From Pseudoxanthomonas yeongjuensis (GTDB lineage Bacteria > Pseudomonadota > Gammaproteobacteria > Xanthomonadales > Xanthomonadaceae), in the NCBI RefSeq assembly GCF_010093345.1, contig NZ_PDWT01000001.1, forward strand, positions 248,001 to 312,000: a DNA stretch of 64,000 bases, given 5' to 3'. The notes below the pieces were generated by a model. It saw only the letters and a program-made list of their open reading frames with translations. It did no database searches and was not told where the DNA came from. The translations under genes were made by a program, and so were the position numbers. Each line of letters begins with the position of its first letter. Position 1 is the stretch's first letter. Positions 1 through 64,000 of the stretch are shown in pieces.

Positions 1-779
1 TTCGCCGCGCGCAGCGCGCCGGTGGCATCGCTGACCAGTTCCTGGCGCGGCACCGGCAGGCCGAGCGAGCCGAGGATCTTGTTGGTTTCCTCCTTGTCGC
101 TGGCCAGTTCCACGGCGATGTGCGAGGTCTTGCCGGTGACCGTGGCCTGGATGCGTTGCTGGTACTTGCCATGGCCGAACTGGATCAGCGACTGCTGGTT
201 GAGGCGCAGCCACGGGATGCCGCGTTCCTCGGCCGCACGTACCAGCGAAGCGGTGGATGGACCGAGCGCGCGGCGCTGGGCGTAACGGATGAAATCGACG
301 AGCGCGGTATCCCAGTTCCAGTCCTCCGGCACACTGCCGCTGGGCCTGATCTCGACCGGAAGCAGCGAAGAAAGCAGCTTCAGCGCCAGTTCGCCGGCGG
401 CGATGCCTTCTTCCTTCTGCGCGTATTCGTAGACCACGCTGTACACGCCGGGACGGTCGTCGCCGACGCTGCGGGTCTTGCCGAAGGTGACGTTTTCGCC
501 GGCCACGTTCTGCAGTTCGATGGCGACGTGTTCCAGTACATGGCCCAGCCAGGTGCCTTCGCCCTCGCGCATGCGGCGGATGAAGCCGCCGGGTTCGCGG
601 TAGGAGCAGCCGTGCTCGGCCAGGCCGGGCAGGGCGGCGACCAGGCCATCGACGAACGCAGCGCCCAGCTTGCCGGTGGGCCATGCCTCCAGCGCCTGCA
701 GGTCCAGCTCCAGGCGGATCACCGGGAAGTGGGCGTATTGCGAGGGGCCGACGTAGACGGAGCGTTCGAGGATGCGCAT
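1..779 (-). CDS. cphA: cyanophycin synthetase, N-terminal part (runs off the left edge)
   Basis: ATP-dependent ligase that builds cyanophycin (multi-L-arginyl-poly-L-aspartate), a cytoplasmic nitrogen store. The roughly 259 visible residues begin MRILERSVYVGPSQYAHFPV and include GTWLGHVLEHVAIELQ and the segment leading into the ATP-grasp domain (HIAVELASDKEETNKILGSL), which matches the CphA N-terminal domain and start of ATP-grasp. I took the ATG at 779 because AGAGG lies a few bases upstream; an in-frame ATG at 797 is possible. The ATP-grasp core and Mur-ligase half lie outside the window. It starts 42 bp after the end of cyanophycinase on the same strand, so the two genes very likely form an operon. 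Confidence 0.9.
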   Translation of the reverse strand, partial: MRILERSVYVGPSQYAHFPVIRLELDLQALEAWPTGKLGAAFVDGLVAALPGLAEHGCSYREPGGFIRRMREGEGTWLGHVLEHVAIELQNVAGENVTFGKTRSVGDDRPGVYSVVYEYAQKEEGIAAGELALKLLSSLLPVEIRPSGSVPEDWNWDTALVDFIRYAQRRALGPSTASLVRAAEERGIPWLRLNQQSLIQFGHGKYQQRIQATVTGKTSHIAVELASDKEETNKILGSLGLPVPRQELVSDATGALRAA

Positions 780-821
780 GCCTTGCCTCTTGATCATGGG
801 AACAATCTTGTGGATACGGGA

Positions 822-1667
822 CTAGCTGGATTTGGAAAGGGCGAGCGAACCGGCCGAAGCCTTGCGCGTATGCAGGTTGAAGGTAGCGCCCGCGACCAGG
901 ATATGCACGGTCAGGCCGAGCAGGCAGACCGGCTCGTCCTCGCGCACCTGGGCCATGGAGGAGAAAGTGAGTCCGTCGGCATCGACCACGGTGACCGCGC
1001 CGCTGCCTTCCACTTCCAGGGTGTTGTCCGGGCCGATGAAGGCGGCGGTGTCCTCGTCCAGGCCGACGCCGATGGCGAACGGGTTGTAGGCCAGTGCCGC
1101 GACCAGCCGGCCGAGGCGGTCGCGTTGGCGGAAATGCTGGTCGATGACGAAGCGGTTGGTCAGGCCCAGGCCCGGGGCCAGGCGCACGCTGTCGGCCTGC
1201 GGCGAGGAGCCTTCCTTGCCGAAGCCGATCATGTGCTCGCTGAGGATGCTGGCGCCGGCGCTGGTCCCGCCCACGGTGACGCCGGCGGCATTGCGCTCGC
1301 GGACGAGCTTGGCCGCCGGGGTGCCGCCGAGGATGGTGGACAGGCGCAACTGGTTGCCGCCGGTGAAGAAGATCCCGCTGGCGCGCTCGATCCGGGCCAG
1401 GCGGTTGGCTTCCTGGCAGTCGCGGCGGGTGTCGAAATCGATCACGTCGACACTGGCGGCACCCAGGCCTTCGAAGATCGCCTCGTAGCGGGGACCGGTT
1501 TCAGCCAGCTGGCTGGCCGTGGGAATGACCACGATATTGGCGTCCCGGCCGCCGCAAAGGCCGAGGAAACGCTTGAGGATGCGGGGGTTGTCTTCCTTGT
1601 TCTCGGCGCCGCCGATGGGAACGATCCAACCTCTTTCGCCACCATCGGCGACCTTGCTGGGACACAT
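822..1667 (-). CDS. cphB: cyanophycinase (peptidase family S51)
   Basis: Serine exopeptidase that releases beta-Asp-Arg dipeptides from cyanophycin in the cytoplasm. The 281-aa product has GWIVPIGGAENKEDNPRILK at its start, FFTGGNQLRL, and the nucleophile motif GGTSAGAS typical of S51 cyanophycinases; length fits the family. The reading frame is open further upstream, but the start at 1667 (MCPSKVADGG) has GGAG about ten bases upstream and fits homologues. It is the first gene of a two-gene unit with cphA, so degradation and synthesis enzymes are made together. The 350 bp upstream of it separate it from a tRNA on the other strand. Confidence 0.92.
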   Translation of the reverse strand: MCPSKVADGGERGWIVPIGGAENKEDNPRILKRFLGLCGGRDANIVVIPTASQLAETGPRYEAIFEGLGAASVDVIDFDTRRDCQEANRLARIERASGIFFTGGNQLRLSTILGGTPAAKLVRERNAAGVTVGGTSAGASILSEHMIGFGKEGSSPQADSVRLAPGLGLTNRFVIDQHFRQRDRLGRLVAALAYNPFAIGVGLDEDTAAFIGPDNTLEVEGSGAVTVVDADGLTFSSMAQVREDEPVCLLGLTVHILVAGATFNLHTRKASAGSLALSKSS

Positions 1668-2019
1668 GCAGTACGACTCCTGACAGCTGAAGGGCTTCGC
1701 GCAACGCCGCCGCGACGGGAGCCGGGCGGCGCAACGCGCCACAGGCTCCCGATTTCCCCCGATGAAGCCCCCCGATGCCGGCCAGCAACACGCGCGGACC
1801 GGCTTTGGAAAGGTAGCACGGCGCTGGGGCAGGGGGTTGGAGGTTGCGTAGGAGCGGGCCTTGCCCGCGATGCTCTCCGTCGAGCGCGATGATCTTCGTC
1901 GGGCTTATCGCGGCGTGAGGAAGAGCATCGCGGGCAAGGCCCGCTCCTACGGGGGGTCTCGATGGCTTGCTGTTCCCGAAGCACCAACTCGCAATCACCA
2001 ACCGCTACAATTTACCCAT
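1668..2019. other. intergenic region between cphB and tRNA-Arg
   Basis: 352 bp between divergent cphB (reverse) and tRNA-Arg (forward). It holds one long GTAGGAGCG-type paired repeat (1848-1950) and, just before the tRNA, a TACAAT hexamer at 2006-2011 that would serve as the tRNA promoter -10 box; no convincing -35 box is seen. No protein gene is supported. Confidence 0.6.
1848..1950. repeat. GTAGGAGCG-family paired inverted repeat
   Basis: Left arm GTAGGAGCGGGCCTTGCCCG, right arm its reverse complement, separated by about 50 bp. Each arm is itself a small hairpin (GCGGGC-CTT-GCCCGC). REP-like dispersed element, one of about a dozen in the window. Confidence 0.85.
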
Positions 2020-2096
2020 GGCCCCGTAGCTCAGCTGGATAGAGCGGTCCCCTCCTAAGGGACAGGTCGTGCGTTCGAATCGCGCCGGGGTCACCA
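2020..2096 (+). tRNA. tRNA-Arg (anticodon CCT)
   Basis: Folds as a 77-nt cloverleaf: acceptor GGCCCCG/CGGGGTC (one G-T pair), D stem GCTC/GAGC, anticodon stem GTCCC/GGGAC with loop CTCCTAA giving anticodon CCT, T stem GTGCG/CGCGC with loop TTCGAAT, encoded CCA. Reads the rare AGG codon. A TACAAT box lies 9 bp upstream of the 5' end. Confidence 0.95.
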
Positions 2097-2418
2097 TCTT
2101 TAGTTTCATGGGCAACTTGTAAAATTGCGGCTTGTCGCACTGCAGCACTTGACAGCCGCCCGCGTATTCATGTCCTCTAGGCGCATGCCTTCCTTCGCCG
2201 ACCTCGCATCGCTTCGCACGACGACCCTCCCGGTCGCGTCGCGCGCGCATGCCGGTTCCGGCCTTGGCCGCATTACCACCGCCACTACCCCGATTACCGG
2301 GGGGCGGTGGATCGTGTTCGCGTAAGTCTCGCAAACCACGTCCCCGCACCCGGATCAGGAGGCGGGGGAACCCGGATCCTGGCCCGAGCGGTGACCTCAC
2401 CCAGAGGTTCTTCGCTTT
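2097..2418 (+). promoter_or_regulatory. threonine-operon leader region (candidate attenuator)
   Basis: 322 bp between the tRNA and thrA. It carries a TTGACA hexamer (2149-2154), a short ORF ending at 2325 with a Thr/Ile-rich tail, a strong hairpin overlapping that tail (CCACCGCC ... GGCGGTGG, with an inner CCCCG/CGGGG stem), a second GC stem (CCCCGC/GCGGGG) near 2342-2366, and a short ACCTC/GAGGT stem (2394-2408) that would cover the AGAGG ribosome site of thrA. A stem followed by an unbroken T-run is not obvious, so the mechanism is inferred. Confidence 0.6.
2185..2325 (+). CDS. thrL: putative threonine operon leader peptide
   Basis: 46-codon ORF ending RITTATTPITGGRWIVFA, with a second Thr run (RTTTL) earlier. 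The ITTATTPITGG tail resembles the enterobacterial thr leader (Thr/Ile-rich run just before the stop), and it lies about 90 bp before thrA. Ribosome stalling at the Thr codons when charged tRNA-Thr is scarce would alter folding of the downstream hairpins. The start is uncertain: I chose ATG 2185, preceded by AGG; ATG 2170 is in frame as well. The peptide itself probably has no function other than being translated. Confidence 0.55.
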   Translation: MPSFADLASLRTTTLPVASRAHAGSGLGRITTATTPITGGRWIVFA

Positions 2419-4908
2419 ATGTCGTCCGCAGCGCAATCAACCGGGTCTACTCCACGCACCATCGTGCACAAGTTCGGCGGCACTTCCGTCGCCGATGCCG
2501 ATCGCTACCGGCATGTCGCCGGACTGCTGCTGGCGCGCGACGAGGAGGTGCAGGTCACCGTGGTATCGGCGATGAAGGGCGTGACCGATGCCCTGATCAG
2601 GCTGTGCGAAGTGGCTTCGGCCAGCCGCAGCGAATGGCGCGAACCCTGGCATGAACTGCGCGCGCGCCATCGCGGCGCGGTGGTCTCGCTGCTGGGCGAA
2701 AATTCCGGCGCCACGCTCGAATGGCTGGACGAACGCTTCGACAAGCTGGCCGAGATCCTGGCCGCGCTGTCGGTGATCGGCGAACTGCCGCGCGAGGTGC
2801 TGGACCGGGTGCAGGGACTGGGCGAAGTCTGTTCGGCGCGATTGCTCGGCGACTACCTGAAATCGAAGGGCGAGGACTGCGCGGTGCTCGACGCGCGCGA
2901 AGTGCTGGTGGTGGACCGCAGCGACCTGGGCGTGGAAGTGGACTGGGAAACCAGCGCCTCGCGCCTGGCCGGTTGGCGGGCCCGTAATCCTCAGCGTCGC
3001 GTGGTCGTCACCGGTTTCGTGGCGCGCGACCGCCAGGACCGCCTGACCACCCTGGGCCGCAACGGCAGCGACTACAGCGGCGCGATCTTCGCGGCCTTGT
3101 TCGACGCCGCCGAACTGCACATCTGGACCGATGTCGATGGCGTGCTCTCCGCCGATCCGCGGGTGGTGCCCGAAGCGGTGCAGCTTAGCGCGCTCAGCTA
3201 CGACGAAGCCTGCGAACTGGCCTACTTCGGGGCCAAGGTCGTGCACCCGCAGACCATGTCGCCGGCGATAGAGCGCGGCCTGCCGATCATCATCCGCAAC
3301 ACCTTCCACCCCGAGCATCCCGGCACCCGCATCACCGCCGAACGCGATGTCGCCGGCCCGGTGAAGGGCCTGACCCTGAGCGCCGACCTGGCGGTGCTGA
3401 ACCTGGAGGGCACCGGCCTGATCGGCGTCCCCGGTACCGCCGAGCGGGTGTTCGCGGCATTGCGCGAAGCGCGCGTATCGGTGGTGATGATCTCGCAGGG
3501 CTCTTCGGAACACTCGATCTGTTGCGTGGTGCGCGCGGCCGAATCGCGGCGCGCCCAGGCCGCGTTGCTTACCGCGTTCGCGCACGAGCTCAACATCGGC
3601 CAGATCCAGCGCGTGCAACTCACCGAAGGCGTCAGCGTGCTGGCCGCGGTCGGCGACGGCATGGCCGGACAGCCGGGCGTCGCCGCGCGCCTGTTCGAAT
3701 CGCTGGGCCGCGCGCGGGTGAACATCCTGGCCATCGCCCAGGGTTCCTCGGAGCGCAACATCTCCGTGGCCATCGACGGCGCCGATGCGACCAAGGCCCT
3801 GCGCGCCGCGCATGCGGGTTTCTGGTTGTCGCCGCAGACCTTCGCGGTCGGGGTGATCGGCCCGGGCAATGTCGGCGCCGCCTTGCTCGATCAGCTGCGC
3901 GCCGCGCAACCGCAGCTGCTGGGCAAGGCCAACCTGGACCTGCGCCTGCGCGCCATCGCCTCCAGCAAGAAGATGTTGCTGGACGAACGCGGCATCAGCG
4001 GCGACTGGCGCGAGCGTTTCGCCTGCGCAAGCCAGGCGCTGGACCTGGATGCCTTCACCGCGCACCTGGTCGGCTCGCATTTGCCGCACCTGGTGATCGT
4101 CGATTGCAGCGCCAGCCCGTTGGTGGCCGACCGTTATGCCGACTGGCTGGCCGCAGGCATCCACGTGGTCACGCCGAACAAGCAGGCCGGTGCCGGCCCG
4201 GATGCACGCTACGACGCGATCCGCGAAGCCGCTGCCGCCAGTGGCGCGCGCTTCCGCTACGAGGCCACGGTGTGCGCGGGCCTGCCGGTGATCTCGACCC
4301 TGCGCGATCTGGTCGACACCGGCGATACCGTGCTGTCGGTGGAAGGCATCTTCTCCGGCACCCTGGCGTGGTTGTTCAACCGTTTCGACGGCAGCGTGCC
4401 GTTCTCGCAACTGGTCGCCGAGGCGCGCGGACTGGGCTACACCGAGCCGGATCCGCGCGACGATCTTTCCGGTACCGATGTCGCCCGTAAACTGGTGATC
4501 CTTGCACGTGAAGCGGGACGTACCTTGAACCTGGACGATGTCGTGGTCGAGAGCCTGGTCCCGGCTTCCCTGCGCGAGGCCAGTGTCGACGACTTCATGG
4601 CGCGGCTGGGCGAAGTGGATGCGCAGTTCGCCGACCGGCTGGCGAAGGCGGGCGCAAGCGGCCAGGTGCTGCGCTACGTGGCCAGGCTGGATGCCGAAGG
4701 CCATGCCAGCGTCGGCCTGGTCGAATTGCCCAAGGACCACGCCTTCGCCAACCTGCGCCTGACCGACAACATCGTCCAGTTCACCACCCGCCGCTACTGC
4801 GACAATCCACTCATCGTGCAGGGCCCGGGCGCCGGCCCGGAAGTCACCGCAGCCGGCGTGTTCGCCGATCTATTACGCGTCGCTGCGGGGCAGGGGGCGA
4901 AGCTGTGA
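2419..4908 (+). CDS. thrA: bifunctional aspartate kinase / homoserine dehydrogenase I
   Basis: First and third steps of threonine synthesis: phosphorylates aspartate and reduces aspartate semialdehyde to homoserine in the cytoplasm. The 829-aa protein, close to the 820 aa of E. coli ThrA, shows the kinase motif HKFGGTSVADADR near residue 15, ACT-type regulatory segments in the middle (LIGVPGTAERVFAALREA; SVLAAVGDGMAGQPG), the dehydrogenase Rossmann motif GVIGPGNVGAALL near residue 480, and NKQAG and GIFSGTLAW further on. AGAGG about ten bases upstream supports the ATG at 2419. It leads thrA-thrB-thrC and lies behind a Thr-rich leader, which suggests attenuation plus feedback inhibition. Confidence 0.96.
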   Translation: MSSAAQSTGSTPRTIVHKFGGTSVADADRYRHVAGLLLARDEEVQVTVVSAMKGVTDALIRLCEVASASRSEWREPWHELRARHRGAVVSLLGENSGATLEWLDERFDKLAEILAALSVIGELPREVLDRVQGLGEVCSARLLGDYLKSKGEDCAVLDAREVLVVDRSDLGVEVDWETSASRLAGWRARNPQRRVVVTGFVARDRQDRLTTLGRNGSDYSGAIFAALFDAAELHIWTDVDGVLSADPRVVPEAVQLSALSYDEACELAYFGAKVVHPQTMSPAIERGLPIIIRNTFHPEHPGTRITAERDVAGPVKGLTLSADLAVLNLEGTGLIGVPGTAERVFAALREARVSVVMISQGSSEHSICCVVRAAESRRAQAALLTAFAHELNIGQIQRVQLTEGVSVLAAVGDGMAGQPGVAARLFESLGRARVNILAIAQGSSERNISVAIDGADATKALRAAHAGFWLSPQTFAVGVIGPGNVGAALLDQLRAAQPQLLGKANLDLRLRAIASSKKMLLDERGISGDWRERFACASQALDLDAFTAHLVGSHLPHLVIVDCSASPLVADRYADWLAAGIHVVTPNKQAGAGPDARYDAIREAAAASGARFRYEATVCAGLPVISTLRDLVDTGDTVLSVEGIFSGTLAWLFNRFDGSVPFSQLVAEARGLGYTEPDPRDDLSGTDVARKLVILAREAGRTLNLDDVVVESLVPASLREASVDDFMARLGEVDAQFADRLAKAGASGQVLRYVARLDAEGHASVGLVELPKDHAFANLRLTDNIVQFTTRRYCDNPLIVQGPGAGPEVTAAGVFADLLRVAAGQGAKL

Positions 4909-4932
4909 GCTTGTCGAGGCATGTTTTTAGAC

Positions 4933-5040
4933 GCGGATCAGGACGGATGAAGGCGGATAAAGCGGATAAAACGATGGGATATGAAGCGCTCGTGACATCT
5001 GCAAAGAATGCTCTATCCGCTCTTTTCGGATTTGATCCGC
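4933..5040. repeat. imperfect inverted repeat built on GCGGAT units
   Basis: Between thrA and thrB, arms of about 31 nt start GCGGATCA and end with its complement TGATCCGC; both arms contain a further GCGGATA unit and pair imperfectly. It fills most of the 163-bp gap and would form a hairpin in the thr mRNA. It is a different family from the GTAGGAGCG repeats. Confidence 0.6.
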
Positions 5041-5071
5041 GTGCAAATGCCTTTGTCGGAAGAGGCTGCGC

Positions 5072-5992
5072 ATGAAGATCACGGCAACCGCCTTCTCGCC
5101 CGCCTCGGTCGGCAACGTCGGCGTCGGCTTCGACATTCTTGGTCACGTAATCGAAGGTGTCGGCGATACCGTCACCGTGCGTCGCATCGACGCGTCGGAA
5201 GTGCGCATCGCCGCGATCCGCGGTGCGACGATCGATCTGCCGATGGATGCGCCGGGCAATACCGCCGGTGCTTCCCTGATCGCCTTGCGCGAAGCGCTGG
5301 AGTTGCCGTTCGGTTTCGAGATCGAGATCGACAAGGGCATCCCGCTGGGTTCGGGGATGGGCGGTTCCGCGGCTTCCTGCGTGGCCGCGCTGGTAGCGGC
5401 CAACGAATTGCTGGAGACGCCGTTGTCGCGGGAAGCGCTGTATCCGTTCGCGCTGACCGGCGAAGCCGTCGCCAGCGGCGGTCGCCACGGCGACAACCTC
5501 GGTCCAATGCTGCTGGGCGGACTGGTCCTGTCCACGGCCGAGCGACTGGTCAGGATTCCGGTGCCCGATGCGTGGCACAGCGTGCTGGTGCATCCCGATG
5601 CGATCCTGGAAACGCGGCGCGCACGCGGAGCGCTCAAGGGTCATTACGCGTTGGGCGAATTCGTGGCGCAGTCGGCCAATCTGGCGCTGGTGCTGGCGGG
5701 CTGCCATGCCGGCGATGCGGCGCTGGTGCGTGCGGGATTGCAGGACGTGCTGGTCGAACCGAGGCGCGCGCCGCTGATCGCCGGTTTCGATGCGGCCAAG
5801 CGCGCGGCGCTGCAGGCGGGCGCGATGGGCGCGAGCATTTCCGGCGCGGGCCCCAGCGTGTTCGGCTGGTTCGAGACACGGTTGCAGGCCGAAGCGGCTG
5901 CGCCTGCGATCCAGGCCGCGTTCGCCGCCGCAGGATTCGGCAGCCAGGCCTGGGTGTCGCCGATCAATAGTGCGGGGGCGAAGGTGCTTTAG
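5072..5992 (+). CDS. thrB: homoserine kinase (GHMP family)
   Basis: Converts homoserine to O-phosphohomoserine with ATP, the fourth step of threonine synthesis. The 306-aa product begins [20 protein letters not shown], the usual ThrB N-terminus, and has the GHMP phosphate loop [13 protein letters not shown] around residue 90 and the C-terminal glycine motif [12 protein letters not shown]. Length matches the family. It follows thrA after a 163-bp gap filled by an inverted repeat, and precedes thrC by 162 bp, also filled by a palindromic repeat, so the operon is loosely packed. Confidence 0.96.
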
Positions 5993-5996
5993 CTGT

Positions 5997-6132
5997 TCCT
6001 TCTCCCGCGGGGAGAGGGTGGCGCGAAGCGACGGATGAGGGACTGTACTTTCCGGCGCATCTGGCTACCGCAGCACATCATTCTCCTTCCCTCATCCGCC
6101 CTTCGGGCACCTTCTCCCGGTGGGAGAAGGGA
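5997..6132. repeat. CTTCTCCC-type palindromic repeat pair
   Basis: Two palindromic arms (CCTTCTCCCGCGGGGAGAGG and, about 100 bp on, CCTTCTCCCGGTGGGAGAAG) are joined by inverted segments GGATGAGGG / CCCTCATCC. This kind of intergenic palindrome is widespread in proteobacteria. It sits between thrB and thrC. Confidence 0.75.
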
Positions 6133-6154
6133 AGAAACGGATCAACGACCAACC

Positions 6155-7447
6155 ATGAACTTCATCTCCACCCGCGACAATTCCCCCGCAACCACCCTCA
6201 GTCAGGCCATCGCCGCCGGCCTCGCGCCCGATGGCGGGCTGTACGTGCCGGAGACGTTGCCCTCCGCGCGCCCTCTGGAACTCGGCAGCGACCTGGCCGA
6301 CACCGCCGCGCTGCTCATCGCTCCGTTCTTCGCCGGCGATGCGCTGGCCGATGCGTTGCCTGCGATCTGCCGGGAAGCCTTCGACTTCCCCGCGCCGATG
6401 CTGCCGCTGGCGACGCCGGACGATCACGTGCTCGAGTTGTTCCATGGCCCCACGGCAGCCTTCAAGGATTTCGGCGCGCGTTTCCTCGCTGCCTGCCTGA
6501 CCCGCTTGCGCAAACAGGAAGATCGTCCGCTGACCATCCTGGTGGCCACCTCCGGCGATACCGGCGCCGCCGTCGCCGCCGCGTTCCACAACCGGCCCGG
6601 ACTGCGGGTCATCGTGCTTTATCCCGATGGCCGGGTGTCGCCGCGCCAGGCGCATCAGCTGGGCTGTTTCGGCGACAACATCACCGCGTTGCGCGTGGCC
6701 GGTTCGTTCGACGATTGCCAGGCCCTGGTCAAGCGCGCGCTCAACGACGCGGCGCTGCAGGCGCAGGCGCCGATGAGCTCGGCCAACAGCATCAGCCTGG
6801 GCCGCCTGTTGCCGCAGATGAGCTATTACGCGCATGCGGCGCTGGCGCATAAGCGCGCCACCGGCGAAGCGCTGAATTTCGTCATTCCCACCGGCAACCT
6901 CGGCAATGCCATGGCCGCGATCATCGCGCGCGCGCTGGGCGTGCCGCTGGGCCGCATCGTGCTGGCGACCAACGCCAACGACGTATTGCCGAAGTTCTTC
7001 TCCGGCGCGGACTATTCGCCCGCCGACAGCGCCGCCACCATCGCCAACGCGATGGATGTCGGTGCGCCGAGCAATTTCGAACGCCTGCGCTGGCTTTACC
7101 GGGGCGACGACGCGGCCCTGCGCGCGGCCTTCACCGCGTCCAGCGTGGACGACGGGCAGATCCGCGACACGATCCGTGCGCGCTACCAGGCCCATGGCGA
7201 AGTGTTCTGCCCGCATACCGCGACCGCGGTGAAGGTGCTGCAGGACCTGCGCGGGCAGGGCGCCGCCGGCGATTGGGCGGTCGCGGCGACCGCGCATCCG
7301 GCCAAGTTCGAAAGCGTGGTCGAGCCCTTGATCGGACGCACTCTGGAAGTGCCGCCGGCATTGGCCGGGTTGCTCGCGCGCCCGGCGCATGCCGATCCCA
7401 TTGCCGCCGATTACAGCGTTTTTCGCGAATACGTCGCCCGCGGCTGA
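6155..7447 (+). CDS. thrC: threonine synthase
   Basis: PLP enzyme that converts O-phosphohomoserine to threonine, the last step of the pathway. The 430-aa product starts MNFISTRDNSPATTLSQAI, has ATSGDTGAAVAAAF, the PLP-lysine region FHGPTAAFKDFGARF, and the phosphate-binding loop TGNLGNAMAA. I use the ATG at 6155; the frame is open upstream but that part is repeat sequence. Length fits the E. coli-type enzyme (428 aa). Last gene of the thr operon; a LacI-type regulator follows 82 bp later on the same strand. Confidence 0.96.
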   Translation: MNFISTRDNSPATTLSQAIAAGLAPDGGLYVPETLPSARPLELGSDLADTAALLIAPFFAGDALADALPAICREAFDFPAPMLPLATPDDHVLELFHGPTAAFKDFGARFLAACLTRLRKQEDRPLTILVATSGDTGAAVAAAFHNRPGLRVIVLYPDGRVSPRQAHQLGCFGDNITALRVAGSFDDCQALVKRALNDAALQAQAPMSSANSISLGRLLPQMSYYAHAALAHKRATGEALNFVIPTGNLGNAMAAIIARALGVPLGRIVLATNANDVLPKFFSGADYSPADSAATIANAMDVGAPSNFERLRWLYRGDDAALRAAFTASSVDDGQIRDTIRARYQAHGEVFCPHTATAVKVLQDLRGQGAAGDWAVAATAHPAKFESVVEPLIGRTLEVPPALAGLLARPAHADPIAADYSVFREYVARG

Positions 7448-7529
7448 TGGCGCGGCCGCAGCGCTGCGGCTGCGGCTGCGGTGTGCGGCGCGCCATGCCT
7501 ATGCCGGGCGTTTCTGCGACCATGGCGCC

Positions 7530-8561
7530 ATGACGATCAAGGGCAAGGCGACTTCGCTGGATATCGCGCACCTGGCCGGGGTTTCCCAGCCGACGGTGTC
7601 GCGTGCCCTGCGTGGCAGCCCGATGGTCAGCGAGGAAACGCGCAAGCGCATCCAGGCCATCGCCGAGCAGCTGAACTACAAGGTCGACAAGAACGCCTCC
7701 AACCTGCGGACCCAGCACTCCGGGACCATCGCGTTGCTGTTCTTCGAGGATCCCACCCCCGACGATTCGCAGATCAACCCTTTCTTCCTGTCGATGCTGG
7801 GTTCGATCACGCGCGCATGCGCGCTGCAGAGTTACGACCTGCTGATCTCGTTCCAGCAACTGTCGACCAACTGGCAGGCCGACTACGAGGACAGCAACAA
7901 GGCCGACGGCCTGATCCTGCTGGGCTATGGGGACTACCTGGAGTCGCAATCGCGGCTCGAACGCCTGGTCGAGCAGGGCACGCACTTCGTGCGCTGGGGC
8001 GCGGTGCTGCCCGGGCAGCCCGGCATTTCGATCGGTTGCGACAATTTCCAGGGCGGCCACGACATCACCACGCACCTGCTCGGACAGGGGCGGCGCAGCA
8101 TCGCTTTCCTGGGCCATGCCTCGAACCACTATCCGGAATTCTTCGAGCGCTATCGCGGCTATGCCCACGCGCTGCTGAGCGAAGACCAGCGGGTGCTGCC
8201 CGCCTTGCAGGTGGACGCGGTGACCGCCGAGCAATCCGGCTACGAGGCCGCGCAGGAATTGCTGGCGCGTGGCCAACCGTTCGACGCCATCTTCGCGGCC
8301 AGCGACCTGATCGCGATCGGCGCGATGAAGGCTTTGCACGAGCGTGGCCTGCGCGTGCCCGACGACGTGGCGGTGGCCGGGTTCGACGACATCCCGCTGG
8401 CCGCTTTCGTCAATCCCAGCCTGTCCACCGTGCAGCAGGACACCAAGCTGGCCGGCCGGATCCTGGTGGAAACCCTGCTGGCGCTGATCAACAACGAACC
8501 CGCGGAAAGCCGGACCATCCCGGTCAAGCTGGCGCTGCGCAGGTCTTCCGGCGCGGGCTGA
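7530..8561 (+). CDS. LacI-family transcriptional regulator, probably sugar-responsive
   Basis: 343-aa repressor-type protein. The N-terminus SLDIAHLAGVSQPTVSRALRG is a LacI helix-turn-helix with hinge EQLNYKVDKNASNLRT, followed by a periplasmic-binding-protein-like effector domain with FAASDLIAIGAMKAL and VAVAGFDDIPLAAFVNPSL. ATG 7530 was chosen because the HTH begins ten residues in. The effector cannot be read from sequence. The nearby locus from 13183 to 22792 encodes malto-oligosaccharide uptake and breakdown, and two of its control regions share a LacI-like motif centred on CG, so it is a reasonable candidate regulator of that locus although an iron-uptake operon lies between them. Confidence 0.85.
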   Translation: MTIKGKATSLDIAHLAGVSQPTVSRALRGSPMVSEETRKRIQAIAEQLNYKVDKNASNLRTQHSGTIALLFFEDPTPDDSQINPFFLSMLGSITRACALQSYDLLISFQQLSTNWQADYEDSNKADGLILLGYGDYLESQSRLERLVEQGTHFVRWGAVLPGQPGISIGCDNFQGGHDITTHLLGQGRRSIAFLGHASNHYPEFFERYRGYAHALLSEDQRVLPALQVDAVTAEQSGYEAAQELLARGQPFDAIFAASDLIAIGAMKALHERGLRVPDDVAVAGFDDIPLAAFVNPSLSTVQQDTKLAGRILVETLLALINNEPAESRTIPVKLALRRSSGAG

Positions 8562-8567
8562 AGCTTC

Positions 8568-8632
8568 TGTGGGAGGGGCGTCAGCCCCGAAGGCTTTGAA
8601 GCAGGAGCATCGGGGCTTACGCCCCTCCCACA
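8568..8632. repeat. TGTGGGAGGGGC-family paired inverted repeat
   Basis: Arms TGTGGGAGGGGCGTCAGCCC and its near reverse complement, about 15 bp apart, just after the stop of the LacI-type gene. It could form a strong hairpin and stop or stabilise its mRNA. The same family recurs at 54893-54957. Confidence 0.8.
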
Positions 8633-8677
8633 AACATCGAGGCCGTCGTGTCTTGCTGAACAGGGCATTGGTCTCTA

Positions 8678-8698
8678 AGATAAGAATCATTCTTATCT
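8678..8698 (+). promoter_or_regulatory. Fur-box-like palindrome
   Basis: AGATAAGAATCATTCTTATC plus T: 10-bp arms pair perfectly around a central C. It matches the classical 19-bp Fur box GATAATGATAATCATTATC at 14 of 19 positions. It lies 108 bp upstream of a ferric-siderophore receptor gene, as expected for iron-dependent repression. Confidence 0.8.
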
Positions 8699-8806
8699 GT
8701 CGCGTCACCCCAGCCTTCGCCACGGGCGGCGATACCTTCCGGTTGCGTCCACCGCCCTGCGAGCGGTCTTGCAGCTGCCCACGATTCGCCAGAACTGCAG
8801 GTTCCC

Positions 8807-10945
8807 ATGCCTTACCCATCCTTGTTTTCCCCGTATTCCCGTACCCGCCTGTACCGGGACCTGGGACTGACGTTGGCTTTTTCTTCCGCCTTTTCGCTGC
8901 CTCTGGCTGCGCAGGAAAGCGGTATCGAAGTCGACGCGACCACGCTGGACCGGGTCGAGGTCACCGCTCCCATCGCCAGGGAAAGCGGCACGGCGACCAG
9001 GACCGGCACCCGGATCGCCGAGATTCCGCAGTCCATTTCGGTGATCACCGACCGGCAGATGCGCGACCGCGGCATCCATGGCGTGGAAGAAGCGGTGTGG
9101 TTCACCGCCGGCGCGCAGGGCGGCGGTTACGGCACCGACAGCCGCAGCGACTGGCTGCTGGTGCGCGGCTTCACCCCGGCGCGCTACATGGATGGGCTGG
9201 CGTTGCCGGAAGGTTCGGGAACCGGCATCACCCGCATCGAGCCCTACGGCCTGGAGCGCGTGGAAGTGCTGAAGGGACCGGCCTCGGTCAACTACGGGGC
9301 GATGCCGCCCGGCGGCCTGGTCAACTATGTCAGCAAGCGTCCGGTCGAAGCGCCCTTGCATGAAGTCGAAGCGCAGGTGGGCAGCGACGACATGCGGCAA
9401 CTGGCCTTCGACTTCGGCGGGCCCTTGAACGACAGTGGCACGCTCCTGTACCGGCTGACCGGCCTAGCCCGCAACAGCGATACCTCGGTCGACTATATCC
9501 ACGACGACCGTTATTTCCTGGCCCCGGCGCTGACCTGGAAGCCGGATGATGCCAACAGCTTCACCGTGCTGGCGCGTTACCAGAAGGCGGACACCAAGTC
9601 GGGCGCGGGCTTCCTGCCGGCCGAAGGCACTTTGCTGCCGAATCCCAACGGCAGGATCCCCACCAACCGCTTCACCGGCGAGCCCAACGCCAACGATTAC
9701 GTGAAGACGCTGAAGTCGCTCGGCTACGGGTTCCAGCACGACTTCGGCGCCGGCACGATCTTCCAGCAGAGCCTGCGCTACGGTACGGCCGAGGTCGACC
9801 CGAACGTGGCGGTCGGTGCATTCGGATTGCTGGCCGACCAGCGCAACCTGTTCCGCTACCTGTGGTCCACCCGCGAGGACGAGAAGACGCTGGGCGTCGA
9901 CAACAACCTGCAATGGCATTTCGGCGACCGCGTGCAACACACGCTGCTGGCCGGGCTGGATTACCGCCGTTCGCGCTACAGCTACGATTCCAACTTCGTG
10001 TTCGCCGCGACTTCGCTGGATGTGTTCAATCCGGTCTATGGGTCGATGCCGGACCTGGCGCCCGATTTCGATCCGGCGACCACGGCCGGCACGCGGCAGA
10101 CGCAATCGCAGGTGGGCCTGTACGTGCAGGACCAGATGAAGATAGACCGCTGGGTCGTCACCGTCGGCGGTCGCCAGGACTGGGTCGGCACGGACAGCAA
10201 CGGCAGCCACCAGAGCGACGACAAGTTTTCGGCGCGCGTTGGCGTGAACTACCTGTTCGACAACGGCTTCGCGCCCTATGTGGGCTGGTCGCAGTCGTTC
10301 CAGGCCACCATCGGCACCGAGCATCCGGATCGCGGTGGCAGTGCGTTCGTGCCCACCTCGGGCGAACAGGTCGAACTGGGCCTCAAGTACCAGCCCGCGG
10401 GCGGCAACCTGCTGGCCACGCTGGCGCTGTACCAGATCACCCAGGAAAACACCCTCACGGTCGACCCGGAGCACACCCTGTTCCAGATCCAGCAAGGCGA
10501 AACCCGGGTCCGCGGCGCCGAGCTCGAGGGTCGCTGGAACGTCGGTCGCGGCCTGAGCCTGTATGGCGCGTACGCGTACATCGATTCGGAAGTGACGAAA
10601 ACGACCGTGGCGGACACGCTGGGCAAGCAGATCGCGTTGCAGCCCAGGCACGCCGCGTCGGCGGGCGGCGACTACACGATCACCGAAGGCGCGCTCTCCG
10701 GGCTGGGCTTCGGCGCCGGCGTGCGCTACACCGGCGAGCATTACGGCGATGCCCCCAACCTGTGGCGGACGCCGTCGTACACGGTCTTCGATGCCGCCGT
10801 GCATTACGACTTCGGCAACTGGCGCCTGCAATTGAACGCGCAGAACGTCACCGACAAGGAATACATCAGCGCCTGCAACGCGGTGTACTGGTGCTATTAC
10901 GGCTACGCCCGCAACGTCACCGCCACGGCGCGTTACCAGTGGTAG
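8807..10945 (+). CDS. TonB-dependent ferric-siderophore receptor, FhuA-like
   Basis: 712-aa outer-membrane receptor importing an iron-siderophore complex with TonB energy. An N-terminal export signal (LGLTLAFSSAFSLPLAAQ) is followed by a TonB-box-like DRVEVTAP, the plug motif IPQSISVITDRQMRDRG typical of siderophore receptors, GLERVEVLKGPASVNYG, and a beta barrel ending in ATARYQW with the usual terminal aromatic residue. The Fur-like palindrome at 8678 points to repression by iron. Two small membrane proteins and a PepSY membrane protein follow, a common set around such receptors. The TAG stop is supplied by a repeat arm (GTAGGAGCG). Ligand identity (ferrichrome or another hydroxamate) is inferred only. 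Confidence 0.9.
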   Translation: MPYPSLFSPYSRTRLYRDLGLTLAFSSAFSLPLAAQESGIEVDATTLDRVEVTAPIARESGTATRTGTRIAEIPQSISVITDRQMRDRGIHGVEEAVWFTAGAQGGGYGTDSRSDWLLVRGFTPARYMDGLALPEGSGTGITRIEPYGLERVEVLKGPASVNYGAMPPGGLVNYVSKRPVEAPLHEVEAQVGSDDMRQLAFDFGGPLNDSGTLLYRLTGLARNSDTSVDYIHDDRYFLAPALTWKPDDANSFTVLARYQKADTKSGAGFLPAEGTLLPNPNGRIPTNRFTGEPNANDYVKTLKSLGYGFQHDFGAGTIFQQSLRYGTAEVDPNVAVGAFGLLADQRNLFRYLWSTREDEKTLGVDNNLQWHFGDRVQHTLLAGLDYRRSRYSYDSNFVFAATSLDVFNPVYGSMPDLAPDFDPATTAGTRQTQSQVGLYVQDQMKIDRWVVTVGGRQDWVGTDSNGSHQSDDKFSARVGVNYLFDNGFAPYVGWSQSFQATIGTEHPDRGGSAFVPTSGEQVELGLKYQPAGGNLLATLALYQITQENTLTVDPEHTLFQIQQGETRVRGAELEGRWNVGRGLSLYGAYAYIDSEVTKTTVADTLGKQIALQPRHAASAGGDYTITEGALSGLGFGAGVRYTGEHYGDAPNLWRTPSYTVFDAAVHYDFGNWRLQLNAQNVTDKEYISACNAVYWCYYGYARNVTATARYQW

Positions 10946-10960
10946 GAGCGCGCTAGCGCC
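10942..10960 (+). repeat. solo GTAGGAGCG repeat arm
   Basis: GTAGGAGCGCGCTAGCGCC overlaps the stop of the siderophore receptor; its TAG is the stop codon. No partner arm is seen downstream, so it is a single arm. Confidence 0.7.
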
Positions 10961-10965
10961 ATCCG

Positions 10966-11259
10966 ATGGGCATCCTGATCGCGGTCGCTGCTTTCACGAC
11001 TTCGCTGCTTTCCGCGGTGGCGTTGTATGCGGGCTCAGCCCATTGCCGATGGCCGGCGCTGCACGGCTGGCGCGGCACCGGTAGTTGGACCGGGCTGGCG
11101 CTGGCCGGCCTTTCGCTCTGGCTGTGGGTGCTGACGCTGGGCGGCGGTGCCGGGTTATGCGTGATGCTGGGAACCTGGATGCTGGCGATGATGGCGTTGC
11201 CCTATGTTGCGTTGGCAACAGGTGGGACGGCTGCAGGTCGGCATGAAGGGGAAGGCTGA
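10966..11259 (+). CDS. small membrane protein, DUF3325-like
   Basis: 97-aa hydrophobic protein with about three membrane spans (LIAVAAFTTSLLSAVALYAG, TGLALAGLSLWLWVLTLGG, LCVMLGTWMLAMMALPYVAL). Position directly after a siderophore receptor and before a second small membrane protein and a PepSY protein matches the DUF3325/DUF3649/PepSY iron-uptake cassette known in Xanthomonas and Pseudomonas. Its stop overlaps the next start (TGATG), indicating coupled translation. The molecular role is unknown; the family assignment rests on context and hydropathy. Confidence 0.65.
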   Translation: MGILIAVAAFTTSLLSAVALYAGSAHCRWPALHGWRGTGSWTGLALAGLSLWLWVLTLGGGAGLCVMLGTWMLAMMALPYVALATGGTAAGRHEGEG

Positions 11260-11522
11260 TGTGGGCGCGTGCGCTTGCGGGCGTCTTTCCGGGTTTTTTT
11301 CTATCTGCCGGTCTGGTGGGAGCCGTGTCCTGGCTGTGGCCTGGCCCCTGGCAGGCGACACTGGTGCCGGGGCTGATCGCGGTCTTTCCGATATGGATGT
11401 GCGTCATCGGAGCGAGTTTCTTCTTCCGCGACGGCAAGCGCGCATGGGCATGGCTCAGCATCGCCGCCCTCGTCGCGATGGGATTCCTGTGGCTGCTGCA
11501 ATCCATGCGCCTGGTCGAGTGA
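11259..11522 (+). CDS. small membrane protein, DUF3649-like
   Basis: 87-aa protein with about three membrane spans and a polar FFFRDGKRAWAW loop. It overlaps the preceding gene by one base (TGATG) and is followed 10 bp later by the PepSY protein. The arrangement and the Ala/Trp-rich C-terminal segment suggest the DUF3649 iron-transport-associated family, but no catalytic feature is visible and the function is unknown. Confidence 0.6.
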   Translation: MWARALAGVFPGFFLSAGLVGAVSWLWPGPWQATLVPGLIAVFPIWMCVIGASFFFRDGKRAWAWLSIAALVAMGFLWLLQSMRLVE

Positions 11523-11532
11523 GGCGATACGC

Positions 11533-13116
11533 ATGAAGCTCAAGTCAGCCACCTTGCGCACGTTCACCACCTTGCATACCTGGGTGGGCCTGGTCGCGGG
11601 GTTCGCGTTGTTCGTCGCGTTCTACGCCGGCGCCATCACCGTCTGCCATCATGAGCTGCAGGTCTGGCAGTCGCCGCATGCGGCCGGTCGCCCATCGCAG
11701 ACGCTCGACGATGCGCAGCGCCTGCTCGATGAGACGCTGCGGCGGCATCCCGAAGCGCGCAAGCACGCGGGCATGCTGATCCCGGGCGATGAATCGCCGC
11801 ATTCGGTGATCTATTGGCAGGATGCGAAAGGCGTCTGGCAGTTCGCCACGCTGGACGATCCGCAGGGCTCGACGGAACCGCCGCAGGCCGCGCTGTCCGA
11901 GCTGGTCAATGCATTGCACTATTCATTGGGGATACCCGTCGCTGGCACCTACCTGATGGGCATCGTCAGCCTGCTGTACGGCGTGGCGCTGTTCTCGGGA
12001 CTGGTGATCCACTTGCCCAGGCTGGTCCAGGATCTGTTCGCGTTGCGCCCTGGCCGCAACCTCAAGCGGTTCTGGCAGGACGCGCACAACGTGGTCGGCG
12101 TGCTCGGCCTGCCCATGCACCTCATGTTCGCAGTCACCGGCGCCATGCTGTGCCTGCTGCTGGTGACGATGATGGTGCTGAACCCGTTGGTCTACCGCGG
12201 CGGATTGATGGCTGCGCTGCCGGCGGCATTCGATACCGCTCCAGTGCGGCCGGCGACGCAGGAGGCGGTGCGACCGGGAACCCTGGCGATGTGGCATGCG
12301 CGCTCGGTCGAAATCGCGCTGCAGCAGGGCGAGAAGGGCTTCGAGCCCGCTTACCTGAAACTCGCCAACGCCGGCGACCGCAATGCCGTGGTGGAAGTCA
12401 CCGGCGAATCGCCCGGCGCACTCGGTCCGCTGGGCGCAGTGGCGCTGGATGCCAATACCGGTGCATTGCTGCGCACGCAGTTGCCCGGTGCGCGCGACGC
12501 CAACCATGCCACCCTGGCGTCCGCGTATGCGCTCCACTTCGGCGAGTACGGCAATGCCTGGGTCAAGCTCCTGTACTTCCTGATGGGCGTGGGCGGCGCG
12601 TTCCTGTTCTATTCCGGCAACCTGTTGTGGGTGGAGTCGCGGCGCAAGCGCAGGCAGCGGCAACAGGGGCGTGCGCAGATCAACCTGGCCCGGGCCACCG
12701 TCGGTGTCTGCATCGGCCTGTGCGTGGCGGTGTCGGCGGCGTTCGTGGCCACGCAGTGGTCCGAATGGCTGGCGCAGCGGCGCGATGTCGATGTGGCTTC
12801 CGCCATCGGCTGGGTATGTTTCGGCACCTGGGGCCTGTGCCTGCTGTGGTCTTCGACACGCACGCCGGTGCGCGCCGCACAGGAGCTCCTGTGGCTGGCC
12901 GCACTGGTAACGGTGCTGGTGCCGGTCGCGCATGGTTTCGCCACGGGCTGGTGGTTCTGGAAGAGCGCAGCGGCGGGGCAGTGGGGTTTGTTCTGTATCG
13001 ACGCGGGGGCGTTGGCCATGGCGTTCGGCTTCGCCGCGCTGGCGCGGGCTACGGCCCGCCGCGCGGTCACGGGGGAGCCGAACAGCGTCTGGGCATCGGG
13101 GCCGGCAGTGTCGTAG
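11533..13116 (+). CDS. PepSY-associated membrane protein of the iron-uptake operon
   Basis: 527-aa inner-membrane protein. It begins with TFTTLHTWVGLVAGFALFVA, the N-terminal helix of PepSY_TM proteins, has a periplasmic stretch, further helices (ALHYSLGIPVAGTYLMGIVS; FWQDAHNVVGVLGLPMHLMF) and a C-terminal membrane bundle. Histidines in the helices are typical of this family, proposed to reduce ferric siderophores at the inner membrane; that role is inferred. Fourth gene of the operon that starts with the siderophore receptor. Its TAG stop lies in a GTAGGAGC repeat arm, and the paired repeat separates it from the convergent amylase gene. Confidence 0.82.
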   Translation: MKLKSATLRTFTTLHTWVGLVAGFALFVAFYAGAITVCHHELQVWQSPHAAGRPSQTLDDAQRLLDETLRRHPEARKHAGMLIPGDESPHSVIYWQDAKGVWQFATLDDPQGSTEPPQAALSELVNALHYSLGIPVAGTYLMGIVSLLYGVALFSGLVIHLPRLVQDLFALRPGRNLKRFWQDAHNVVGVLGLPMHLMFAVTGAMLCLLLVTMMVLNPLVYRGGLMAALPAAFDTAPVRPATQEAVRPGTLAMWHARSVEIALQQGEKGFEPAYLKLANAGDRNAVVEVTGESPGALGPLGAVALDANTGALLRTQLPGARDANHATLASAYALHFGEYGNAWVKLLYFLMGVGGAFLFYSGNLLWVESRRKRRQRQQGRAQINLARATVGVCIGLCVAVSAAFVATQWSEWLAQRRDVDVASAIGWVCFGTWGLCLLWSSTRTPVRAAQELLWLAALVTVLVPVAHGFATGWWFWKSAAAGQWGLFCIDAGALAMAFGFAALARATARRAVTGEPNSVWASGPAVS

Positions 13117-13169
13117 GAGCGACGTAAGTCGCGAAGGGTGATTTGTTTCGCGACTTACGTCGCTCCTAC
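13113..13169. repeat. GTAGGAGCGACG-family paired inverted repeat at a convergent junction
   Basis: Arms GTAGGAGCGACGTAAGTCGC and its reverse complement around a 17-bp spacer. The first TAG is the stop codon of the PepSY gene; the element fills the 66-bp gap to the convergent amylase gene and could end transcription from both sides. Confidence 0.85.
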
Positions 13170-13182
13170 GGTGATCCGGGGC

Positions 13183-14856
13183 TCAGCGATTCTTGCGCGA
13201 CATCGAATCGGCTAGCCTCGCGCGCAGGTCCTTGCGGGTCAGCGCCTGGTCGAAGAACAGCACGCGCACGCCATGGGCAGGGATGTCGATACGCAGCTGC
13301 CTGCCGACCTTGATCTTCTTGCTACTGAATCCGTCGCGCCACGTCCCGGGCTGCAGGAACTCGCTGACCTGGATCGATCGTGCGGCGTCGCCCTTGTTCA
13401 ACAGCACCAGTGCGGTCTGGGTGATGCCCTCGTGTTCGTACACGCGGTAGAACACCGCTTCGTCGCCCTTCAACCGCAGGTTCAACTGCAATCCGCGCTG
13501 CAATGCGGGTGAATCGCGGCGCAGGGTGGCGATGCGTTTCAACGCGGGGTAGATCGGACTCTTGCCAGCCGCATCCACGCGCTCCTGGCCGTAATAGTTG
13601 CGATTGCCATCATGCTCGGCGTGGCCGCGCATGAAGCCGGTTTCCGAACCGTAATAGACCGCGGGGATGCCGCGCGCGGTGAACAACCAGTTGTTGGCGT
13701 CGATGAAACCCTGGTCGGTGGCATTCATCCGGGCCATGTCGTGGTTGTCGTAGAAAGTCACCAGGTCGTAGGGATTGGCGTAGGGACCATCCTCCAGGTA
13801 CAGCGCCTTCTCCAGTTCGGCGAAATCGCTGCCCGGCTTCTCGAACAATTCAGCCAGCTTCCCGCGCAAAGGGAAATCCAGCACGCTGATGCCGCCGTTG
13901 CGTGGCAGGGTGTGCCCGGCGATGGTGGCCGCGTCGTAGTTGAAGTCCTCGCCGAACAGGAAGAAATCCGGATGCCTGGCGCGGATGCGGTCGGCGAAGG
14001 CCTTCCAGAACCGGTGCGGCATCCAGCCGATGGTATCGACGCGGAATGCCGCCGCGCCCTGGTCGATCCACTGTCCGTAGGCGCCGACCAGGTAGTCGAG
14101 CACCGCCGGATTGTCCTCGTCGAAGTCGGATAGTTGGGCCAGGCCACCGGCGGTGTTGTAGAACGCGTGCAGGCGCTTGTGCGCCGGGTCGAGCTTGGCC
14201 GGATCCAGATTCTGGTGGTCGGCGATGAGTTTTCCGTCGCGGTCGTAGACCTTGCCGTACTGCGGCTGCATCTTCGGCATGCTGTAGGCGGGCGAGCCAT
14301 GGTTGCCGACGATATCCAGGACCACGTCCAGTTGCTTGTCCTTCATCGCCCGGGTGAAGCCGGCGAAGTCCAGGCCTTCGCTGGGCAGGTGTTCGTCCAG
14401 CTTGTAGAAGTTGGTGCCCCAGTAGCCGTGGTAGCCGGTCTTGCCCTGGTCCTTGAAGAACGCATCGGATCCGATCGGCGAGCCTCCGGTGAAGGCCTGG
14501 TCCGGGTTGTCGACGATCGGCGTCACCCAGACACTGGTGAAGCCCATGCCGCGAATGTAGTCCGCGTTCTCGACGATGCCCTTGAAGTCGCCGCCGAGGT
14601 AGCCGATGTTGTCCCCGTCCGCATCCGCCACCGGCCGGTCGAAGGTCCGTAGCGCCGGATCCTTCCCGCCCTGGTCGCGATGGTCGTTGGACGGATCGCC
14701 GTTGACGAAGCGGTCGGTCATGACGAAGTAGATGGCTTCGCTGGCGAAGGGTTCGGTGGTGCCGTAGAAATCGTCGGCGTCCGCAGCGAGCACGGAGACA
14801 GAAGAGCTTGCGTACAGCATTGCTGCAGCGAGCAGCGTGATGCGGGGTGAGGTCAT
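13183..14856 (-). CDS. exported GH13 alpha-amylase / cyclomaltodextrinase-like enzyme
   Basis: Hydrolyses alpha-1,4-glucans, probably in the periplasm. The 557-aa product starts MTSPRITLLAAAMLYASSSV, a signal peptide, followed by YFVMTDRFVNGDPSND. GH13 catalytic residues are visible: nucleophile Asp in FRVDTIGW, acid Glu in LFGEDFNYD, third Asp in FYDNHDMAR. A C-terminal beta domain ends near FFDQAL. Its ATG (14856) overlaps the stop of the sugar transporter gene (ATGA), so the two are co-translated. Exact specificity, alpha-amylase or cyclodextrin hydrolase, cannot be fixed by reading. Confidence 0.9.
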   Translation of the reverse strand: MTSPRITLLAAAMLYASSSVSVLAADADDFYGTTEPFASEAIYFVMTDRFVNGDPSNDHRDQGGKDPALRTFDRPVADADGDNIGYLGGDFKGIVENADYIRGMGFTSVWVTPIVDNPDQAFTGGSPIGSDAFFKDQGKTGYHGYWGTNFYKLDEHLPSEGLDFAGFTRAMKDKQLDVVLDIVGNHGSPAYSMPKMQPQYGKVYDRDGKLIADHQNLDPAKLDPAHKRLHAFYNTAGGLAQLSDFDEDNPAVLDYLVGAYGQWIDQGAAAFRVDTIGWMPHRFWKAFADRIRARHPDFFLFGEDFNYDAATIAGHTLPRNGGISVLDFPLRGKLAELFEKPGSDFAELEKALYLEDGPYANPYDLVTFYDNHDMARMNATDQGFIDANNWLFTARGIPAVYYGSETGFMRGHAEHDGNRNYYGQERVDAAGKSPIYPALKRIATLRRDSPALQRGLQLNLRLKGDEAVFYRVYEHEGITQTALVLLNKGDAARSIQVSEFLQPGTWRDGFSSKKIKVGRQLRIDIPAHGVRVLFFDQALTRKDLRARLADSMSRKNR

Positions 14857-16376
14857 GCCACGGTCTCCTTGCGCACCATCAGCACGCATAGTCCGGCTAG
14901 GATCAGGCTGATGCCGCCGATCATCAGCGCATTGATCGGCTGGTTGCCGAAGAAGGTCTTCAGCAGGAAACCCAGCAGGCTGGCGGCGACCAGCTGCGGG
15001 ATGACGATGAAGAAATTGAAGATGCCCATGTACACACCCATCTTCCTGGCCGGCACCGCGCCGCTGAGCAGCGAATAGGGAATGGCCAGGATCGCCGCCC
15101 AGGCGATGCCGATGCCGGCCATCGGCAGCAACAGCATTCTCGGATCCTGGATGAAGCGGAACGAGAGGAAGGACAGGCCGCCGATCACCAGGCAGGTCAG
15201 GTGGGTGGCGCGCAGGCCGATGCGCTGCGACAGCGGGGCCAGGCCGAACGCCGCCAGCGCGGAGAACGCGCTGTAGGCGGCGAACAGCACGCCTACCCAG
15301 TCGGCGCCGTCGTTGTAGGCGGCAGATGTGGTGTCGGTGCTGTGGAAATGCAGCGCGGTGACCGCCGGCGTGGTGTAGATCCACATCGCAAAGAGCGCGA
15401 ACCAGGAGAAGAACTGGACCACCGCCAGCCGTCGCATGGTGACCGGCATGTGGCGCATGTCGTGGATGATTTCGCCCAGCGCGCCGCCACGGCGCCCGCC
15501 GAAGGTCAGCAGCAACAGCAACGCATAGGCGGCAAGACCGCCAGCGAGCAGGTACAGGGACTTGTCCAGGCCATGACGGCCGACGCAGAACGCCAGCACC
15601 GCCGCCGGCACCAGGAAAACCGCCATTTCCTTCGCCAGCCGGCTGCCGGAGACGGGGGGCGGGGCGGCGGCGACTTCGGGATGGGCGTCGTCGAAGCGTT
15701 CCAGTTGTTCCGGCGGATACTCGTGCGTCCGCAATATCGTCCAGCCCATCGCGCAGATCAGCACCACGCCGCCGATGTAGAAGGACATGCGCACGCTAGG
15801 CGGGATGTCGCCCGCGGCGGCGGTGTTGGCCACGCCCAGTTGGGTCAGGATCTCGGGCAGCAGGTAAGCGACGACCGCACCCGCGCCGATGAAGAAACTC
15901 TGCATGGCGAAACCACGCGTGCGCTGCTCGGGCGGCAACTGGTCGCCGACGAAGGCGCGGAACGGTTCCATCGAGATGTTGATCGATGCGTCCAGCAGCC
16001 ACAGCATGATCGCCGCGAACCACAGCACCGACGAGTTCGGCATCACGAACAGCGCCAGCGTGGTCAGGATCGCGCCGACCAGGAAGTAGGGACGGCGGCG
16101 GCCCAGCCGGGTCCAGGTGCGGTCGGAGTAGTAACCGATGATCGGTTGCACCAGCAGGCCGGTCATCGGCGCGGCGATCCAGAGGATGGCCAGGTCGTCC
16201 ATCTTCGCGCCCAGGGTCTGGAAGATGCGGCTCATGCTGCCGTTCTGCAGGGCGAAGGCGAACTGGATGCCGAAGAAGCCGAAGCACATGTTCCAGATCT
16301 GCCAGAACGAAAGCTGCGGCTTCCTGTTCGTGCCGGCCACGCTCGTAGCGGATGTGCTCGTGTCCGATGTGTTCAT
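14853..16376 (-). CDS. MFS sugar transporter (maltose/sucrose cation symporter type)
   Basis: 507-aa inner-membrane protein with about 12 helices. WNMCFGFFGIQFAFALQNGS, YYSDRTWTRLGRRRPYFLVG and the loop SINISMEPFRAFVGDQLP are typical of the glycoside-cation symporter group that carries maltose or sucrose. I use ATG 16376 (MNTSDTST) with GAGAG upstream; ATG 16391 is also in frame. It overlaps the amylase gene by 4 bp and is divergent from the alpha-glucosidase, with a shared 367-bp control region. It likely imports malto-oligosaccharides released by the amylase. Confidence 0.88.
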   Translation of the reverse strand: MNTSDTSTSATSVAGTNRKPQLSFWQIWNMCFGFFGIQFAFALQNGSMSRIFQTLGAKMDDLAILWIAAPMTGLLVQPIIGYYSDRTWTRLGRRRPYFLVGAILTTLALFVMPNSSVLWFAAIMLWLLDASINISMEPFRAFVGDQLPPEQRTRGFAMQSFFIGAGAVVAYLLPEILTQLGVANTAAAGDIPPSVRMSFYIGGVVLICAMGWTILRTHEYPPEQLERFDDAHPEVAAAPPPVSGSRLAKEMAVFLVPAAVLAFCVGRHGLDKSLYLLAGGLAAYALLLLLTFGGRRGGALGEIIHDMRHMPVTMRRLAVVQFFSWFALFAMWIYTTPAVTALHFHSTDTTSAAYNDGADWVGVLFAAYSAFSALAAFGLAPLSQRIGLRATHLTCLVIGGLSFLSFRFIQDPRMLLLPMAGIGIAWAAILAIPYSLLSGAVPARKMGVYMGIFNFFIVIPQLVAASLLGFLLKTFFGNQPINALMIGGISLILAGLCVLMVRKETVA

Positions 16377-16743
16377 TCTGCGTGCTCTCATTCCGCATGT
16401 CCCCCGCCGCACTGGGCGACGACCCCGGGCATGTTGCAGGCAATGCTTGCGGAAACCATGCTGCACTGCGAGACGTTCCACGCTCTCCGTGCTTTCCTGT
16501 GTAATGCCGGCGCGCGCGAGCAGAGGTAACGAAAACCGCTGAAAGCAAGGCTTTTTTCGTGGTATCGATGGGCCGCAGGCGATCCGGAGGACGTTTTGGC
16601 CCATGCGACGACAGCTCGCGTCGCATACGTATTCATCGCCAGCACGCGAACCGGTCCAATGCCGCGGACGGCGCGGCATGGAATAGTGTCGCCCATTGCG
16701 CGCAGCGGACGGCTGCGCGGGGCATGAAAGTCAGAGGACGCGG
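16377..16743. promoter_or_regulatory. divergent control region of transporter/amylase and alpha-glucosidase
   Basis: 367 bp between the two divergent sugar operons. It holds the candidate operator GCATACGTATTCAT (16623-16636), preceded by an inverted repeat ATGCGAC ... GTCGCAT (16603-16626). No protein gene is supported here. Promoter boxes were not resolved. Confidence 0.5.
16623..16636. promoter_or_regulatory. candidate LacI-type operator, copy 1
   Basis: GCATACGTATTCAT is the exact reverse complement of ATGAATACGTATGC found at 19817-19830 before the TonB-dependent receptor. The core ATACGTAT is palindromic with a central CG, as in LacI-family operators. It lies 107 bp before the alpha-glucosidase start. 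Confidence 0.55.
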
Positions 16744-18363
16744 ATGGCGACGAATCGTTGGTGGCGTGGCGGGGTGATCTACCAGATCTACCCACGCAGT
16801 TTCATGGATACCAATGGCGACGGCGTCGGCGACCTGCCCGGGATCGTAGACAGGCTGGACTACGTCGCCAGCCTGGGCGTGGACGCGATCTGGATATCGC
16901 CGTTCTTCAAGTCGCCGATGGCCGACTTCGGCTACGACATCGCCGACTATCGCGATGTCGACCCGCTGTTCGGCACCCTCGCCGATTTCGACCGCCTGCT
17001 GGCCAAGGCCCACGGCCTGGGCATCAAGGTGATGATTGACCAGGTGCTCAGCCATTGTTCGGTCGAGCACGAATGGTTCAGGGAAAGCCGCGAAAGCCGC
17101 GACAACCCAAGGGCGGACTGGTTCGCATGGGCCGATCCGAAACCCGACGGCACCCCGCCGAACAACTGGATGTCGCTGTTCGGCGGCGTGGCCTGGAAGT
17201 GGGAACCACGCCGCGAGCAGTACTACCTGCACAACTTCCTGTCCTCGCAGCCGCAGCTGAATTTCCACTACCCGGCGGTGCGCGAGGCGATGCTGGACAA
17301 CCTGAAATTCTGGCTGGACCGCGGCGTCGACGGCATGCGCCTGGACTCGATCAATTTCTGCTTCCACGATGCGCAACTGCGCGACAACCCGGCCAAGCCG
17401 GCGCACCTGCGCGTCGGCCGCGGCTTCAGCGCCGACAACCCGTACGCCTACCAGTACCACCACTACAACAACACCCAGCCCGAGAACCTCGCGCTGATGG
17501 AGCAGTTGCGCGAATTGTTCGACCGCTATCCGGGGGCGACCACGCTGGGCGAGATATCGTCGGAGGATTCGCTGGCGACCATGGGCGAATACGTCAACGA
17601 TCGTCGCCTGCACATGGGATACAGCTTCGAACTGCTGACCGAGGATTTTTCCGCCGCCTACATCCGTGGCACCGCCGAGGCGCTGGAGGCGAGGATGGCC
17701 GACGGCTGGCCGTGCTGGGCGATCTCCAACCACGACGTGCAGCGCGCGGTCACGCGCTGGGGCGGGGCGGAGGCGAGCGGCACCTTCGCCAAGCAACTGG
17801 TGGCGCTGGTATGTTCGCTGCGCGGTTCGGTGTGCCTGTACCAGGGCGAGGAACTGGGTCTGGGCGAGGCCGACGTGCCTTACGAAGCGCTGCAGGATCC
17901 CTACGGCAAGACCTTCTGGCCCAACTTCAAGGGCCGCGATGGATGCCGCACGCCGATGCCCTGGGACGACAGCGCGCAGGCGGGATTCACCACCGGCAGC
18001 CATCCCTGGTTGCCCATCGCCGAGGCGCATCGCGCGCTGGCCGTGCAAGGGCAGGAGCGCGACGCGCACTCCACGCTCAACGCCACGCGCGGGTTCCTGC
18101 GCTGGCGCAAGACCCAGCCGGCATTGCAATGGGGCGACATCCGTTTCCTCGACACGGCCGAGCCGGTGCTGGCCTTCATCCGCAGCTTCGAGGGCCAGCG
18201 CTTGCTGGTGGCCTTCAACCTGTCCGCCGCGGCGGTGGAATGGGAAATTCCTGGCGACCTGCAAGTGCGGGCCATCGACAGCCACGGCCTCATCGCCGGG
18301 CAGGTAGAAGATGGCTTGCTTAAATTGCCCGCGCAAGGGGTGTTCTACGCAACGATCGCTTGA
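16744..18363 (+). CDS. GH13 alpha-glucosidase (oligo-1,4-glucosidase type)
   Basis: Cytoplasmic enzyme releasing glucose from maltose and short malto-oligosaccharides. The 539-aa protein begins MATNRWWRGGVIYQIYPRSF with no signal peptide and shows GDLPGIVDRLDYVASLGVDA, nucleophile Asp in GMRLDSINF (about residue 202), acid Glu in TLGEISS (about 269) and Asp in ISNHDVQRA (about 331). It resembles the Xanthomonas alpha-glucosidase that also transfers glucosyl groups; that activity is inferred from family. ATG 16744 starts directly at the conserved domain. It is divergent from the transporter and followed by an esterase-like lipoprotein. Confidence 0.92.
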   Translation: MATNRWWRGGVIYQIYPRSFMDTNGDGVGDLPGIVDRLDYVASLGVDAIWISPFFKSPMADFGYDIADYRDVDPLFGTLADFDRLLAKAHGLGIKVMIDQVLSHCSVEHEWFRESRESRDNPRADWFAWADPKPDGTPPNNWMSLFGGVAWKWEPRREQYYLHNFLSSQPQLNFHYPAVREAMLDNLKFWLDRGVDGMRLDSINFCFHDAQLRDNPAKPAHLRVGRGFSADNPYAYQYHHYNNTQPENLALMEQLRELFDRYPGATTLGEISSEDSLATMGEYVNDRRLHMGYSFELLTEDFSAAYIRGTAEALEARMADGWPCWAISNHDVQRAVTRWGGAEASGTFAKQLVALVCSLRGSVCLYQGEELGLGEADVPYEALQDPYGKTFWPNFKGRDGCRTPMPWDDSAQAGFTTGSHPWLPIAEAHRALAVQGQERDAHSTLNATRGFLRWRKTQPALQWGDIRFLDTAEPVLAFIRSFEGQRLLVAFNLSAAAVEWEIPGDLQVRAIDSHGLIAGQVEDGLLKLPAQGVFYATIA

Positions 18364-18365
18364 TC

Positions 18366-18467
18366 GTGGGAGCGGCGTCCCGCCGCGAGCTCTTGATCTT
18401 GTTGCCGCTTGTGTTTCCTGGGGAATCGGGCAAGGGCGAAAAGCTCGCGGCGGGACGCCGCTCCCAC
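18366..18467. repeat. GTGGGAGCGGCG-family paired inverted repeat
   Basis: Arms GTGGGAGCGGCGTCCCGCCG and its reverse complement, about 50 bp apart, start directly behind the alpha-glucosidase stop. The inner stem is GGCGTCCCGCC rather than the GGGCCTTGCCC of other copies, with both arms changed together. Confidence 0.8.
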
Positions 18468-18478
18468 GAGGTGAATCA

Positions 18479-19525
18479 ATGACGGAACCATGCCGCTTGC
18501 CAGCAAGGACCATGATCGTCGCAATGATCGCGATCCTTGCCGCCTGTGCGACCCATCACGGAGTCCGTAGCAGCGACGTCGGTCGCGATCCGGGTATCGA
18601 TGCGCTCTCATCGCGACTGACGCCGCTCCCACAAGCACTTGGCGCATCGACCGTAATCGGTGCCGAGCTGGAGGCGAAGGCGTTCGCCCCGGACAAGGTC
18701 AAGGTCGCCATTTACCTGCCGCCGGGTTATGAACCGGCTTCCGGAACGGCCTATCCGACGCTGTATCTCAACGATGGACAGGACGCGGCTGAGGTTGGGT
18801 TGGGTCCGACGCTGGAGAAGTTATACGCGGACGATGCAATGGAAAAAGTCATCGTCGTCGCCATCGACATGCTGCCGGATCGCATGGGCACGTACGGTCT
18901 GTCCGATCGGGCGGGGCGACGCAGTATCGTCGGCGATTCGCGCTTCGGTCCCATAGGCCGCCGCGCGCACGACTATTCCGAATGGGTCGCTGGCGAACTG
19001 GTTCCCTACATCGACAGTCGCTATCGCACCCGTCGCGAACCCCAAGCGCGCGGCGTGCTCGGCTGGTCGCTGGGCGGACTCAATGCCTTCAACCTGGGCT
19101 GGGAATATCCGGATGTGTTCGGACGAGTCGGCGCGTTCTCGCCTTCGTTCTGGCTGTCGTCCGATCGGACCGACGCGGCCAGCGTGCAGCGCACGCGGCT
19201 GGCGCAGGGCAGGGTCGAGGCCGGGCCGAAGCGTGCCGGCTCGCGGTTCTGGTTCGCGGTCGGCAGCGCGGAGGAAACCGATGATCGCGACGGCGATGGC
19301 GTGATCGACGCCGTCGACGACACCCTCGACCTGGCCAGCGGGCTCGCGCGGCTGGGTTATTCCGCGAACCTGGAATACGCATCGCATCCGTCCTGCGAAG
19401 AAGCAGTCGCCTTCGAGTTGCTGCCGGATGGCCGGCACAACCAGGCCGCGTGGGCGCGGATGCTGCCGTTGTTCCTGCGGTGGGCTTACGGGAAGGAGCG
19501 GCCAGACGCACAGCCGCAGGAATGA
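18479..19525 (+). CDS. esterase D-like alpha/beta hydrolase, predicted lipoprotein
   Basis: 348-aa protein with an N-terminal hydrophobic stretch and lipobox (MIAILAACATH), so it is probably anchored in a membrane facing the periplasm. The body has VKVAIYLPPGYEPASGTAYP, LYLNDGQD, the nucleophile elbow GWSLGGLNAFNLG and a late His in LPDGRHNQAAW, all typical of the esterase/IroE-like group. ATG 18479 has GAGG upstream. It lies between the alpha-glucosidase and the large receptor on the same strand. It could act on acylated sugars or be a carbohydrate-locus accessory; substrate unknown. Confidence 0.8.
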   Translation: MTEPCRLPARTMIVAMIAILAACATHHGVRSSDVGRDPGIDALSSRLTPLPQALGASTVIGAELEAKAFAPDKVKVAIYLPPGYEPASGTAYPTLYLNDGQDAAEVGLGPTLEKLYADDAMEKVIVVAIDMLPDRMGTYGLSDRAGRRSIVGDSRFGPIGRRAHDYSEWVAGELVPYIDSRYRTRREPQARGVLGWSLGGLNAFNLGWEYPDVFGRVGAFSPSFWLSSDRTDAASVQRTRLAQGRVEAGPKRAGSRFWFAVGSAEETDDRDGDGVIDAVDDTLDLASGLARLGYSANLEYASHPSCEEAVAFELLPDGRHNQAAWARMLPLFLRWAYGKERPDAQPQE

Positions 19526-19981
19526 GATGGACGCCGCTTCCATGATTGCGGATTGACGATGCACTCGAGTTGCTTTTCGCTGCCGCGCTGTATCCGGAAT
19601 TACGCGCCGCTGAAATCTTGATCGTCTTGCTGCGTCGCAACATGCGTGTGCGTGTTGTCCGGATCGGCAGGGGATTGAATCGTTTCTCATCGCAAGGATT
19701 TGATTCGAAGCGCAGGCAATGCGACCGGGTCTCCTGAATACGCAGGTGTCCGAGCGAGCAGTCCGTTCGAAGCCCGCGTGCATGACGAGTGCTGCGTCAT
19801 TGGATGACGCATTTGCATGAATACGTATGCAGCACAAGTTGTGCGGCGAGTGCCGCGACTACCATTGCCGCACGTATCGGGAACGGCCTGCGTAACCGGA
19901 CGCACGGCTCCATGCGGGTGCCGCAACGGCACCGCGACAGAGCCGTGAAACTGAAAAACCAACCATGGGAGTGGAGGGGAG
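19526..19981 (+). promoter_or_regulatory. control region of the large TonB-dependent receptor
   Basis: 456 bp without a supported gene. It contains a perfect palindrome TGCGTCAT-TGG-ATGACGCA (19793-19811) directly followed by the candidate operator ATGAATACGTATGC (19817-19830); the receptor ATG follows 150 bp later behind GGAG. The proximal 200 bp show nothing else recognisable. Confidence 0.55.
19817..19830. promoter_or_regulatory. candidate LacI-type operator, copy 2
   Basis: ATGAATACGTATGC, embedded in TGCATGAATACGTATGCA whose ends also pair. It is identical (inverted) to the site at 16623-16636. It lies 151 bp before the start of the receptor gene. Confidence 0.55.
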
Positions 19982-22792
19982 ATGGTAAAGCTCAAGCGCA
20001 ATCTGCTGAGCGTGGCGCTGGCGTCCGTAGTGACGATGAGCGCGACGGCTGCCTACGCACAATCGGCTGACGAAACCACCGACCAGGCAACGCAGGCCGA
20101 GGCCGCAGCTGCCAAGAAAGGCGATGCCAGGAAAGACGCCACCACCGAACTCGAAACGGTGACCGTCACCGGCATCCGCGCAGGCATCGAAGGCGCCATC
20201 TCGGTCAAGCGCGATTCCACCTCCATCGTCGAGGCGGTGACGGCGGAAGACATCGGCAAGCTGCCGGATGTCAGCATCGCCGAATCCATCGGCCGCCTGC
20301 CGGGCCTGGCCGCGCAGCGCGTCGCTGGCCGTGCGCAGGTGATCAGCGTGCGGGGCCTGTCGCCGGACTTCTCCACCACACTGCTCAATGGCCGCGAAAT
20401 GGTCAGCACAGGCGACAACCGCAGCGTGGAATTCGACCAATATCCCTCCGAACTGGTCAGCGGCGTGACCGTATACAAGACCCCGGACGCCGGCCTCATC
20501 GGCCAGGGGCTGTCGGGCACGATCGACATGCAAACCGTGCGTCCGCTGAGCTATGACGGATCCGCGGCCATCGTCGGCATCCGCGGCCAGCGCAACTCGT
20601 TGGGTTCGGCGGCAGACAGCGATGCGACCGGCGGCCGTTACAACATCAGCTACATCGACCAGTTCGCCGACAATACCTTCGGCATCGCGCTGGGTTACTC
20701 CTATTCGAATACGCCCATCCAGGAAAACCAGGTCGGCTTGTACGAACCCTGGCAGGCCATCGGCGACAACTGGCGTCCGGGAGTGCCTGCCGGGACCTTC
20801 TACTCGGACGGCATCAAGGCGCTGCGCCGCACCGGCGAGCAAACCCGCACCGGCTTGATGGCCACGCTGCAGTACCGTCCTTCGAATGCCTGGACCAGCA
20901 CGCTGGACATGTTCCATTCCTCGGCCGAGCAGGTGGATACCGCCAACCAGCTTGAGGTCCATATCGGCGACTACAACGGCGGCTATGGCCGCCTGGAAGT
21001 CACCGATCCGGTCATCAACGGCGACAACACCTTTACCGGCGGTACGGTGGGCAACGTGTATCCGCTGGTGCGCGGCATGTACAACAAGCGCGAGGACGAG
21101 ATCAACGCCTTCGGCTGGAACAACGACTTCACCGTCGGCCAGGCGCGCATCGTCGCCGACATCGGCTGGTCGCGCGCCAAGCGCGACGAACTCAACCTGG
21201 AAAACAATACCCAGATGTTGCCTGCCCCGCAGCCGGATACGCTGCAATTGCAGATCAGGAACAACGGCTTTTCCCAGCTGAATCCGGGCCGGGACTATTC
21301 GGATCCGAATTCGCTGTACCTCACCGGCACGATCTACGGCTCGGGCTACGGCAAGGTGCCGAAAGTTGTCGATGAACTCAGAACCGCCAAGCTGGCCGTT
21401 TCGCTGCCGGCGCCGGCCTGGCTCAAGGGGTTCTCGGACATCGATTTCGGCTTGAACTACGCCGATCGCGAAAAGAACAAGCGCCAGCCCGAAGGCAACA
21501 TCAATCTCGGCGCGCAAGGCAACACGACCATCGCGTCGGACTTGCAATACGACCCGGTCAACCTCGGCTTCGCCGGCATCGGCTATATCCCCGCCTGGAA
21601 CGTTCCGGGCGCGGTCGCCCGCTACATGACCTTCGAACCGAGTGCCACGGCGTTCCCGTACCTCGTCGCCAAGGCCTGGGACGTGAACGAGGAAACCACC
21701 ACCGCCTACCTGCGGGGCAATATCGACACCGAATGGGGCAACGTAACGGTGCGCGGCAATGCGGGCGTACAACTCCAGCGTGTCGATCAATCCTCGGATG
21801 CGATCCGGCTCTCCGGCGGCAGCGATCCCCAGCCCATCCATATGGGCAAGACCATCACCGACGTGCTTCCGAGCATGAACCTGGTGTTTGGTTTCGACCA
21901 CGACCAGACCTTGCGTGTAGCCCTTGCCAGGCAGGTGGCGCGTCCGCGCGTGGACCAGTTGCGCGCCTCGCTCGAAGTGACCGCTTCGGATGGCCCGAAC
22001 CCGGACACCGGCACCAACCTGCGTGACAGCTTCGCCAGTGGCGGCAACCCCATGCTGGATCCATGGCGCGCCAATGCATTCGATATCTCCTACGAAAAGT
22101 ACTTCGGTACCCGGGCTTATGTGGCGGCCGCCTATTTCTACAAGGACCTGCAGTCGTACATCTATACCCAGACCGATCCGTTCTACGATCTGTCCGCGTA
22201 CACGCCCGACATTCCCGAGCATGCGAATTTCCCGGGCGTCGGGGTCAACCCGACCGGCAGCTACTCCAGGCCGGTCAACGGCGAGGGCGGCACCCTGCAA
22301 GGCCTGGAGCTCACCGCTTCCTTGCCGCTCGAGATGGTCACCGACGCATTGCAGGGTTTCGGCGTAGTGGCCAGCGCCACCTTCAACGACAGCAACATCA
22401 AGATCCGCGACCCGGAAAGCTCAAGCAGCGTGGGTAGCGGCGAAATCGACCTGCCGGGCCTGTCCAAGCGCATCTACAACCTGACGGTCTATTACGAAAG
22501 GAATGGTTTCGAGGCGCGCGTCAACCAGCGTCGTCGTTCGGACTTCATCGGCGAAATCGGCAACTTCAACGGCAACCGCACGTTGCGCTATGTCATCGGC
22601 GAAAACATCACCGATGCGCAGGTCAGCTACACCTTCGGCGAAGGAACCGCCCTCAGCGGATTGTCCCTGCTGCTCCAGGCCAGCAACCTGACCAACGAGG
22701 CCTACCGGACCTACGCCGGCAGCAAGGACCGCCCCCTGGAATACGTCGAATGGGGCCGGACCTACCTGTTGGGATTGACCTACAAGTTCTAA
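19982..22792 (+). CDS. large TonB-dependent receptor, oligosaccharide type
   Basis: 936-aa outer-membrane receptor. Signal peptide MVKLKRNLLSVALASVVTMS, then a TonB-box-like ELETVTVTGIRAG, the plug signature DIGKLPDVSIAESIGRLPGL, GRAQVISVRGLSPDFSTTLL and a long beta barrel ending YLLGLTYKF. This plug pattern is characteristic of the carbohydrate-uptake receptors abundant in Xanthomonas and Caulobacter (MalA-like). With the neighbouring amylase, transporter and alpha-glucosidase it probably imports maltodextrins through the outer membrane. It has its own control region with a candidate operator shared with the divergent sugar operon. A hairpin terminator follows. Confidence 0.92.
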   Translation: MVKLKRNLLSVALASVVTMSATAAYAQSADETTDQATQAEAAAAKKGDARKDATTELETVTVTGIRAGIEGAISVKRDSTSIVEAVTAEDIGKLPDVSIAESIGRLPGLAAQRVAGRAQVISVRGLSPDFSTTLLNGREMVSTGDNRSVEFDQYPSELVSGVTVYKTPDAGLIGQGLSGTIDMQTVRPLSYDGSAAIVGIRGQRNSLGSAADSDATGGRYNISYIDQFADNTFGIALGYSYSNTPIQENQVGLYEPWQAIGDNWRPGVPAGTFYSDGIKALRRTGEQTRTGLMATLQYRPSNAWTSTLDMFHSSAEQVDTANQLEVHIGDYNGGYGRLEVTDPVINGDNTFTGGTVGNVYPLVRGMYNKREDEINAFGWNNDFTVGQARIVADIGWSRAKRDELNLENNTQMLPAPQPDTLQLQIRNNGFSQLNPGRDYSDPNSLYLTGTIYGSGYGKVPKVVDELRTAKLAVSLPAPAWLKGFSDIDFGLNYADREKNKRQPEGNINLGAQGNTTIASDLQYDPVNLGFAGIGYIPAWNVPGAVARYMTFEPSATAFPYLVAKAWDVNEETTTAYLRGNIDTEWGNVTVRGNAGVQLQRVDQSSDAIRLSGGSDPQPIHMGKTITDVLPSMNLVFGFDHDQTLRVALARQVARPRVDQLRASLEVTASDGPNPDTGTNLRDSFASGGNPMLDPWRANAFDISYEKYFGTRAYVAAAYFYKDLQSYIYTQTDPFYDLSAYTPDIPEHANFPGVGVNPTGSYSRPVNGEGGTLQGLELTASLPLEMVTDALQGFGVVASATFNDSNIKIRDPESSSSVGSGEIDLPGLSKRIYNLTVYYERNGFEARVNQRRRSDFIGEIGNFNGNRTLRYVIGENITDAQVSYTFGEGTALSGLSLLLQASNLTNEAYRTYAGSKDRPLEYVEWGRTYLLGLTYKF

Positions 22793-22817
22793 GCGGTCGG
22801 CAAGTAGTGGCGACAAG

Positions 22818-22845
22818 AAAGGGCTGCGGAAAACCGCAGCCCTTT
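22818..22845 (+). terminator. hairpin terminator after the receptor gene
   Basis: AAAGGGCTGCGG / CCGCAGCCCTTT, a 12-bp stem with AAAA loop, 25 bp after the receptor stop. The tail is only moderately T-rich. Confidence 0.75.
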
Positions 22846-22854
22846 CCCATTTCC

Positions 22855-22928
22855 GCAGGAGCGCCCCTTGGGCGCGATGCTCTTCGGCCAGATCGCGCAA
22901 GGGCATCGCGGGCAAGGCCCGCTCCTAC
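22855..22928. repeat. hybrid GTAGGAGCG-family inverted repeat
   Basis: The left arm is of the GCGCCCCTTGGGCGC type and the right arm of the GGGCAAGGCCCGC type, so only the outer bases and the GATGC/GCATC parts pair well. It looks like a recombinant of two subtypes. Confidence 0.65.
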
Positions 22929-22962
22929 GGCGATGCCGAGGTGTCGCCGGGAAGCCGATTCC

Positions 22963-23000
22963 AAAAAACAAAGAAGGGCTGCGGTTTCCCGCAGCCCTTT
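22963..23000 (-). terminator. terminator of tRNA-Ala
   Basis: On the reverse strand AAGGGCTGCGG-loop-CCGCAGCCCTT is followed by CTTTGTTTTTT, about 10 bp after the tRNA 3' end. A classic Rho-independent signal. Confidence 0.8.
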
Positions 23001-23009
23001 GCGATCCTG

Positions 23010-23085
23010 TGGTGGAGCGGAGGGGGATCGAACCCCTGACCTCCACGATGCGAACGTGGCGCTCTCCCAGCTGAGCTACCGCCCC
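23010..23085 (-). tRNA. tRNA-Ala (anticodon CGC)
   Basis: 76-nt cloverleaf on the reverse strand: acceptor GGGGCGG/CCGCTCC, D stem GCTC/GAGC, anticodon stem CCACG/CGTGG with loop TTCGCAT (anticodon CGC), T loop TTCGATC, encoded CCA. A TAGAAT -10-like box lies just upstream (23098-23103). Confidence 0.94.
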
Positions 23086-23334
23086 AGGTGCGGTGGAATT
23101 CTAACGCCATGGGTGAGTGCGGCGCCAGTCCGGGCGGCTTGGGAAGCTCGCCTTCAGGTCGCCCGGTATCGACACATGCAATAAAGGCGGACCCTTGCCC
23201 GACGAGGTGGAGTATCGTTCCGGCATGCGCCGGATGCCGCTTTGCCTCCGCAGGCGAGGACCGGCACCCGCCGAGGCCCGCCACCAGCGCCATGCCGGCA
23301 TGCCGACCAGAACCGATAACCCATCAGGATCCCA

Positions 23335-23667
23335 GTGAGAAAAACCTACACGCTCAACATAGAAGGCAAGAACCGCGATCGATTGCTCGAGGCCAGCAAG
23401 CACGATATCCGCAAATACCTCAAGCGCGAGCGCAACAAGACCTTGCCCGCGGGTGTCGATTACTGGGATTTCGATACGAAGTCGGGCGTGGACGAGGCCA
23501 GTGCGGTAGTGATTCCGTACGGCGATCTGTTCAGTTCCATCGATGCGCTGGTGGCCGATGGCGGCGACCAGTTCTATGTGGAAGTGGTGAGCAAGCCCGG
23601 CCACCGCAGCGTGAAAGCGCCGCCGCCCGATGTGTGGGGAAAGCCGCGCGAGGAGTCCGGGACGTAG
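23335..23667 (+). CDS. conserved hypothetical protein, DUF6172-like
   Basis: 110-aa cytoplasmic protein: MRKTYTLNIEGKNRDRLLEA, then HDIRKYLKRERNKTLPAGVD, YWDFDTKSG and a C-terminal FYVEVVSKPGHRSVKAP. The block RKYLKRERxKxLPxGVDYWDFD resembles a small uncharacterised proteobacterial family that I recall as DUF6172. It uses a GTG start at 23335 with CAGGA upstream. The TAG stop is part of a GTAGGAGCGACG repeat arm, which means the last codons may be repeat-derived. No function can be stated. Confidence 0.7.
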   Translation: MRKTYTLNIEGKNRDRLLEASKHDIRKYLKRERNKTLPAGVDYWDFDTKSGVDEASAVVIPYGDLFSSIDALVADGGDQFYVEVVSKPGHRSVKAPPPDVWGKPREESGT

Positions 23668-23733
23668 GAGCGACGTGAGTCGCGAGCGGAACAAACGCCA
23701 GGAGATATCCTTCGCGACTCACGTCGCTCCTAC
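23664..23733. repeat. GTAGGAGCGACG-family paired inverted repeat at a convergent junction
   Basis: Arms GTAGGAGCGACGTGAGTCGC and its reverse complement. The leading TAG is the stop of the upstream gene; the element fills the gap to the convergent rhlE gene. Confidence 0.85.
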
Positions 23734-23746
23734 GTGCGCGCCGTTT

Positions 23747-25015
23747 TCAATCCTTGTCGCGTTTCTCCAAGGCCGCCGCCGCGCGAAGCTTGTCCTTCCT
23801 GCTGGGCCGCGTACCTTTGATGCCGCCGGTCGCGGCAGGATCCGCCGGATTGGGCGCCAAGGCCTCCATCGGTTCGAATCCTGCGATCCGTTCGCGCGGC
23901 ACGCGCAAGCGCCCGCGCTTTTCGATCAGGCGGAAGTGCGCCGCGGTGCCCGCGCTGATGAAGCTGATCGCCACGCCGCTCTGTCCGGCGCGGCCGGTGC
24001 GGCCGATGCGATGGGTGTAGTCGGTGGTCGAACGCGGCAGGTCGTAGTTGACCACCACCGGCAGTTCCATGATGTCGATGCCGCGCGACGCCACATCGGT
24101 GGCCACCAGCACCTGCACCTGCTCCTGCTTGAACTCCTGCAGCACACGCGTGCGCCGGCCCTGGCTCAGGTCGCCATGCAAGGCTTCGGCCTGGATGCCG
24201 GCCTTGCAAAGCTTGGCCGCGACGACTTCGGCCGCGTGCCTGCTGGCAACGAACACCAGGGCGCGGCCCCAGCCTTCCTGCAGCAGCAGGTGCCGGAGCA
24301 ACTGCGTGCGCTGTCCCGGATCCACTTCAAGCGCGCGTTGCCGGATATCCGGCGAAGGCTGCGATTCGGCCTGCACGTCGATGCGCTCGGGTTCCTGCAG
24401 CAGATCGTTGGCCAGGGCCCGGATGGAAGCCGGGAAGGTGGCGGAGAACAGCAATGTCTGCCGCGCAGGTGGAAGCAGTGCAAGCAGGCGCCGGAGTTCG
24501 TCCTCGAAGCCCAGGTCCAGCAGCCGGTCCGCCTCGTCCAGCACCAGGGTGTTCACGTCGGCCAGGCTGAGCGCGTTGTTGTCCACCAGATCCAGTAAGC
24601 GGCCCGGGGTGGCGACCACGATGTCGGCACCCCAGCGCAGATCGATCATCTGCGGATTGATGGAAACTCCGCCGAATACCGCAGCCACCTTGATGGGCGG
24701 GGAAAGGTGCCGGCCCAACTGGACGAAGGTGTCGCCCACCTGCGCGGCCAGTTCACGCGTGGGGACCAGGACCAGGCTGCGTACCCGGCGCGGCGGTGCG
24801 GAGGACGCGAGGGCGAACCGCTGCAGCAAGGGCAGTGCGAAGGCAGCGGTCTTGCCGGAGCCGGTCCGGGCGCGGGCGAGCAGGTCCTGCCCACGCAGGA
24901 TGGCCGGTATGGCGCGCTCCTGGATCGGTGTCGGTGCCGCGTAGCCTGCCTGGTCAAGCGCACGCTCGAGCAGGGGAAACAGGTACGGCGAGAAGCCCAA
25001 TGAGGAGAACGGCAT
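23747..25015 (-). CDS. rhlE: DEAD-box ATP-dependent RNA helicase, RhlE type
   Basis: Unwinds RNA duplexes in ribosome assembly or mRNA turnover. The 422-aa protein carries the helicase motifs in order: Q motif (GYAAPTPIQERAIPAIL), ARTGSGKT, PTRELAAQ, TPGRLLDL, DEAD, SAT, and HRIGRTGRAGQSG in the second RecA domain, then a short basic tail (RPSRKDKLRAAAALEKRDKD). The start MPFSSLGFSPYLFPLLERAL is typical of RhlE. It is transcribed alone; 223 bp without any recognisable feature separate it from rnd. Confidence 0.92.
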   Translation of the reverse strand: MPFSSLGFSPYLFPLLERALDQAGYAAPTPIQERAIPAILRGQDLLARARTGSGKTAAFALPLLQRFALASSAPPRRVRSLVLVPTRELAAQVGDTFVQLGRHLSPPIKVAAVFGGVSINPQMIDLRWGADIVVATPGRLLDLVDNNALSLADVNTLVLDEADRLLDLGFEDELRRLLALLPPARQTLLFSATFPASIRALANDLLQEPERIDVQAESQPSPDIRQRALEVDPGQRTQLLRHLLLQEGWGRALVFVASRHAAEVVAAKLCKAGIQAEALHGDLSQGRRTRVLQEFKQEQVQVLVATDVASRGIDIMELPVVVNYDLPRSTTDYTHRIGRTGRAGQSGVAISFISAGTAAHFRLIEKRGRLRVPRERIAGFEPMEALAPNPADPAATGGIKGTRPSRKDKLRAAAALEKRDKD

Positions 25016-25238
25016 CTAACGAATATCCTGGAAATGCTGGCGGACAAGGCGCAGCAAATGTTCGCCAACGAGCGGCAAGTCCAAACGCCGCGGCAGGACA
25101 GGCCCGTGGTCCTGGTCTCGATAATGCCGCCCGGCAGTCATCATGCGGGTTGGCACATGCAGGCTGGTACCCGCCGGACAAGCTTCGATCGACGACCTCC
25201 GATCGACAACAGAAAATGAGCTGAAGAAGCCCCGTGGT

Positions 25239-26342
25239 TCACCCGGCCTGCGGCAACAGTGGTGCCAGCATGGGCTCCAGCACCTCGCGGCGCCAGCCGG
25301 CGAGCGCGGTGGGCCAGGTGCCGTTTTCCTGCAGCGATTCGAGATAGCGGCGGGAGGCGAGGATTCCGTCCGGCAATCCCAGTTCGGCGCTGCGTGCCGA
25401 CACCGCATCCTGCAGCCGCTTGAGCGCGTTCTTGTCCTCGTTGCTGGCGTTGCGCGCGAGCGGCGCCTGCGCTTCGTCTTCCAGTGGCGTGGCCAATGCC
25501 TGCCAGATCGCGTCGCCCAGTTTGCGCGGCGCCTTCGGGTGGGCCTCGAGTTGGGATTGAAGCTGGGCGCGGTCGCCGGGCGGCGTACGCGCCAGATTGG
25601 TGGCTAGTTCGTTGTCCAGGATCCAGCTGCGCGGCTTGTCGCTGTCCCGTGCCTGCGCGTCGCGCCAGCGCAGCAGGCGCAGCAGGCGCAATTGCGCTGG
25701 TGCTTCGAGGAACTGCGCGCTGCGCATGGACAGGTGCGGCCAGCGTTCGCCGTCCTGGCTGGCATTGGCCAGCATGCGCTCGCCATCCTGGTCCAGCCAT
25801 TCGCGTCGTCCCAGTGCGCGAAGGCGGGTATCGAGTTCGTGGTAGATCGCGCCCAGGTGGACCACGTCGTCGGCCGCGTATTCCAGCTGCGAATCGCTGA
25901 GCGGACGGCGCAGCCAGTCGGAGCGCGTCTCGCCCTTGGCCAGGGCCACACCGGTGATTTCCTGGACCAGCTTCTGGTAACCCATGCCGCCACCGATGCC
26001 GCACAGCGCGGCGGCGATCTGGGTGTCGAACAACGGCACGGGCAACACGCCGCAATCATGCGACAGCGCCACCAGGTCCTCGCTGGCGCTGTGCATCACC
26101 TTGAGCACGGCGGGATCGGCCAGCAGCGGCCGCAGCGCTTCGGCGATGCCGGGGGCGAGCGGGTCGATCAGCAGGATCTCGTCGCCGATCGCCATCTGCA
26201 CCAGCGCCAGTTGCGGCCAGTAAGTGCGTTCGCGGACGAATTCGGTATCCAGGCCGACCCAGGCGGGCGGGTTCTGTAGCCGGGTGCGCAATGTTGCGGG
26301 GTCATCTATCCAGACGGGCACGAAATCTCCAGGTGAATGCAT
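25239..26342 (-). CDS. rnd: ribonuclease D
   Basis: 3'-5' exoribonuclease that trims tRNA precursors. The 367-aa product has the DEDD exonuclease motifs VGLDTEFVRERTYWP, DPAVLKVMHSASEDL (with an active Asp) and YAADDVVHL, then HRDC regions with LRRLLRWRD-like helices. I use ATG 26342 (MHSPGDFVPVWIDD); the frame stays open far upstream only because it is antisense to the next gene. It is divergent from the FGE-like lipoprotein gene with 69 bp between starts. Confidence 0.92.
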   Translation of the reverse strand: MHSPGDFVPVWIDDPATLRTRLQNPPAWVGLDTEFVRERTYWPQLALVQMAIGDEILLIDPLAPGIAEALRPLLADPAVLKVMHSASEDLVALSHDCGVLPVPLFDTQIAAALCGIGGGMGYQKLVQEITGVALAKGETRSDWLRRPLSDSQLEYAADDVVHLGAIYHELDTRLRALGRREWLDQDGERMLANASQDGERWPHLSMRSAQFLEAPAQLRLLRLLRWRDAQARDSDKPRSWILDNELATNLARTPPGDRAQLQSQLEAHPKAPRKLGDAIWQALATPLEDEAQAPLARNASNEDKNALKRLQDAVSARSAELGLPDGILASRRYLESLQENGTWPTALAGWRREVLEPMLAPLLPQAG

Positions 26343-26411
26343 CGATCGCCGGGTCGGGCGACAATAGCCTAACGCCACGCCGACCGCGGCGAACCGACAT
26401 TGTGGAGGAAG

Positions 26412-28262
26412 ATGCGCGCGATCCGGTACCTGTTGCTGTCGACCCTGGCGCTGTTGTGCGCCTGCGGGCGTGCACCCGAGCCGGTCGCTCCGGCGAAGGT
26501 GACGGTCGCCGAAGCGGTGGATCCGCGCCTGCCCAGCATCACCGTCAGCGGCGACGAAAGCGGCGCCGCTGCGTGGAACTGGCAGCCGCCGCGGCCGCAG
26601 GTGCTTGCGCAGGACGTCGCCAGGGCAAAGCGCGATGCGGCCCGGGCCCTGGCCGAGGGACGCCTGTACACGGAAGCGGACGATGCGATTCCGCTGTACC
26701 TGGTACTGAAGGAAATCGCACCCGGGGACAAACAGGTCGCGCGCGGGCTGGAAAAATCGCTGCGGCAGTTGCTGCAACGCGGCGATACGGCCCTGGCCGG
26801 CGCCGATGACGATGCCGATGCGCTGAGCCGCGCGGGCGAGATCGCCGCGGTCGCGCGCACGTTGGCACCGCAGGATCCCGCGGTCGTCGCCTATCTGGCG
26901 AAGGTGGACCTGGCCGACCAGTTGTGGCGGCTCAACGCCGAGGGCGAACGCGTCTTGCGCGACGACCGGATCGGCCCATCCGGCGAGGCTGCGCTTGCCC
27001 GCTTCCGCGAAGTGTTGGCGCTGCAGCCCAAGCAGGCGCGCGCCTTGCAAGGCCTCGCGGCCACCGAAAGCGCATTGATCCGGCAAGCGGAGGAAAGCGC
27101 GGCGGCCGGCGATTTCATCGCCGCCGGGCGCTGGCTGGCGTTGGCGGGCGAGGTGCGTGAGGCATCGCCCACGATCGCGGACGCGCAACGACGCATCGCG
27201 GGCATCCGCCATGCGCGGATCGCGGCGTTGCGCGAAAGCGGCAGCAAGGACCTGGTCACGCCACGCGGTTTGCGCAACGCCAGGATCCTGCTGGCCGAAG
27301 TCCTGCGCATCGCCGAACCCGGCGACCCGGTGGCCGCGGATTTCCGCGAGCGCATCGACCTGGCCACCCACTACGGGTTGTTCCGGCCCGGCCAGGCGTT
27401 CACCGATGCGCTGGCCAACGGAGGCCGCGCGCCGGAAATGATCGTGCTGCCGCACGGCGGATTCCGGATGGGCGCCGCCGATAGCGAGCCGGGTGCGGCC
27501 GATGCGGAAAAGCCCGCCCATTACGTGCGTTTCGAGCGCGGTTTCGCCCTGTCGCGGAAAGCGGTCAGCGTGGGCGAGTTCCGGCGCTTCGTGCAGGCGA
27601 CCCGATACCGGCCACGGGCCAGCCGGCGCGGTCATTCCACCGTGTACGACGAGCGCAGCGGCAACTTCGCGCGGCGCAGCGGCGTCGACTGGCAATCCGA
27701 TTACGCCGGTGCCAAGGCCGCCGACGACCTGCCGGTGCTGCATGTCAGCGTGCGCGACGCCGAGGCCTATGCGGAGTGGCTGTCGCAACAGACCGGTCGC
27801 GGCTATCGGCTGCCAAGCGAAGCGGAGTTCGAGTACGCCGCACGCGCCGGCGTGCAGGGCCGTTACCCCTGGGGCAACAACGGCATCCCGCCGAAGGGTT
27901 TCGGCAACCTTACCGGCGGCAACGACGTTTCCCCCAGCGGGCGGCACTGGAACAACGCCTTCGTCTCCTACGGCGACGGTTACTGGGGCCCGGCGCCGGG
28001 CGGCAGCTACAAGGCCAATCCATGGGGCCTGTACGACATGGGCAGCAATGTCAGCGAATGGGTCAGCGACTGCTGGCATGCCAGCTATCGCCGCGCCCCG
28101 GCCGGGGGGGCGCCGTGGTTCAATCCAGGCTGCCGTTCGCGGGTGGTCCGCGGTGGTTCCTGGGCCGGCTCGCCGGTGCAGGCGCGCGCGGCATGGCGCT
28201 CGTCGTCGAATTCGGATATGACTAGCGCGCGGACCGGCTTCCGCGTGGCACGCGGCATCTGA
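26412..28262 (+). CDS. lipoprotein with C-terminal formylglycine-generating-enzyme-like (SUMF1) domain
   Basis: 616-aa predicted lipoprotein (lipobox LALLCACG) starting at ATG 26412 behind GGAGGAAG. Residues about 50-330 are Ala/Leu-rich helices resembling TPR-type repeats. The C-terminal part (from about 340) is an FGE/SUMF1-like fold: FRMGAADSEPGAADAEKPAH, LPVLHVSVRDAEAYAEWLSQ, YRLPSEAEFEYAAR, YDMGSNVSEWVSDCW, RVVRGGSWAG, GFRVARG. The paired cysteines of true formylglycine-generating enzymes are not apparent, so it is more likely a binding or scaffold module. First gene of a probable three-gene unit with an M48 protease and an SRPBCC protein. Confidence 0.82.
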   Translation: MRAIRYLLLSTLALLCACGRAPEPVAPAKVTVAEAVDPRLPSITVSGDESGAAAWNWQPPRPQVLAQDVARAKRDAARALAEGRLYTEADDAIPLYLVLKEIAPGDKQVARGLEKSLRQLLQRGDTALAGADDDADALSRAGEIAAVARTLAPQDPAVVAYLAKVDLADQLWRLNAEGERVLRDDRIGPSGEAALARFREVLALQPKQARALQGLAATESALIRQAEESAAAGDFIAAGRWLALAGEVREASPTIADAQRRIAGIRHARIAALRESGSKDLVTPRGLRNARILLAEVLRIAEPGDPVAADFRERIDLATHYGLFRPGQAFTDALANGGRAPEMIVLPHGGFRMGAADSEPGAADAEKPAHYVRFERGFALSRKAVSVGEFRRFVQATRYRPRASRRGHSTVYDERSGNFARRSGVDWQSDYAGAKAADDLPVLHVSVRDAEAYAEWLSQQTGRGYRLPSEAEFEYAARAGVQGRYPWGNNGIPPKGFGNLTGGNDVSPSGRHWNNAFVSYGDGYWGPAPGGSYKANPWGLYDMGSNVSEWVSDCWHASYRRAPAGGAPWFNPGCRSRVVRGGSWAGSPVQARAAWRSSSNSDMTSARTGFRVARGI

Positions 28263-28276
28263 ACAGGAGAAAGGAA

Positions 28277-29215
28277 ATGAGCAGCAACCGGTTCGGCCAG
28301 CAGGGTTACGAGCAGCAACAACAGGCGCCACGACGGCGGGGCCTGTTCGGCAACGTGCGCTGGTGGATACTTCTGTTGTTCGCGGGCTATGCGGCCTTCA
28401 GCTGGTTCGGCAGCAAGGAAACCGATCCCTATACCGGCGAATCCGCTCACTACGGCGCGACGCCCGAGGAAGAATCGCAACTCGGCGCACAGGCTTACCA
28501 GCAGGTGCTGGGCGATGCGCAAGCACAGCAGGCGCTGTTGCCGCCCAACGACCCGACCAGCCAGCAGATCCGGCAGATCGCGCAGCGACTGGTGGCCCGT
28601 GTACCGCAGGTGGCCGCCGACCTGGCAGCGCTGCACCAGCAGCCCACACCGGACCTGAGCAGCTATCAGTGGGACGTGAACGTCATCCAATCCGAAGAGG
28701 CCAATGCATTCTGCTTGCCTGGAGGAAAAATCGCGGTCTATACCGGGCTGATCCCGATCGCGAAGAACGCCGATGCGATGGCCGTGGTCATGGGCCATGA
28801 AATCGCCCACGCGCTGCAACGCCATGGCGCCCAGCGCATGGCCCAGCAGAAACTGGTGCAGATGGGCCAGATGGCGGCCGGCGTGGCCGGGGTGGACCAG
28901 TCGACGATGTCGGCGCTGGGTGCCGGCGTGCAGTACGGTCTGGTCCTGCCCTATGGACGCAGCCATGAATCGCAAGCCGACGAAGTGGGACTGATGCTGG
29001 CCGCCGCTGCCTGCTACAACCCGGAGGAAGCGATTCCGTTGTGGGAGCGCATGTCCGAGCTCGGTGGCGGCGCGCGTCCGCCCGAATTCGCTTCCACCCA
29101 TCCCGATCCCGCCAACCGGATCCAGCATCTGCAGCAGTTGATGCCGCAGGCGAAGCAGTTCTATCAGAAGTATTGCAGCCAGGGCGCGGCCGCCGGTGCG
29201 ACCGGGGCGAAGTGA
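28277..29215 (+). CDS. M48-family zinc metalloprotease, LoiP-like
   Basis: 312-aa protein with one N-terminal membrane span (WWILLLFAGYAAFSWFG) after a Gln-rich head, so the protease domain faces the periplasm or is membrane-tethered. The zinc motif HEIAHALQRH and the downstream Glu in SHESQADEVGLML are intact, and HPDPANRI near the C-terminus is typical for M48 proteases in envelope quality control. It follows the FGE-like gene by 14 bp with AGGAGAAAGGA upstream, and its stop overlaps the next start (TGATG). Confidence 0.9.
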   Translation: MSSNRFGQQGYEQQQQAPRRRGLFGNVRWWILLLFAGYAAFSWFGSKETDPYTGESAHYGATPEEESQLGAQAYQQVLGDAQAQQALLPPNDPTSQQIRQIAQRLVARVPQVAADLAALHQQPTPDLSSYQWDVNVIQSEEANAFCLPGGKIAVYTGLIPIAKNADAMAVVMGHEIAHALQRHGAQRMAQQKLVQMGQMAAGVAGVDQSTMSALGAGVQYGLVLPYGRSHESQADEVGLMLAAAACYNPEEAIPLWERMSELGGGARPPEFASTHPDPANRIQHLQQLMPQAKQFYQKYCSQGAAAGATGAK

Positions 29216-29757
29216 TGCGCGGCCTGGTGCTGCGCGCGGCGCTGGTCTTTTTCGCTGTCGCGCCACCTGTTGCCAAGGCCGGGATCGTCGACCAGGCGGC
29301 GAACGGCTTCACGGTCGAGAATTCGCAGTGGGTTCCCACCGATCCGGCCACCAGTTGGAAGGCCTTGGTCGATGACGTAGGCAAGTGGTGGCCGGCCGAC
29401 CACACCTGGTGGGGCGATGCCTCGAAGCTTTCGATTTCGCAGAAAGCCGGCGGTTGCTTCTGCGAAATCGATGGCGCCCGGCAGGCCTGGCACATGACCG
29501 TGGTTTTCGTCGATCCTGGCAAGACCATGCGCATGAGCGGCGGCCTGGGTCCGCTGCAGGGCATGGGCCTCGGTGGCGCGCTGGAATGGCGCTTCGCCGA
29601 AGAGAAGGGCGGCACCCGCATCACTCTGTGGTATCGCGCCGGCGGCTATACGCCGGACGACCTGGGCAAGTTCGTGCCGGTGATCGATCAGGTGCAGGGG
29701 CTGCAGCTGGGTGGGCTGGCGGACTATCTGCGCAAGCAGGGCGCGGGACAACTGTAG
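29215..29757 (+). CDS. exported SRPBCC (START/polyketide-cyclase-like) protein
   Basis: 180-aa protein with a signal peptide (LVLRAALVFFAVAPPVAKAG) and a START-like helix-grip fold pattern: ENSQWVPTDPATSWKALVDD, KWWPADHTWWGDASKLSIS, CFCEIDG, TRITLWYRAGGY. Such folds bind hydrophobic ligands; ligand unknown. It is translationally coupled to the M48 protease gene (shared base TGATG), which suggests a common envelope function. Its TAG stop is the beginning of a GTAGCC-type repeat. Confidence 0.75.
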   Translation: MRGLVLRAALVFFAVAPPVAKAGIVDQAANGFTVENSQWVPTDPATSWKALVDDVGKWWPADHTWWGDASKLSISQKAGGCFCEIDGARQAWHMTVVFVDPGKTMRMSGGLGPLQGMGLGGALEWRFAEEKGGTRITLWYRAGGYTPDDLGKFVPVIDQVQGLQLGGLADYLRKQGAGQL

Positions 29758-29840
29758 CCTGGGTAGAGCGCAGCGAAACCCGGGGGCTGTTGTCCAACCC
29801 ACCGAGAGCCCCGGGTTTCGCTACGCTCTACCCGGGCTAC
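29754..29840. repeat. GTAGCCYGGGTAGAGCG-family paired inverted repeat at a convergent junction
   Basis: Left arm GTAGCCTGGGTAGAGCGCAG and right arm nearly its complement (ending CTCTACCCGGGCTAC). A different family from GTAGGAGCG, yet again the TAG is the stop codon of the upstream gene. It separates convergent genes. Confidence 0.8.
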
Positions 29841-29852
29841 TAATCCCGCTAC

Positions 29853-30593
29853 TCAGAAACTCATGAACAACCCGCCATTCACCGGCACGTTCGCGCCGGT
29901 GATGTAACCGGCGGCATCGTCGCTCAGGAAGGCGACGGTGCGGGCGATGTCGGTGGGCTGGCCCAGGCGGCCGGCGGGAATGGAAGCAGCGACCTTGTCC
30001 AGGACTTCCGGCGGCATCGCACCGGTCATCGCGGTGTGGATGTAACCCGGCGAAACGCTGTTGACGGTGATGCCCTTGCTGGCTACTTCACGCGCCAGCG
30101 ACATGGTGAAGCCATGCAACCCGGCCTTGGCTGCGGCGTAGTTGGTCTGGCCGAAATTGCCGGTCTGGCCGCTGACCGAACTGATGTTGACCACGCGGCC
30201 GAAAGCGCGCGCCTGCATTCCGGCAATCGCGTGCCCGCACAGGTTGAAGGCGCTGCCCAGGTTCACGTCCAGCACCGCATCCCATTGCGCGCGATCCATC
30301 TTGCGCAGGGTCGAATCGCGGGTGATGCCGGCATTGTTGACCAGGATGTCGAGCGAGCCGTGGCGTTCCTCGATGTCCCTTACCAGTCGGCCGCAATCTT
30401 CGTGGTCGGCGACATCGGCGGCGGCGAAATGGATGTCGAGGCCTTCGACTTCGCGCTTGAAGCCGGCGATACGCTGTTCGCGAGAATCCAGGTCCACGGC
30501 GATCACGGTGCGTCCGGCCAGCGCCAGCGCCTTGCAGATCTCCGTGCCCAGTCCGCCGATCCCGCCGGTGACTACAGCTATGCGCTTGCCCAT
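29853..30593 (-). CDS. phaB: acetoacetyl-CoA reductase (SDR), second copy
   Basis: NADPH-dependent reduction of acetoacetyl-CoA to (R)-3-hydroxybutyryl-CoA for polyhydroxybutyrate. The 246-aa protein has the cofactor motif VVTGGIGGLGTEIC, NNAGITRDSTLRKM, catalytic NISSVSG and YAAAKAGLHGFTMSLAREV (Tyr/Lys), and ends TGANVPVNGGLFMSF. ATG 30593 has AAGGA seven bases upstream. It lies downstream of phaR and closely resembles the reductase at 31495; two copies around one regulator suggests duplication. It could instead be a fatty-acid type 3-ketoacyl reductase. Confidence 0.85.
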   Translation of the reverse strand: MGKRIAVVTGGIGGLGTEICKALALAGRTVIAVDLDSREQRIAGFKREVEGLDIHFAAADVADHEDCGRLVRDIEERHGSLDILVNNAGITRDSTLRKMDRAQWDAVLDVNLGSAFNLCGHAIAGMQARAFGRVVNISSVSGQTGNFGQTNYAAAKAGLHGFTMSLAREVASKGITVNSVSPGYIHTAMTGAMPPEVLDKVAASIPAGRLGQPTDIARTVAFLSDDAAGYITGANVPVNGGLFMSF

Positions 30594-30635
30594 TTTTTTC
30601 CTTGTTCCATTTTCTGTTGCATCAATAAAGGCTTC

Positions 30636-30723
30636 CCCTGTAGGAGCGTCCCTTGGGCGCGAGCTCTTCAGCCCGATCGCGAAACAAATCAAGAGCTCGC
30701 GCCCAAGGGACGCTCCTACAGGG
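30636..30723. repeat. GTAGGAGCGTCC-family paired inverted repeat
   Basis: Arms CCCTGTAGGAGCGTCCCTTG ... and complement, about 20 bp spacer, in the gap between phaR and phaB. The arms extend further (GGGCGCGAGCTCTT) than in other copies. Confidence 0.85.
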
Positions 30724-30730
30724 AAGCATT

Positions 30731-30757
30731 AAAAAGCCCGCACAGCGATGTGCGGGC
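30731..30757 (-). terminator. terminator of phaR
   Basis: On the reverse strand GGCCCGCACA-TCGC-TGTGCGGGC is followed by TTTTT, about 20 bp after the phaR stop. Strong Rho-independent signal, so phaB at 29853 probably needs its own promoter or readthrough. Confidence 0.85.
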
Positions 30758-30778
30758 CTGGGTTGTCTATCCGCGGGT

Positions 30779-31285
30779 TCAGCGCGAGCGCGAGGTTTTC
30801 GGCGTTTCGCGCTGCGTGGTTTCCGGCTTGACCGCCGGCCGGCCGAGGCCGCCACCGCTGAGGTTGCGCTGGAACTCCTGCCACAGCTCCATGTTGCGCT
30901 CGGTCAGCTGGTTCATCATGGTCCACGGCGTCTGCCCCAGCATGCCGCCCATCTGCTGGCGGAACTGCTGCTGCTGCTCCATGAACAAGGTGACGCTGCG
31001 CTCCAGGTAATTGCCCATGAAACCCTGCATGGAGTCGCCGTAGAAACGGATGATGTGGCTGAGCAGTTGCGTGGACAGGATCGGCTCGCCGTCCTGTTCC
31101 TGTTCGGTGATGATCTGCAGCAGCACGGTGCGGGTCAGGTCGTCGCCGGTCTTGGCGTCGCGGACCTCGAAGTCCTCGCCATCGACAATCAGCTGGCGCA
31201 CGTCCTCGATGGTGATGTAACTGGAGATCTCGGTATCGTACAGGCGACGGTTGGGATATTTCTTGATGATGCGCATCGCAGCCAT
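30779..31285 (-). CDS. phaR: polyhydroxyalkanoate synthesis repressor PhaR
   Basis: DNA-binding regulator of PHB granule genes, also able to bind the polymer. The 168-aa product has the conserved N-terminal block MRIIKKYPNRRLYDTEISSY plus VRQLIVDGEDFEVRDAKTGD (PHB accumulation regulatory domain), then a Gln/Met-rich middle segment (TLFMEQQQQFRQQMGGMLGQ). Start is 31285 or the internal ATG at 31276. It sits between two acetoacetyl-CoA reductase genes on the same strand; no PHA synthase lies in the window. Confidence 0.93.
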   Translation of the reverse strand: MAAMRIIKKYPNRRLYDTEISSYITIEDVRQLIVDGEDFEVRDAKTGDDLTRTVLLQIITEQEQDGEPILSTQLLSHIIRFYGDSMQGFMGNYLERSVTLFMEQQQQFRQQMGGMLGQTPWTMMNQLTERNMELWQEFQRNLSGGGLGRPAVKPETTQRETPKTSRSR

Positions 31286-31494
31286 TGAGCAATCACTCTA
31301 AATCCAATGGCATGCAGCATGACGCAGCGCAGCAGTGGATGCAACAGGGGCGAGGGGGGGCCGTACGTATTCAGGAAAAGGCGGGTGGCCGTCCGGGATC
31401 GTAGGGCTATCCGTCGGCCATGGGGCTGCTGGTTCGGGGCTGGTAGTCGGTGGTTTGTGCAGCAAAAGACAGGCGTCTTCTTGCAACCGCCAAC

Positions 31495-32235
31495 TCACCA
31501 GCCCATGTACTGCCCACCGTTGGCGGAGAGGTTGGCGCCGGTGATCCAGGCGGCCTCGTCGGGGACGAAGAACGACACCGCGTAGGCGATCTCCTCCGGA
31601 CTGCCGAGGCGGCCGGTGGGAATCTGCGCCACGATCTTGTTGCGGACTTCCTCCGGCACCGCCATCACCATGTCGGTGCCGATGTAGCCGGGCGAAACGG
31701 TGTTGACGGTGATCCCGAACTTGGCGTTTTCCTGGGCCAGGGAAATGGTGAAACCATGCATGCCGGCCTTGGCCGCGGCGTAATTGGCCTGGCCATACTG
31801 GCCCTTCTGGCCGTTGATCGAACTGATCTGGATCACCCGGCCCCACTTGCGCTCGCGCATGCCCTCGATCACCGGGCGGGTCATGTTGTAGACCGAGTTT
31901 AGATTGGTGTTGATGACCTCGTTCCAGTGCTGCGCGGTCATGCGGTGGAAGGTGGTGTCGCGGGTGATGCCGGCGTTGTTGACCAGGATGTCGATCGGGC
32001 CGAGCTTGGCTTCGGCCTCGCGCACCAGCGCTTCGGCTTCTTCCGGTGAGGACACGTCGCCCTTGACCGCGACGATGTCGTAACCCTGCGCGCGCATCTG
32101 CTGCAGCCACGCCTGGGTCTTTTCCTCGTTGCGGTAGTTGGTGGCGACCTTGTGGCCCATGTCGGCCAGTTTTTTGCAGATGGCGCTGCCGATACCGCCG
32201 GTGCCGCCGGTCACCAGTGCGACGCGTGAAGTCAT
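31495..32235 (-). CDS. phaB: acetoacetyl-CoA reductase (SDR), first copy
   Basis: 246-aa short-chain reductase forming (R)-3-hydroxybutyryl-CoA. Motifs: ALVTGGTGGIGSAICKKLAD, NNAGITRDTTFHRM, catalytic ISSINGQKGQYGQANYAAAK, PGYIGTDMVMAVPEEV, ending WITGANLSANGGQYMGW. The TRDTTFHRMT and GQYGQANY blocks are hallmark PhaB segments. ATG 32235 has GGAG upstream; a longer open frame continues upstream without support. It is 209 bp before phaR; that gap shows no recognisable feature. Confidence 0.9.
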   Translation of the reverse strand: MTSRVALVTGGTGGIGSAICKKLADMGHKVATNYRNEEKTQAWLQQMRAQGYDIVAVKGDVSSPEEAEALVREAEAKLGPIDILVNNAGITRDTTFHRMTAQHWNEVINTNLNSVYNMTRPVIEGMRERKWGRVIQISSINGQKGQYGQANYAAAKAGMHGFTISLAQENAKFGITVNTVSPGYIGTDMVMAVPEEVRNKIVAQIPTGRLGSPEEIAYAVSFFVPDEAAWITGANLSANGGQYMGW

Positions 32236-32281
32236 GTCGGAGTCTCCCTTGTCCTGCCGGAATGCGAGGTCTGCAAGGATT

Positions 32282-33193
32282 CTAGACAGCGTTGGTGTCA
32301 GTGGTGTTGTGCAGTGCAGCGGTCGACAGTGATGCCGCGCGAGGCAGTCGTGACGGCATGAACGACGCCACCGACGCAGCCAGCAGGGACGCTGCATCCG
32401 TGCTTCCGCGCAACGAGGCGGGATCCTGTCCCAGCGCTCGCCAGGCCGCGTCGAGCGCGGGCAGCGGAGCGTCGGCATCGATGGGAAGCGCGGCGTCGGA
32501 CTTGGACAGTTTTCGGCCGTTGCCATCCACTATCAGTGGAAGATGCAGATAGCGCGGCGTCGGCAAACCCAATGCCTGCTGCAGCAGGATCTGCCTTGGC
32601 GTCGAATCCAGCAGGTCGGCGCCGCGCACGATATCGGTCATGCCCTGCGCCGCATCGTCGACTACGACCGCGAGCTGGTAAGCCCACAGGCCGTCGGCGC
32701 GCCTGAGCACGAAATCGCCGACTTCGCCGGCTACGTCCTGGCTGAAGCGGCCTTGCAACTGGTCCTCGAAGGTCACCACGGTGCCTTCGGCCACGCGCAG
32801 GCGCACGGCGGGATCGGCGCGCCGGGTGTTACCGACGCAGGCGCGATGGATGCCGCCATTGGCGGCGAGTTCGCTGCGGCTGCAATGGCATTCGAAGGCC
32901 TCGCCTTGCTCCAGCAGACGTTGCAACGCGGCCTGGTAGAAAGCGGAACGGCGGCTCTGCCATTCCACGATCGCATCGCTGTGCAGGCCGAAAGCCTCCA
33001 GCGTGGCGAGCTGCGTTCGCGCGGCGCCGGCGACTTCGCGTGGCGGATCCAGGTCTTCCATCCGCACCCACCATTCGCCGCCCGCATGGCGCGCCAGCAG
33101 CCAACTGCCGAACGCGGCCAGCAGCGAGCCGAAATGCAGCGGGCCGGTAGGCGAGGGCGCGAAGCGCCCGCGATAGATTGTCATTGCTGGCAT
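32282..33193 (-). CDS. gluQRS: glutamyl-Q tRNA(Asp) synthetase
   Basis: Attaches glutamate to the queuosine base of tRNA-Asp. The 303-aa protein is a GluRS catalytic core without an anticodon-binding domain, which is the family's defining feature. It shows the HIGH-like FAPSPTGPLHFGSL, a zinc-site CHCSRSEL ... HRACV, the KMSKS-like KLSKS, and RGADLLDSTPRQILLQQALG. ATG 33193 (MPAM) or 33184 (MTIYRGRF) are both possible. It is followed by phaB at 47 bp and is divergent from htpX. Confidence 0.93.
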   Translation of the reverse strand: MPAMTIYRGRFAPSPTGPLHFGSLLAAFGSWLLARHAGGEWWVRMEDLDPPREVAGAARTQLATLEAFGLHSDAIVEWQSRRSAFYQAALQRLLEQGEAFECHCSRSELAANGGIHRACVGNTRRADPAVRLRVAEGTVVTFEDQLQGRFSQDVAGEVGDFVLRRADGLWAYQLAVVVDDAAQGMTDIVRGADLLDSTPRQILLQQALGLPTPRYLHLPLIVDGNGRKLSKSDAALPIDADAPLPALDAAWRALGQDPASLRGSTDAASLLAASVASFMPSRLPRAASLSTAALHNTTDTNAV

Positions 33194-33231
33194 GCGTCCG
33201 CTTCGGTAAAGCTGAATCCTCGGTCAGTACC

Positions 33232-33249
33232 GCGCTTGAATTCAAGCGC
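33232..33249. promoter_or_regulatory. perfect 18-bp palindrome before htpX
   Basis: GCGCTTGAATTCAAGCGC lies in the 142-bp divergent gluQRS/htpX region. Its half contains CTTGAA, the -35 hexamer of heat-shock sigma-32 promoters, but no CCCCAT-like -10 is found at the right distance. It may be a repressor site. Confidence 0.4.
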
Positions 33250-33335
33250 CGGCAACCGCAAATCCGCCTCGCACGGGCAGTCGTTGCCGGTGTCGTTGCC
33301 TGTTCCGCGACGCTGCATCCCGACGGAGACCACCC

Positions 33336-34217
33336 ATGTTCAATCGCATCGCCCTGTTCCTCGCCACCAACCTGGCCGTGATGCTGCTGGCGGGGCTGGT
33401 GATGTCGTTGCTGGGGGTGAATTCCAGCCAGATGGGCGGGTTGCTGGTGATGGCGGCGATCTTCGGCTTTGGCGGCTCGATCATCTCCTTGTTGCTGTCC
33501 AAGACCATGGCCAAGCGCGCCACCGGCGCGCAGGTCATCGCCCAGCCGCGCAACGAGGGCGAACAGTGGCTGCTGGCCACGGTGCAGCGCCAGGCCCAGG
33601 CTGCCGGCATCGGCATGCCCGAAGTGGCGGTCTATGACGCGCCGGAGATCAACGCCTTCGCCACCGGCGCCAATCGCAACAACGCACTGGTGGCGGTTTC
33701 CACCGGACTGTTGCGGGCAATGAACCGCGACGAGGCCGAGGCAGTGCTCGGTCACGAGGTCAGCCATGTGGCCAACGGCGACATGGTGACCATGGCCTTG
33801 CTGCAGGGCGTGTTGAATACCTTCGTGATCGTGCTGGCGCGCGTGGTCGGCGGCATCATCGACAACTACATTTCCGGCAATCGCGACAGCCGCGGCCCGG
33901 GCATCGCCTACTATCTCATCGTAATGGCGCTGGAGCTGGTACTGGGCCTGTTCGCCACCATGATCGCGATGTGGTTCTCGCGCCGGCGCGAGTTCCGGGC
34001 CGACGCCGGTGGTGCCGCCCTGGCGGGGCGCGACAAGATGATCGCAGCGCTGGAACGCCTGTCGGCCAACCCTCGGCCGAGCACGTTGCCGACCCAGGTG
34101 GAAGCGTTCGGCATCGCCGGCGGGATCGGCCAGGGCCTGAAGAAACTGTTCCTGAGCCATCCGCCCATGCAGGAGCGCATCGCGGCGTTGCGCAACCAGG
34201 ACGCCCTCGCGGGTTGA
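33336..34217 (+). CDS. htpX: membrane zinc protease HtpX
   Basis: Heat-shock membrane protease of family M48B that degrades misfolded membrane proteins. The 293-aa protein has two N-terminal membrane spans ([40 protein letters not shown]), the zinc motif [13 protein letters not shown], two further spans ([37 protein letters not shown]) and [12 protein letters not shown] with the third ligand. Length is standard. Monocistronic with a strong terminator; a perfect 18-bp palindrome lies 87 bp upstream. Confidence 0.96.
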
Positions 34218-34240
34218 AGCCCGCCGCAGCGGCACAAGCA

Positions 34241-34270
34241 AAGCCCGCCATCAGGCGGGCTTCTTCTTTT
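34241..34270 (+). terminator. Rho-independent terminator of htpX
   Basis: AAGCCCGCC-ATCA-GGCGGGCTT followed by CTTCTTTT, between convergent htpX and the FimX-like gene. Confidence 0.9.
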
Positions 34271-34286
34271 CGTGTGGCTGGCCCGC

Positions 34287-36362
34287 TCAGGAGAAATCGT
34301 AGTTCATTGCCGGCGCAGGCGCGGCGAGGAAATAACCCTGCACGTAATCCACGCTGACGCCGAAAAGGAAACTCATCGTGGCCGCATCCTGCACGTACTC
34401 GGCGATGGTCAGGATGCTGCCGTTGCGCGCTCGCTCGGCGATTTCGCGGATCTTGGCCTGCTGTTCGGGCGCCTTGGACAGGTCCTCGGTGAAGCTGCGG
34501 TCGATCTTGAGGAAGGCGGGCCGGAAGTGGGCCAGCAGCTGGAACGAATCCAGTCCGGAGCCGAATTTCTCCAGTCCCACCTTGCAGCCCAGGCGCGTCG
34601 CGCCGGCCAGGAATGCCTGGGCCTGGCGCAGGTGGGTGAACACCTTCGCTTCCGGTATCTCCAGCCACAGGCGTTCGCCGGGGACGCCATGCGTGGCCAG
34701 CTGCTGTTCGATCACCTGCAGCAGCCGGTCGTCGGCGAACGAAGCCGGGCTGACCTTGACCAGCATGCGGGTGTCGTGGCCGGCGCGGTTGCGCTCGCCG
34801 ATCAGTTCGATCGCCCGCTGCGCGACCCAGCGGTCGATGGCGTCGAGCAGGCCGTTGTCCTCGGCGATGCCCAGGAACGATTGCGGGGTGACCAGCTCGC
34901 CGTTGTTCTCGAGCCGCAACAAGGCCTCGTAGACCTCGCCCGGTTCGCCCTGCAGATTGACCGCGGGCTGGTAGTGCAGGACGAAGCCGCCGCCCTCCAG
35001 CGCCTGGCGCAGCATGTCGACCCAGTTCTGCTTGCGCTCTTCCTCGGCGCGATCCACGGCGCCGGGGTCGAAGATCTCGCTGCGGTTGCCGCCCAGCGCG
35101 GTCGCGTTCTGCAGGCTTTCGCTGGCGCGGTTGAGGACCTGGCCGACGGTGGCGATCTTTTCGCCGATCTGCACGCCGCCGATGCTGGCGGTGATCGCCG
35201 CCGAGCGTTCGCCGACGTTGAATACGTGCGAGGCGAAGGCGGTGCGCAGGCGTTCGCTGAGCTCGGCGGTGCTCGCATGGTCGCCCTTGAGCAGGACCGC
35301 GAAACTGCGCTCGCCGAAACGCGCGGTGGTGATGCCGGCGCCGACGGTCTCGCTGAGCCGGGCGGCCAGCGCGGCGATCAGCAGATCGGCCGAATCCAGG
35401 CCGAAATCCTGCAACAGGCGCTGGTAGTGGTCCGGTTCGACCAGCAGCAGCGCGTACTGGCCTTCGCCGCGCGCCGCGTGGCTGACCACGTCTTCCAGCG
35501 CATGCAGGAAGGTGGAGCGGTTCAGCAGGCCGGTCGCGATGTCGCGCTGGCGCAGGTCTTCGACCTCGCGGGCCAGTTCGGGATCCTGCTCGAATTCGCG
35601 GCGGCGGAACACCACCTGCACGCAGGATTCGCCCTCGTAGCTGGCGGTGGCGAATTCCAGCGCGGCCGGGAAACTTTGCCCATCCAGCGATCGCGCCTCC
35701 AGTTCGAAACGCGGCGGTGCCTCGCCCTTGCCCAGTTTCTTCAGCAGCAGCTTGAACTCGGCCACGTATTGCGGGGCGACCAGGTCCAGCAGCGACAGGC
35801 CTTCCACGTCCTCGAACGACTCGAAGCCGAACATTTCCAGGTAGGCGTCGTTGGCGCGGATGTGCATGCCTTCGTGGATATAGGCGATGGGGTCGCGCGA
35901 GGACGCGATCAGCGCATCGCAGCGGCGCTCGGTTTCGCGCAACTGGGCTTCCAGCAGGCGCAGGGCGCGCCGCGCCTCCAGGTCGGCCCATTGCCCCTGC
36001 AGCACCTTGAGCAGGTGCTCGTAGCGGCCGCGCAGGGCGATGGCGCGCGCGCCCAGGGCCAGGTCGCCGATGAAGGCGGCCTCGTCGATACCGTCGGCGA
36101 GCGCGATCACCGGGATGTCCTTGCCGCTGGCCTTGACCTGGGCGAGCACGGTTTCGAGCGAGATCGCCTGCGAGGATTTCGAGGCGAGGATCATGTCGAT
36201 CGGCTGGGCGGCCAGCATCGCGCCCAGTTCCGCCTCGTTGAGCGGGCGGTGCGGGCGGATGGCGATGCCGCCATTGCGGAACGCGCTGACGACGGCTTCG
36301 GCGTCTTCGCCGCTGTCGTCGATGATGATCAATCGAATGGTGGTGTCTTTGCCGATCTGCAT
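34287..36362 (-). CDS. fimX: FimX-like c-di-GMP effector (REC-PAS-degenerate GGDEF-EAL)
   Basis: Regulator of type IV pili that senses cyclic di-GMP. The 691-aa protein has a receiver-like domain (RLIIIDDSGEDAEAV), a PAS domain (RDPIAYIHEGMHIRANDAYL), a GGDEF domain whose signature is replaced (RFGERSFAVLL) and an EAL domain. In the EAL domain VYEALLRL is kept, but the metal Asn segment reads VKVSPAS and the DDFG loop reads EKFGSGL, so it should bind but not cleave c-di-GMP. ATG 36362 was chosen (MQIGKDTTI); ATG 36371 also possible. Domain order and length equal FimX of Pseudomonas and Xanthomonas. Confidence 0.88.
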   Translation of the reverse strand: MQIGKDTTIRLIIIDDSGEDAEAVVSAFRNGGIAIRPHRPLNEAELGAMLAAQPIDMILASKSSQAISLETVLAQVKASGKDIPVIALADGIDEAAFIGDLALGARAIALRGRYEHLLKVLQGQWADLEARRALRLLEAQLRETERRCDALIASSRDPIAYIHEGMHIRANDAYLEMFGFESFEDVEGLSLLDLVAPQYVAEFKLLLKKLGKGEAPPRFELEARSLDGQSFPAALEFATASYEGESCVQVVFRRREFEQDPELAREVEDLRQRDIATGLLNRSTFLHALEDVVSHAARGEGQYALLLVEPDHYQRLLQDFGLDSADLLIAALAARLSETVGAGITTARFGERSFAVLLKGDHASTAELSERLRTAFASHVFNVGERSAAITASIGGVQIGEKIATVGQVLNRASESLQNATALGGNRSEIFDPGAVDRAEEERKQNWVDMLRQALEGGGFVLHYQPAVNLQGEPGEVYEALLRLENNGELVTPQSFLGIAEDNGLLDAIDRWVAQRAIELIGERNRAGHDTRMLVKVSPASFADDRLLQVIEQQLATHGVPGERLWLEIPEAKVFTHLRQAQAFLAGATRLGCKVGLEKFGSGLDSFQLLAHFRPAFLKIDRSFTEDLSKAPEQQAKIREIAERARNGSILTIAEYVQDAATMSFLFGVSVDYVQGYFLAAPAPAMNYDFS

Positions 36363-36586
36363 GCAGCACATCCGCCGGGGGAGCCGATTTAATACACGAT
36401 GAGTGCGAGGGCGTCCATTCCCGGTGCCTGGAAATGGGGGGCGAAGTCGCGCCTTCGGCGCTGTCAAGGGTGAAGTCGGCCGCATGCGGCCTGCCAAGAA
36501 AAAGCTACCGCTGTCGATTGGTTCGACTGTTCGCAGGCGGCTGCGCCCCCGACCTCACAGCTCGCGCAGCAAGCGACCTGGCCGCG

Positions 36587-37636
36587 CTACAGCGGCCGCT
36601 TGCCCGGATCGCCGGCCACTTCACGAACCAGCCGCGGCAGCAGATAGCCCGAGGTCCGCGCCGCGAGGGCGGCATGCAGCGCTTTGGCTTGCTGGTCCGG
36701 CACCTCGAAATGCGCTGCGCCGGCCACGCGGTCCAACTGGTGCAGGTAATAAGGCAGGACCCCGGCGGCGAAGCCGCGTTCGCCCAGGTCGGCCAGCGCT
36801 TCTACGCTGTCGTTGACTCCACGCAACAGCACCGCCTGGTTGAGCAGGCGCGCGCCGGCATCGCGCAAACCAGCCAGGGCGCTGTCCACCGAGGCATCGA
36901 ACTCGTTGGCGTGGTTGGCGTGGATGACCACGGCCACCGGCCACGGCAATTCCGCCAGCCATTGCAGCAGCGGAGCGTCCACGCGTTCGGGCAGGACCAC
37001 CGGCAGGCGGGTGTGGATGCGCAGGCGCTTGAGGTGGCCGATGCCGGCAAGGGCCGCGGTCAGTTCGGCCAGCCGGGAAGTCGCCAGCGAAAGCGGATCG
37101 CCGCCCGACAGGATCACCTCGTCGATGCCGGTGTCGGCCCGGATCGCCTGCACGGCTTCGCGCCAGCCATCGCGTGCGGCGGTTTCCTCGGCATAGGGGA
37201 AATGCCGGCGGAAGCAGTAGCGGCAGTTCACCGCGCAGCTGCCGGTGGTCACCAGCAGGGCCCGGCCGCGGTATTTCTGCAGGACCCCGGCGCCGGCGCG
37301 CGCGGCGCCATCGCCGACCGCATCCAGCGAGAAACCGGGCGCTGCGCGCATCTCCTCGTCCAGTGGAAGCACCTGGCGCAGCAGCGGGTCGCGGGCATCG
37401 CCGTGGCGCATGCGGGCCACGAAGCCGCGCGGCACCCGCAAGGGGAATTGGGCGTCGGCCTCGGCGGAGACCCGGTTGGCGAGCGCCTCCAGTCCCAGCA
37501 TCGCCAGCAGTTCGCCCGGATCGCGCACGGCTTCGCGCCACAGCTGTTGCCAGCGTACGGGCTGCAACGGGAGCGCGGGCGGCGGGGCGGCGGGCAGGGG
37601 GGCGGTGTGTAAGGGAACGGTGGCTGCAGGTATCAT
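36587..37636 (-). CDS. epmB: EF-P (R)-beta-lysine pathway lysine 2,3-aminomutase EpmB
   Basis: Radical-SAM enzyme that makes (R)-beta-lysine, which EpmA transfers to elongation factor P. The 349-aa protein has the cluster motif CAVNCRYC (CxxxCxxC), RRHFPYAEE, DEVILSGGDPLSL, and a PLP-lysine region near GVLPYYLHQLDRVAG. It is divergent from efp (114 bp apart), the usual linkage. ATG 37636 begins MIPAATVPLH. The partner ligase gene epmA is not in this window. Confidence 0.94.
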   Translation of the reverse strand: MIPAATVPLHTAPLPAAPPPALPLQPVRWQQLWREAVRDPGELLAMLGLEALANRVSAEADAQFPLRVPRGFVARMRHGDARDPLLRQVLPLDEEMRAAPGFSLDAVGDGAARAGAGVLQKYRGRALLVTTGSCAVNCRYCFRRHFPYAEETAARDGWREAVQAIRADTGIDEVILSGGDPLSLATSRLAELTAALAGIGHLKRLRIHTRLPVVLPERVDAPLLQWLAELPWPVAVVIHANHANEFDASVDSALAGLRDAGARLLNQAVLLRGVNDSVEALADLGERGFAAGVLPYYLHQLDRVAGAAHFEVPDQQAKALHAALAARTSGYLLPRLVREVAGDPGKRPL

Positions 37637-37749
37637 GACGGCCTGGAACAATGTGGTCTCAAACAAGCGCCTGCCGGTTCCGGCGGGCTTCCCATTCTAT
37701 CCGGCCGGCCGCAGAACGCGGCTGGCTTGTCTTACCCCCAGGAGTTTCC

Positions 37750-38316
37750 ATGGCCAGTTATGGCATGAACGACGTCAAGAACGGGATGAAGATCCTGGTC
37801 AACAACGAGCCCTGCGTCATCACCGAAACCGAATACGTCAAACCCGGCAAGGGCCAGGCCTTCACCCGGATCAAATACCGCTTCATCAAGTCCGGGCGCA
37901 TGGTGGAATTGACCATGAAGGCCACCGACGACCTGGAAGCCGCCGACGTGATCGATACCGACATGCAGTTCCTCTACGCCGACGGCGAGTACTGGCACTT
38001 CATGCAGCCGGAAACCTTCGAGCAGGTCCAGGCCGACAAGAACGGCGTGGGCGATGCGGCCAAATACCTGAAAGGCGAAGAGGAATGCGTGGTGACGCTG
38101 TGGAATGGCGTGCCGATCGCGGTGCAGCCGCCCAACTTCGTCGAGCTGAAGATCACCGAGACCGACCCCGGCGTGCGCGGCGACACCTCCGGCGGCGGCG
38201 GCAAACCGGCCACGCTGGAAACCGGCGCGGTGGTGAGGGTGCCGCTGTTCGTCGGCCAGGACGAAGTCATCAAGGTCGATACCCGCACCGGCGAATACGT
38301 GTCGCGGGTGAAGTGA
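37750..38316 (+). CDS. efp: translation elongation factor P
   Basis: Relieves ribosome stalling at polyproline stretches. The 188-aa protein starts [20 protein letters not shown] and carries the modification loop [10 protein letters not shown] with Lys34, the residue that receives beta-lysine, consistent with epmB next door. The three-domain length is normal. GGAG lies at 37741. Divergent from epmB. A long hairpin follows the stop and a degenerate repeat precedes the next gene. Confidence 0.97.
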
Positions 38317-38360
38317 CGATTTGGCCCGTGGCCGCTTGCGGCCACGGCTCTGCCAAATCG
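38317..38360 (+). terminator. long hairpin after efp
   Basis: CGATTTGGC pairs with GCCAAATCG and encloses a second stem GTGGCCGC-TT-GCGGCCAC. No T-run follows, so termination is probable but unproven. Confidence 0.6.
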
Positions 38361-38477
38361 TCATCCCCGCGTAGGCGGGGATCCAGCGACTTCGGCTGTT
38401 GCACCGTATAAAGAAGCCAGGTCACTGGATTCCCGCCTTCGCGGAGCTTTCAACAGCCGAATGGCTGGTCATGACGA
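38359..38477. repeat. CGTCATCCCCGCG-family repeat, degenerate pair
   Basis: Left arm CGTCATCCCCGCGTAGGCGG, right part ATTCCCGCCTTCGCGG then CAACAGCCGAATGGCTGG and TCATGACGA. The family is common as CGTCATTCCCGCGAAGGCGG in proteobacteria. It sits before mtaD. Confidence 0.65.
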
Positions 38478-38490
38478 GCAAAACTGAAGA

Positions 38491-39834
38491 ATGACGACCG
38501 ATCCCAATCCCCAGACCTGCGACCTCCTCATCGAAGCCGGCTTCGTGGTGCCGGTGGAGCCGCATGGCGTGGTGCTGGAAGACCACACGGTCGCCGTTTC
38601 CGGCGGCGCGATCGTCGCCATCCTGCCGATCGCCGAAGCGCGCACGCGCTTCCGGGCGACGGAAACGGTGTCGCGCCCGGAAGCGGCGTTGATCCCGGGC
38701 CTGGTCAACGCGCATGCGCACAACCCGATGACGCTGTTGCGCGGTGTCGCCGACGACCTGCCGCTGAAGGTCTGGCTGCAGGAACATATCTGGCCGATCG
38801 AGGGCGCGGTGATCGGCCCGGAATTCGTCGCCGATGGCGTGACCCTGGCCATCGCCGAGATGCTGCGCGGCGGCACCACCTGCTGCAACGAGAACTATTT
38901 CTTCCCCGACGTGCAGGCGGCCACCTACAAGCGCCATGGGTTCCGCGCGCGCGTGGGCCTGCCGGTGATCGACTTCCCGACCGCCTGGGCCAAGTCCGAC
39001 GACGAATACTTCGACCGCGCCGGCGAGGTCCACGACCAGTGGCGCGACGATCCGCTGATCGCCACCGCGTTCGCGCCGCATGCGCCGTACACGGTGTCGG
39101 ACGAGAATTTCGCGCGCATCCGCATGCTCGCCGACCAGCTCGATCTGCCGGTGCACCTGCATCTGCACGAGACTGCGCAGGAAGTCGAACAATCGCAACA
39201 GAAGCACGGGCAACGGCCACTGGCCCGGATCGACCGCCTGGGCCTGGTCAACGACCGCCTGATCGCGGTGCACATGACCCAGCTGACCGAGGCGGAAATC
39301 CACCTCTGCGCCGAGCGCGGCGTGTCGGTGGTGCATTGCCCCGAATCCAACCTCAAGCTCGCCTCCGGTTTCTGCCCGGTCTGCGCCCTGCAGAAGGCCG
39401 GCGTCAACCTGGCCATCGGCACCGATGGCGTGGCCAGCAACAACGACCTGGACATGTTCGGCGAGACCCGTACCGCGGCGATCCTGGCCAAGGCCGTGGC
39501 CGGCGATGCGGCCGGCTTCGATGCCTTCAGCGCTTTGCGCGCCGCGACCCTCGGCGGAGCCAGGGCGATGGGTTTCGATCATCTGGTCGGCTCCATCGAG
39601 CCGGGCAAGCAGGCCGATCTGGCCTGCGTCGATCTTTCCGCGCTGGAAACCCAGCCGCTGCACCACGTGGTGTCGCAGCTGATCTACGCCACCGGCCGCC
39701 ACCAGGTCAGCGACGTGTGGATCGCCGGCAAGCCGAAAATGATTGCGCGCGAGCTGGTCGATATGGACGTGCCGGGAATCCTCGCCAATGCGAAGCAATG
39801 GCGTGGGCGGATCGCGGCGGTCGGCACCCAATAA
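38491..39834 (+). CDS. mtaD: TRZ/ATZ-type amidohydrolase, probable 5'-methylthioadenosine / S-adenosylhomocysteine deaminase
   Basis: 447-aa metal-dependent deaminase. Motifs: PGLVNAHAHNPMTLLRG (HxH metal pair), HLHLHETAQEVEQS, HCPESNLKLASGFCPV and GTDGVASNNDLDMFGE (metal Asp). These match the MtaD group that deaminates 5'-methylthioadenosine and S-adenosylhomocysteine. It precedes ubiG, a SAM-dependent methyltransferase that produces S-adenosylhomocysteine, which fits a role in recycling. Substrate choice between MTA, SAH and adenosine is not decided by sequence. Confidence 0.86.
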   Translation: MTTDPNPQTCDLLIEAGFVVPVEPHGVVLEDHTVAVSGGAIVAILPIAEARTRFRATETVSRPEAALIPGLVNAHAHNPMTLLRGVADDLPLKVWLQEHIWPIEGAVIGPEFVADGVTLAIAEMLRGGTTCCNENYFFPDVQAATYKRHGFRARVGLPVIDFPTAWAKSDDEYFDRAGEVHDQWRDDPLIATAFAPHAPYTVSDENFARIRMLADQLDLPVHLHLHETAQEVEQSQQKHGQRPLARIDRLGLVNDRLIAVHMTQLTEAEIHLCAERGVSVVHCPESNLKLASGFCPVCALQKAGVNLAIGTDGVASNNDLDMFGETRTAAILAKAVAGDAAGFDAFSALRAATLGGARAMGFDHLVGSIEPGKQADLACVDLSALETQPLHHVVSQLIYATGRHQVSDVWIAGKPKMIARELVDMDVPGILANAKQWRGRIAAVGTQ

Positions 39835-39843
39835 CTTTTTTGC

Positions 39844-39898
39844 TCGTCATGACCAGCCATTCGGTTGTTGAAAACCCCGCCTTCGCGGGAATGACGAC
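39844..39898. repeat. repeat unit TCATGACCAGCCATTCGG with CGCGGGAATGACGA end
   Basis: Starts TCGTCATGACCAGCCATTCG and ends TTCGCGGGAATGACGAC; shares the GACCAGCCATTCGGCTGTTG segment (either strand) with 38430-38477, 49130-49160 and 62144-62170. Lies between mtaD and ubiG. Confidence 0.65.
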
Positions 39899-39914
39899 GT
39901 GAGAGAATATCGCC

Positions 39915-40649
39915 ATGACCAACACAACCGCCCCCAGCGACAACTTCGACCAGGCCGAACTCGACAAATTCGGCGCCCTGGCGAACCGCTGGTGGGATCC
40001 GCAAGGTCCGCAGAAGGCGTTGCACGCGCTGAATCCGGTGCGCCTGGACTATGTGAAGCAACGCATCCCGCTGCGCGATGCGGCGGTACTGGATGTCGGT
40101 TGCGGCGCCGGCCTGCTCAGCGAGGCCCTGGCGAAGGAGGGCGCGGCCGTCGCCGCCATCGACCTGGCGCCGGAACTGATCAAGGTCGCCAGGCTGCACC
40201 GGCTGGAATCGGGTGTGGAGGTCGATTACCGCCTGCAATCGGCCGAAGCGCTGGCCGCGGAAGCACCGGGCAGCTTCGATGCGATCACCTGCATGGAAAT
40301 GCTGGAACACGTGCCTGATCCGTCCGCGATCATCGCCGCCTGCGCGCAGTTGCTGAAGCCGGGCGGACGCCTGTTCCTGTCCACGCTCAACCGCACTCCG
40401 GCCGCGTTCGCACTGGCCATCGTCGGCGCCGAATACGTCGCCCGGCTGCTGCCCAAGGGCACGCACCACTACCAGGATTTCATCAAGCCGTCGGAACTCG
40501 CGGGCTGGTTGCGCGCGGCCGGCCTGCAACTGGAGGACGTCAGCGGCCTCGCCTACGAACCCTGGCGCAACGCGGCGCGGATCATCGGCCGCACCGAGGT
40601 GAACTACCTGGCCTGCGCGATGAAGCCGGGAATCGGGAATGGAGAATAG
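39915..40649 (+). CDS. ubiG: ubiquinone biosynthesis O-methyltransferase
   Basis: SAM-dependent enzyme for both O-methylations of ubiquinone synthesis. The 244-aa protein has the UbiG start [23 protein letters not shown] motif [35 protein letters not shown] and [16 protein letters not shown]. It lies 80 bp after mtaD and overlaps the next gene (gph) by 11 bp, so ubiG and gph are co-translated. Confidence 0.96.
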
Positions 40650-41358
40650 GGAGTTGCAACAACAAGTACCGGGCGCTTTGTTCCCACGCGCCGTACTGTT
40701 CGACCTGGATGGCACGCTGCTGGACAGCGCGCCGGACATGCTGGCCACGGCCAATCGCCTGCGCGATGCGCAGGGACTGGCGCCGATGGCGTTGGCGCAG
40801 ATCCGCCCGCACGTGTCCAAGGGATCGCGGGCGATGCTGGCCGCGGCTTTCCCGAAGCTGAAGACAGCTGCCCGCGAGGCGATGGTACCGCTGTTCCTGG
40901 AGACCTACCTGCAGGAGCTGGGCCGGCACAGCGTGCTGTTCGACGATATCGAGACCATGCTCGCGGCCCTGGAGGCGGATGGCGCGGCCTGGGGCATCGT
41001 CACCAACAAGCCCGAATACCTGGCACGCGAGATCCTGCCGCAACTGGGCTGGGAAACCCGCTGCGCGGTGCTGATCGGCGGCGACACGCTGGCCGAGAAG
41101 AAGCCGCATCCGCTGCCACTGCTGATCGCGGCCGAGCGCATGGGTTTGGCGGCAGGCGATTGCGTCTACGTCGGCGACGACGAGCGCGACATCGTGGCCG
41201 CGCGCGCGGCCGGCATGCCTTCCATCGCCGCCTTGTGGGGCTACCGCCAGGATCACGAGCGACCGGCGGAGTGGGGTGCGGACAGCGTGCTCGAATCTCC
41301 GGCTGAATTGCTCATTCCCGCAAATTGGCCCCAGCCCCTGTCGTCCCCCGGCGCGTAG
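40639..41358 (+). CDS. gph: phosphoglycolate phosphatase-type HAD hydrolase
   Basis: 239-aa HAD-family phosphatase. Motif [17 protein letters not shown], motif II in [12 protein letters not shown], Lys in [11 protein letters not shown], motif [19 protein letters not shown]. This order with a cap inserted after motif I matches Gph, which removes phosphoglycolate formed in DNA repair. Overlap of 11 bp with ubiG. The C-terminal end (SSPGA) runs into a GTAGGAGCGGGCC repeat, whose TAG is the stop. Other HAD phosphatase substrates cannot be excluded. Confidence 0.87.
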
Positions 41359-41429
41359 GAGCGGGCCTTGCCCGCGATGCTCTTGCATGGTGTCCGGATT
41401 AAAGCATCGCGGGCAAGGCCCGCTCCTAC
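41355..41429. repeat. GTAGGAGCGGGCC-family paired inverted repeat
   Basis: Arms GTAGGAGCGGGCCTTGCCCG and complement with a spacer of about 20 bp; TAG is the stop of gph. Lies 14 bp before the start of the next gene. Confidence 0.85.
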
Positions 41430-41442
41430 CCATGATCGATCC

Positions 41443-42156
41443 ATGACCGACTCCACCGCACTCGACAATTTCCTCGACAAATGGCTCGCACGCTGGCCGG
41501 AATGGCGCGTGGTCGAAACCTTCGTCCCCGTTCCCCAGCGCCGGCTTGCGATCGCCTGGTTCGCCCTGCAGCAGGAATTCACCGATGCGATGAACATCGC
41601 CGGCGACCCGCTGCCGGCCGACGCCAAGCTGGCGTGGTGGGGCGAGGAGTTGCGCGACTGGAGCCGGCAACGCTCGCGGCATCCGCTGGGCCGGGTGCTG
41701 GAACCGCAGCGCGCGCCGTGGTTCGAACTGGCCGAAGCCTTGCCGACCCTGATCCGCTTGCGTGAACGTCCGCTCGATGCGGAAAGGGCGTTCGATGCGG
41801 TGCGTCCGCTGGCGGTCGCGATTGCCGGTGTCGAGCATGCGCTGTTCCCTGCGCCGGCCAGCGACGTAGCGATCCAGGCGCTTGGCGCACAGTTGCTCGC
41901 GGCACGGCTGGAAGGAGCAGGCGAGGTCGCGGTGCCGCTGCATGTCGCCGGTGCCGAAGGCCCGACGCGCGACGCCTGGGTCGGGGAGCTGTTGCTGCGC
42001 TGGCCAGCGCGCGAGGGCGGCCCGCTGCCGCGCCGATTGACCGCGGCACTGGCGCGCTCGCAGCTGCAACGGTCCGGGGCAGGCGGGGAAAGCATCGCCA
42101 CGCTGCCGCCGCTGCGTGCCTTGTGGCTGGGCTGGCGCGCGGCAAGGCGGCGCTGA
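41443..42156 (+). CDS. squalene/phytoene-synthase-like protein lacking the Asp-rich motifs
   Basis: 237-aa protein similar in layout to trans-isoprenyl head-to-head synthases: RRLAIAWFALQQEFTDAMNI, KLAWWGEELRDW and HPLGRVL align with the usual first-helix, LxWWxxEL and HP segments. The two Asp-rich (DxxxD) magnesium motifs are not visible, so it is probably not a working synthase. The catalytically inactive relatives, such as the mitochondrial complex I assembly factor NDUFAF6, are a precedent. It follows gph and precedes folE2 on the same strand. Function unknown. ATG 41443 begins MTDSTALDNFLDKW. Confidence 0.7.
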   Translation: MTDSTALDNFLDKWLARWPEWRVVETFVPVPQRRLAIAWFALQQEFTDAMNIAGDPLPADAKLAWWGEELRDWSRQRSRHPLGRVLEPQRAPWFELAEALPTLIRLRERPLDAERAFDAVRPLAVAIAGVEHALFPAPASDVAIQALGAQLLAARLEGAGEVAVPLHVAGAEGPTRDAWVGELLLRWPAREGGPLPRRLTAALARSQLQRSGAGGESIATLPPLRALWLGWRAARRR

Positions 42157-42232
42157 CGTAACGTACCGTTGCAGGGGCGCCAGGCCCCGAGCCGGTACAA
42201 TTCGCCTCTGTTCCGCCCCCACGGCCCCTTAG

Positions 42233-43165
42233 ATGTCCGCTACACGCCCGACCCTCCCGAGCACCGACCTTCCCGACGTCGCCGGCCATGCCGTGCCCCT
42301 GGCGCGTGCGCTGGACTGGGTAGGCATGGAAGGCATCGCCTTGCCGGTGCGCGTGTCCGATGGCGTCGGCGGGCAACTGCAGGTCGCCGCCAGCATCGAC
42401 CTGTCGGTCGACCTGGCCGATCCCGAAGCGCGCGGCATCCATATGTCGCGCCTGTACCTGCAATTGCAGGACAGCCTGGCCCGCGAAACCATCACCCCGG
42501 CCGGCCTGCGCCATCTGTTGCAGGAAAGCATCGCCTCGCAATCCGGCCTTGCCTCGCGGGCACGATTGAAGATCCGTTATGAAGCGCTGCTGCAGCGTCG
42601 TGCCTTGGAGAGCGAATACACGGGTTGGAAGCGCTATCCGGTCGAGATCGAAGCGACGCTCGACGAAGGTCATTTGCAACTCGCCTTGTCGTTCTCGCTG
42701 GAATACTCGAGCACCTGCCCGGCGTCGGCCGCGCTATCGCGCCAGGCCAATGCGCAGCGTTTCTCGGAAGATTTCGCTGCCGCGCGCCCATTGTCGGTAG
42801 GCGTGGTCCACGACTGGCTGGCCTCCGAGCGCGGCCTCGCCGCCACCCCGCATGCGCAGCGCAGCCGCGCGCAGGTGCGGGTGGAACTGCGCACCCAGTT
42901 CGACGAACTGCCGCTGGTGGCGTTGATCGATGCGCTGGAAACGGCCCTGGCCACGCCGGTGCAGACCGCGGTCAAGCGCATCGACGAGCAGGCCTTCGCC
43001 CGCCTGAATGCCGAAAACCTGATGTTCTGCGAAGACGCCGCGCGCCGCGTGGCCTCGGTATTGTCGAAGGATTCGCGGATCGAGCGTTACGACGCGACCG
43101 TATCGCACTTCGAGAGCCTGCATCCGCACGATGCGGTGGCGCGGGTAAGCGGCAGCAACGCCTGA
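42233..43165 (+). CDS. folE2: GTP cyclohydrolase I type IB
   Basis: Converts GTP to dihydroneopterin triphosphate, first step of folate synthesis; the type IB enzyme does not depend on zinc only. The 310-aa protein shows HMSRLYLQLQD, IRYEALLQRRAL, the active-site region YSSTCPASAALSRQ and ATPHAQRSRAQVRVEL, all FolE2 landmarks. ATG 42233 is the only good start. No Zur-box-like sequence was recognised upstream, although folE2 is zinc-controlled in some bacteria. Convergent with an M23 peptidase gene through a paired repeat. Confidence 0.93.
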   Translation: MSATRPTLPSTDLPDVAGHAVPLARALDWVGMEGIALPVRVSDGVGGQLQVAASIDLSVDLADPEARGIHMSRLYLQLQDSLARETITPAGLRHLLQESIASQSGLASRARLKIRYEALLQRRALESEYTGWKRYPVEIEATLDEGHLQLALSFSLEYSSTCPASAALSRQANAQRFSEDFAAARPLSVGVVHDWLASERGLAATPHAQRSRAQVRVELRTQFDELPLVALIDALETALATPVQTAVKRIDEQAFARLNAENLMFCEDAARRVASVLSKDSRIERYDATVSHFESLHPHDAVARVSGSNA

Positions 43166-43190
43166 TGGCGCCGCCTCGCGTAGGATCTGC

Positions 43191-43257
43191 GTAGGAGCGA
43201 CGTAAGTCGCGAATGATCTTTCCGACGGGATTCCATCGCGACTCACGTCGCTCCTAC
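43191..43257. repeat. GTAGGAGCGACG-family paired inverted repeat at a convergent junction
   Basis: Arms GTAGGAGCGACGTAAGTCGC and complement CGCGACTCACGTCGCTCCTA plus C (one mismatch, TAAG versus TGAG). Lies between folE2 and the M23 peptidase gene. Confidence 0.85.
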
Positions 43258-43270
43258 AGCGTTGATTGGT

Positions 43271-44128
43271 TTATTTCCGCTCCAGCACCAGCAGCGGATC
43301 GATGCGCACATCGAACCAGTTCATCCCCCAATGCAGATGCGGTCCCGTCGCACGCCCCGTGGCACCGACCGCGCCGATGACCTGGCCCTGTTCCACGCGA
43401 TCGCCGATTTTCACGTCTATGCGCGACAGGTGCAGGAAATTGGAGCTGACCCCGAAGCCATGGTCGAGCAGCAGCGTGCCGCCGGTGAGGTAGAGGTCCG
43501 GCGCGGCGAAAGTCACCACGCCGGCCGCGGGCGCCTTGACCGGGGTGCCGGTCGGCACCGCGATGTCCATTCCCGAATGCCCGGACCCTGGCTGCCCGTT
43601 GTACACGCGGCCATTGCCGAAACGGCCGCTGATGCGGCCCTGTACCGGCCAGACGAAGGCTTGGGCGAAGTCGGTGCGGTCGTCGTCGCGGCTGCGCGCG
43701 GCGACCACCAGCGCCTGCTCGCGTTTGATCCGCGCTGCGATGTCCGGCGGCGGGTTGACGGTCTTCGGCGGCACGCCGTTGACGTGTTCCAGCGGCCAGT
43801 CGCGCGCGGTGACCATGACCTGCGCGGCGTCGCGGATGCCGTCGGGGCGCTTGACCTCGATCTGCAGCGGCCCCTTCTCGTCGCGGCCCACGCCGAAGAC
43901 CACGGTGCCGTAGCTGCTAACGCGTAGTTCGCGGCCCGCATAGCTGACCTTGCTGCCTGGCGGCACCTTGCCGATGACCAGCGCGCCCTGCGAAACGCTG
44001 GCGGGGAAGGCGATGCGGGTGTCGGTTTGCAGCTGTGCCGGAGCGACGTTCACAGGGGAGGGTGGAGTACCCGCTTGCGTCTGCGCAAAAGCCGATGTCG
44101 CACAGGTAGCCAGCGCGAACAACAGCAT
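43271..44128 (-). CDS. exported M23 (LytM) peptidoglycan peptidase
   Basis: 285-aa secreted murein endopeptidase. Signal peptide MLLFALATCATSAFAQ, a beta-rich N-terminal domain, then the M23 domain with metal-site residues in GHSGMDIAVP and GPHLHWGM, preceded by GRISGRFGNGRVYNGQPGSG. All zinc ligands appear intact, so it should be active. The start is ATG 44128, or ATG 44134 two codons earlier; both lie in the outer end of a GGGAATGACGA repeat arm that may also provide the ribosome site. Downstream of dihydroorotase on the same strand, convergent with folE2. Confidence 0.88.
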   Translation of the reverse strand: MLLFALATCATSAFAQTQAGTPPSPVNVAPAQLQTDTRIAFPASVSQGALVIGKVPPGSKVSYAGRELRVSSYGTVVFGVGRDEKGPLQIEVKRPDGIRDAAQVMVTARDWPLEHVNGVPPKTVNPPPDIAARIKREQALVVAARSRDDDRTDFAQAFVWPVQGRISGRFGNGRVYNGQPGSGHSGMDIAVPTGTPVKAPAAGVVTFAAPDLYLTGGTLLLDHGFGVSSNFLHLSRIDVKIGDRVEQGQVIGAVGATGRATGPHLHWGMNWFDVRIDPLLVLERK

Positions 44129-44224
44129 CGTCATTCCCGCGAAGGCGGGAATCGCTCTTCTGCTCTTCGGACGGATTGCTGCGATTCGAGTGAAGAGCGA
44201 TTCCCGCCTTCGCGGGAATGACGA
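44128..44224. repeat. CGTCATTCCCGCG-family paired inverted repeat
   Basis: Arms TCGTCATTCCCGCGAAGGCG (extending through GGAATCGCTCTTC) and the exact complement, spacer about 25 bp. It overlaps the start codon of the M23 peptidase gene. Confidence 0.85.
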
Positions 44225-44250
44225 ACAAGAACAAGAACGGGATTGCAGAA

Positions 44251-45597
44251 TCAACGATCGAACTCCAACCGCTGCCCGTTCGGCGTGCCGACCAGTTGTT
44301 CCCCATTCCAGACCATGCGCCCATTGACCCAGGTGGCGCCGATGCGCGACTGGAACGTGGTGCCCTCGAATGGCGACCAGCCGCATTTCGACAGCACGTC
44401 CTCGCGACGCACGGTGAACGGTTCGTCCTCCACCAGCACCAGGTCGGCCCAGTAGCCTTCGCGCAGGAAACCGCGCTCCTTCACGTCGAACAGCCGCGCC
44501 GGCGCGTGCGCCAGCTTGTTGACGATCTGCGCGCGGGTCGATTTCTTCTCGTGCGCCAGTTCCAGGGCCGCGACCAGCGCGTACTGGACCAGCGGCAGAC
44601 CGGAAGGCGCCTGCGAATACGGCCTGGATTTTTCCTCCAGCGTATGCGGCGCGTGGTCGGTCGCCAGCACGTCGATGACGTCCTCGGCCAGCGCGCGGAT
44701 CAGCGCCTCGCGGTCGCTGGCGTCCTTGATCGCCGGGTTGCACTTGATCAGGTTGCCCAGGCGCGCGTAGTCGTTGCGGTCGAAGCGCAGGAAGTGGATG
44801 CAGGTCTCGGCGGTGATGCGCTTGCGCACGCCATCGGCGCCGACCAGCGGGCCGGGCTGGAACAGGGCCAGTTCGTCGGCGGTGGAGATATGCAGCACGT
44901 GCAGGCGGGTGTCGTGCTTGCGCGCCAGCGAGATCGCCAGCCGGGTCGACTTGATGCAGGCCTCGCGCGAGCGGATGTCCGGGTGGCATTCCACCGGGAT
45001 GTCCTCGCCGTAACGCACCTTGAACCTGGCCAGGTTGGCATCGATGGTCGGCGTGTCTTCGCAGTGGGTGATGATCGGCGTGGGCGCTTCGCGGAAGATC
45101 GCGTCCAGGGTCTCCGGGTTGTCGACCAGCATGTTGCCGGTGGAGGCGCCCATGAACACCTTGATCCCGGGCGCGGTCTTCGGGTCCAGGGTGCGCACCG
45201 CTTCCAGGTTGTCGTTGCTGGCGCCCAGGTAGAAGCCGAAATTGCCCCAGGCCCGGCCCGCCGCGGCGTCGTACTTGGCCTGCAGGGCCCGCGCGTCCAG
45301 TGTGGGAGGAGTGGTGTTGGGCATGTCCATGAAAGTGGTCAGGCCGCCAGCCGCCGCCGCCGCCGATTCCGTGGCGATATCGCCCTTGTGGGTCAGCCCG
45401 GGTTCGCGGAAATGCACCTGGTCGTCGACCATGCCCGGCAACAGCCAGCGGCCGCCGGCCTCGATCACCTGATCGCCCGGTTGCGCGCTCAATTCACCGC
45501 CCACATGGGTGATGCGGCCATTGGCGAAACGCAGGTCGCCGTCGAATTCACGGCCTTCGTTGACCAGGCGGGCGTTGACTATCAGCGTACCGGGCAT
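44251..45597 (-). CDS. pyrC: dihydroorotase
   Basis: Third step of pyrimidine synthesis, cyclising carbamoyl aspartate to dihydroorotate. The 448-aa protein has MVDDQVHFREPGLTHKGDI (the usual first metal His is Gln), TTFMDMPNTTPPT, THCEDTPT, HVLHISTADE, FNLIKCNPAIK-type segment and the metal Asp in VLATDHAPHTLEEKSR. It is the class I-like form that bears DDQVHF instead of HVHF. ATG 45597 fits. It lies just upstream of the M23 gene, and 45 bp downstream of yidD on the same strand. Confidence 0.9.
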   Translation of the reverse strand: MPGTLIVNARLVNEGREFDGDLRFANGRITHVGGELSAQPGDQVIEAGGRWLLPGMVDDQVHFREPGLTHKGDIATESAAAAAGGLTTFMDMPNTTPPTLDARALQAKYDAAAGRAWGNFGFYLGASNDNLEAVRTLDPKTAPGIKVFMGASTGNMLVDNPETLDAIFREAPTPIITHCEDTPTIDANLARFKVRYGEDIPVECHPDIRSREACIKSTRLAISLARKHDTRLHVLHISTADELALFQPGPLVGADGVRKRITAETCIHFLRFDRNDYARLGNLIKCNPAIKDASDREALIRALAEDVIDVLATDHAPHTLEEKSRPYSQAPSGLPLVQYALVAALELAHEKKSTRAQIVNKLAHAPARLFDVKERGFLREGYWADLVLVEDEPFTVRREDVLSKCGWSPFEGTTFQSRIGATWVNGRMVWNGEQLVGTPNGQRLEFDR

Positions 45598-45642
45598 CAG
45601 CGGGTTCCTGTGGAGAGGGAGGGGTGGATGTGACGTTTCTGA

Positions 45643-45861
45643 TTATTTCCCGGGAATCGGATCATGCCCGCCGGGGTGGAACGGATGGCAGCGGCCGATA
45701 CGGCGCATCGCCAGCCAGCTGCCCTGCAGCGGACCGAAACGGGCGATGGCTTGCATCGCATATTCCGAACAGGTGGGCTCGAAGCGGCAGCGCGGCCCCA
45801 ATAGCGGACTGATGAAGCGCTTGTAAAACCGCAGCAGGACGATGAGGAAGCGGCCAATCAT
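45643..45861 (-). CDS. yidD: membrane protein insertion efficiency factor YidD
   Basis: 72-aa amphipathic inner-membrane-associated protein that helps YidC insert membrane proteins. [20 protein letters not shown] and the Cys-containing signature [18 protein letters not shown], then [13 protein letters not shown] at the end, are the complete YidD pattern. ATG 45861 is used; the frame remains open upstream only because it is antisense to the Lys/Ala repeats of dksA. Divergent from dksA. Confidence 0.94.
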
Positions 45862-45895
45862 TGGCTGATGATATGCGACTTGGCCTAATTCGTGG

Positions 45896-45924
45896 TTGCC
45901 GGACCCGGCCGGGTAGGCTATAAA
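45896..45924 (+). promoter_or_regulatory. promoter of dksA
   Basis: TTGCCG and TATAAA separated by 17 bp, 44 bp before the dksA GTG start; a sigma-70-like promoter. Confidence 0.65.
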
Positions 45925-45967
45925 GGCGCCCCCTTCCCGGACCTCGGGAAGTTGAAGGACGCTTTTC

Positions 45968-47056
45968 GTGGCTGCAAAGAAACCTGCGAAGAAGGCCGCC
46001 AAGCCGGTCAAGAAATCCGCCAAGCCCGTCGCCAAGAAGCCCGTCGCCAAAGCGGCCCCCGCCAGGAAACCGGCGGCCAAGCCCGTGGCCAAGAAGGCGC
46101 CGGCCAAGCCGGTAGCCAAGAAGGCGGTCGCGGCCAAGAAAGCAGTAGCCAAGAAGGCGCCTGTCGCCAAGAAACCGGTACCGGTCAAGAAGCCGGTCGC
46201 CAAGAAGCCCGCGCCCAAACCCGCAGCCAAGGCTGCTGCGAAAGTTGTGCCGGCCAAGAAACCCTCCGCCAAACCGGCCCCGATCAAGTCCGTCCCGTCC
46301 AAATCCGTACCGAAACCGGCCGCCAAGCCGGTTGCGGCCAAAGCGACTCCTGCCAAGACCGCCCCCCCGGCCGCTGGCCGTGCCGTAGCGCCTGTTTCCA
46401 AGGCCGCAACCCCGGCACCGGCGCCAGCCGTCAAACCGACTCCCAATAAATCAGTGCCTTCCCCCAAAGCAAACTCAAAGAACACCTCGAAAGCCTCCGC
46501 AGTACCGCCGATCCCCGTTGCCAAGGCACCCATCCCGCGTCCCGTGGGCAAGGTGGCTGTGGCCGTGGTTTCCAGGCCCTCGTCCACGCCCGCACCGCGC
46601 GGCAAGGTCAAGGTGGTGCCCTTCAAGACCGATGAAGCCACCGGTCGCCCGCTCATCCCCAATGGCTACAAGCCGGCGGCGGATGAGGAATATATGAGCA
46701 CGCTGCAGCTGGAGTATTTCCGCCAGCGCCTGCTCGACTGGCGCGCGGACCTGGTGGAGGAATCCAAGCAGACCATCGAGAACCTCAAGGACGAAGTGCG
46801 CGACGTCGGCGACGAAGCCGAGCGCGCCACCCGCGAAACCGAGAACTCGCTGGAGCTGCGCACCCGCGACCGCTACCGCAAGCTGATCGGCAAGATCGAC
46901 AGCACGCTCAAGCGCCTGGAAGCCGGCGACTACGGATACTGCGCCGACACCGGCGAGGAAATCGGCCTGGAACGCCTGGAAGCGCGCCTGACCGCCGAGC
47001 GCACGATCGATGCGCAGGAGCGTTGGGAACACATGCAGAAACAGCAGGGCGATTGA
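45968..47056 (+). CDS. dksA: DksA-type RNA polymerase-binding protein with histone-H1-like N-terminal extension
   Basis: 362-aa protein. Residues 1 to about 220 are Lys/Ala/Pro-rich repeats (AKKPVAKK units), like histone H1 tails. From about 240 it is Dks[21 protein letters not shown], a coiled coil with [37 protein letters not shown], ending [14 protein letters not shown]. The coiled-coil tip acidic residues for RNA polymerase are present. Of the four zinc Cys of E. coli DksA only the first remains; the others are Thr, Ala and Gln-type residues. GTG start at 45968 with AAGGA about ten bases upstream. The basic tail probably binds nucleic acid (inference). Followed by a strong terminator. Confidence 0.9.
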
Positions 47057-47083
47057 TTCTTCGCCCAGCTCCGGCTCGCAACG

Positions 47084-47107
47084 AAACCCCGCCAAGGCGG
47101 GGTTTTT
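47084..47107 (+). terminator. Rho-independent terminator of dksA
   Basis: AAACCCCGCC-AA-GGCGGGGTTT followed by TT, 28 bp after the dksA stop. Confidence 0.9.
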
Positions 47108-47108
47108 C

Positions 47109-47200
47109 GTGGGAGCGGCGTCCTCGCCGCGAGCTCTCGATCCGCATTCATTCCAGACCCAGAACGGTTGGCCAAGATCATTGCCTATGGGAGGAACTTC
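47109..47200. repeat. two solo repeat arms
   Basis: GTGGGAGCGGCGTCCTCGCC at 47109 and, near 47188, TGGGAGGAACTTCAGCCCC, each similar to one arm of the GTGGGAGCGG and TGTGGGAGGGGC families but without partners. They lie in the convergent dksA/MFS gap, which holds no gene. Confidence 0.5.
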
Positions 47201-47288
47201 AGCCCCGACGCTTTTTTCCCGCTGCGTCCGTCCGGGCCGAAGCCCCCCATAAATCAACCGCCGCGCGATGATTGTGCGGGATATCCGC

Positions 47289-48518
47289 TTACTGCAGATC
47301 CTGCAGGTTCAGCCGCCGCAGCTTCGGCGCCTTCCATGCGGTGATGCCGACCACGCCGAGGGTGACGAAGCCGCCCATCAACACCGCCGGTACCAGGCCC
47401 AGCAGGCGCGCCATCACGCCGTCGTAGAAAGCGCCAAGTTCATTGGACGAGCTGATGAAGATGCTGTTGATGGAGGACACCCGGCCGCGCATGTGGTCCG
47501 GAGTCACCAGTTGCATGATGGTCGAACGCAGCACCACCGACACGCCGTCGCACATGCCGTAGGCGACCAGCAGCGCCGCCGACAGCCAGAACTGCCGCGA
47601 CAGGGCGAAGGCGATGGTGCACAAGCCGAAGCTGGCCACCGCCAGCAGCAGCACGCGGCCGGCGTGGCGTTGCAACGGATGGCGGGTCAGCCACAACGCC
47701 ACCACGATCGAACCCACGGCAGGCGCTGCGCGCAGCATGCCCAGCGCCTCCGGGCCATGGTGCAGGATGTCCTTGATGAAGGCCGGCAGCATCGATAGCG
47801 CGCCGCCCAGCAGCACCGAAAACATGTCCAGCGCCATCGCGCCCAGCATGATCTGGTTGGAGGCGACGAAGCGCGCGCCCTCGGCGATGCTGGCGAACAC
47901 CGGGCCACGCTGCTGTTGCTGGGCAGGCTCGGTTACCGGCATCAGCAGCAGCGCGCCGCCGGCGGCGATGGCGAAGCAGGCAGCCAATCCATAGGCGAAA
48001 GGCGTGCCGAGGCTGCCGATCAGCAGGCCGCCCAGCGCCGGGCCCAGCACCAGTCCGCCCTGGAACACCACGCTGCCCAGGCCGGCACCGCGCGCGAACT
48101 GCTCGCGCTTGAGCGCGCGCGCGAACAACGCGTTGTAGACCGGCCCCAGGAACGAGCGGCCGACGCCGCCGACTGCGATGGCCAGGTAGATCGGCCACAG
48201 GCCGTGCAACGGCAGCACGTCCATGGCAATCAGGGTCAAGGCGATGGCATTCGCAGCCAGGCCAAGACAGGCCGCCGCGCCCAGCTTGCGTCGTGGCAGG
48301 TGATCGACCAGGTAGCCGGAGAATGGAGCGACGCAGAAGAACGGAATCACCTCGGCCAGGCCGACCAGGCCCAGCGACCACGGATCGCCGGTGATCCCGT
48401 ACACGTGCCAACCCACCGTCACTGCCACGATCTGGTACGAAAACAGGGTGCAGATGCGATACAGCATCAGCCAGCGGAAGCCAACGCTGTGCAGCGGTGA
48501 CGCTGGAGCTTCGCTCAT
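47289..48518 (-). CDS. MFS exporter, EntS-like
   Basis: 409-aa inner-membrane transporter with about 12 spans. The N-terminus FRWLMLYRICTLFSYQIVAV, GYLVDHLPRRKLGAAACLGL after helix 2, VGRSFLGPVYNALFARALKR and VTPDHMRGRVSSINSIF match the MFS_3 (enterobactin exporter/EntS-like) group of efflux proteins. Substrate unknown. Its ATG overlaps the sufE stop (ATGA), so the two are co-translated; the link to cysteine desulfuration has no clear biological reading. Confidence 0.82.
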   Translation of the reverse strand: MSEAPASPLHSVGFRWLMLYRICTLFSYQIVAVTVGWHVYGITGDPWSLGLVGLAEVIPFFCVAPFSGYLVDHLPRRKLGAAACLGLAANAIALTLIAMDVLPLHGLWPIYLAIAVGGVGRSFLGPVYNALFARALKREQFARGAGLGSVVFQGGLVLGPALGGLLIGSLGTPFAYGLAACFAIAAGGALLLMPVTEPAQQQQRGPVFASIAEGARFVASNQIMLGAMALDMFSVLLGGALSMLPAFIKDILHHGPEALGMLRAAPAVGSIVVALWLTRHPLQRHAGRVLLLAVASFGLCTIAFALSRQFWLSAALLVAYGMCDGVSVVLRSTIMQLVTPDHMRGRVSSINSIFISSSNELGAFYDGVMARLLGLVPAVLMGGFVTLGVVGITAWKAPKLRRLNLQDLQ

Positions 48519-48955
48519 GCGGTGGCGCGTTGCGCCGTGTCGCGGATGAAGGCCAGCAGCGAGGCCAGCCCGTTGCTGCGGGTCGGCGACAGGTGCTTGG
48601 CCAGGCCGATGTCGGCGATGTAGTCCGGCGTGGTGGCGAGGATTTCCTGCGCGCTGCGGCCCGAATAGACGCGTAGCGCCAGGTAGATCAGCCCGGAAAC
48701 GATCGCCGAATCGCTGATCGCGCTGAAGTCGAGCCGGTCCGCATCGCCCTGCGGCACGATCCAGACCAGCGATTGGCAACCGAGTAGCCGGTTTTCCTCG
48801 GTTTTCCACTCTTCCGGGAAAGGCGGCAGCTTGCGGCCCAGGTCGATCAGGTACTGGTAGCGCTCGGACCAGTCGCTGAAGAAGCCGAACTCGTCCTTGA
48901 TCGCCAGTTGCGCGCCGGTGGGGGTGGCTTCGAGGGGGAAAGTGCTGGTGTCCAC
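48515..48955 (-). CDS. sufE: SufE-family cysteine desulfurase activator
   Basis: Transfers sulfane sulfur from a cysteine desulfurase (SufS/CsdA) to the Fe-S assembly system. The 146-aa product has DWSERYQYLIDLGRKLPPFP, the active Cys in ENRLLGCQSLVWI, and SGLIYLALRVYSGRSAQEIL, all diagnostic. GTG 48955 is chosen because a TTGAGC-17-TACAAA promoter ends 7 bp before it, so the mRNA would be leaderless; a longer open frame upstream is repeat sequence. It overlaps the MFS gene by 4 bp. Confidence 0.88.
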   Translation of the reverse strand: MDTSTFPLEATPTGAQLAIKDEFGFFSDWSERYQYLIDLGRKLPPFPEEWKTEENRLLGCQSLVWIVPQGDADRLDFSAISDSAIVSGLIYLALRVYSGRSAQEILATTPDYIADIGLAKHLSPTRSNGLASLLAFIRDTAQRATA

Positions 48956-48962
48956 GGGAATA

Positions 48963-48991
48963 TTTGTACTCAGGGCCGGTCGACTGCTCAA
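48963..48991 (-). promoter_or_regulatory. promoter of sufE
   Basis: On the reverse strand TTGAGC (48991-48986) and TACAAA (48968-48963) are spaced by 17 bp. The predicted transcript start coincides with the GTG at 48955. Confidence 0.6.
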
Positions 48992-49013
48992 TGTTTTTCG
49001 TCTATTCGGATTT

Positions 49014-49160
49014 CGTCGTCCCCGCGAAGGCGGGGACCCAGTGACTTTCGCTCTCATCGCGCAAGGGCAAAAGCGAAGTCGCTGGGTTGACCGGCTTTGC
49101 CGTTGAGAAGCGCTTCCGCCTTCGCGGGGCTTCCAACAGTCGAATGGCTGGTCACGACGA
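49014..49160. repeat. CGTCGTCCCCGCG-family repeat, degenerate pair
   Basis: Left arm CGTCGTCCCCGCGAAGGCGG, a middle portion with GACTTTCGCTC / AAGCGAAGTC pairing, right part CCGCCTTCGCGG then CAACAGTCGAATGGCTGG and TCACGACGA. Between cysS and sufE. Confidence 0.65.
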
Positions 49161-49180
49161 TCAGCATTGGATGCTTATTG

Positions 49181-50548
49181 TCAGGCACGCTTCCAGCGTA
49201 CGCCCTGCGCCGTGTCTTCCAGCAAAACGCCTTCGGCGGCCAGCAGGTCGCGGATGGCGTCGGAGCGCGCGAAATCGCGGTTCTTCTTGGCGTTGTTGCG
49301 CTCGTCGATCAACGTCTGGATGCGGGCGTCGTCGTCGTCGGAGGCGCCGCGCCCGAACCAGTCCGCCGCTTCCTGCTGCAACAGGCCCAGAACCAGGCCG
49401 GCGCCCAGCAGTTCCGATTTCAGCCGGATCTTGTCCTCGGCCGTAACCGCTTTGCGGGCCTCGCCTGCGATGCGCGCCAGCTCGGCCAGCGCTTGCGGCG
49501 TATTCAGGTCGTCGTCGAGCGCATCCTCGACCGCACCCGGAATCTTCGGCTCCGCCTCGACAGTGGAGAGATCGCGCAGGGTTCCGTAAAGGCGATCCAG
49601 CGTCCGCACCGACTGCTCGATCAGCGCATCCGACCATTCCAGCGGCTGCCGGTAGTGCGCGGACAGCAGTGCGTAGCGCAGCGCCTCGGGCGGATGCCGC
49701 TTGAGGAGCTCATGCACGCGCTCCACGTTGCCGACCGACTTCGACATCTTGGCGCCGCCGAAATTCAGCATGCCGTTATGCAGCCAGAAACGGGCGAAGA
49801 CCTTGCCGCCGTGGGCGCATTCGCTCTGCGCGATTTCGTTCTCGTGGTGCGGAAACTGCAGATCCACGCCACCGGCGTGGATGTCGATGGTCTCGCCGAA
49901 GATCGCCTCGATCATCGCCGAGCATTCGATGTGCCAGCCCGGACGGCCGCGGCCCCAGGGCGATTCCCAGCCGGGGAGATCATCGGTAGAAGGCTTCCAG
50001 AGGACGAAATCGCCCGGGTCGCGCTTGTATGGCGCCACTTCCACGCGCGCGCCGGCCAGCATTTCCTCCGGATCCCGGCGCGACAGTTTGCCGTACTCCT
50101 TGAACGTGGCTACCGCGAACAGCGCGTGGCCCTCCGCGGCATAGGCGTGCCCGCTTTCGATCAGGCGCTCGATCATGGCGATGATGTGCGGAACGTGGGC
50201 GGTCGCTTCCGGCTGCAGGTCCTGCGGGACCACGCCCAGGCCGGCCATGTCCTCGCGATAGGCGGCGGCGTATTTGTCGGTGATCGTGGAGATCGGTACG
50301 CCGAGTTCCTTCGCGGCGGCGTTGATCTTGTCGTCGATGTCGGTGATGTTGCGCGCGTAGCGCAGCCCGCCGAAGCGGCGGCGCAGCAATGCGGCCAGCA
50401 CCCCGAACACCACCGGGCCGCGGGCGTTGCCGATGTGCACGTAGTTGTAGACCGTCGGTCCGCACAGGTACATCGTGGGGCAGGCGGGATCCAGGGGCAC
50501 GAAGGTTTCCACCTGTCGCGTCAGGTTGTTGTGCAGTCGCAGGGTCAT
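49181..50548 (-). CDS. cysS: cysteinyl-tRNA synthetase
   Basis: Charges tRNA-Cys. The 455-aa class I enzyme has [18 protein letters not shown] (HIGH-type motif plus zinc Cys), [18 protein letters not shown] and [12 protein letters not shown] (zinc ligands), AKMSKSVGN (KMSKS) and a C-terminal DALR-type helical domain. ATG 50548 begins [16 protein letters not shown]. It is divergent from the small secreted protein gene across 128 bp. Length and motifs are normal. Confidence 0.97.
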
Positions 50549-50676
50549 CGGCTGTGGGTGCAGTGGAGGTAGCAGGACGATTCTACCGGCCGGTACAGGG
50601 CTCCGACAGCATCGATTCAGCCCCTCTCCATCCGCGCTGCCTACACTGTGGTCCGGGATTCCAACCAAGCGGCCCA

Positions 50677-51171
50677 ATGCGTCTGATCTGTTATCCAGTG
50701 CTCTGCCTGTGCCTGTCGGCTTTCGCCAGCATGCCGGTGGCCGCGCAGGATCAACCGCAAACCACGGTCGTGCCAGTGGAGAACGTCCGCCTGGACTATG
50801 CCCAGGTGCTCGCGGTGGAGCCGGTGTACCAGACCTTGCGTGCTTCGCGGACCGAGATGCGTTGCGAGGAAATCCCCGCGCCCAGGCCTGCGCGACCCGC
50901 CGAGGAAGGGCGTTGGTCCAGGCTCGTCGATTCGGTCAAGGGGGTATTCACCAGCGACCCCGAACCCGAACCCAGGGCGGAGCCGGCAAAATCAAGTTGT
51001 CGCATGGTGCCCGTGGACCGTGAGTTCCGCCGCCCCATCGCCTACGACGTCGATTACGTCTACAAGGGCTTCAAGTACCGTTCGCGCCTGGCCGAAGACC
51101 CCGGCAACCGCCTGCGGATCCGGGTTTCGGTGATGCCCTATGTGCCCGGCCAGGACATTGCCAGCCCCTGA
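50677..51171 (+). CDS. exported hypothetical protein related to glycine-zipper surface proteins
   Basis: 164-aa protein with a signal peptide ([20 protein letters not shown], cleaving near VAAQD). The C-terminal part [20 protein letters not shown] ... [14 protein letters not shown] looks like the C-terminal segment of the glycine-zipper 2TM outer-membrane protein family, but the glycine zipper itself is missing; a Pro/Glu-rich linker stands in its place. CRM...C residues could form a disulfide. Located 40 bp before the arginine leader. Function unknown. Confidence 0.65.
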
Positions 51172-51211
51172 GCCTTGCGCCAACGGCTTCCCGCATGCGA
51201 CGATGCGGGCA

Positions 51212-51301
51212 ATGAAGATCAACCTGCACTCGTACGCCAGCTCTGCCCGGATGGCCTCCGGCATGACTTCGCGTGCGCGCCGACCGGAACCGCTTATCTA
51301 G
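51212..51301 (+). CDS. putative arginine-biosynthesis leader peptide
   Basis: 29-codon ORF starting at ATG 51212 that ends SRARRPEPLI with Arg codons CGT, CGC and CGA at positions 21, 23 and 24, and one more Arg at 13. The TAG stop directly abuts the GCTGGGT strand that can pair in the attenuator. Its location between the small secreted gene and argF' and its Arg cluster suggest a ribosome-stalling leader rather than a working protein. Confidence 0.5.
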   Translation: MKINLHSYASSARMASGMTSRARRPEPLI

Positions 51302-51363
51302 CTGGGTCGCCGGACGTGTGTGCTTGTTCAACCGGAACCCAGCCTGGCGCTGGGTTTTCTCGT
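51300..51363 (+). promoter_or_regulatory. candidate arginine attenuator (antiterminator and terminator)
   Basis: AGCTGGGT at 51300-51307 can pair with ACCCAGC at 51337-51343 (antiterminator), while AACCCAGC (51336-51343) pairs with GCTGGGTT (51349-51356) to form a terminator followed by TTCTCGTTTCT. The two folds are mutually exclusive. It lies 24 bp before the argF' ATG. Confidence 0.6.
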
Positions 51364-51386
51364 TTCTGATCCTTTGGAAGTCACAA

Positions 51387-52391
51387 ATGAAACATTTCTT
51401 GAATACGCAGGACTGGTCGCGCAACGAACTGGACGCCTTGCTGACCCAGGCGGCGCTGTACAAGAAGCACAAGCTGGGCGATGAACTGAAGGGCAAGTCC
51501 ATCGCCCTGGTGTTCTTCAATCCATCGCTGCGCACGCGCACCAGCTTCGAGCTCGGCGCCTTCCAGCTGGGCGGCCATGCGGTGGTCCTGCAGCCGGGCA
51601 AGGACGCGTGGCCGATCGAATTCGGCGTCGGCACGGTGATGGACGGCGATACCGAAGAGCACATCGCCGAAGTGGCCAAGGTCCTGTCGCGCTATGTCGA
51701 TCTCATTGCGGTGCGCGCCTTCCCGAAGTTCATCGACTGGTCGCAGGACCGGCAGGACCACGTCCTGCGCGGTTTCGCCCAGCACGCGACCGTGCCGGTG
51801 ATCAACCTGGAGACCATCACCCATCCTTGCCAGGAACTGGCCCACATACTGGCCTTGCAGGAACACTTCGGCACACCGGACCTGCGCGGCAAGAAATACG
51901 TGTTGACCTGGACCTACCACCCCAAGGCGCTGAACACCGCGGTCGCCAACTCCGCGCTGACCATCGCCACGCGCATGGGCATGGACGTGACCCTGCTGTG
52001 CCCGACGCCCGAGTACATCCTCGACGAACGCTACATGGGCTGGGCCGAGCAGAACGTGGCCGAGAGCGGCGGCTCGCTACGCATCAGCCACGACACCGAC
52101 AGCGCCTACGCCGGCGCCGACATCGTCTACGCCAAGAGCTGGGGCGCGTTGCCGTACTTCGGCAACTGGGAACCGGAAAAGCCCATCCGCGACCGGTACA
52201 AGCACTTCATCGTCGACGAACGCAAGATGGCCCTGACCAACAACGGCGTGTTCAGCCACTGCCTGCCGCTGCGCCGGAACATCAAGGCCACCGACGCGGT
52301 CATGGATTCGCCGCAATGCATCGCTATCAATGAAGCCGAGAACCGCCTGCACGTGCAGAAGGCGGTGATGGCGGCTTTAGCGCAGAAGTGA
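51387..52391 (+). CDS. argF': N-acetylornithine carbamoyltransferase
   Basis: Carbamoylates N-acetyl-L-ornithine to N-acetylcitrulline, the Xanthomonas-type step that replaces ornithine carbamoyltransferase. The 334-aa protein has [20 protein letters not shown] (carbamoyl phosphate site), [28 protein letters not shown] and [11 protein letters not shown] 51387 follows the attenuator. The neighbour argE' (acetylcitrulline deacetylase) confirms the acetylated route. First gene of argF'-argG-argE'-argB-argC-argH and pro genes. Confidence 0.95.
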
Positions 52392-52489
52392 GTGGAGAGG
52401 AGTGAGGAGCGAGCGAAAGCGCTTGCCCCCTACTTCTCCCGCACCTCCGCTTCTACTCACTCCTCACTCCTCACTCCTCTCCACTCACT
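52387..52489 (+). repeat. long perfect-arm hairpin spanning the argF'-argG junction
   Basis: A 23-bp perfect stem starts AGTGAGTGGAGAGGAGTGAG at 52387-52409 and its complement ends at 52489; the loop is about 57 nt. The argF' stop codon TGA (52389-52391) lies inside the first strand. The right arm is flanked by further CTCACTCC repeats. A striking structure in the operon mRNA. Confidence 0.85.
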
Positions 52490-52503
52490 CCTCTCAAGAC
52501 CCC

Positions 52504-53700
52504 ATGACCCAGACCAAAGACATCGTCCTCGCCTTCTCCGGCGGCCTCGACACCAGTTTCTGCATTCCCTACCTGCAGGAGCGGGGCTACGCCGTGCACA
52601 CCGTGTTCGCCGATACCGGCGGCGTGGATGCGGAGGAACGCGACTTCATCGAGAAACGTGCGGCCGAACTCGGGGTCGCCAGCCATGTCACCGTCGATGG
52701 CGGTCCCGCCATCTGGGACGGCTTCGTCAAACCGTTCGTGTGGGCAGGGGAGGGCTACCAGGGCCAGTATCCGTTGCTGGTTTCGGATCGTTACCTGATC
52801 GTCGATGCCGCGCTGGCGCGCGCCAGAGAGCTCGGCACCAGGGTCATCGCCCACGGCTGCACCGGCATGGGCAACGACCAGGTGCGCTTCGACCTGGCGG
52901 TGAAGGCTTCCGGCGACTACGAAATAGTCGCGCCGATCCGGGAAATCCAGAAGGAACACACCCAGACCCGCGCCTACGAGCAGAAATACCTCGAGGACCG
53001 CGGTTTCGGTGTGCGTGCCAAGCAGAAGGCCTACACCATCAATGAGAACCTGCTGGGCCTGACCATGTCCGGTGGCGAGATCGATCGCTGGGAAGCGCCG
53101 GGCGAAGGCGCGCGCGGCTGGTGCGCGCCGCGCAATGCATGGCCGGTGGAACCCTTGAACGTCACTTTGAAGTTCGAGAACGGCGTGGCCGTGGAACTCG
53201 ACGGGAAACCTACCGAGGGCGCCAAGCTGCTGGCCAAGCTCAATACCTTGTTCGCGCAGTACGGCGTGGGGCGCGGCATGTACACCGGCGACACCACCAT
53301 CGGCCTGAAGGGCCGCATCGTCTATGAAGCGCCCGGCCTGATCGCGCTGCTCACCGCGCACCGCGCGCTGGAAGAGGCGGTGCTGACCAAGCAGCAGAAC
53401 CGCTTCAAGCCCGAGGTCGCGCGCAAATGGGTGGAACTGGTCTACGAGGGTTTCTACCACGACCCGTTGAAGACCGATCTCGAAGCCTTCCTGGCGTCCT
53501 CGCAATCCACCGTCAACGGCACCGTCGCGCTGGAAACGCGCGGCGGCCGTGTGGATGCCGTGGCCATCGAATCGCCGCATATCCTCAACGCCAAGGACGC
53601 GACCTACGCGCAGTCGGCGGACTGGGGCGTGGAGGAGGCCGAGGGCTTCATCAAGCTGTTCGGGATGAGCAGCACCCTTTGGGCCGAAATCAATCGCTGA
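52504..53700 (+). CDS. argG: argininosuccinate synthase
   Basis: Joins citrulline and aspartate with ATP. The 398-aa protein starts [20 protein letters not shown] with the PP-loop SGGLDTS, then [23 protein letters not shown]-like IVAPIREIQ, and [15 protein letters not shown] 52504 is 14 bp behind the long hairpin. In this pathway citrulline comes from argE', the next gene, so argG uses its product. Standard length. Confidence 0.96.
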
Positions 53701-53706
53701 AACCCT

Positions 53707-53781
53707 GTAGGAGCGGCCCTTGGCCGCGATGCTCTGCACCGGAAAATCAGTGAAAGCATCGCGGCCAAGGGCCGCTCCTAC
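53707..53781. repeat. GTAGGAGCGGCCC-family paired inverted repeat
   Basis: Arms GTAGGAGCGGCCCTTGGCCG and complement, between argG and argE'. Inner stem GGCCCTTGGCC differs from other subtypes with matching changes in both arms. Confidence 0.85.
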
Positions 53782-53799
53782 GACGACATTGGAAACGAA

Positions 53800-54891
53800 A
53801 TGCTGGAGTCGGTCCTCAAACATCTTGAAGTGCTGGTGTCCTTCGACACCCGCAATCCGCCGCGTGCGATCAACACGGGTGGCATCTTCGACTACATCCG
53901 TGCGCAGCTGTCCGACTTCAAGGTCGAGGTGGTCGATCATGGTGCCGGCGCGGTGTCGCTGTTCGCCGTGCGAGGCAATCCGAAGCGCGTCTTCAACGTG
54001 CACCTGGACACCGTGCCTTCGTCGCCAGCGTGGACGGCCGATCCCTTGAAGCTGCGCGTGACCGGCGACCGCGCCATCGGCCTGGGTGCCTGCGACATCA
54101 AGGGCGCTGCCGCAGCCTTGATCGCCGCAGCGCAGGTCACCCAGGGCGACGCCGCATTCCTGTTCAGCAGTGATGAGGAAGCCAACGATCCGCGCTGCAT
54201 CGCCGCCTTCCTTGCCCGCGACCATGGTTTCAGCGAGGCGATCATCGCCGAACCCACCCAAGGCCAGGCCGTGCTGGCGCATCGCGGGATCAGCGCGGTG
54301 CGCATGGCGTTCAAGGGCCAGGCGGGTCACGCTTCCGCGGAAAATGCGCTGTCGCTGAGCGCGGTGCACAACGCCATGCGCTGGGGCGTCGATGCGCTGG
54401 ATTTCGTCAAGTCGCAGAACCACCTCCGCTTCGGCGGCTTGACCGGCCTGCGCTTCAACATCGGTCGTGTGGAAGGCGGGATCAAGGCCAACATGATCGC
54501 GCCGAGCGCGGAAATCCGTTTCGGGTTCCGACCGCTACCGTCGCAGGACATGCAGGCGCTGCACGCGCAGTTCCGCAACTTCGCCAATGACGATGCGTTG
54601 GCGGAATACGAGGAAACCTTCCGCGGTCCTTCGCTGCCTTCCGGCGATGTGGCCCGCGCCGAGGAACGCAGGTTGGCGGCACGCGACCTTGCCGACGAAC
54701 TCAACCTGCCGGTTGGCAATGCGGTCGATTTCTGGACCGAGGCCTCGCTGTTCTCCGGTGCCGGCCTGACTGCGCTGGTCTATGGCCCCGGCGACATCGC
54801 CCAGGCGCATACCGCCGACGAATGGGTTTCCCTGCAACAACTCTACGCTTATGCCGAATCGATCATGCGGGTGCTCGGAAAAACGAATTGA
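53800..54891 (+). CDS. argE': acetylcitrulline deacetylase
   Basis: M20-family metalloenzyme that removes acetate from N-acetylcitrulline in the Xanthomonas arginine route. The 363-aa protein has VLVSFDTRNPPRAI, HLDTVPSSPAW (metal His), GLGACDIKGAAAALIAAAQ (bridging Asp), FLFSSDEEANDPRC (catalytic Glu) and GPGDIAQAHTADEWVSL (last His). ATG 53800 has GGAA upstream. Function as ornithine deacetylase is possible by family, but linkage with argF' makes citrulline the natural substrate. Confidence 0.92.
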   Translation: MLESVLKHLEVLVSFDTRNPPRAINTGGIFDYIRAQLSDFKVEVVDHGAGAVSLFAVRGNPKRVFNVHLDTVPSSPAWTADPLKLRVTGDRAIGLGACDIKGAAAALIAAAQVTQGDAAFLFSSDEEANDPRCIAAFLARDHGFSEAIIAEPTQGQAVLAHRGISAVRMAFKGQAGHASAENALSLSAVHNAMRWGVDALDFVKSQNHLRFGGLTGLRFNIGRVEGGIKANMIAPSAEIRFGFRPLPSQDMQALHAQFRNFANDDALAEYEETFRGPSLPSGDVARAEERRLAARDLADELNLPVGNAVDFWTEASLFSGAGLTALVYGPGDIAQAHTADEWVSLQQLYAYAESIMRVLGKTN

Positions 54892-54892
54892 C

Positions 54893-54957
54893 TGTGGGAG
54901 GGGCTTCAGCCCCGACTGCCTTGCGATCATCGCATCGGGGCTGAAGCACCTCCCACA
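54893..54957. repeat. TGTGGGAGGGGC-family paired inverted repeat
   Basis: Arms TGTGGGAGGGGCTTCAGCCC and near complement, 16-bp spacer, directly behind argE' and 29 bp before argB. Confidence 0.8.
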
Positions 54958-54986
54958 AAAGCCAACAAGAACATAGAAAGAACGAC

Positions 54987-56303
54987 ATGGAATCGCACAA
55001 GCAGACCCGTCAGACCATCATCCGCCTGCTCTCCAGCATGGCCAGCGCCAAGGAGATCTCGCAGTACGTCAAGCGCTTCTCGCAGCTCGACGCCAAGCGC
55101 TTCGCCGTGGTCAAGGTCGGCGGCGCGGTGCTGCGCGACGACCTCGAGGCGCTGACCTCGTCGCTGACTTTCCTGCAGGAAGTCGGCCTGACTCCCATCG
55201 TGGTGCATGGCGCCGGCCCGCAACTGGACGAGGAAATGGCCGCCGCCGGCATCGCCAAGCAGACCGTCGACGGCTTGCGCGTGACCACCCCGGACGTGCT
55301 GGCGATCGTGCGCAAGGTGTTCCTGCAGCAGAACCTGGCCCTGGTCGAGGCGCTGCAGCAATCGGGTGCGCGGGCGACCTCGATCGTGTCCGGCGTGTTC
55401 GAAGCCGAGTACCTGGACCAGGCAACCTACGGCCTGGTCGGCGAAGTGAAACGGATCAACCAGTCGCCGATCGAGGCGAGCCTGAAAGCCGGGTCGATCC
55501 CAGTTATCGCCAGCCTGGGCGAGACCCACGGTGGCCAGATCCTCAACATCAACGCCGACTTCGCCGCCAACGAGCTGGTGCAGGTGCTGCAGCCGTACAA
55601 GATCATCTTCCTGACCGGCACTGGCGGCCTGCTGGATCCGCAGGGCAATGTGATCGATTCGATCAACCTGTCCACCGAATACGACGAACTGATGGCGCAG
55701 CCGTGGATCAACGGCGGCATGCGGGTGAAGATCGAGCAGATCAAGGATCTGCTGGAAAAACTGCCGCTGACTTCCTCGGTGTCGATCACCCGGCCCGCCG
55801 AACTGGCCAAGGAACTGTTCACCCACAAGGGGTCCGGAACATTGGTGCGCCGTGGCGAACGCGTGCTGCGCTTCGATTCCTGGGAGGGCGTGGACCTGGC
55901 ACGGATGCGCGAACTGATCGAATCGAGCTTCGGACGCACGCTGGTCGCCGACTACTTCGAGAACACGAAGCCCTATCGCATCTACATCAGCGAAAACTAC
56001 CGCACCGCTCTCATCCTGACCCAGGAGGAGGGCTTCGCCTACCTGGACAAGTTCGCCGTGCTGGACGATGCGCAAGGCGAGGGCCTGGGCCGCGCGGTCT
56101 GGCATGTGATGCGCGAGGAGAATCCGCAGTTGTTCTGGCGCTCGCGCCACAACAACCAGGTCAATATCTTCTATTACGCCGAATCCGATGGCTGCTACAA
56201 GCAGGAGAAGTGGAAAGTGTTCTGGTACGGCATCGATGCATTCGCCGACATCGAGCGCTGCGTCGCCCATTGCAAGACCCGCACGCCCACGTTGGTGGAC
56301 TGA
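54987..56303 (+). CDS. argB: fused N-acetylglutamate kinase / N-acetylglutamate synthase
   Basis: 438-aa protein in two parts: an amino-acid-kinase domain ([63 protein letters not shown]) to about residue 290 that phosphorylates N-acetylglutamate, and a C-terminal DUF619/GNAT-like acetyltransferase domain ([30 protein letters not shown]) that makes N-acetylglutamate. This fused form is known from Xanthomonas. It supplies acetylglutamate for argC. It is followed by another GNAT gene one base after its stop. Confidence 0.93.
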
Positions 56304-56304
56304 G

Positions 56305-56925
56305 ATGAGCTTATCGAACCTCCCCGCGAATTGGCACGCGCCCCGGTTGTCCGGCGCGCATGCGTCGCTCGAGCCGCTGGCCATCGAACATCTGGATGGA
56401 ATCGACCAGGCGCTGGACGGCGATGCGCTGGCCAGGCTCTGGTACACCAACGTGCCGAAGGCGGTCGACGCGGGCGCCTGGTTGCGCGGCGCGCTGGACA
56501 AGCAGGCACAAGGCGTCGAAGTGCCTTTCGTGGTGCGCGATGCCGACGGCGTGGTCGCGGGCAGCACACGCTTCTACGACCTCGATCCTTCCATTCCCCG
56601 GCTCAGCATCGGCTACACCTGGTATGCGCCGCGCGTGCAGCGCACCGGGCTCAACACCGAGGTCAAGCTTCTGCTGCTCACCCATGCCTTCGAAACCCTG
56701 GGCTGCGCGTCGGTCTACCTGGAGACGAGCTGGTTCAATCACACCTCGCGCGCGGCCATTGCGCGCTTGGGCGCGAAGCAGGACGGCGTGCTGCGCAACC
56801 ATCGCCGCCATGCCGACGGCAGCCTGCGCGACACGGTGGTGTTCTCCATCCTCGACAGCGAATGGATCGGTGTGAAAAGCAACCTGCAATACAGGCTGGA
56901 ACGCGGAGGCCGCAGCGATGGCTAG
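56305..56925 (+). CDS. GNAT N-acetyltransferase of the arg cluster, RimJ/RimL type
   Basis: 206-aa acetyltransferase: [60 protein letters not shown] (acetyl-CoA loop) and [20 protein letters not shown]. This is the Acetyltransf_3 pattern of RimJ/RimL-like enzymes. It starts one base after argB and overlaps argC by 8 bp, so it is translated as part of the operon although argB already carries a synthase domain. Substrate not known; a small amine or protein N-terminus is plausible by family. Confidence 0.82.
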
Positions 56926-57877
56926 TCATTCGGTCGGCATCGTCGGCGCGCGCGGCCATACCGGCGCCGAACTCATCCGCCTGATCGCCCGGCATCCTTC
57001 GCTGGAGCTGGCGTTCGTGTCGTCGCGCGAGCTGGCCGGACAGTTGGTGGGCGAGCATATCGAGAGTTTCAGCGGCTCGCTCCGTTACGAGAACCTCACC
57101 CATGGCGAAGTCGCGGCCAAGGGCGCCGATGCAGTGATCCTGGCATTGCCCAACGGCAAATCGGGAGAGATCGTGGCGGCCATCGACGCCAGGACGCCGG
57201 ATACGGTGCTGGTGGACCTGTCCGCGGACTATCGCTTCGATGAAAGCTGGTATTACGGCCTGCCCGAATTGACCCGCACGCGCTATGCCGGGCAGAAGCG
57301 GATCAGCAATCCCGGCTGCTATGCCACCGCCATGCAGCTTGCGATCTCGCCCTTGCTCGACCGCTTGGCGGGGCCTCCGCAATGCTTCGGCGTTTCCGGC
57401 TACTCCGGCGCCGGCAGTACGCCTTCGGACAAGAACGATGTGGACAAGCTGCGCGACAACCTGATGCCTTACGCATTGGCCGACCACATGCACGAGCGAG
57501 AGGTCTCGCGGCACCTGGGCGTACCGGTGGAATTCATGCCGCACGTGGCTCCGCACTTCCGCGGCATCACCATGACCGTCAACCTGTGGCTGGACCAGGC
57601 AGTGAAGGCCGATGCGATCCGTGAGCTGTACCGGGAGCGTTACGCCGGCGAGCCATTGATCCGGGTTCTCGACGAGGCGCCCTGGGTCAGCAATATCGCC
57701 GGCAAGCACGGCGCGGAGCTCGGTGGCTTCACCGTGGCGCCCGGCGGCAAGCGGGTGGTCGTGGTGGCGACGCTGGACAACCTGCTCAAGGGCGCGGCGA
57801 CGCAGGCCATGCAGAACCTCAATCTTGCTTTCGGCTTCGACGAATTCACCAGCATTCCGATGGAGGAGGGCGCATGA
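56918..57877 (+). CDS. argC: N-acetyl-gamma-glutamyl-phosphate reductase
   Basis: NADPH enzyme reducing acetylglutamyl phosphate to the semialdehyde. The 319-aa protein starts [20 protein letters not shown] (Rossmann), has [20 protein letters not shown], the catalytic Cys in [14 protein letters not shown] and [20 protein letters not shown]. It overlaps the GNAT gene by 8 bp and argH by 4 bp, a tightly coupled trio. Downstream of the argB fusion, which makes its substrate. Confidence 0.95.
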
Positions 57878-59175
57878 GCGACCTGTTATGGCATAAACCC
57901 GGCGTCACCGTCGATGCGCGGATCCAGAAATTCCTCGCCGGCGACGACGTCATCCTGGATCGCGAGTTCTTCCTGCACGACATCGCCGCCAGCAAGGCGC
58001 ATGCTGAAGGCCTGCAGCGCATCGGCATCCTTTCCAGCGAAGAGCTGGCTGGATTGTTGCGCGAGCTCGACCTGCTGGCGGCGGACTTCCGCAGTGGCGA
58101 GTTCGTGCTGGACGAACGCTTCGAGGACTGCCATTCGGCCATCGAATCGCGCCTGACCGAGCGCCTGGGCGATGCGGGTCGCAAGATCCACACCGGGCGC
58201 AGCCGCAACGACCAGATCCTGGTGGCCACGCGGCTGTGGTTGAAGGAAAAGCTGGCGCGCGTTTCGGAGCTCAGCCGCCACATCGCCAGGATCGCACTGG
58301 ATCGCGCGGAAGCCGAAAAGGACTTGCCGCTTCCCGGCTACACGCATATCCAGCGTGCCGTGGTCTCCTCCACCGGCATGTGGTGGGCGGGTTGGGCCGA
58401 GGCCTTCATCGACAACGCGGTCCGTGCCGACGATACCCATCGTTTGATCGATGCCAATCCGTTGGGGACGGCCGCCGGCTATGGGGTCAATCTGCCGCTG
58501 GATCGCGACCACACCACGCGGGCATTGGAATTCTCGCGCCTGCAGGTCAGCCCGGTCTATGCCCAGCTCTCGCGCGGGAAGTTCGAAATGGCGGCACTGG
58601 AAGCCCTGGGAAGCGCGACACTCGACCTGCGCCGGCTGGCCTGGGACCTGTCGTTGTTCACCAGCGCCGAATTCGGTTTCGTCGCACTGCCGGCGCAGTA
58701 CACCACCGGCAGTTCGATCATGCCGAACAAGCGCAACCCGGACGTGATCGAACTGATGCGCGCCACCCATGCCAGTGTCGCCGCGGCGCGCACCGAGATC
58801 GAGCAGTTGCTGTCGCTGCCTTCCGGTTACCACCGCGACCTGCAGGCCAGCAAGGGCGCGATCTTCCATGGCTTCGGCCGTGGTTTGCCGGCGCTGGAGC
58901 TGCTGCCGGACCTGCTGGCCAACCTGGAATGGCGCGAAGAGCGGATGCGTGCGGCGATTGATTCGGGCATGTACGCCACCGATGCAGCGGTCGAGCAGGC
59001 CGTCGCGGGCGTGCCGTTCCGCGATGCCTATCGCGCAGCGGCGGCTTCGGCGAACGAGGCCGCTGAAGGACGTACGCCCGAATCCAGCCTGGCCGCGCGC
59101 GTGTCCCCGGGAGCTGCGGCCGACCTGCGCCTGGATGAGTTGCGCAAGCGCTGGAAAGTCTTGATGTCGCCGTAG
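57874..59175 (+). CDS. argH: argininosuccinate lyase
   Basis: Splits argininosuccinate to arginine and fumarate, the last arginine step. The 433-aa protein has [37 protein letters not shown] and the superfamily signature [16 protein letters not shown]. Its start overlaps argC (ATGA). The TAG stop belongs to a GTAGGAGCGGCG repeat arm, 106 bp before the small YciI-like gene, so the pro genes follow as a probable second segment of the cluster. Confidence 0.96.
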
Positions 59176-59258
59176 GAGCGGCGTGAGTCGCGAATACGTA
59201 TCTCCCAATCTTCAAATCAATGCCGCATCGTTCCAGTCGCGACTCACGTCGCTCCTAC
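59172..59258. repeat. GTAGGAGCGACG-family paired inverted repeat
   Basis: Left arm GTAGGAGCGGCGTGAGTCGC, right arm CGCGACTCACGTCGCTCCTA plus C (one mismatch). The TAG is the stop of argH. Confidence 0.85.
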
Positions 59259-59280
59259 GCCGATCTACGCTGGTCTCCTC

Positions 59281-59553
59281 ATGTCCGAATCGAAACCAAT
59301 CACGCGCTACCTGGTCATGGCCATGCGCAAGCCGAGCTTCAGCGATGAGGTGATCGCGCCGCACCTCGCCTTCCTGGATGCCTTGCGTACCGAAGGCAAG
59401 CTGGAGATGACCGGCGGATTCAGCGACAAGTCCGGTGGCGCCTATGTCCTGCGAGTAGCCTCGATGGAGGAGGCGCAAGCCCTGGCGACAGCGGATCCGC
59501 TGGCGACCTCCGGTTCTTCGGCGGTCGCCGTTTACGAATGGAACACGCGCTGA
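59281..59553 (+). CDS. YciI-family small protein
   Basis: 90-aa ferredoxin-like (dimeric alpha/beta-barrel) protein: TRYLVMAMRKPSFSDEVIAP, HLAFLDALRTEGKLEMTGGF, AYVLRVASMEEAQALATADP and AVAVYEWNTR match the YciI/EthD-like pattern with a conserved His and an Asp-type pocket. Members of this family are small enzymes or regulatory subunits of unknown substrate. It lies between argH and proB and ends 9 bp before proB, so it is probably co-transcribed with proB. Confidence 0.78.
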   Translation: MSESKPITRYLVMAMRKPSFSDEVIAPHLAFLDALRTEGKLEMTGGFSDKSGGAYVLRVASMEEAQALATADPLATSGSSAVAVYEWNTR

Positions 59554-59562
59554 GTCCATGAC

Positions 59563-60735
59563 ATGAGCCAGGCCGACTCGCCCTTCATCGAACAGACGCT
59601 GCCGCAATGGCGGCGCGCGGTCCTCAAGGTGGGCAGCAGTCTGCTGGCGGCCCAGGGCGAAGGGCTGAGTACTCGCCATGCGCTGGGCCTCGCCCGATTC
59701 GTTGCCGACAGCCTGGCCGCCGGACGCGAGGTGGTGATCGTTTCCTCGGGTGCGGTCGCCGCCGGGCGCGCGGTGATCCATCGCAAGTCCGAGAGCGGCG
59801 CGGCCATGGCCGAACGACAGGCGCTGGCGGCGCTGGGCCAGGCGCAACTGATCGGGCTCTGGCAGGGCCTGTTCGAGCGTCCGGTGGCGCAAGTGTTGCT
59901 GACCCACGACGACCTGCGCAATCGTCGCCGCTACCTCAACGCGCGCGCCACCTTGAACGAGCTGCTGGCGTTGGGCGCCTTGCCGGTGATCAACGAGAAC
60001 GACACGGTTTCGGTCGATGAACTCAAGCTCGGCGACAACGACAACCTGGCCGCGGTGATCGCGGCACTGGTCGATGCCGATGCCTTGTTCATCGCCACCG
60101 ATATCGATGGTTTCTACACCGCCAATCCGCGCACCCATGCCGGCGCAAAACCAATCGACGAAGTGGAGGCGCTGACCCCGGAATTTTTCGCCATGGCTGG
60201 CGATGCCGGCAGCAGCAGCGGCACCGGCGGCATGCGCACCAAGCTGGAAGCGGCGGCCAAGGCGGCGGCGGCTGGCATCGAGACCTTCCTGTTCAACGGC
60301 ACCAACGCCGATGTGGTGAGCTCTCTTGCCCAAGGCCGGTTGCGCGGCACGCGTTTCCGCCCCGCGCAGAACCGCATTGCGGCACGCAAATACTGGTTGC
60401 GGAACGTGCCGCTGGAATCGGGAAGCATCATCGTCGATGCCGGTGCGGCCCGCGCGATGGGCGAGAAGGGCGCCTCGCTGCTGCCGGGCGGGGTGGTGAC
60501 GGCCGAAGGGGATTTCCGGCGCGGCGACATGATCGAGGTGCGGCTGCGCGACGAACAGGGCGATCGCGGCATCGCCCGCGGGGTCAGCCAGTATTCGGCG
60601 GTGGACATCCGCCGCATCGCCCGCCGCCACTCGCGCGACATCGAGGCGGTGTTGGGCTACAACTACGGCGGGAACGTGATCCATCGCGACGATCTGGTCC
60701 TCTTGTCCCCCACGGGGATTTCCTTCGGAACGTAG
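59563..60735 (+). CDS. proB: glutamate 5-kinase
   Basis: First step of proline synthesis, phosphorylating glutamate. The 390-aa protein has the kinase domain (RAVLKVGSSLLAAQGEGLST, IVSSGAVAAGRAVI, VINENDTVSVDELKLGDNDN, GTGGMRTKLEAAAKAAAAGI) and a C-terminal PUA domain (ARAMGEKGASLLPGGVVTAE). Proline normally feeds back on this enzyme. It is followed 9 bp after YciI and ends in a GTAGGAGCGGGCC repeat, so its TAG stop is repeat-derived. With proA it completes the cluster. Confidence 0.95.
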   Translation: MSQADSPFIEQTLPQWRRAVLKVGSSLLAAQGEGLSTRHALGLARFVADSLAAGREVVIVSSGAVAAGRAVIHRKSESGAAMAERQALAALGQAQLIGLWQGLFERPVAQVLLTHDDLRNRRRYLNARATLNELLALGALPVINENDTVSVDELKLGDNDNLAAVIAALVDADALFIATDIDGFYTANPRTHAGAKPIDEVEALTPEFFAMAGDAGSSSGTGGMRTKLEAAAKAAAAGIETFLFNGTNADVVSSLAQGRLRGTRFRPAQNRIAARKYWLRNVPLESGSIIVDAGAARAMGEKGASLLPGGVVTAEGDFRRGDMIEVRLRDEQGDRGIARGVSQYSAVDIRRIARRHSRDIEAVLGYNYGGNVIHRDDLVLLSPTGISFGT

Positions 60736-60805
60736 GAGCGGGCCTTGCCCGCGATGCTTTTCGATGTAGGAAAGCCAGAGCATCGCGGGCAAGGCCCGCT
60801 CCTAC
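60732..60805. repeat. GTAGGAGCGGGCC-family paired inverted repeat
   Basis: Arms GTAGGAGCGGGCCTTGCCCG and complement, about 20-bp spacer; TAG is the stop of proB. It lies 36 bp before proA. Confidence 0.85.
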
Positions 60806-60840
60806 GAATCGTCAACTGCTGCAAGAATTGGATGTTCCTG

Positions 60841-62091
60841 ATGGATATCAAGCAACAGGCCCTGCAATGCCGCGACGCCGCGCAGCAGATCGCGCAACTG
60901 TCCACCGAAGCGAAGAACGCGTTGTTGCGGGCGATGGCCGCTTCGCTGGAAGCGGATGCCGGCGCGATCCTCGAAGCGAATGCGAAGGACATGGCCGCCG
61001 CCGAAGGCAACGGGACCACGGGGGCGATGCTGGATCGCCTCAGGCTCGACCCGTCGCGGCTCGCCGGCATCGCCGACGCCTTGCGCGAAGTCGCCGCGCT
61101 GCCGGATCCGGTCGGCCTGGTCACCCGTCGCGATACGCGTCCCAACGGCATCGACATCCAGCGCGTGCGCGTGCCGTTGGGCGTGATCGCGATGATCTAC
61201 GAGGCCCGGCCCAACGTCACCGCCGATGCCGCAGCGCTGTGCCTGAAGGCCGGCAACGGAGTGATCCTGCGCGGTGGTTCCGAGGCGATCCATTCGAACA
61301 CGGCCATTGCCGCTTCCCTCAAGCGTGCCCTGCGCGAAGCCGGGTTGCCGGATGCCGCCCTGACCCTGGTCGAAGACCTGCGTCGCGAAACCATGCTGGA
61401 GTTGCTGCAGCTCATCGACATCGTCGACCTGGCCATTCCGCGTGGCGGTGAAGGCCTGATCCGCTTCGTCGCCGAGCACGCACGGGTGCCGGTGATCAAG
61501 CACTACAAGGGCGTGTGCCACCTGTTCGTCGATGCTAGCGCCGATCCCGATCTGGCCTTGCGCCTGCTGGTCGATGGCAAGGTGTCGCGGCCCAGCGCCT
61601 GCAATTCATTGGAAACCCTGTTGGTCCATGCCGACATCGCCGCGCAATTCCTTCCCCGTGCCGCCCAGGTACTGTCCGCGCACAAGGTGGAGTTGCGCGG
61701 TGATCCGCGTAGTGCCGCGTTGCTGAGCGGGGCCCGGCCGGTGGAAGAAGACGATTACGCCGCTGAATTCCTCGATCTGATTCTTGCCGTGCGCGTGGTC
61801 GACAGCCTCGACGAAGCCATCGCCCATATCCGTCGTTATGGTTCGGATCACACCGAGGTCATCGCGACACGCGATGGGGCCAATGCGGAGCAATTCGTAC
61901 AGTCGCTACGTTCGGCGGTGGTGATGGTCAATGCGTCGTCGCGCTTCAGCGATGGCGGCGAACTGGGGCTGGGCGCGGAAATCGGCATCTCGACCACGCG
62001 CCTGCATGCCTACGGCCCGATGGGGCTGGAAGCGTTGACGGTCGAGCGTTTCGTGGTTCGCGGTACCGGACAGACACGCAACCTGCCGTGA
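60841..62091 (+). CDS. proA: glutamate-5-semialdehyde dehydrogenase
   Basis: Reduces glutamyl-5-phosphate to the semialdehyde. The 416-aa protein has [50 protein letters not shown], the catalytic Cys in [13 protein letters not shown] and [20 protein letters not shown] 60841 ([14 protein letters not shown]) is used; ATG 60832 is in frame. Last gene of the supercluster, convergent with the CynX-type transporter through a paired repeat. Confidence 0.95.
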
Positions 62092-62098
62092 CAAGTTG

Positions 62099-62199
62099 TC
62101 GTCATTCCCGCGAAGGCGGGAATCGCTCTAATAGCAAAGGCGCTGGATGACCAGCCTTCGGCTGTTGAAGAGCGATTCCCGCCTTCGCGGGAATGACGA
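62099..62199. repeat. CGTCATTCCCGCG-family paired inverted repeat at a convergent junction
   Basis: Arms TCGTCATTCCCGCGAAGGCG and complement with GATGACCAGCCTTCGGCTGT in the spacer; 8 bp after the proA stop. The spacer shares its GACCAGCC...CGGCTGTTGAA part with three other sites. Confidence 0.85.
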
Positions 62200-62244
62200 T
62201 CAAAAACGGTGTCTCGGACGTTCCCTAATTAAAGAAGATCCTGC

Positions 62245-63516
62245 CTACCAGCTGTCTTCCAGCATCCGCGGCTTGCTGGCCAGGTAACCGCCGAACAGCA
62301 GGACCAGTGCGCACAGGCCGAGGAAGGCGAAGGGCAAACCCCAGCCGTGGCTGTATTCGTGCAACAGGCCGAACAGCAGCGGGCCCAGGCACGACAGCGA
62401 ATAGCCGACGCCCTGCATGAAGCCCGACAACGCGGCCGAGCCTCCCGGCGTGCGCGTACGCAGGTTGATCAGGGTCAGCGCCAGCGGGAACGTGCTGGGG
62501 CCCATGCCCAGCAGCGCCACCCAGAGCACCGGCCATTTCATCGGCGCCAGCAGCAGGCCGGCGAACGCCAGCGCATAGAACACGAAACAACCCAGCACGA
62601 TCAGGAACGGGTTGCGCATCCTCACCGCCAGTGCCGGCATGGTCAGCGCCGAGATCAGTCCCAGGGTCGAGAACAACGCCACCATCGCGCCGCCCAACGC
62701 GGGGCTGCCGCCGGCTTCGACCAGCAGTTTCGGCAACCAGGTGAACATCGAATAGGTGATCAGCGAGGTCATGCCGAACATCAGGGCCATGCCCCAGGCG
62801 ACCGGCGAGCGCCAGATGCGGCCGCCAGCGGCCGGCTCAGCCAGTTCCGGCGCCTCGTCGCCGGGCGTCACCGCGCTGTCGTGGACCTGGGCCAGCGGCG
62901 ATGCGTGGCGGCGCTCGATGACCAGCAAGGTCGCCCACGGCAGCGTCGCCACGATCGCGAACAAGGCCCAGGAACCCAGCGATACCTGCCAGTTGGCCGC
63001 AGCCGCCAGCGGCACCGCGAACAGCGCGGGCAGGATGGTGCCCAGTTGCAGCACGGTGATGTACAGGGTGCTGACCGTGCCCACGCGATCGGCGAAATAG
63101 CGTTTCACCAGCGGCGGCAGCACGATGTTGCCGATGCCCATGCCGGCCAGCGCGATCGCCGAGCCGACCAGCAGGCCGGTGGTACCGCCCGCGGCCGAAC
63201 GCAGCAGCAATCCGGCGGTGGCCAGCAGCATGGACAACAGCGCGGTGCGTTCCAGGCCGATGCGGTGGGCGATGCCCGGGGTCAATGCGCCGAACAGCGC
63301 GAAAGCGGCGGTCGGCATCATCCCGAACACGCCGGTCATGGTTGCGCCGAAACCGAAGGTGCGGCCCAGTTCGTCGAGCAAGGGCGTCAACGAAGTGACG
63401 GCGGTGCGCAGGTTGAACGCGGACAGCACGATGCCGACCAGCACCAGGCCACGGCCGGACCAGAGCGATCCGGAAAGAGAGGAGGAAGTGCCTTGCGGCG
63501 GAGTGGGGTTATTCAT
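62245..63516 (-). CDS. MFS transporter, CynX/NimT family
   Basis: 423-aa inner-membrane transporter with about 12 spans. LVLVGIVLSAFNLRTAVTSL and GFMQGVGYSLSCLGPLLFGL are characteristic for the CynX/NimT cyanate- or nitroimidazole-type MFS group; the central loop has VIERRHASPLAQVHDS. Substrate unknown; many members are annotated cyanate transporters without proof. It is alone, reverse strand, divergent from no gene within 250 bp. Confidence 0.85.
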   Translation of the reverse strand: MNNPTPPQGTSSSLSGSLWSGRGLVLVGIVLSAFNLRTAVTSLTPLLDELGRTFGFGATMTGVFGMMPTAAFALFGALTPGIAHRIGLERTALLSMLLATAGLLLRSAAGGTTGLLVGSAIALAGMGIGNIVLPPLVKRYFADRVGTVSTLYITVLQLGTILPALFAVPLAAAANWQVSLGSWALFAIVATLPWATLLVIERRHASPLAQVHDSAVTPGDEAPELAEPAAGGRIWRSPVAWGMALMFGMTSLITYSMFTWLPKLLVEAGGSPALGGAMVALFSTLGLISALTMPALAVRMRNPFLIVLGCFVFYALAFAGLLLAPMKWPVLWVALLGMGPSTFPLALTLINLRTRTPGGSAALSGFMQGVGYSLSCLGPLLFGLLHEYSHGWGLPFAFLGLCALVLLFGGYLASKPRMLEDSW

Positions 63517-63618
63517 GCACGGTGATTATCGTCGATGCGGATGACGCCGATGGGGCGTGGAACGTTGCGTCTTCCGTGTGTCGCGCGGTCGCTTGCCGTG
63601 GCATCCGGCCATCTCCGT

Positions 63619-63696
63619 GCGCCCATGGGCGCGAGCTCTTAACGGAAATTTCGGCGATCTGGACGAAGAGCTCGCGCCCATGGGCGCTCCTACAGG
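63619..63696. repeat. GTAGGAGCGCCC-family paired inverted repeat
   Basis: Left arm GCGCCCATGGGCGCGAGCTC (its outer GTAGGA replaced by GT), right arm full and ending CGCTCCTACAGGG; the inner stem is GCGCCCATGGGCGC. In the gap between the CynX-type gene and tRNA-Pro. Confidence 0.75.
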
Positions 63697-63732
63697 GGTG
63701 GCGATTCCTTCCGGTGATCGGCGAAGAGCCAC

Positions 63733-63759
63733 AAAAAAACCGGCACGGGGCCGGTTTTC
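63733..63759 (-). terminator. terminator of tRNA-Pro
   Basis: On the reverse strand AAAACCGGC-CCCGT-GCCGGTTTTTTT: 9-bp stem and seven T, 10 bp after the tRNA 3' end. Confidence 0.9.
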
Positions 63760-63768
63760 TGGTCTTCT

Positions 63769-63845
<77 letters not shown>

Positions 63846-63857
63846 ATGAAGCCGCGT

Positions 63858-63887
63858 ATTGTATTCAGTCGGGCCGGGGTGGGGCAA
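63858..63887 (-). promoter_or_regulatory. promoter of tRNA-Pro
   Basis: TTGCCC and TACAAT separated by 18 bp on the reverse strand, 12 bp before the tRNA 5' end. Confidence 0.65.
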
Positions 63888-63984
63888 GTAGTACGTGGGT
63901 TCCCGCCTGCCTGGGCCGTTCAGCCGCTAAAATGCCGGCTCGCCCTTACTTGCCGCTGTGCGGCCGCCATCCGGGAGTTTTCGC

Positions 63985-64000
63985 TTGATCAAGCCGCGCA
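63985..64000 (+). CDS. hisS: first codons of a gene at the right edge, probably histidyl-tRNA synthetase
   Basis: TTG start at 63985 behind GGGAG (63973-63977) gives MIKPR before the window ends. The Xanthomonas histidyl-tRNA synthetase begins with MIKPRTPPG, so hisS is the likely identity; five residues are too few to be sure. Confidence 0.35.

Follow-up and report, generated by a model that had tools for sequence, protein, structure and literature searches.

The classical attenuators of the His, Thr, Leu and Trp operons combine a leader ORF carrying control codons, a stop codon beside strand 2 and two mutually exclusive stems, 2:3 and 3:4. In the window, by which we mean the whole stretch of 64,000 nucleotides from Pseudoxanthomonas yeongjuensis that was analysed, the region in front of argF' resembles these gammaproteobacterial systems in its leader layout and in the intrinsic terminator preceding a biosynthetic gene, but differs from them in its putative control by arginine, in having a fixed core rather than a run of control residues, in a start that appears near-leaderless in the window's family (f1) and in its single CGA. 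We consider that it very probably controls transcription of the argF' arginine cluster by ribosome-mediated attenuation. The fungal arginine attenuator peptide halts the ribosome at its stop codon when arginine is high, which prevents scanning; it shares with the argF' leader a conserved peptide before an arginine gene, whereas the stall proposed here would come at low arginine.

The nearest functional precedent is orf34 (SpeFL) of speF in Salmonella, which is likewise a conserved short peptide with consecutive Arg codons and in which, according to the available text, ribosome pausing at low arginine alters the RNA structure (PMC6386406). Unlike the argF' leader, orf34/SpeFL has a different peptide and controls a polyamine enzyme via Rho, RNase G and translation rather than via an intrinsic terminator (PMC6386406). 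RAPP arrest peptides resemble the argF' core in that their residues are fixed as far as the peptidyl site and their motif contains Arg-Ala, but those in the text available have a Pro-Pro end and occur with genes for protein localization, while arrest at the argF' core is a proposal (PMC10951233). Among the literature matches listed, we found no report of an arginine attenuator before argF'; subscription papers lay mostly outside that search, and a prior report is possible. Related uORF attenuators, e.g. for cysS, are described in PMC8632094, in whose available text the string "Xanthomon" does not occur, and the accessible part of PMC1262725 reports no conserved upstream RNA structure for arginine operons of Actinobacteria and T-boxes on arginine genes in other species. 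What is new here, judging from the aligned sequences, is a core fixed as a peptide and a last Arg codon that is nearly always CGA.

The argF' leader and the Xoo5 RNA

The first gene of the arginine cluster is argF', encoding N-acetylornithine carbamoyltransferase (51387–52391, + strand; NCBIfam NF003384, 628 bits), and its closest named relative in the ArgF' search is that of Pseudoxanthomonas gei (94% identity). The ORFs after it look like argG, an ArgE-like hydrolase, acetylglutamate synthase-kinase, an acetyltransferase, argC, argH and proB. By eye, the gap between argF' and argG (52392–52480) holds an imperfect inverted repeat with arms rich in GAGTGG/GAGGAGTGAGG and CTCACTCCTC, possibly a small palindromic element.

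The original prediction had placed in front of argF' a 29-codon ORF with Arg codons near its end, its TAG touching a GCTGGGT strand, and two exclusive stems sharing ACCCAGC, all of which we could confirm. The ORF lies on the + strand at 51212–51301, with ATG at 51212 and TAG at 51299–51301, reads MKINLHSYASSARMASGMTSRARRPEPLI and has a homologue in every one of the 130 argF'-linked loci described below, window included. Its Arg codons are codon 21 (CGT), codon 23 (CGC) and codon 24 (CGA), with a fourth at codon 13 (CGG). Codons 12–24 (51245–51283, + strand) form the conserved core A-R-M-A-S-G-M-T-S-R-A-R-R, and the CGA that ends the Arg block, the proposed stall codon, is at 51281–51283 on the same strand. 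Strand 2, GCTGGGT, the 5' arm of the putative antiterminator, follows at 51301–51307 (+) and shares its first base with the last base of the TAG. Strand 3, ACCCAGC (51337–51343, +), is common to antiterminator and terminator; strand 4, again GCTGGGT, is at 51349–51355 (+) and is followed by TTTTCTCG. The intrinsic terminator hairpin and the start of its T-rich tail (51334–51358) were the one site found by the terminator scan, on the + strand. As shuffled sequences gave a mean of 0.6 sites (sd 0.9), the scan alone is weak evidence, and it is the retention of the terminator in all 130 loci that lifts it beyond chance.

The leader RNA without its terminator matches Rfam family RF02242, Xoo5 (51210–51326, + strand; 66.1 bits, E 1.7e-11, gathering score 50). 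The match spans the whole length of the model, is the only one in the genome at E 0.001 or better, and is the only Rfam hit of the leader over the gathering score, no other leader or riboswitch model being matched. Rfam gives the family the type "Gene; sRNA", and its model ends 5' of the terminator. According to the available text of PMC3039613, sRNA-Xoo5 was cloned from X. oryzae as a 124-nt RNA and examined there by 5' RACE and Northern blot; of its two bands, at about 130 and about 100 nt, the longer was confined to early growth, whereas the shorter was also seen later. There it sits between PXO_00354 and PXO_00353, directly upstream of the latter, which Table 4 lists as N-acetylornithine carbamoyltransferase (PMC3039613). 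The main text contains no word starting with "Arginine", and the portion covered gives no function for Xoo5 (PMC3039613).

We thus have the same RNA filed as an sRNA gene in Rfam and read here as the argF' leader. The terminated RNA is predicted to be 156–159 nt long in 14 loci (L002–L015) and 149 nt in the window, and the 3' end of the reported Xoo5 aligns 5' of the terminator. Since the reported RNA is shorter than the predicted one, trimming of the terminated RNA must be assumed, and Xoo5 is probably part of the argF' attenuator leader in such a trimmed form. A small RNA acting in trans, as the Rfam type has it, would agree with the discrete species seen by Northern blot and RACE (PMC3039613, as far as available) and with sizes below that of the terminated leader, but 130 of the 131 fetched matches lie upstream of argF', all 130 of them are followed by the terminator, and conservation tracks the codons of one frame; we regard it as very unlikely. 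On the attenuator reading, RF02242, which Rfam lists as an sRNA, would gain a function.

Two observations adjoin this. The published table, in the part seen, reports Xoo5 as not found in Xylella, and a small-genome genus of the window's family (g4, 2.5–2.8 Mb; L176, L172, L167) retains the core peptide. Separately, Table 4 of PMC3039613, so far as it could be consulted, lists lower levels of the argF' (PXO_00353) and argG (PXO_00352) proteins when a different sRNA, Xoo1, is mutated, and the arginine cluster may have a second regulatory input of this kind.

A transcription start downstream of 51301, named in the original prediction as evidence against it, is contradicted by the 5' end of the Xoo5 RNA, which was determined by RACE in another species, X. 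oryzae, and aligns to 51210, 2 nt before the leader ATG (PMC3039613, available text). In the window, a candidate promoter (51175–51204, + strand) consists of TTGCGC at 51175–51180, an 18-bp gap and GACGAT at 51199–51204, 7 nt 5' of the ATG. The pattern TTGM-N2-N15..19-NANNAT-N4..12-ATG occurs in 90 of 113 f1 loci and in all three loci of family f2, against a rate of 0.03% in shuffled sequences, and was found in none of 30 loci of family f12 and none of seven of f3. The f1 gap is 17 bp in 88 loci and 18 bp in two, the window's gap being 18 bp, and the pattern lies 6–10 nt before the ATG. A sigma-70 scan with a stricter consensus found no promoter, and a 4-base Shine-Dalgarno-like match was present in 32 of 146 cases. 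The close promoter pattern together with the RACE end from another species suggests that the f1 leader peptide is near-leaderless; in the window's own species, this promoter would be the functional one and the start would lie accordingly.

Conservation and constraint of the leader peptide

In the order, RF02242 was matched in 162 of 397 genomes at E 0.001, and 84 of the 397 exceeded the gathering score. We fetched 131 loci from those 162 genomes, and 130 of these, 102 in f1 and 28 in f12, lie upstream of argF', a gene for the synthesis of the leader's proposed control amino acid (NF003384). All 130 have a leader ORF with the peptide core including SRARR; Met at core position 0 is not universal, missing in 24 loci. 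The remaining locus, L120, a second match of genome G136, scored 31.9 bits, under the gathering score, lacks argF' and reads as antisense to a lepA-like gene; we took it for a chance match and left it out.

A peptide profile of the core, A1, matched 266 of the 397 genomes of the order: 128 of f1, 3 of f2, 7 of f3, 124 of f12 (by subtraction) and 4 weakly. No f1 genome is among the 20 unmatched genomes listed, which open with f3. The weak matches in f11, f8 and f7 (L187–L190, E 4.0e-4 to 7.7e-4) have no argF' adjoining and were rejected; further weak second matches occurred in G313 and G351. Across a sample of the Gammaproteobacteria as a class, A1 matched 3 of 274 genomes, all of f1. The RF02242 and A1 searches favour loci that carry the core; other samples were chosen by ArgF' without regard to the leader. 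Among the best 80 of 573 ArgF' relatives, 78 had strict leader matches, and the other two, L192 (ASGTTSRTRRP) and L248 (ASGITSRARRP), have the leader with M4 changed; six of six f12 loci picked by ArgF' position carried core, CGA and terminator. Conservation of ORF and stems, for which the original prediction had proposed an alignment of relatives, thus extends over close relatives and other families of the order. In f12, Arg density of the leader alone is not above that of shuffles (p 0.11 to 0.58), and for that family the attenuator case hence rests on conservation.

The first reading of the locus was not wrong but incomplete, as it missed the Rfam family, the near-leaderless start suggested for f1 and the selection on residues other than Arg. 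The core consensus is AxxA[SA]GMTSRARR, its M, T, S and A being nearly fixed across f1, f12, f2 and f3. Over core codons 3 to 10 of 115 unique cores, pS was 0.318 and pN 0.009 (pN/pS 0.027), whereas the two other frames of the same stretch gave pN/pS > 4 and the flanking codons, −11 to −4 and 12 to 14, gave 1.18 and 1.19. (The unique-core counts of 110, 115 and 121 used here come from different sets of loci and different lengths of aligned sequence.) By these comparisons the core is strongly selected as a peptide, well beyond the conservation that an attenuator ordinarily requires, and the peptide-level constraint adjoins the proposed stall site.

Such strong conservation would also be expected if the leader peptide were a small protein with a role in trans and attenuation came second to it, as the available text of PMC7298713 reports for peTrpL. 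But the N- and C-terminal parts evolve freely, with pN/pS of about 1.2, no Pfam match was found for 30 members and no NCBIfam match for two peptides, and the strong profile matches examined adjoin argF', unlike those of the weak ones (E 3.6e-4 or worse) that were looked at, which makes a role in trans highly improbable. Conservation of an RNA structure or a DNA site with an accidental ORF seems hardly credible. The Rfam model does pair much of the core region, and the third bases of TCG (106 of 110 unique cores) and of CGA are nearly fixed; at R7, A8, R9 and R10, on the other hand, codon positions 1 and 2 are invariant and the third varies (entropies of 0, 0 and 1.06 at R7), the A of CGA reads as unpaired in the Rfam structure line and is unpaired in 75 of 122 predicted folds, and in outgroup families Arg-dense ORFs take the place of the core.

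The codons of the Arg block are used unevenly. CGC or CGT is found at R7 in 120 of the 121 unique cores and at R9 in all 121, while R10 is CGA in 117 of 121, compared with 31 of 2059 Arg codons (1.5%) in argF'. Two of the four exceptions (L183, L186) have CGA as the next codon, and L327 of f3, outside the 121 cores, has CGT at R10. Of the 78 named loci, 77 have CGA at R10 and one has CGG. CGG accounts for 1 of 363 codons at R7, R9 and R10 and for 33 of 92 at the non-conserved Arg −1.

The fixed core and the CGA bias at the last Arg codon suggest that nascent chain and slow codon together sharpen the stall. In a Salmonella his-leader assay, CGA at either site of an Arg-Arg pair led to strong de-attenuation, according to the available text of PMC4046918. 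For Salmonella orf34, the accessible part of PMC6386406 reports like arginine responses for CGA-CGA and CGC-CGC pairs, from which it follows that a rare codon is not needed there.

A further reading, compatible with the attenuator rather than opposed to it, is that the AxxA[SA]GMTSRARR chain is a sequence-specific arrest peptide that itself stalls the ribosome, like SecM, the RAPP peptides, TnaC or SpeFL, possibly sensing arginine or a pathway intermediate instead of tRNA charging alone. The contrast in pN/pS between core and flanks and the near-fixed M, T, S and A over four families, with the Arg-dense leaders of outgroups lacking the core, would fit this, as would the end of the conserved residues at the Arg block. 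The RAPP motifs are also resembled by an R-A-x that occupies the peptidyl site as the following residue comes in, as given in the text available (PMC10951233). Speaking against it, the CGA bias acts at the level of the codon and fits tRNA charging, P11 is present in 108 of 121 cores and so is not fixed, L248 departs from the core at M4, and L192 does so at both M4 and A8. We hold such arrest to be a serious possibility that falls a little short of even.

Pairing, folding and a kinetic switch

The attenuator reading makes demands on spacing and pairing, which we examined counting pairs, like codons, per locus and not per evolutionary event. In 122 of 130 loci, the distance from the first base of CGA to the start of strand 2 is 20 or 21 nt. 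At least seven contiguous 2:3 pairs are possible in 123 of 130 loci, against 402 of 6500 strand-2 shuffles; an upstream control segment gave at least seven contiguous pairs in none of 130, and seven loci lack seven contiguous 2:3 pairs. The middle bases of strands 2, 3 and 4 are T-A-T in 84 f1 loci and C-G-C in all 28 f12 loci, with T-G-C in seven f1 loci (a G-U in 2:3), T-A-C in five and others in six; the middle 2:3 pair is broken in L128 (C-A) and L081 (G-G). This covariation is mostly one difference between f1 and f12 and not many independent events.

A ribosome covers about 15 nt past the first base of its P-site codon, and when CGA occupies the A site its leading edge would lie some 8 nt before strand 2. 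With the ribosome placed at the stop, the predicted folds contained the terminator in 122 of 122 cases. With the ribosome on CGA, the minimum free energy fold of the RNA 3' of it still contained the terminator in 102 of 122. We accordingly rejected thermodynamic switching as a sufficient mechanism: because the terminator is favoured even with the ribosome on CGA, the switch must be kinetic.

The course of events we propose presumes that the leader is translated. In f1, transcription would probably begin just a few bases 5' of the leader ATG, which would allow a ribosome to load at the very 5' end. When charged tRNA-Arg is plentiful, the ribosome would cross CGY-GCN-CGY-CGA and halt at the stop on or beside strand 2; with strand 2 covered, 3:4 would form, transcription would end and a short RNA would be left, from which Xoo5 probably derives by trimming. 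When charged tRNA-Arg is scarce, the ribosome would stop on the Arg block, leaving strand 2 free to pair with strand 3 before strand 4 is completed, and the cluster would be transcribed. The nascent chain would contribute in that the fixed peptide and the slow CGA together make the stall sharper.

Arg-dense leaders in other families and the distribution of ArgR

As a matched control in the window's family, the Thr leader (RF00506) had to be discarded: it was matched in 22 of 79 genomes, none over the cut-off, and none of the 7 loci inspected out of 28 had a Thr/Ile-rich ORF. The His leader (RF00514) was matched in none of the 79 genomes, and 28 hisG loci, from 28 of 30 genomes, showed nothing recognizable as a His-run leader, and the HHH strings present there belonged to other contexts. 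The comparison used in place of classical leaders was with the argF' upstream regions of outgroup families f4 to f11, fetched by ArgF' position only (the contig-end scraps L346 and L400 being left out).

Outgroup families without the core peptide mostly have Arg-dense leaders (RRRR, RRRRR) and a terminator before argF'. Terminators were found in 52 of 63 loci: 3 of 3 in f4, 2 of 2 in f6, 22 of 22 in f7, 12 of 12 in f8, 12 of 23 in f9 and 1 of 1 in f10, the other 11 f9 loci and the single f5 locus having none. The terminator of L370 in f9 looks unlike the other eleven. An ORF with at least three Arg in eight codons ending near the antiterminator strand was present in 46 of 63 loci, e.g. ALRRRRRLSQRRAG and VVVRRRRPLRQMELFG; in the terminator-bearing loci such ORFs number 2 in f4, 2 in f6, 19 in f7, 12 in f8, 10 in f9 and 1 in f10. 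L338 (f4), scored as lacking an ORF in this tally, does have one, ALRRRRRSSQRRAG*. Compared with shuffles, the densest Arg ORF had p ≤ 0.05 in 33 of 63 outgroup loci, where about 3 were expected, although the densest ORF is sometimes not the leader (e.g. L368, L399) and GC-rich sequence makes Arg codons common. Pairing like 2:3 of at least seven was more frequent than expected from shuffles in f4 (3 of 3 loci), f6 (2 of 2), f7 (15 of 22), f8 (12 of 12) and f10 (1 of 1), but was not above chance in f9 (4 of 12, with 3.0 expected). The Arg blocks of outgroups use CGA in 62 of 200 codons and CGG in 5 of 200. The arginine leader-peptide attenuator of the original prediction is supported by the conserved ORF and stems and, in addition, by these Arg-dense leaders in the same place.

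ArgF' of the core families f1, f12, f2 and f3 is 71–100% identical to that of the window (full-length), and that of the Arg-dense families 60–70%. As the core families are the nearer to the window, a single replacement of the Arg run is the simplest history, and we infer as the direction of change that the Arg run of other families gave way to the fixed core in the window's lineage. We put forward tentatively, at slightly under even confidence, that in one lineage a classical Arg run was replaced by a sequence-specific arrest peptide with a slow CGA, the attenuator becoming or being a nascent-chain sensor that is near-leaderless in f1. The passage from Arg-dense leaders of outgroups to a fixed peptide offers a natural series for testing a change from codon-sensing to peptide-sensing.

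The repressor ArgR (PF01316) was found in 8 of 121 sampled genomes, all of f11, and had no match in the window's own genome, in which 9 of 14 controls were matched. The f11 carbamoyltransferase is 39–43% identical to ArgF' of the window; its upstream regions had a terminator in none of seven cases, and one, L389, has an Arg-dense ORF (p 0.04). The attenuator reading would supply arginine control to a large bacterial group without ArgR in the sample searched.

Some outgroup leaders share residues beyond their Arg codons. Those of f8 (L342–L344, L366, L374, L377, L384–L386, L396) share VV[VA]RRRRPxxxMELFG or VV[VA]RRNRRR..PGCEVL and the like, and f8 thereby seems to be another lineage whose leaders conserve residues other than Arg. 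In f7, the leaders of L332, L348–L350, L355, L361–L364 and L380 share RRLRRP or LRR[PS]...PGWV.
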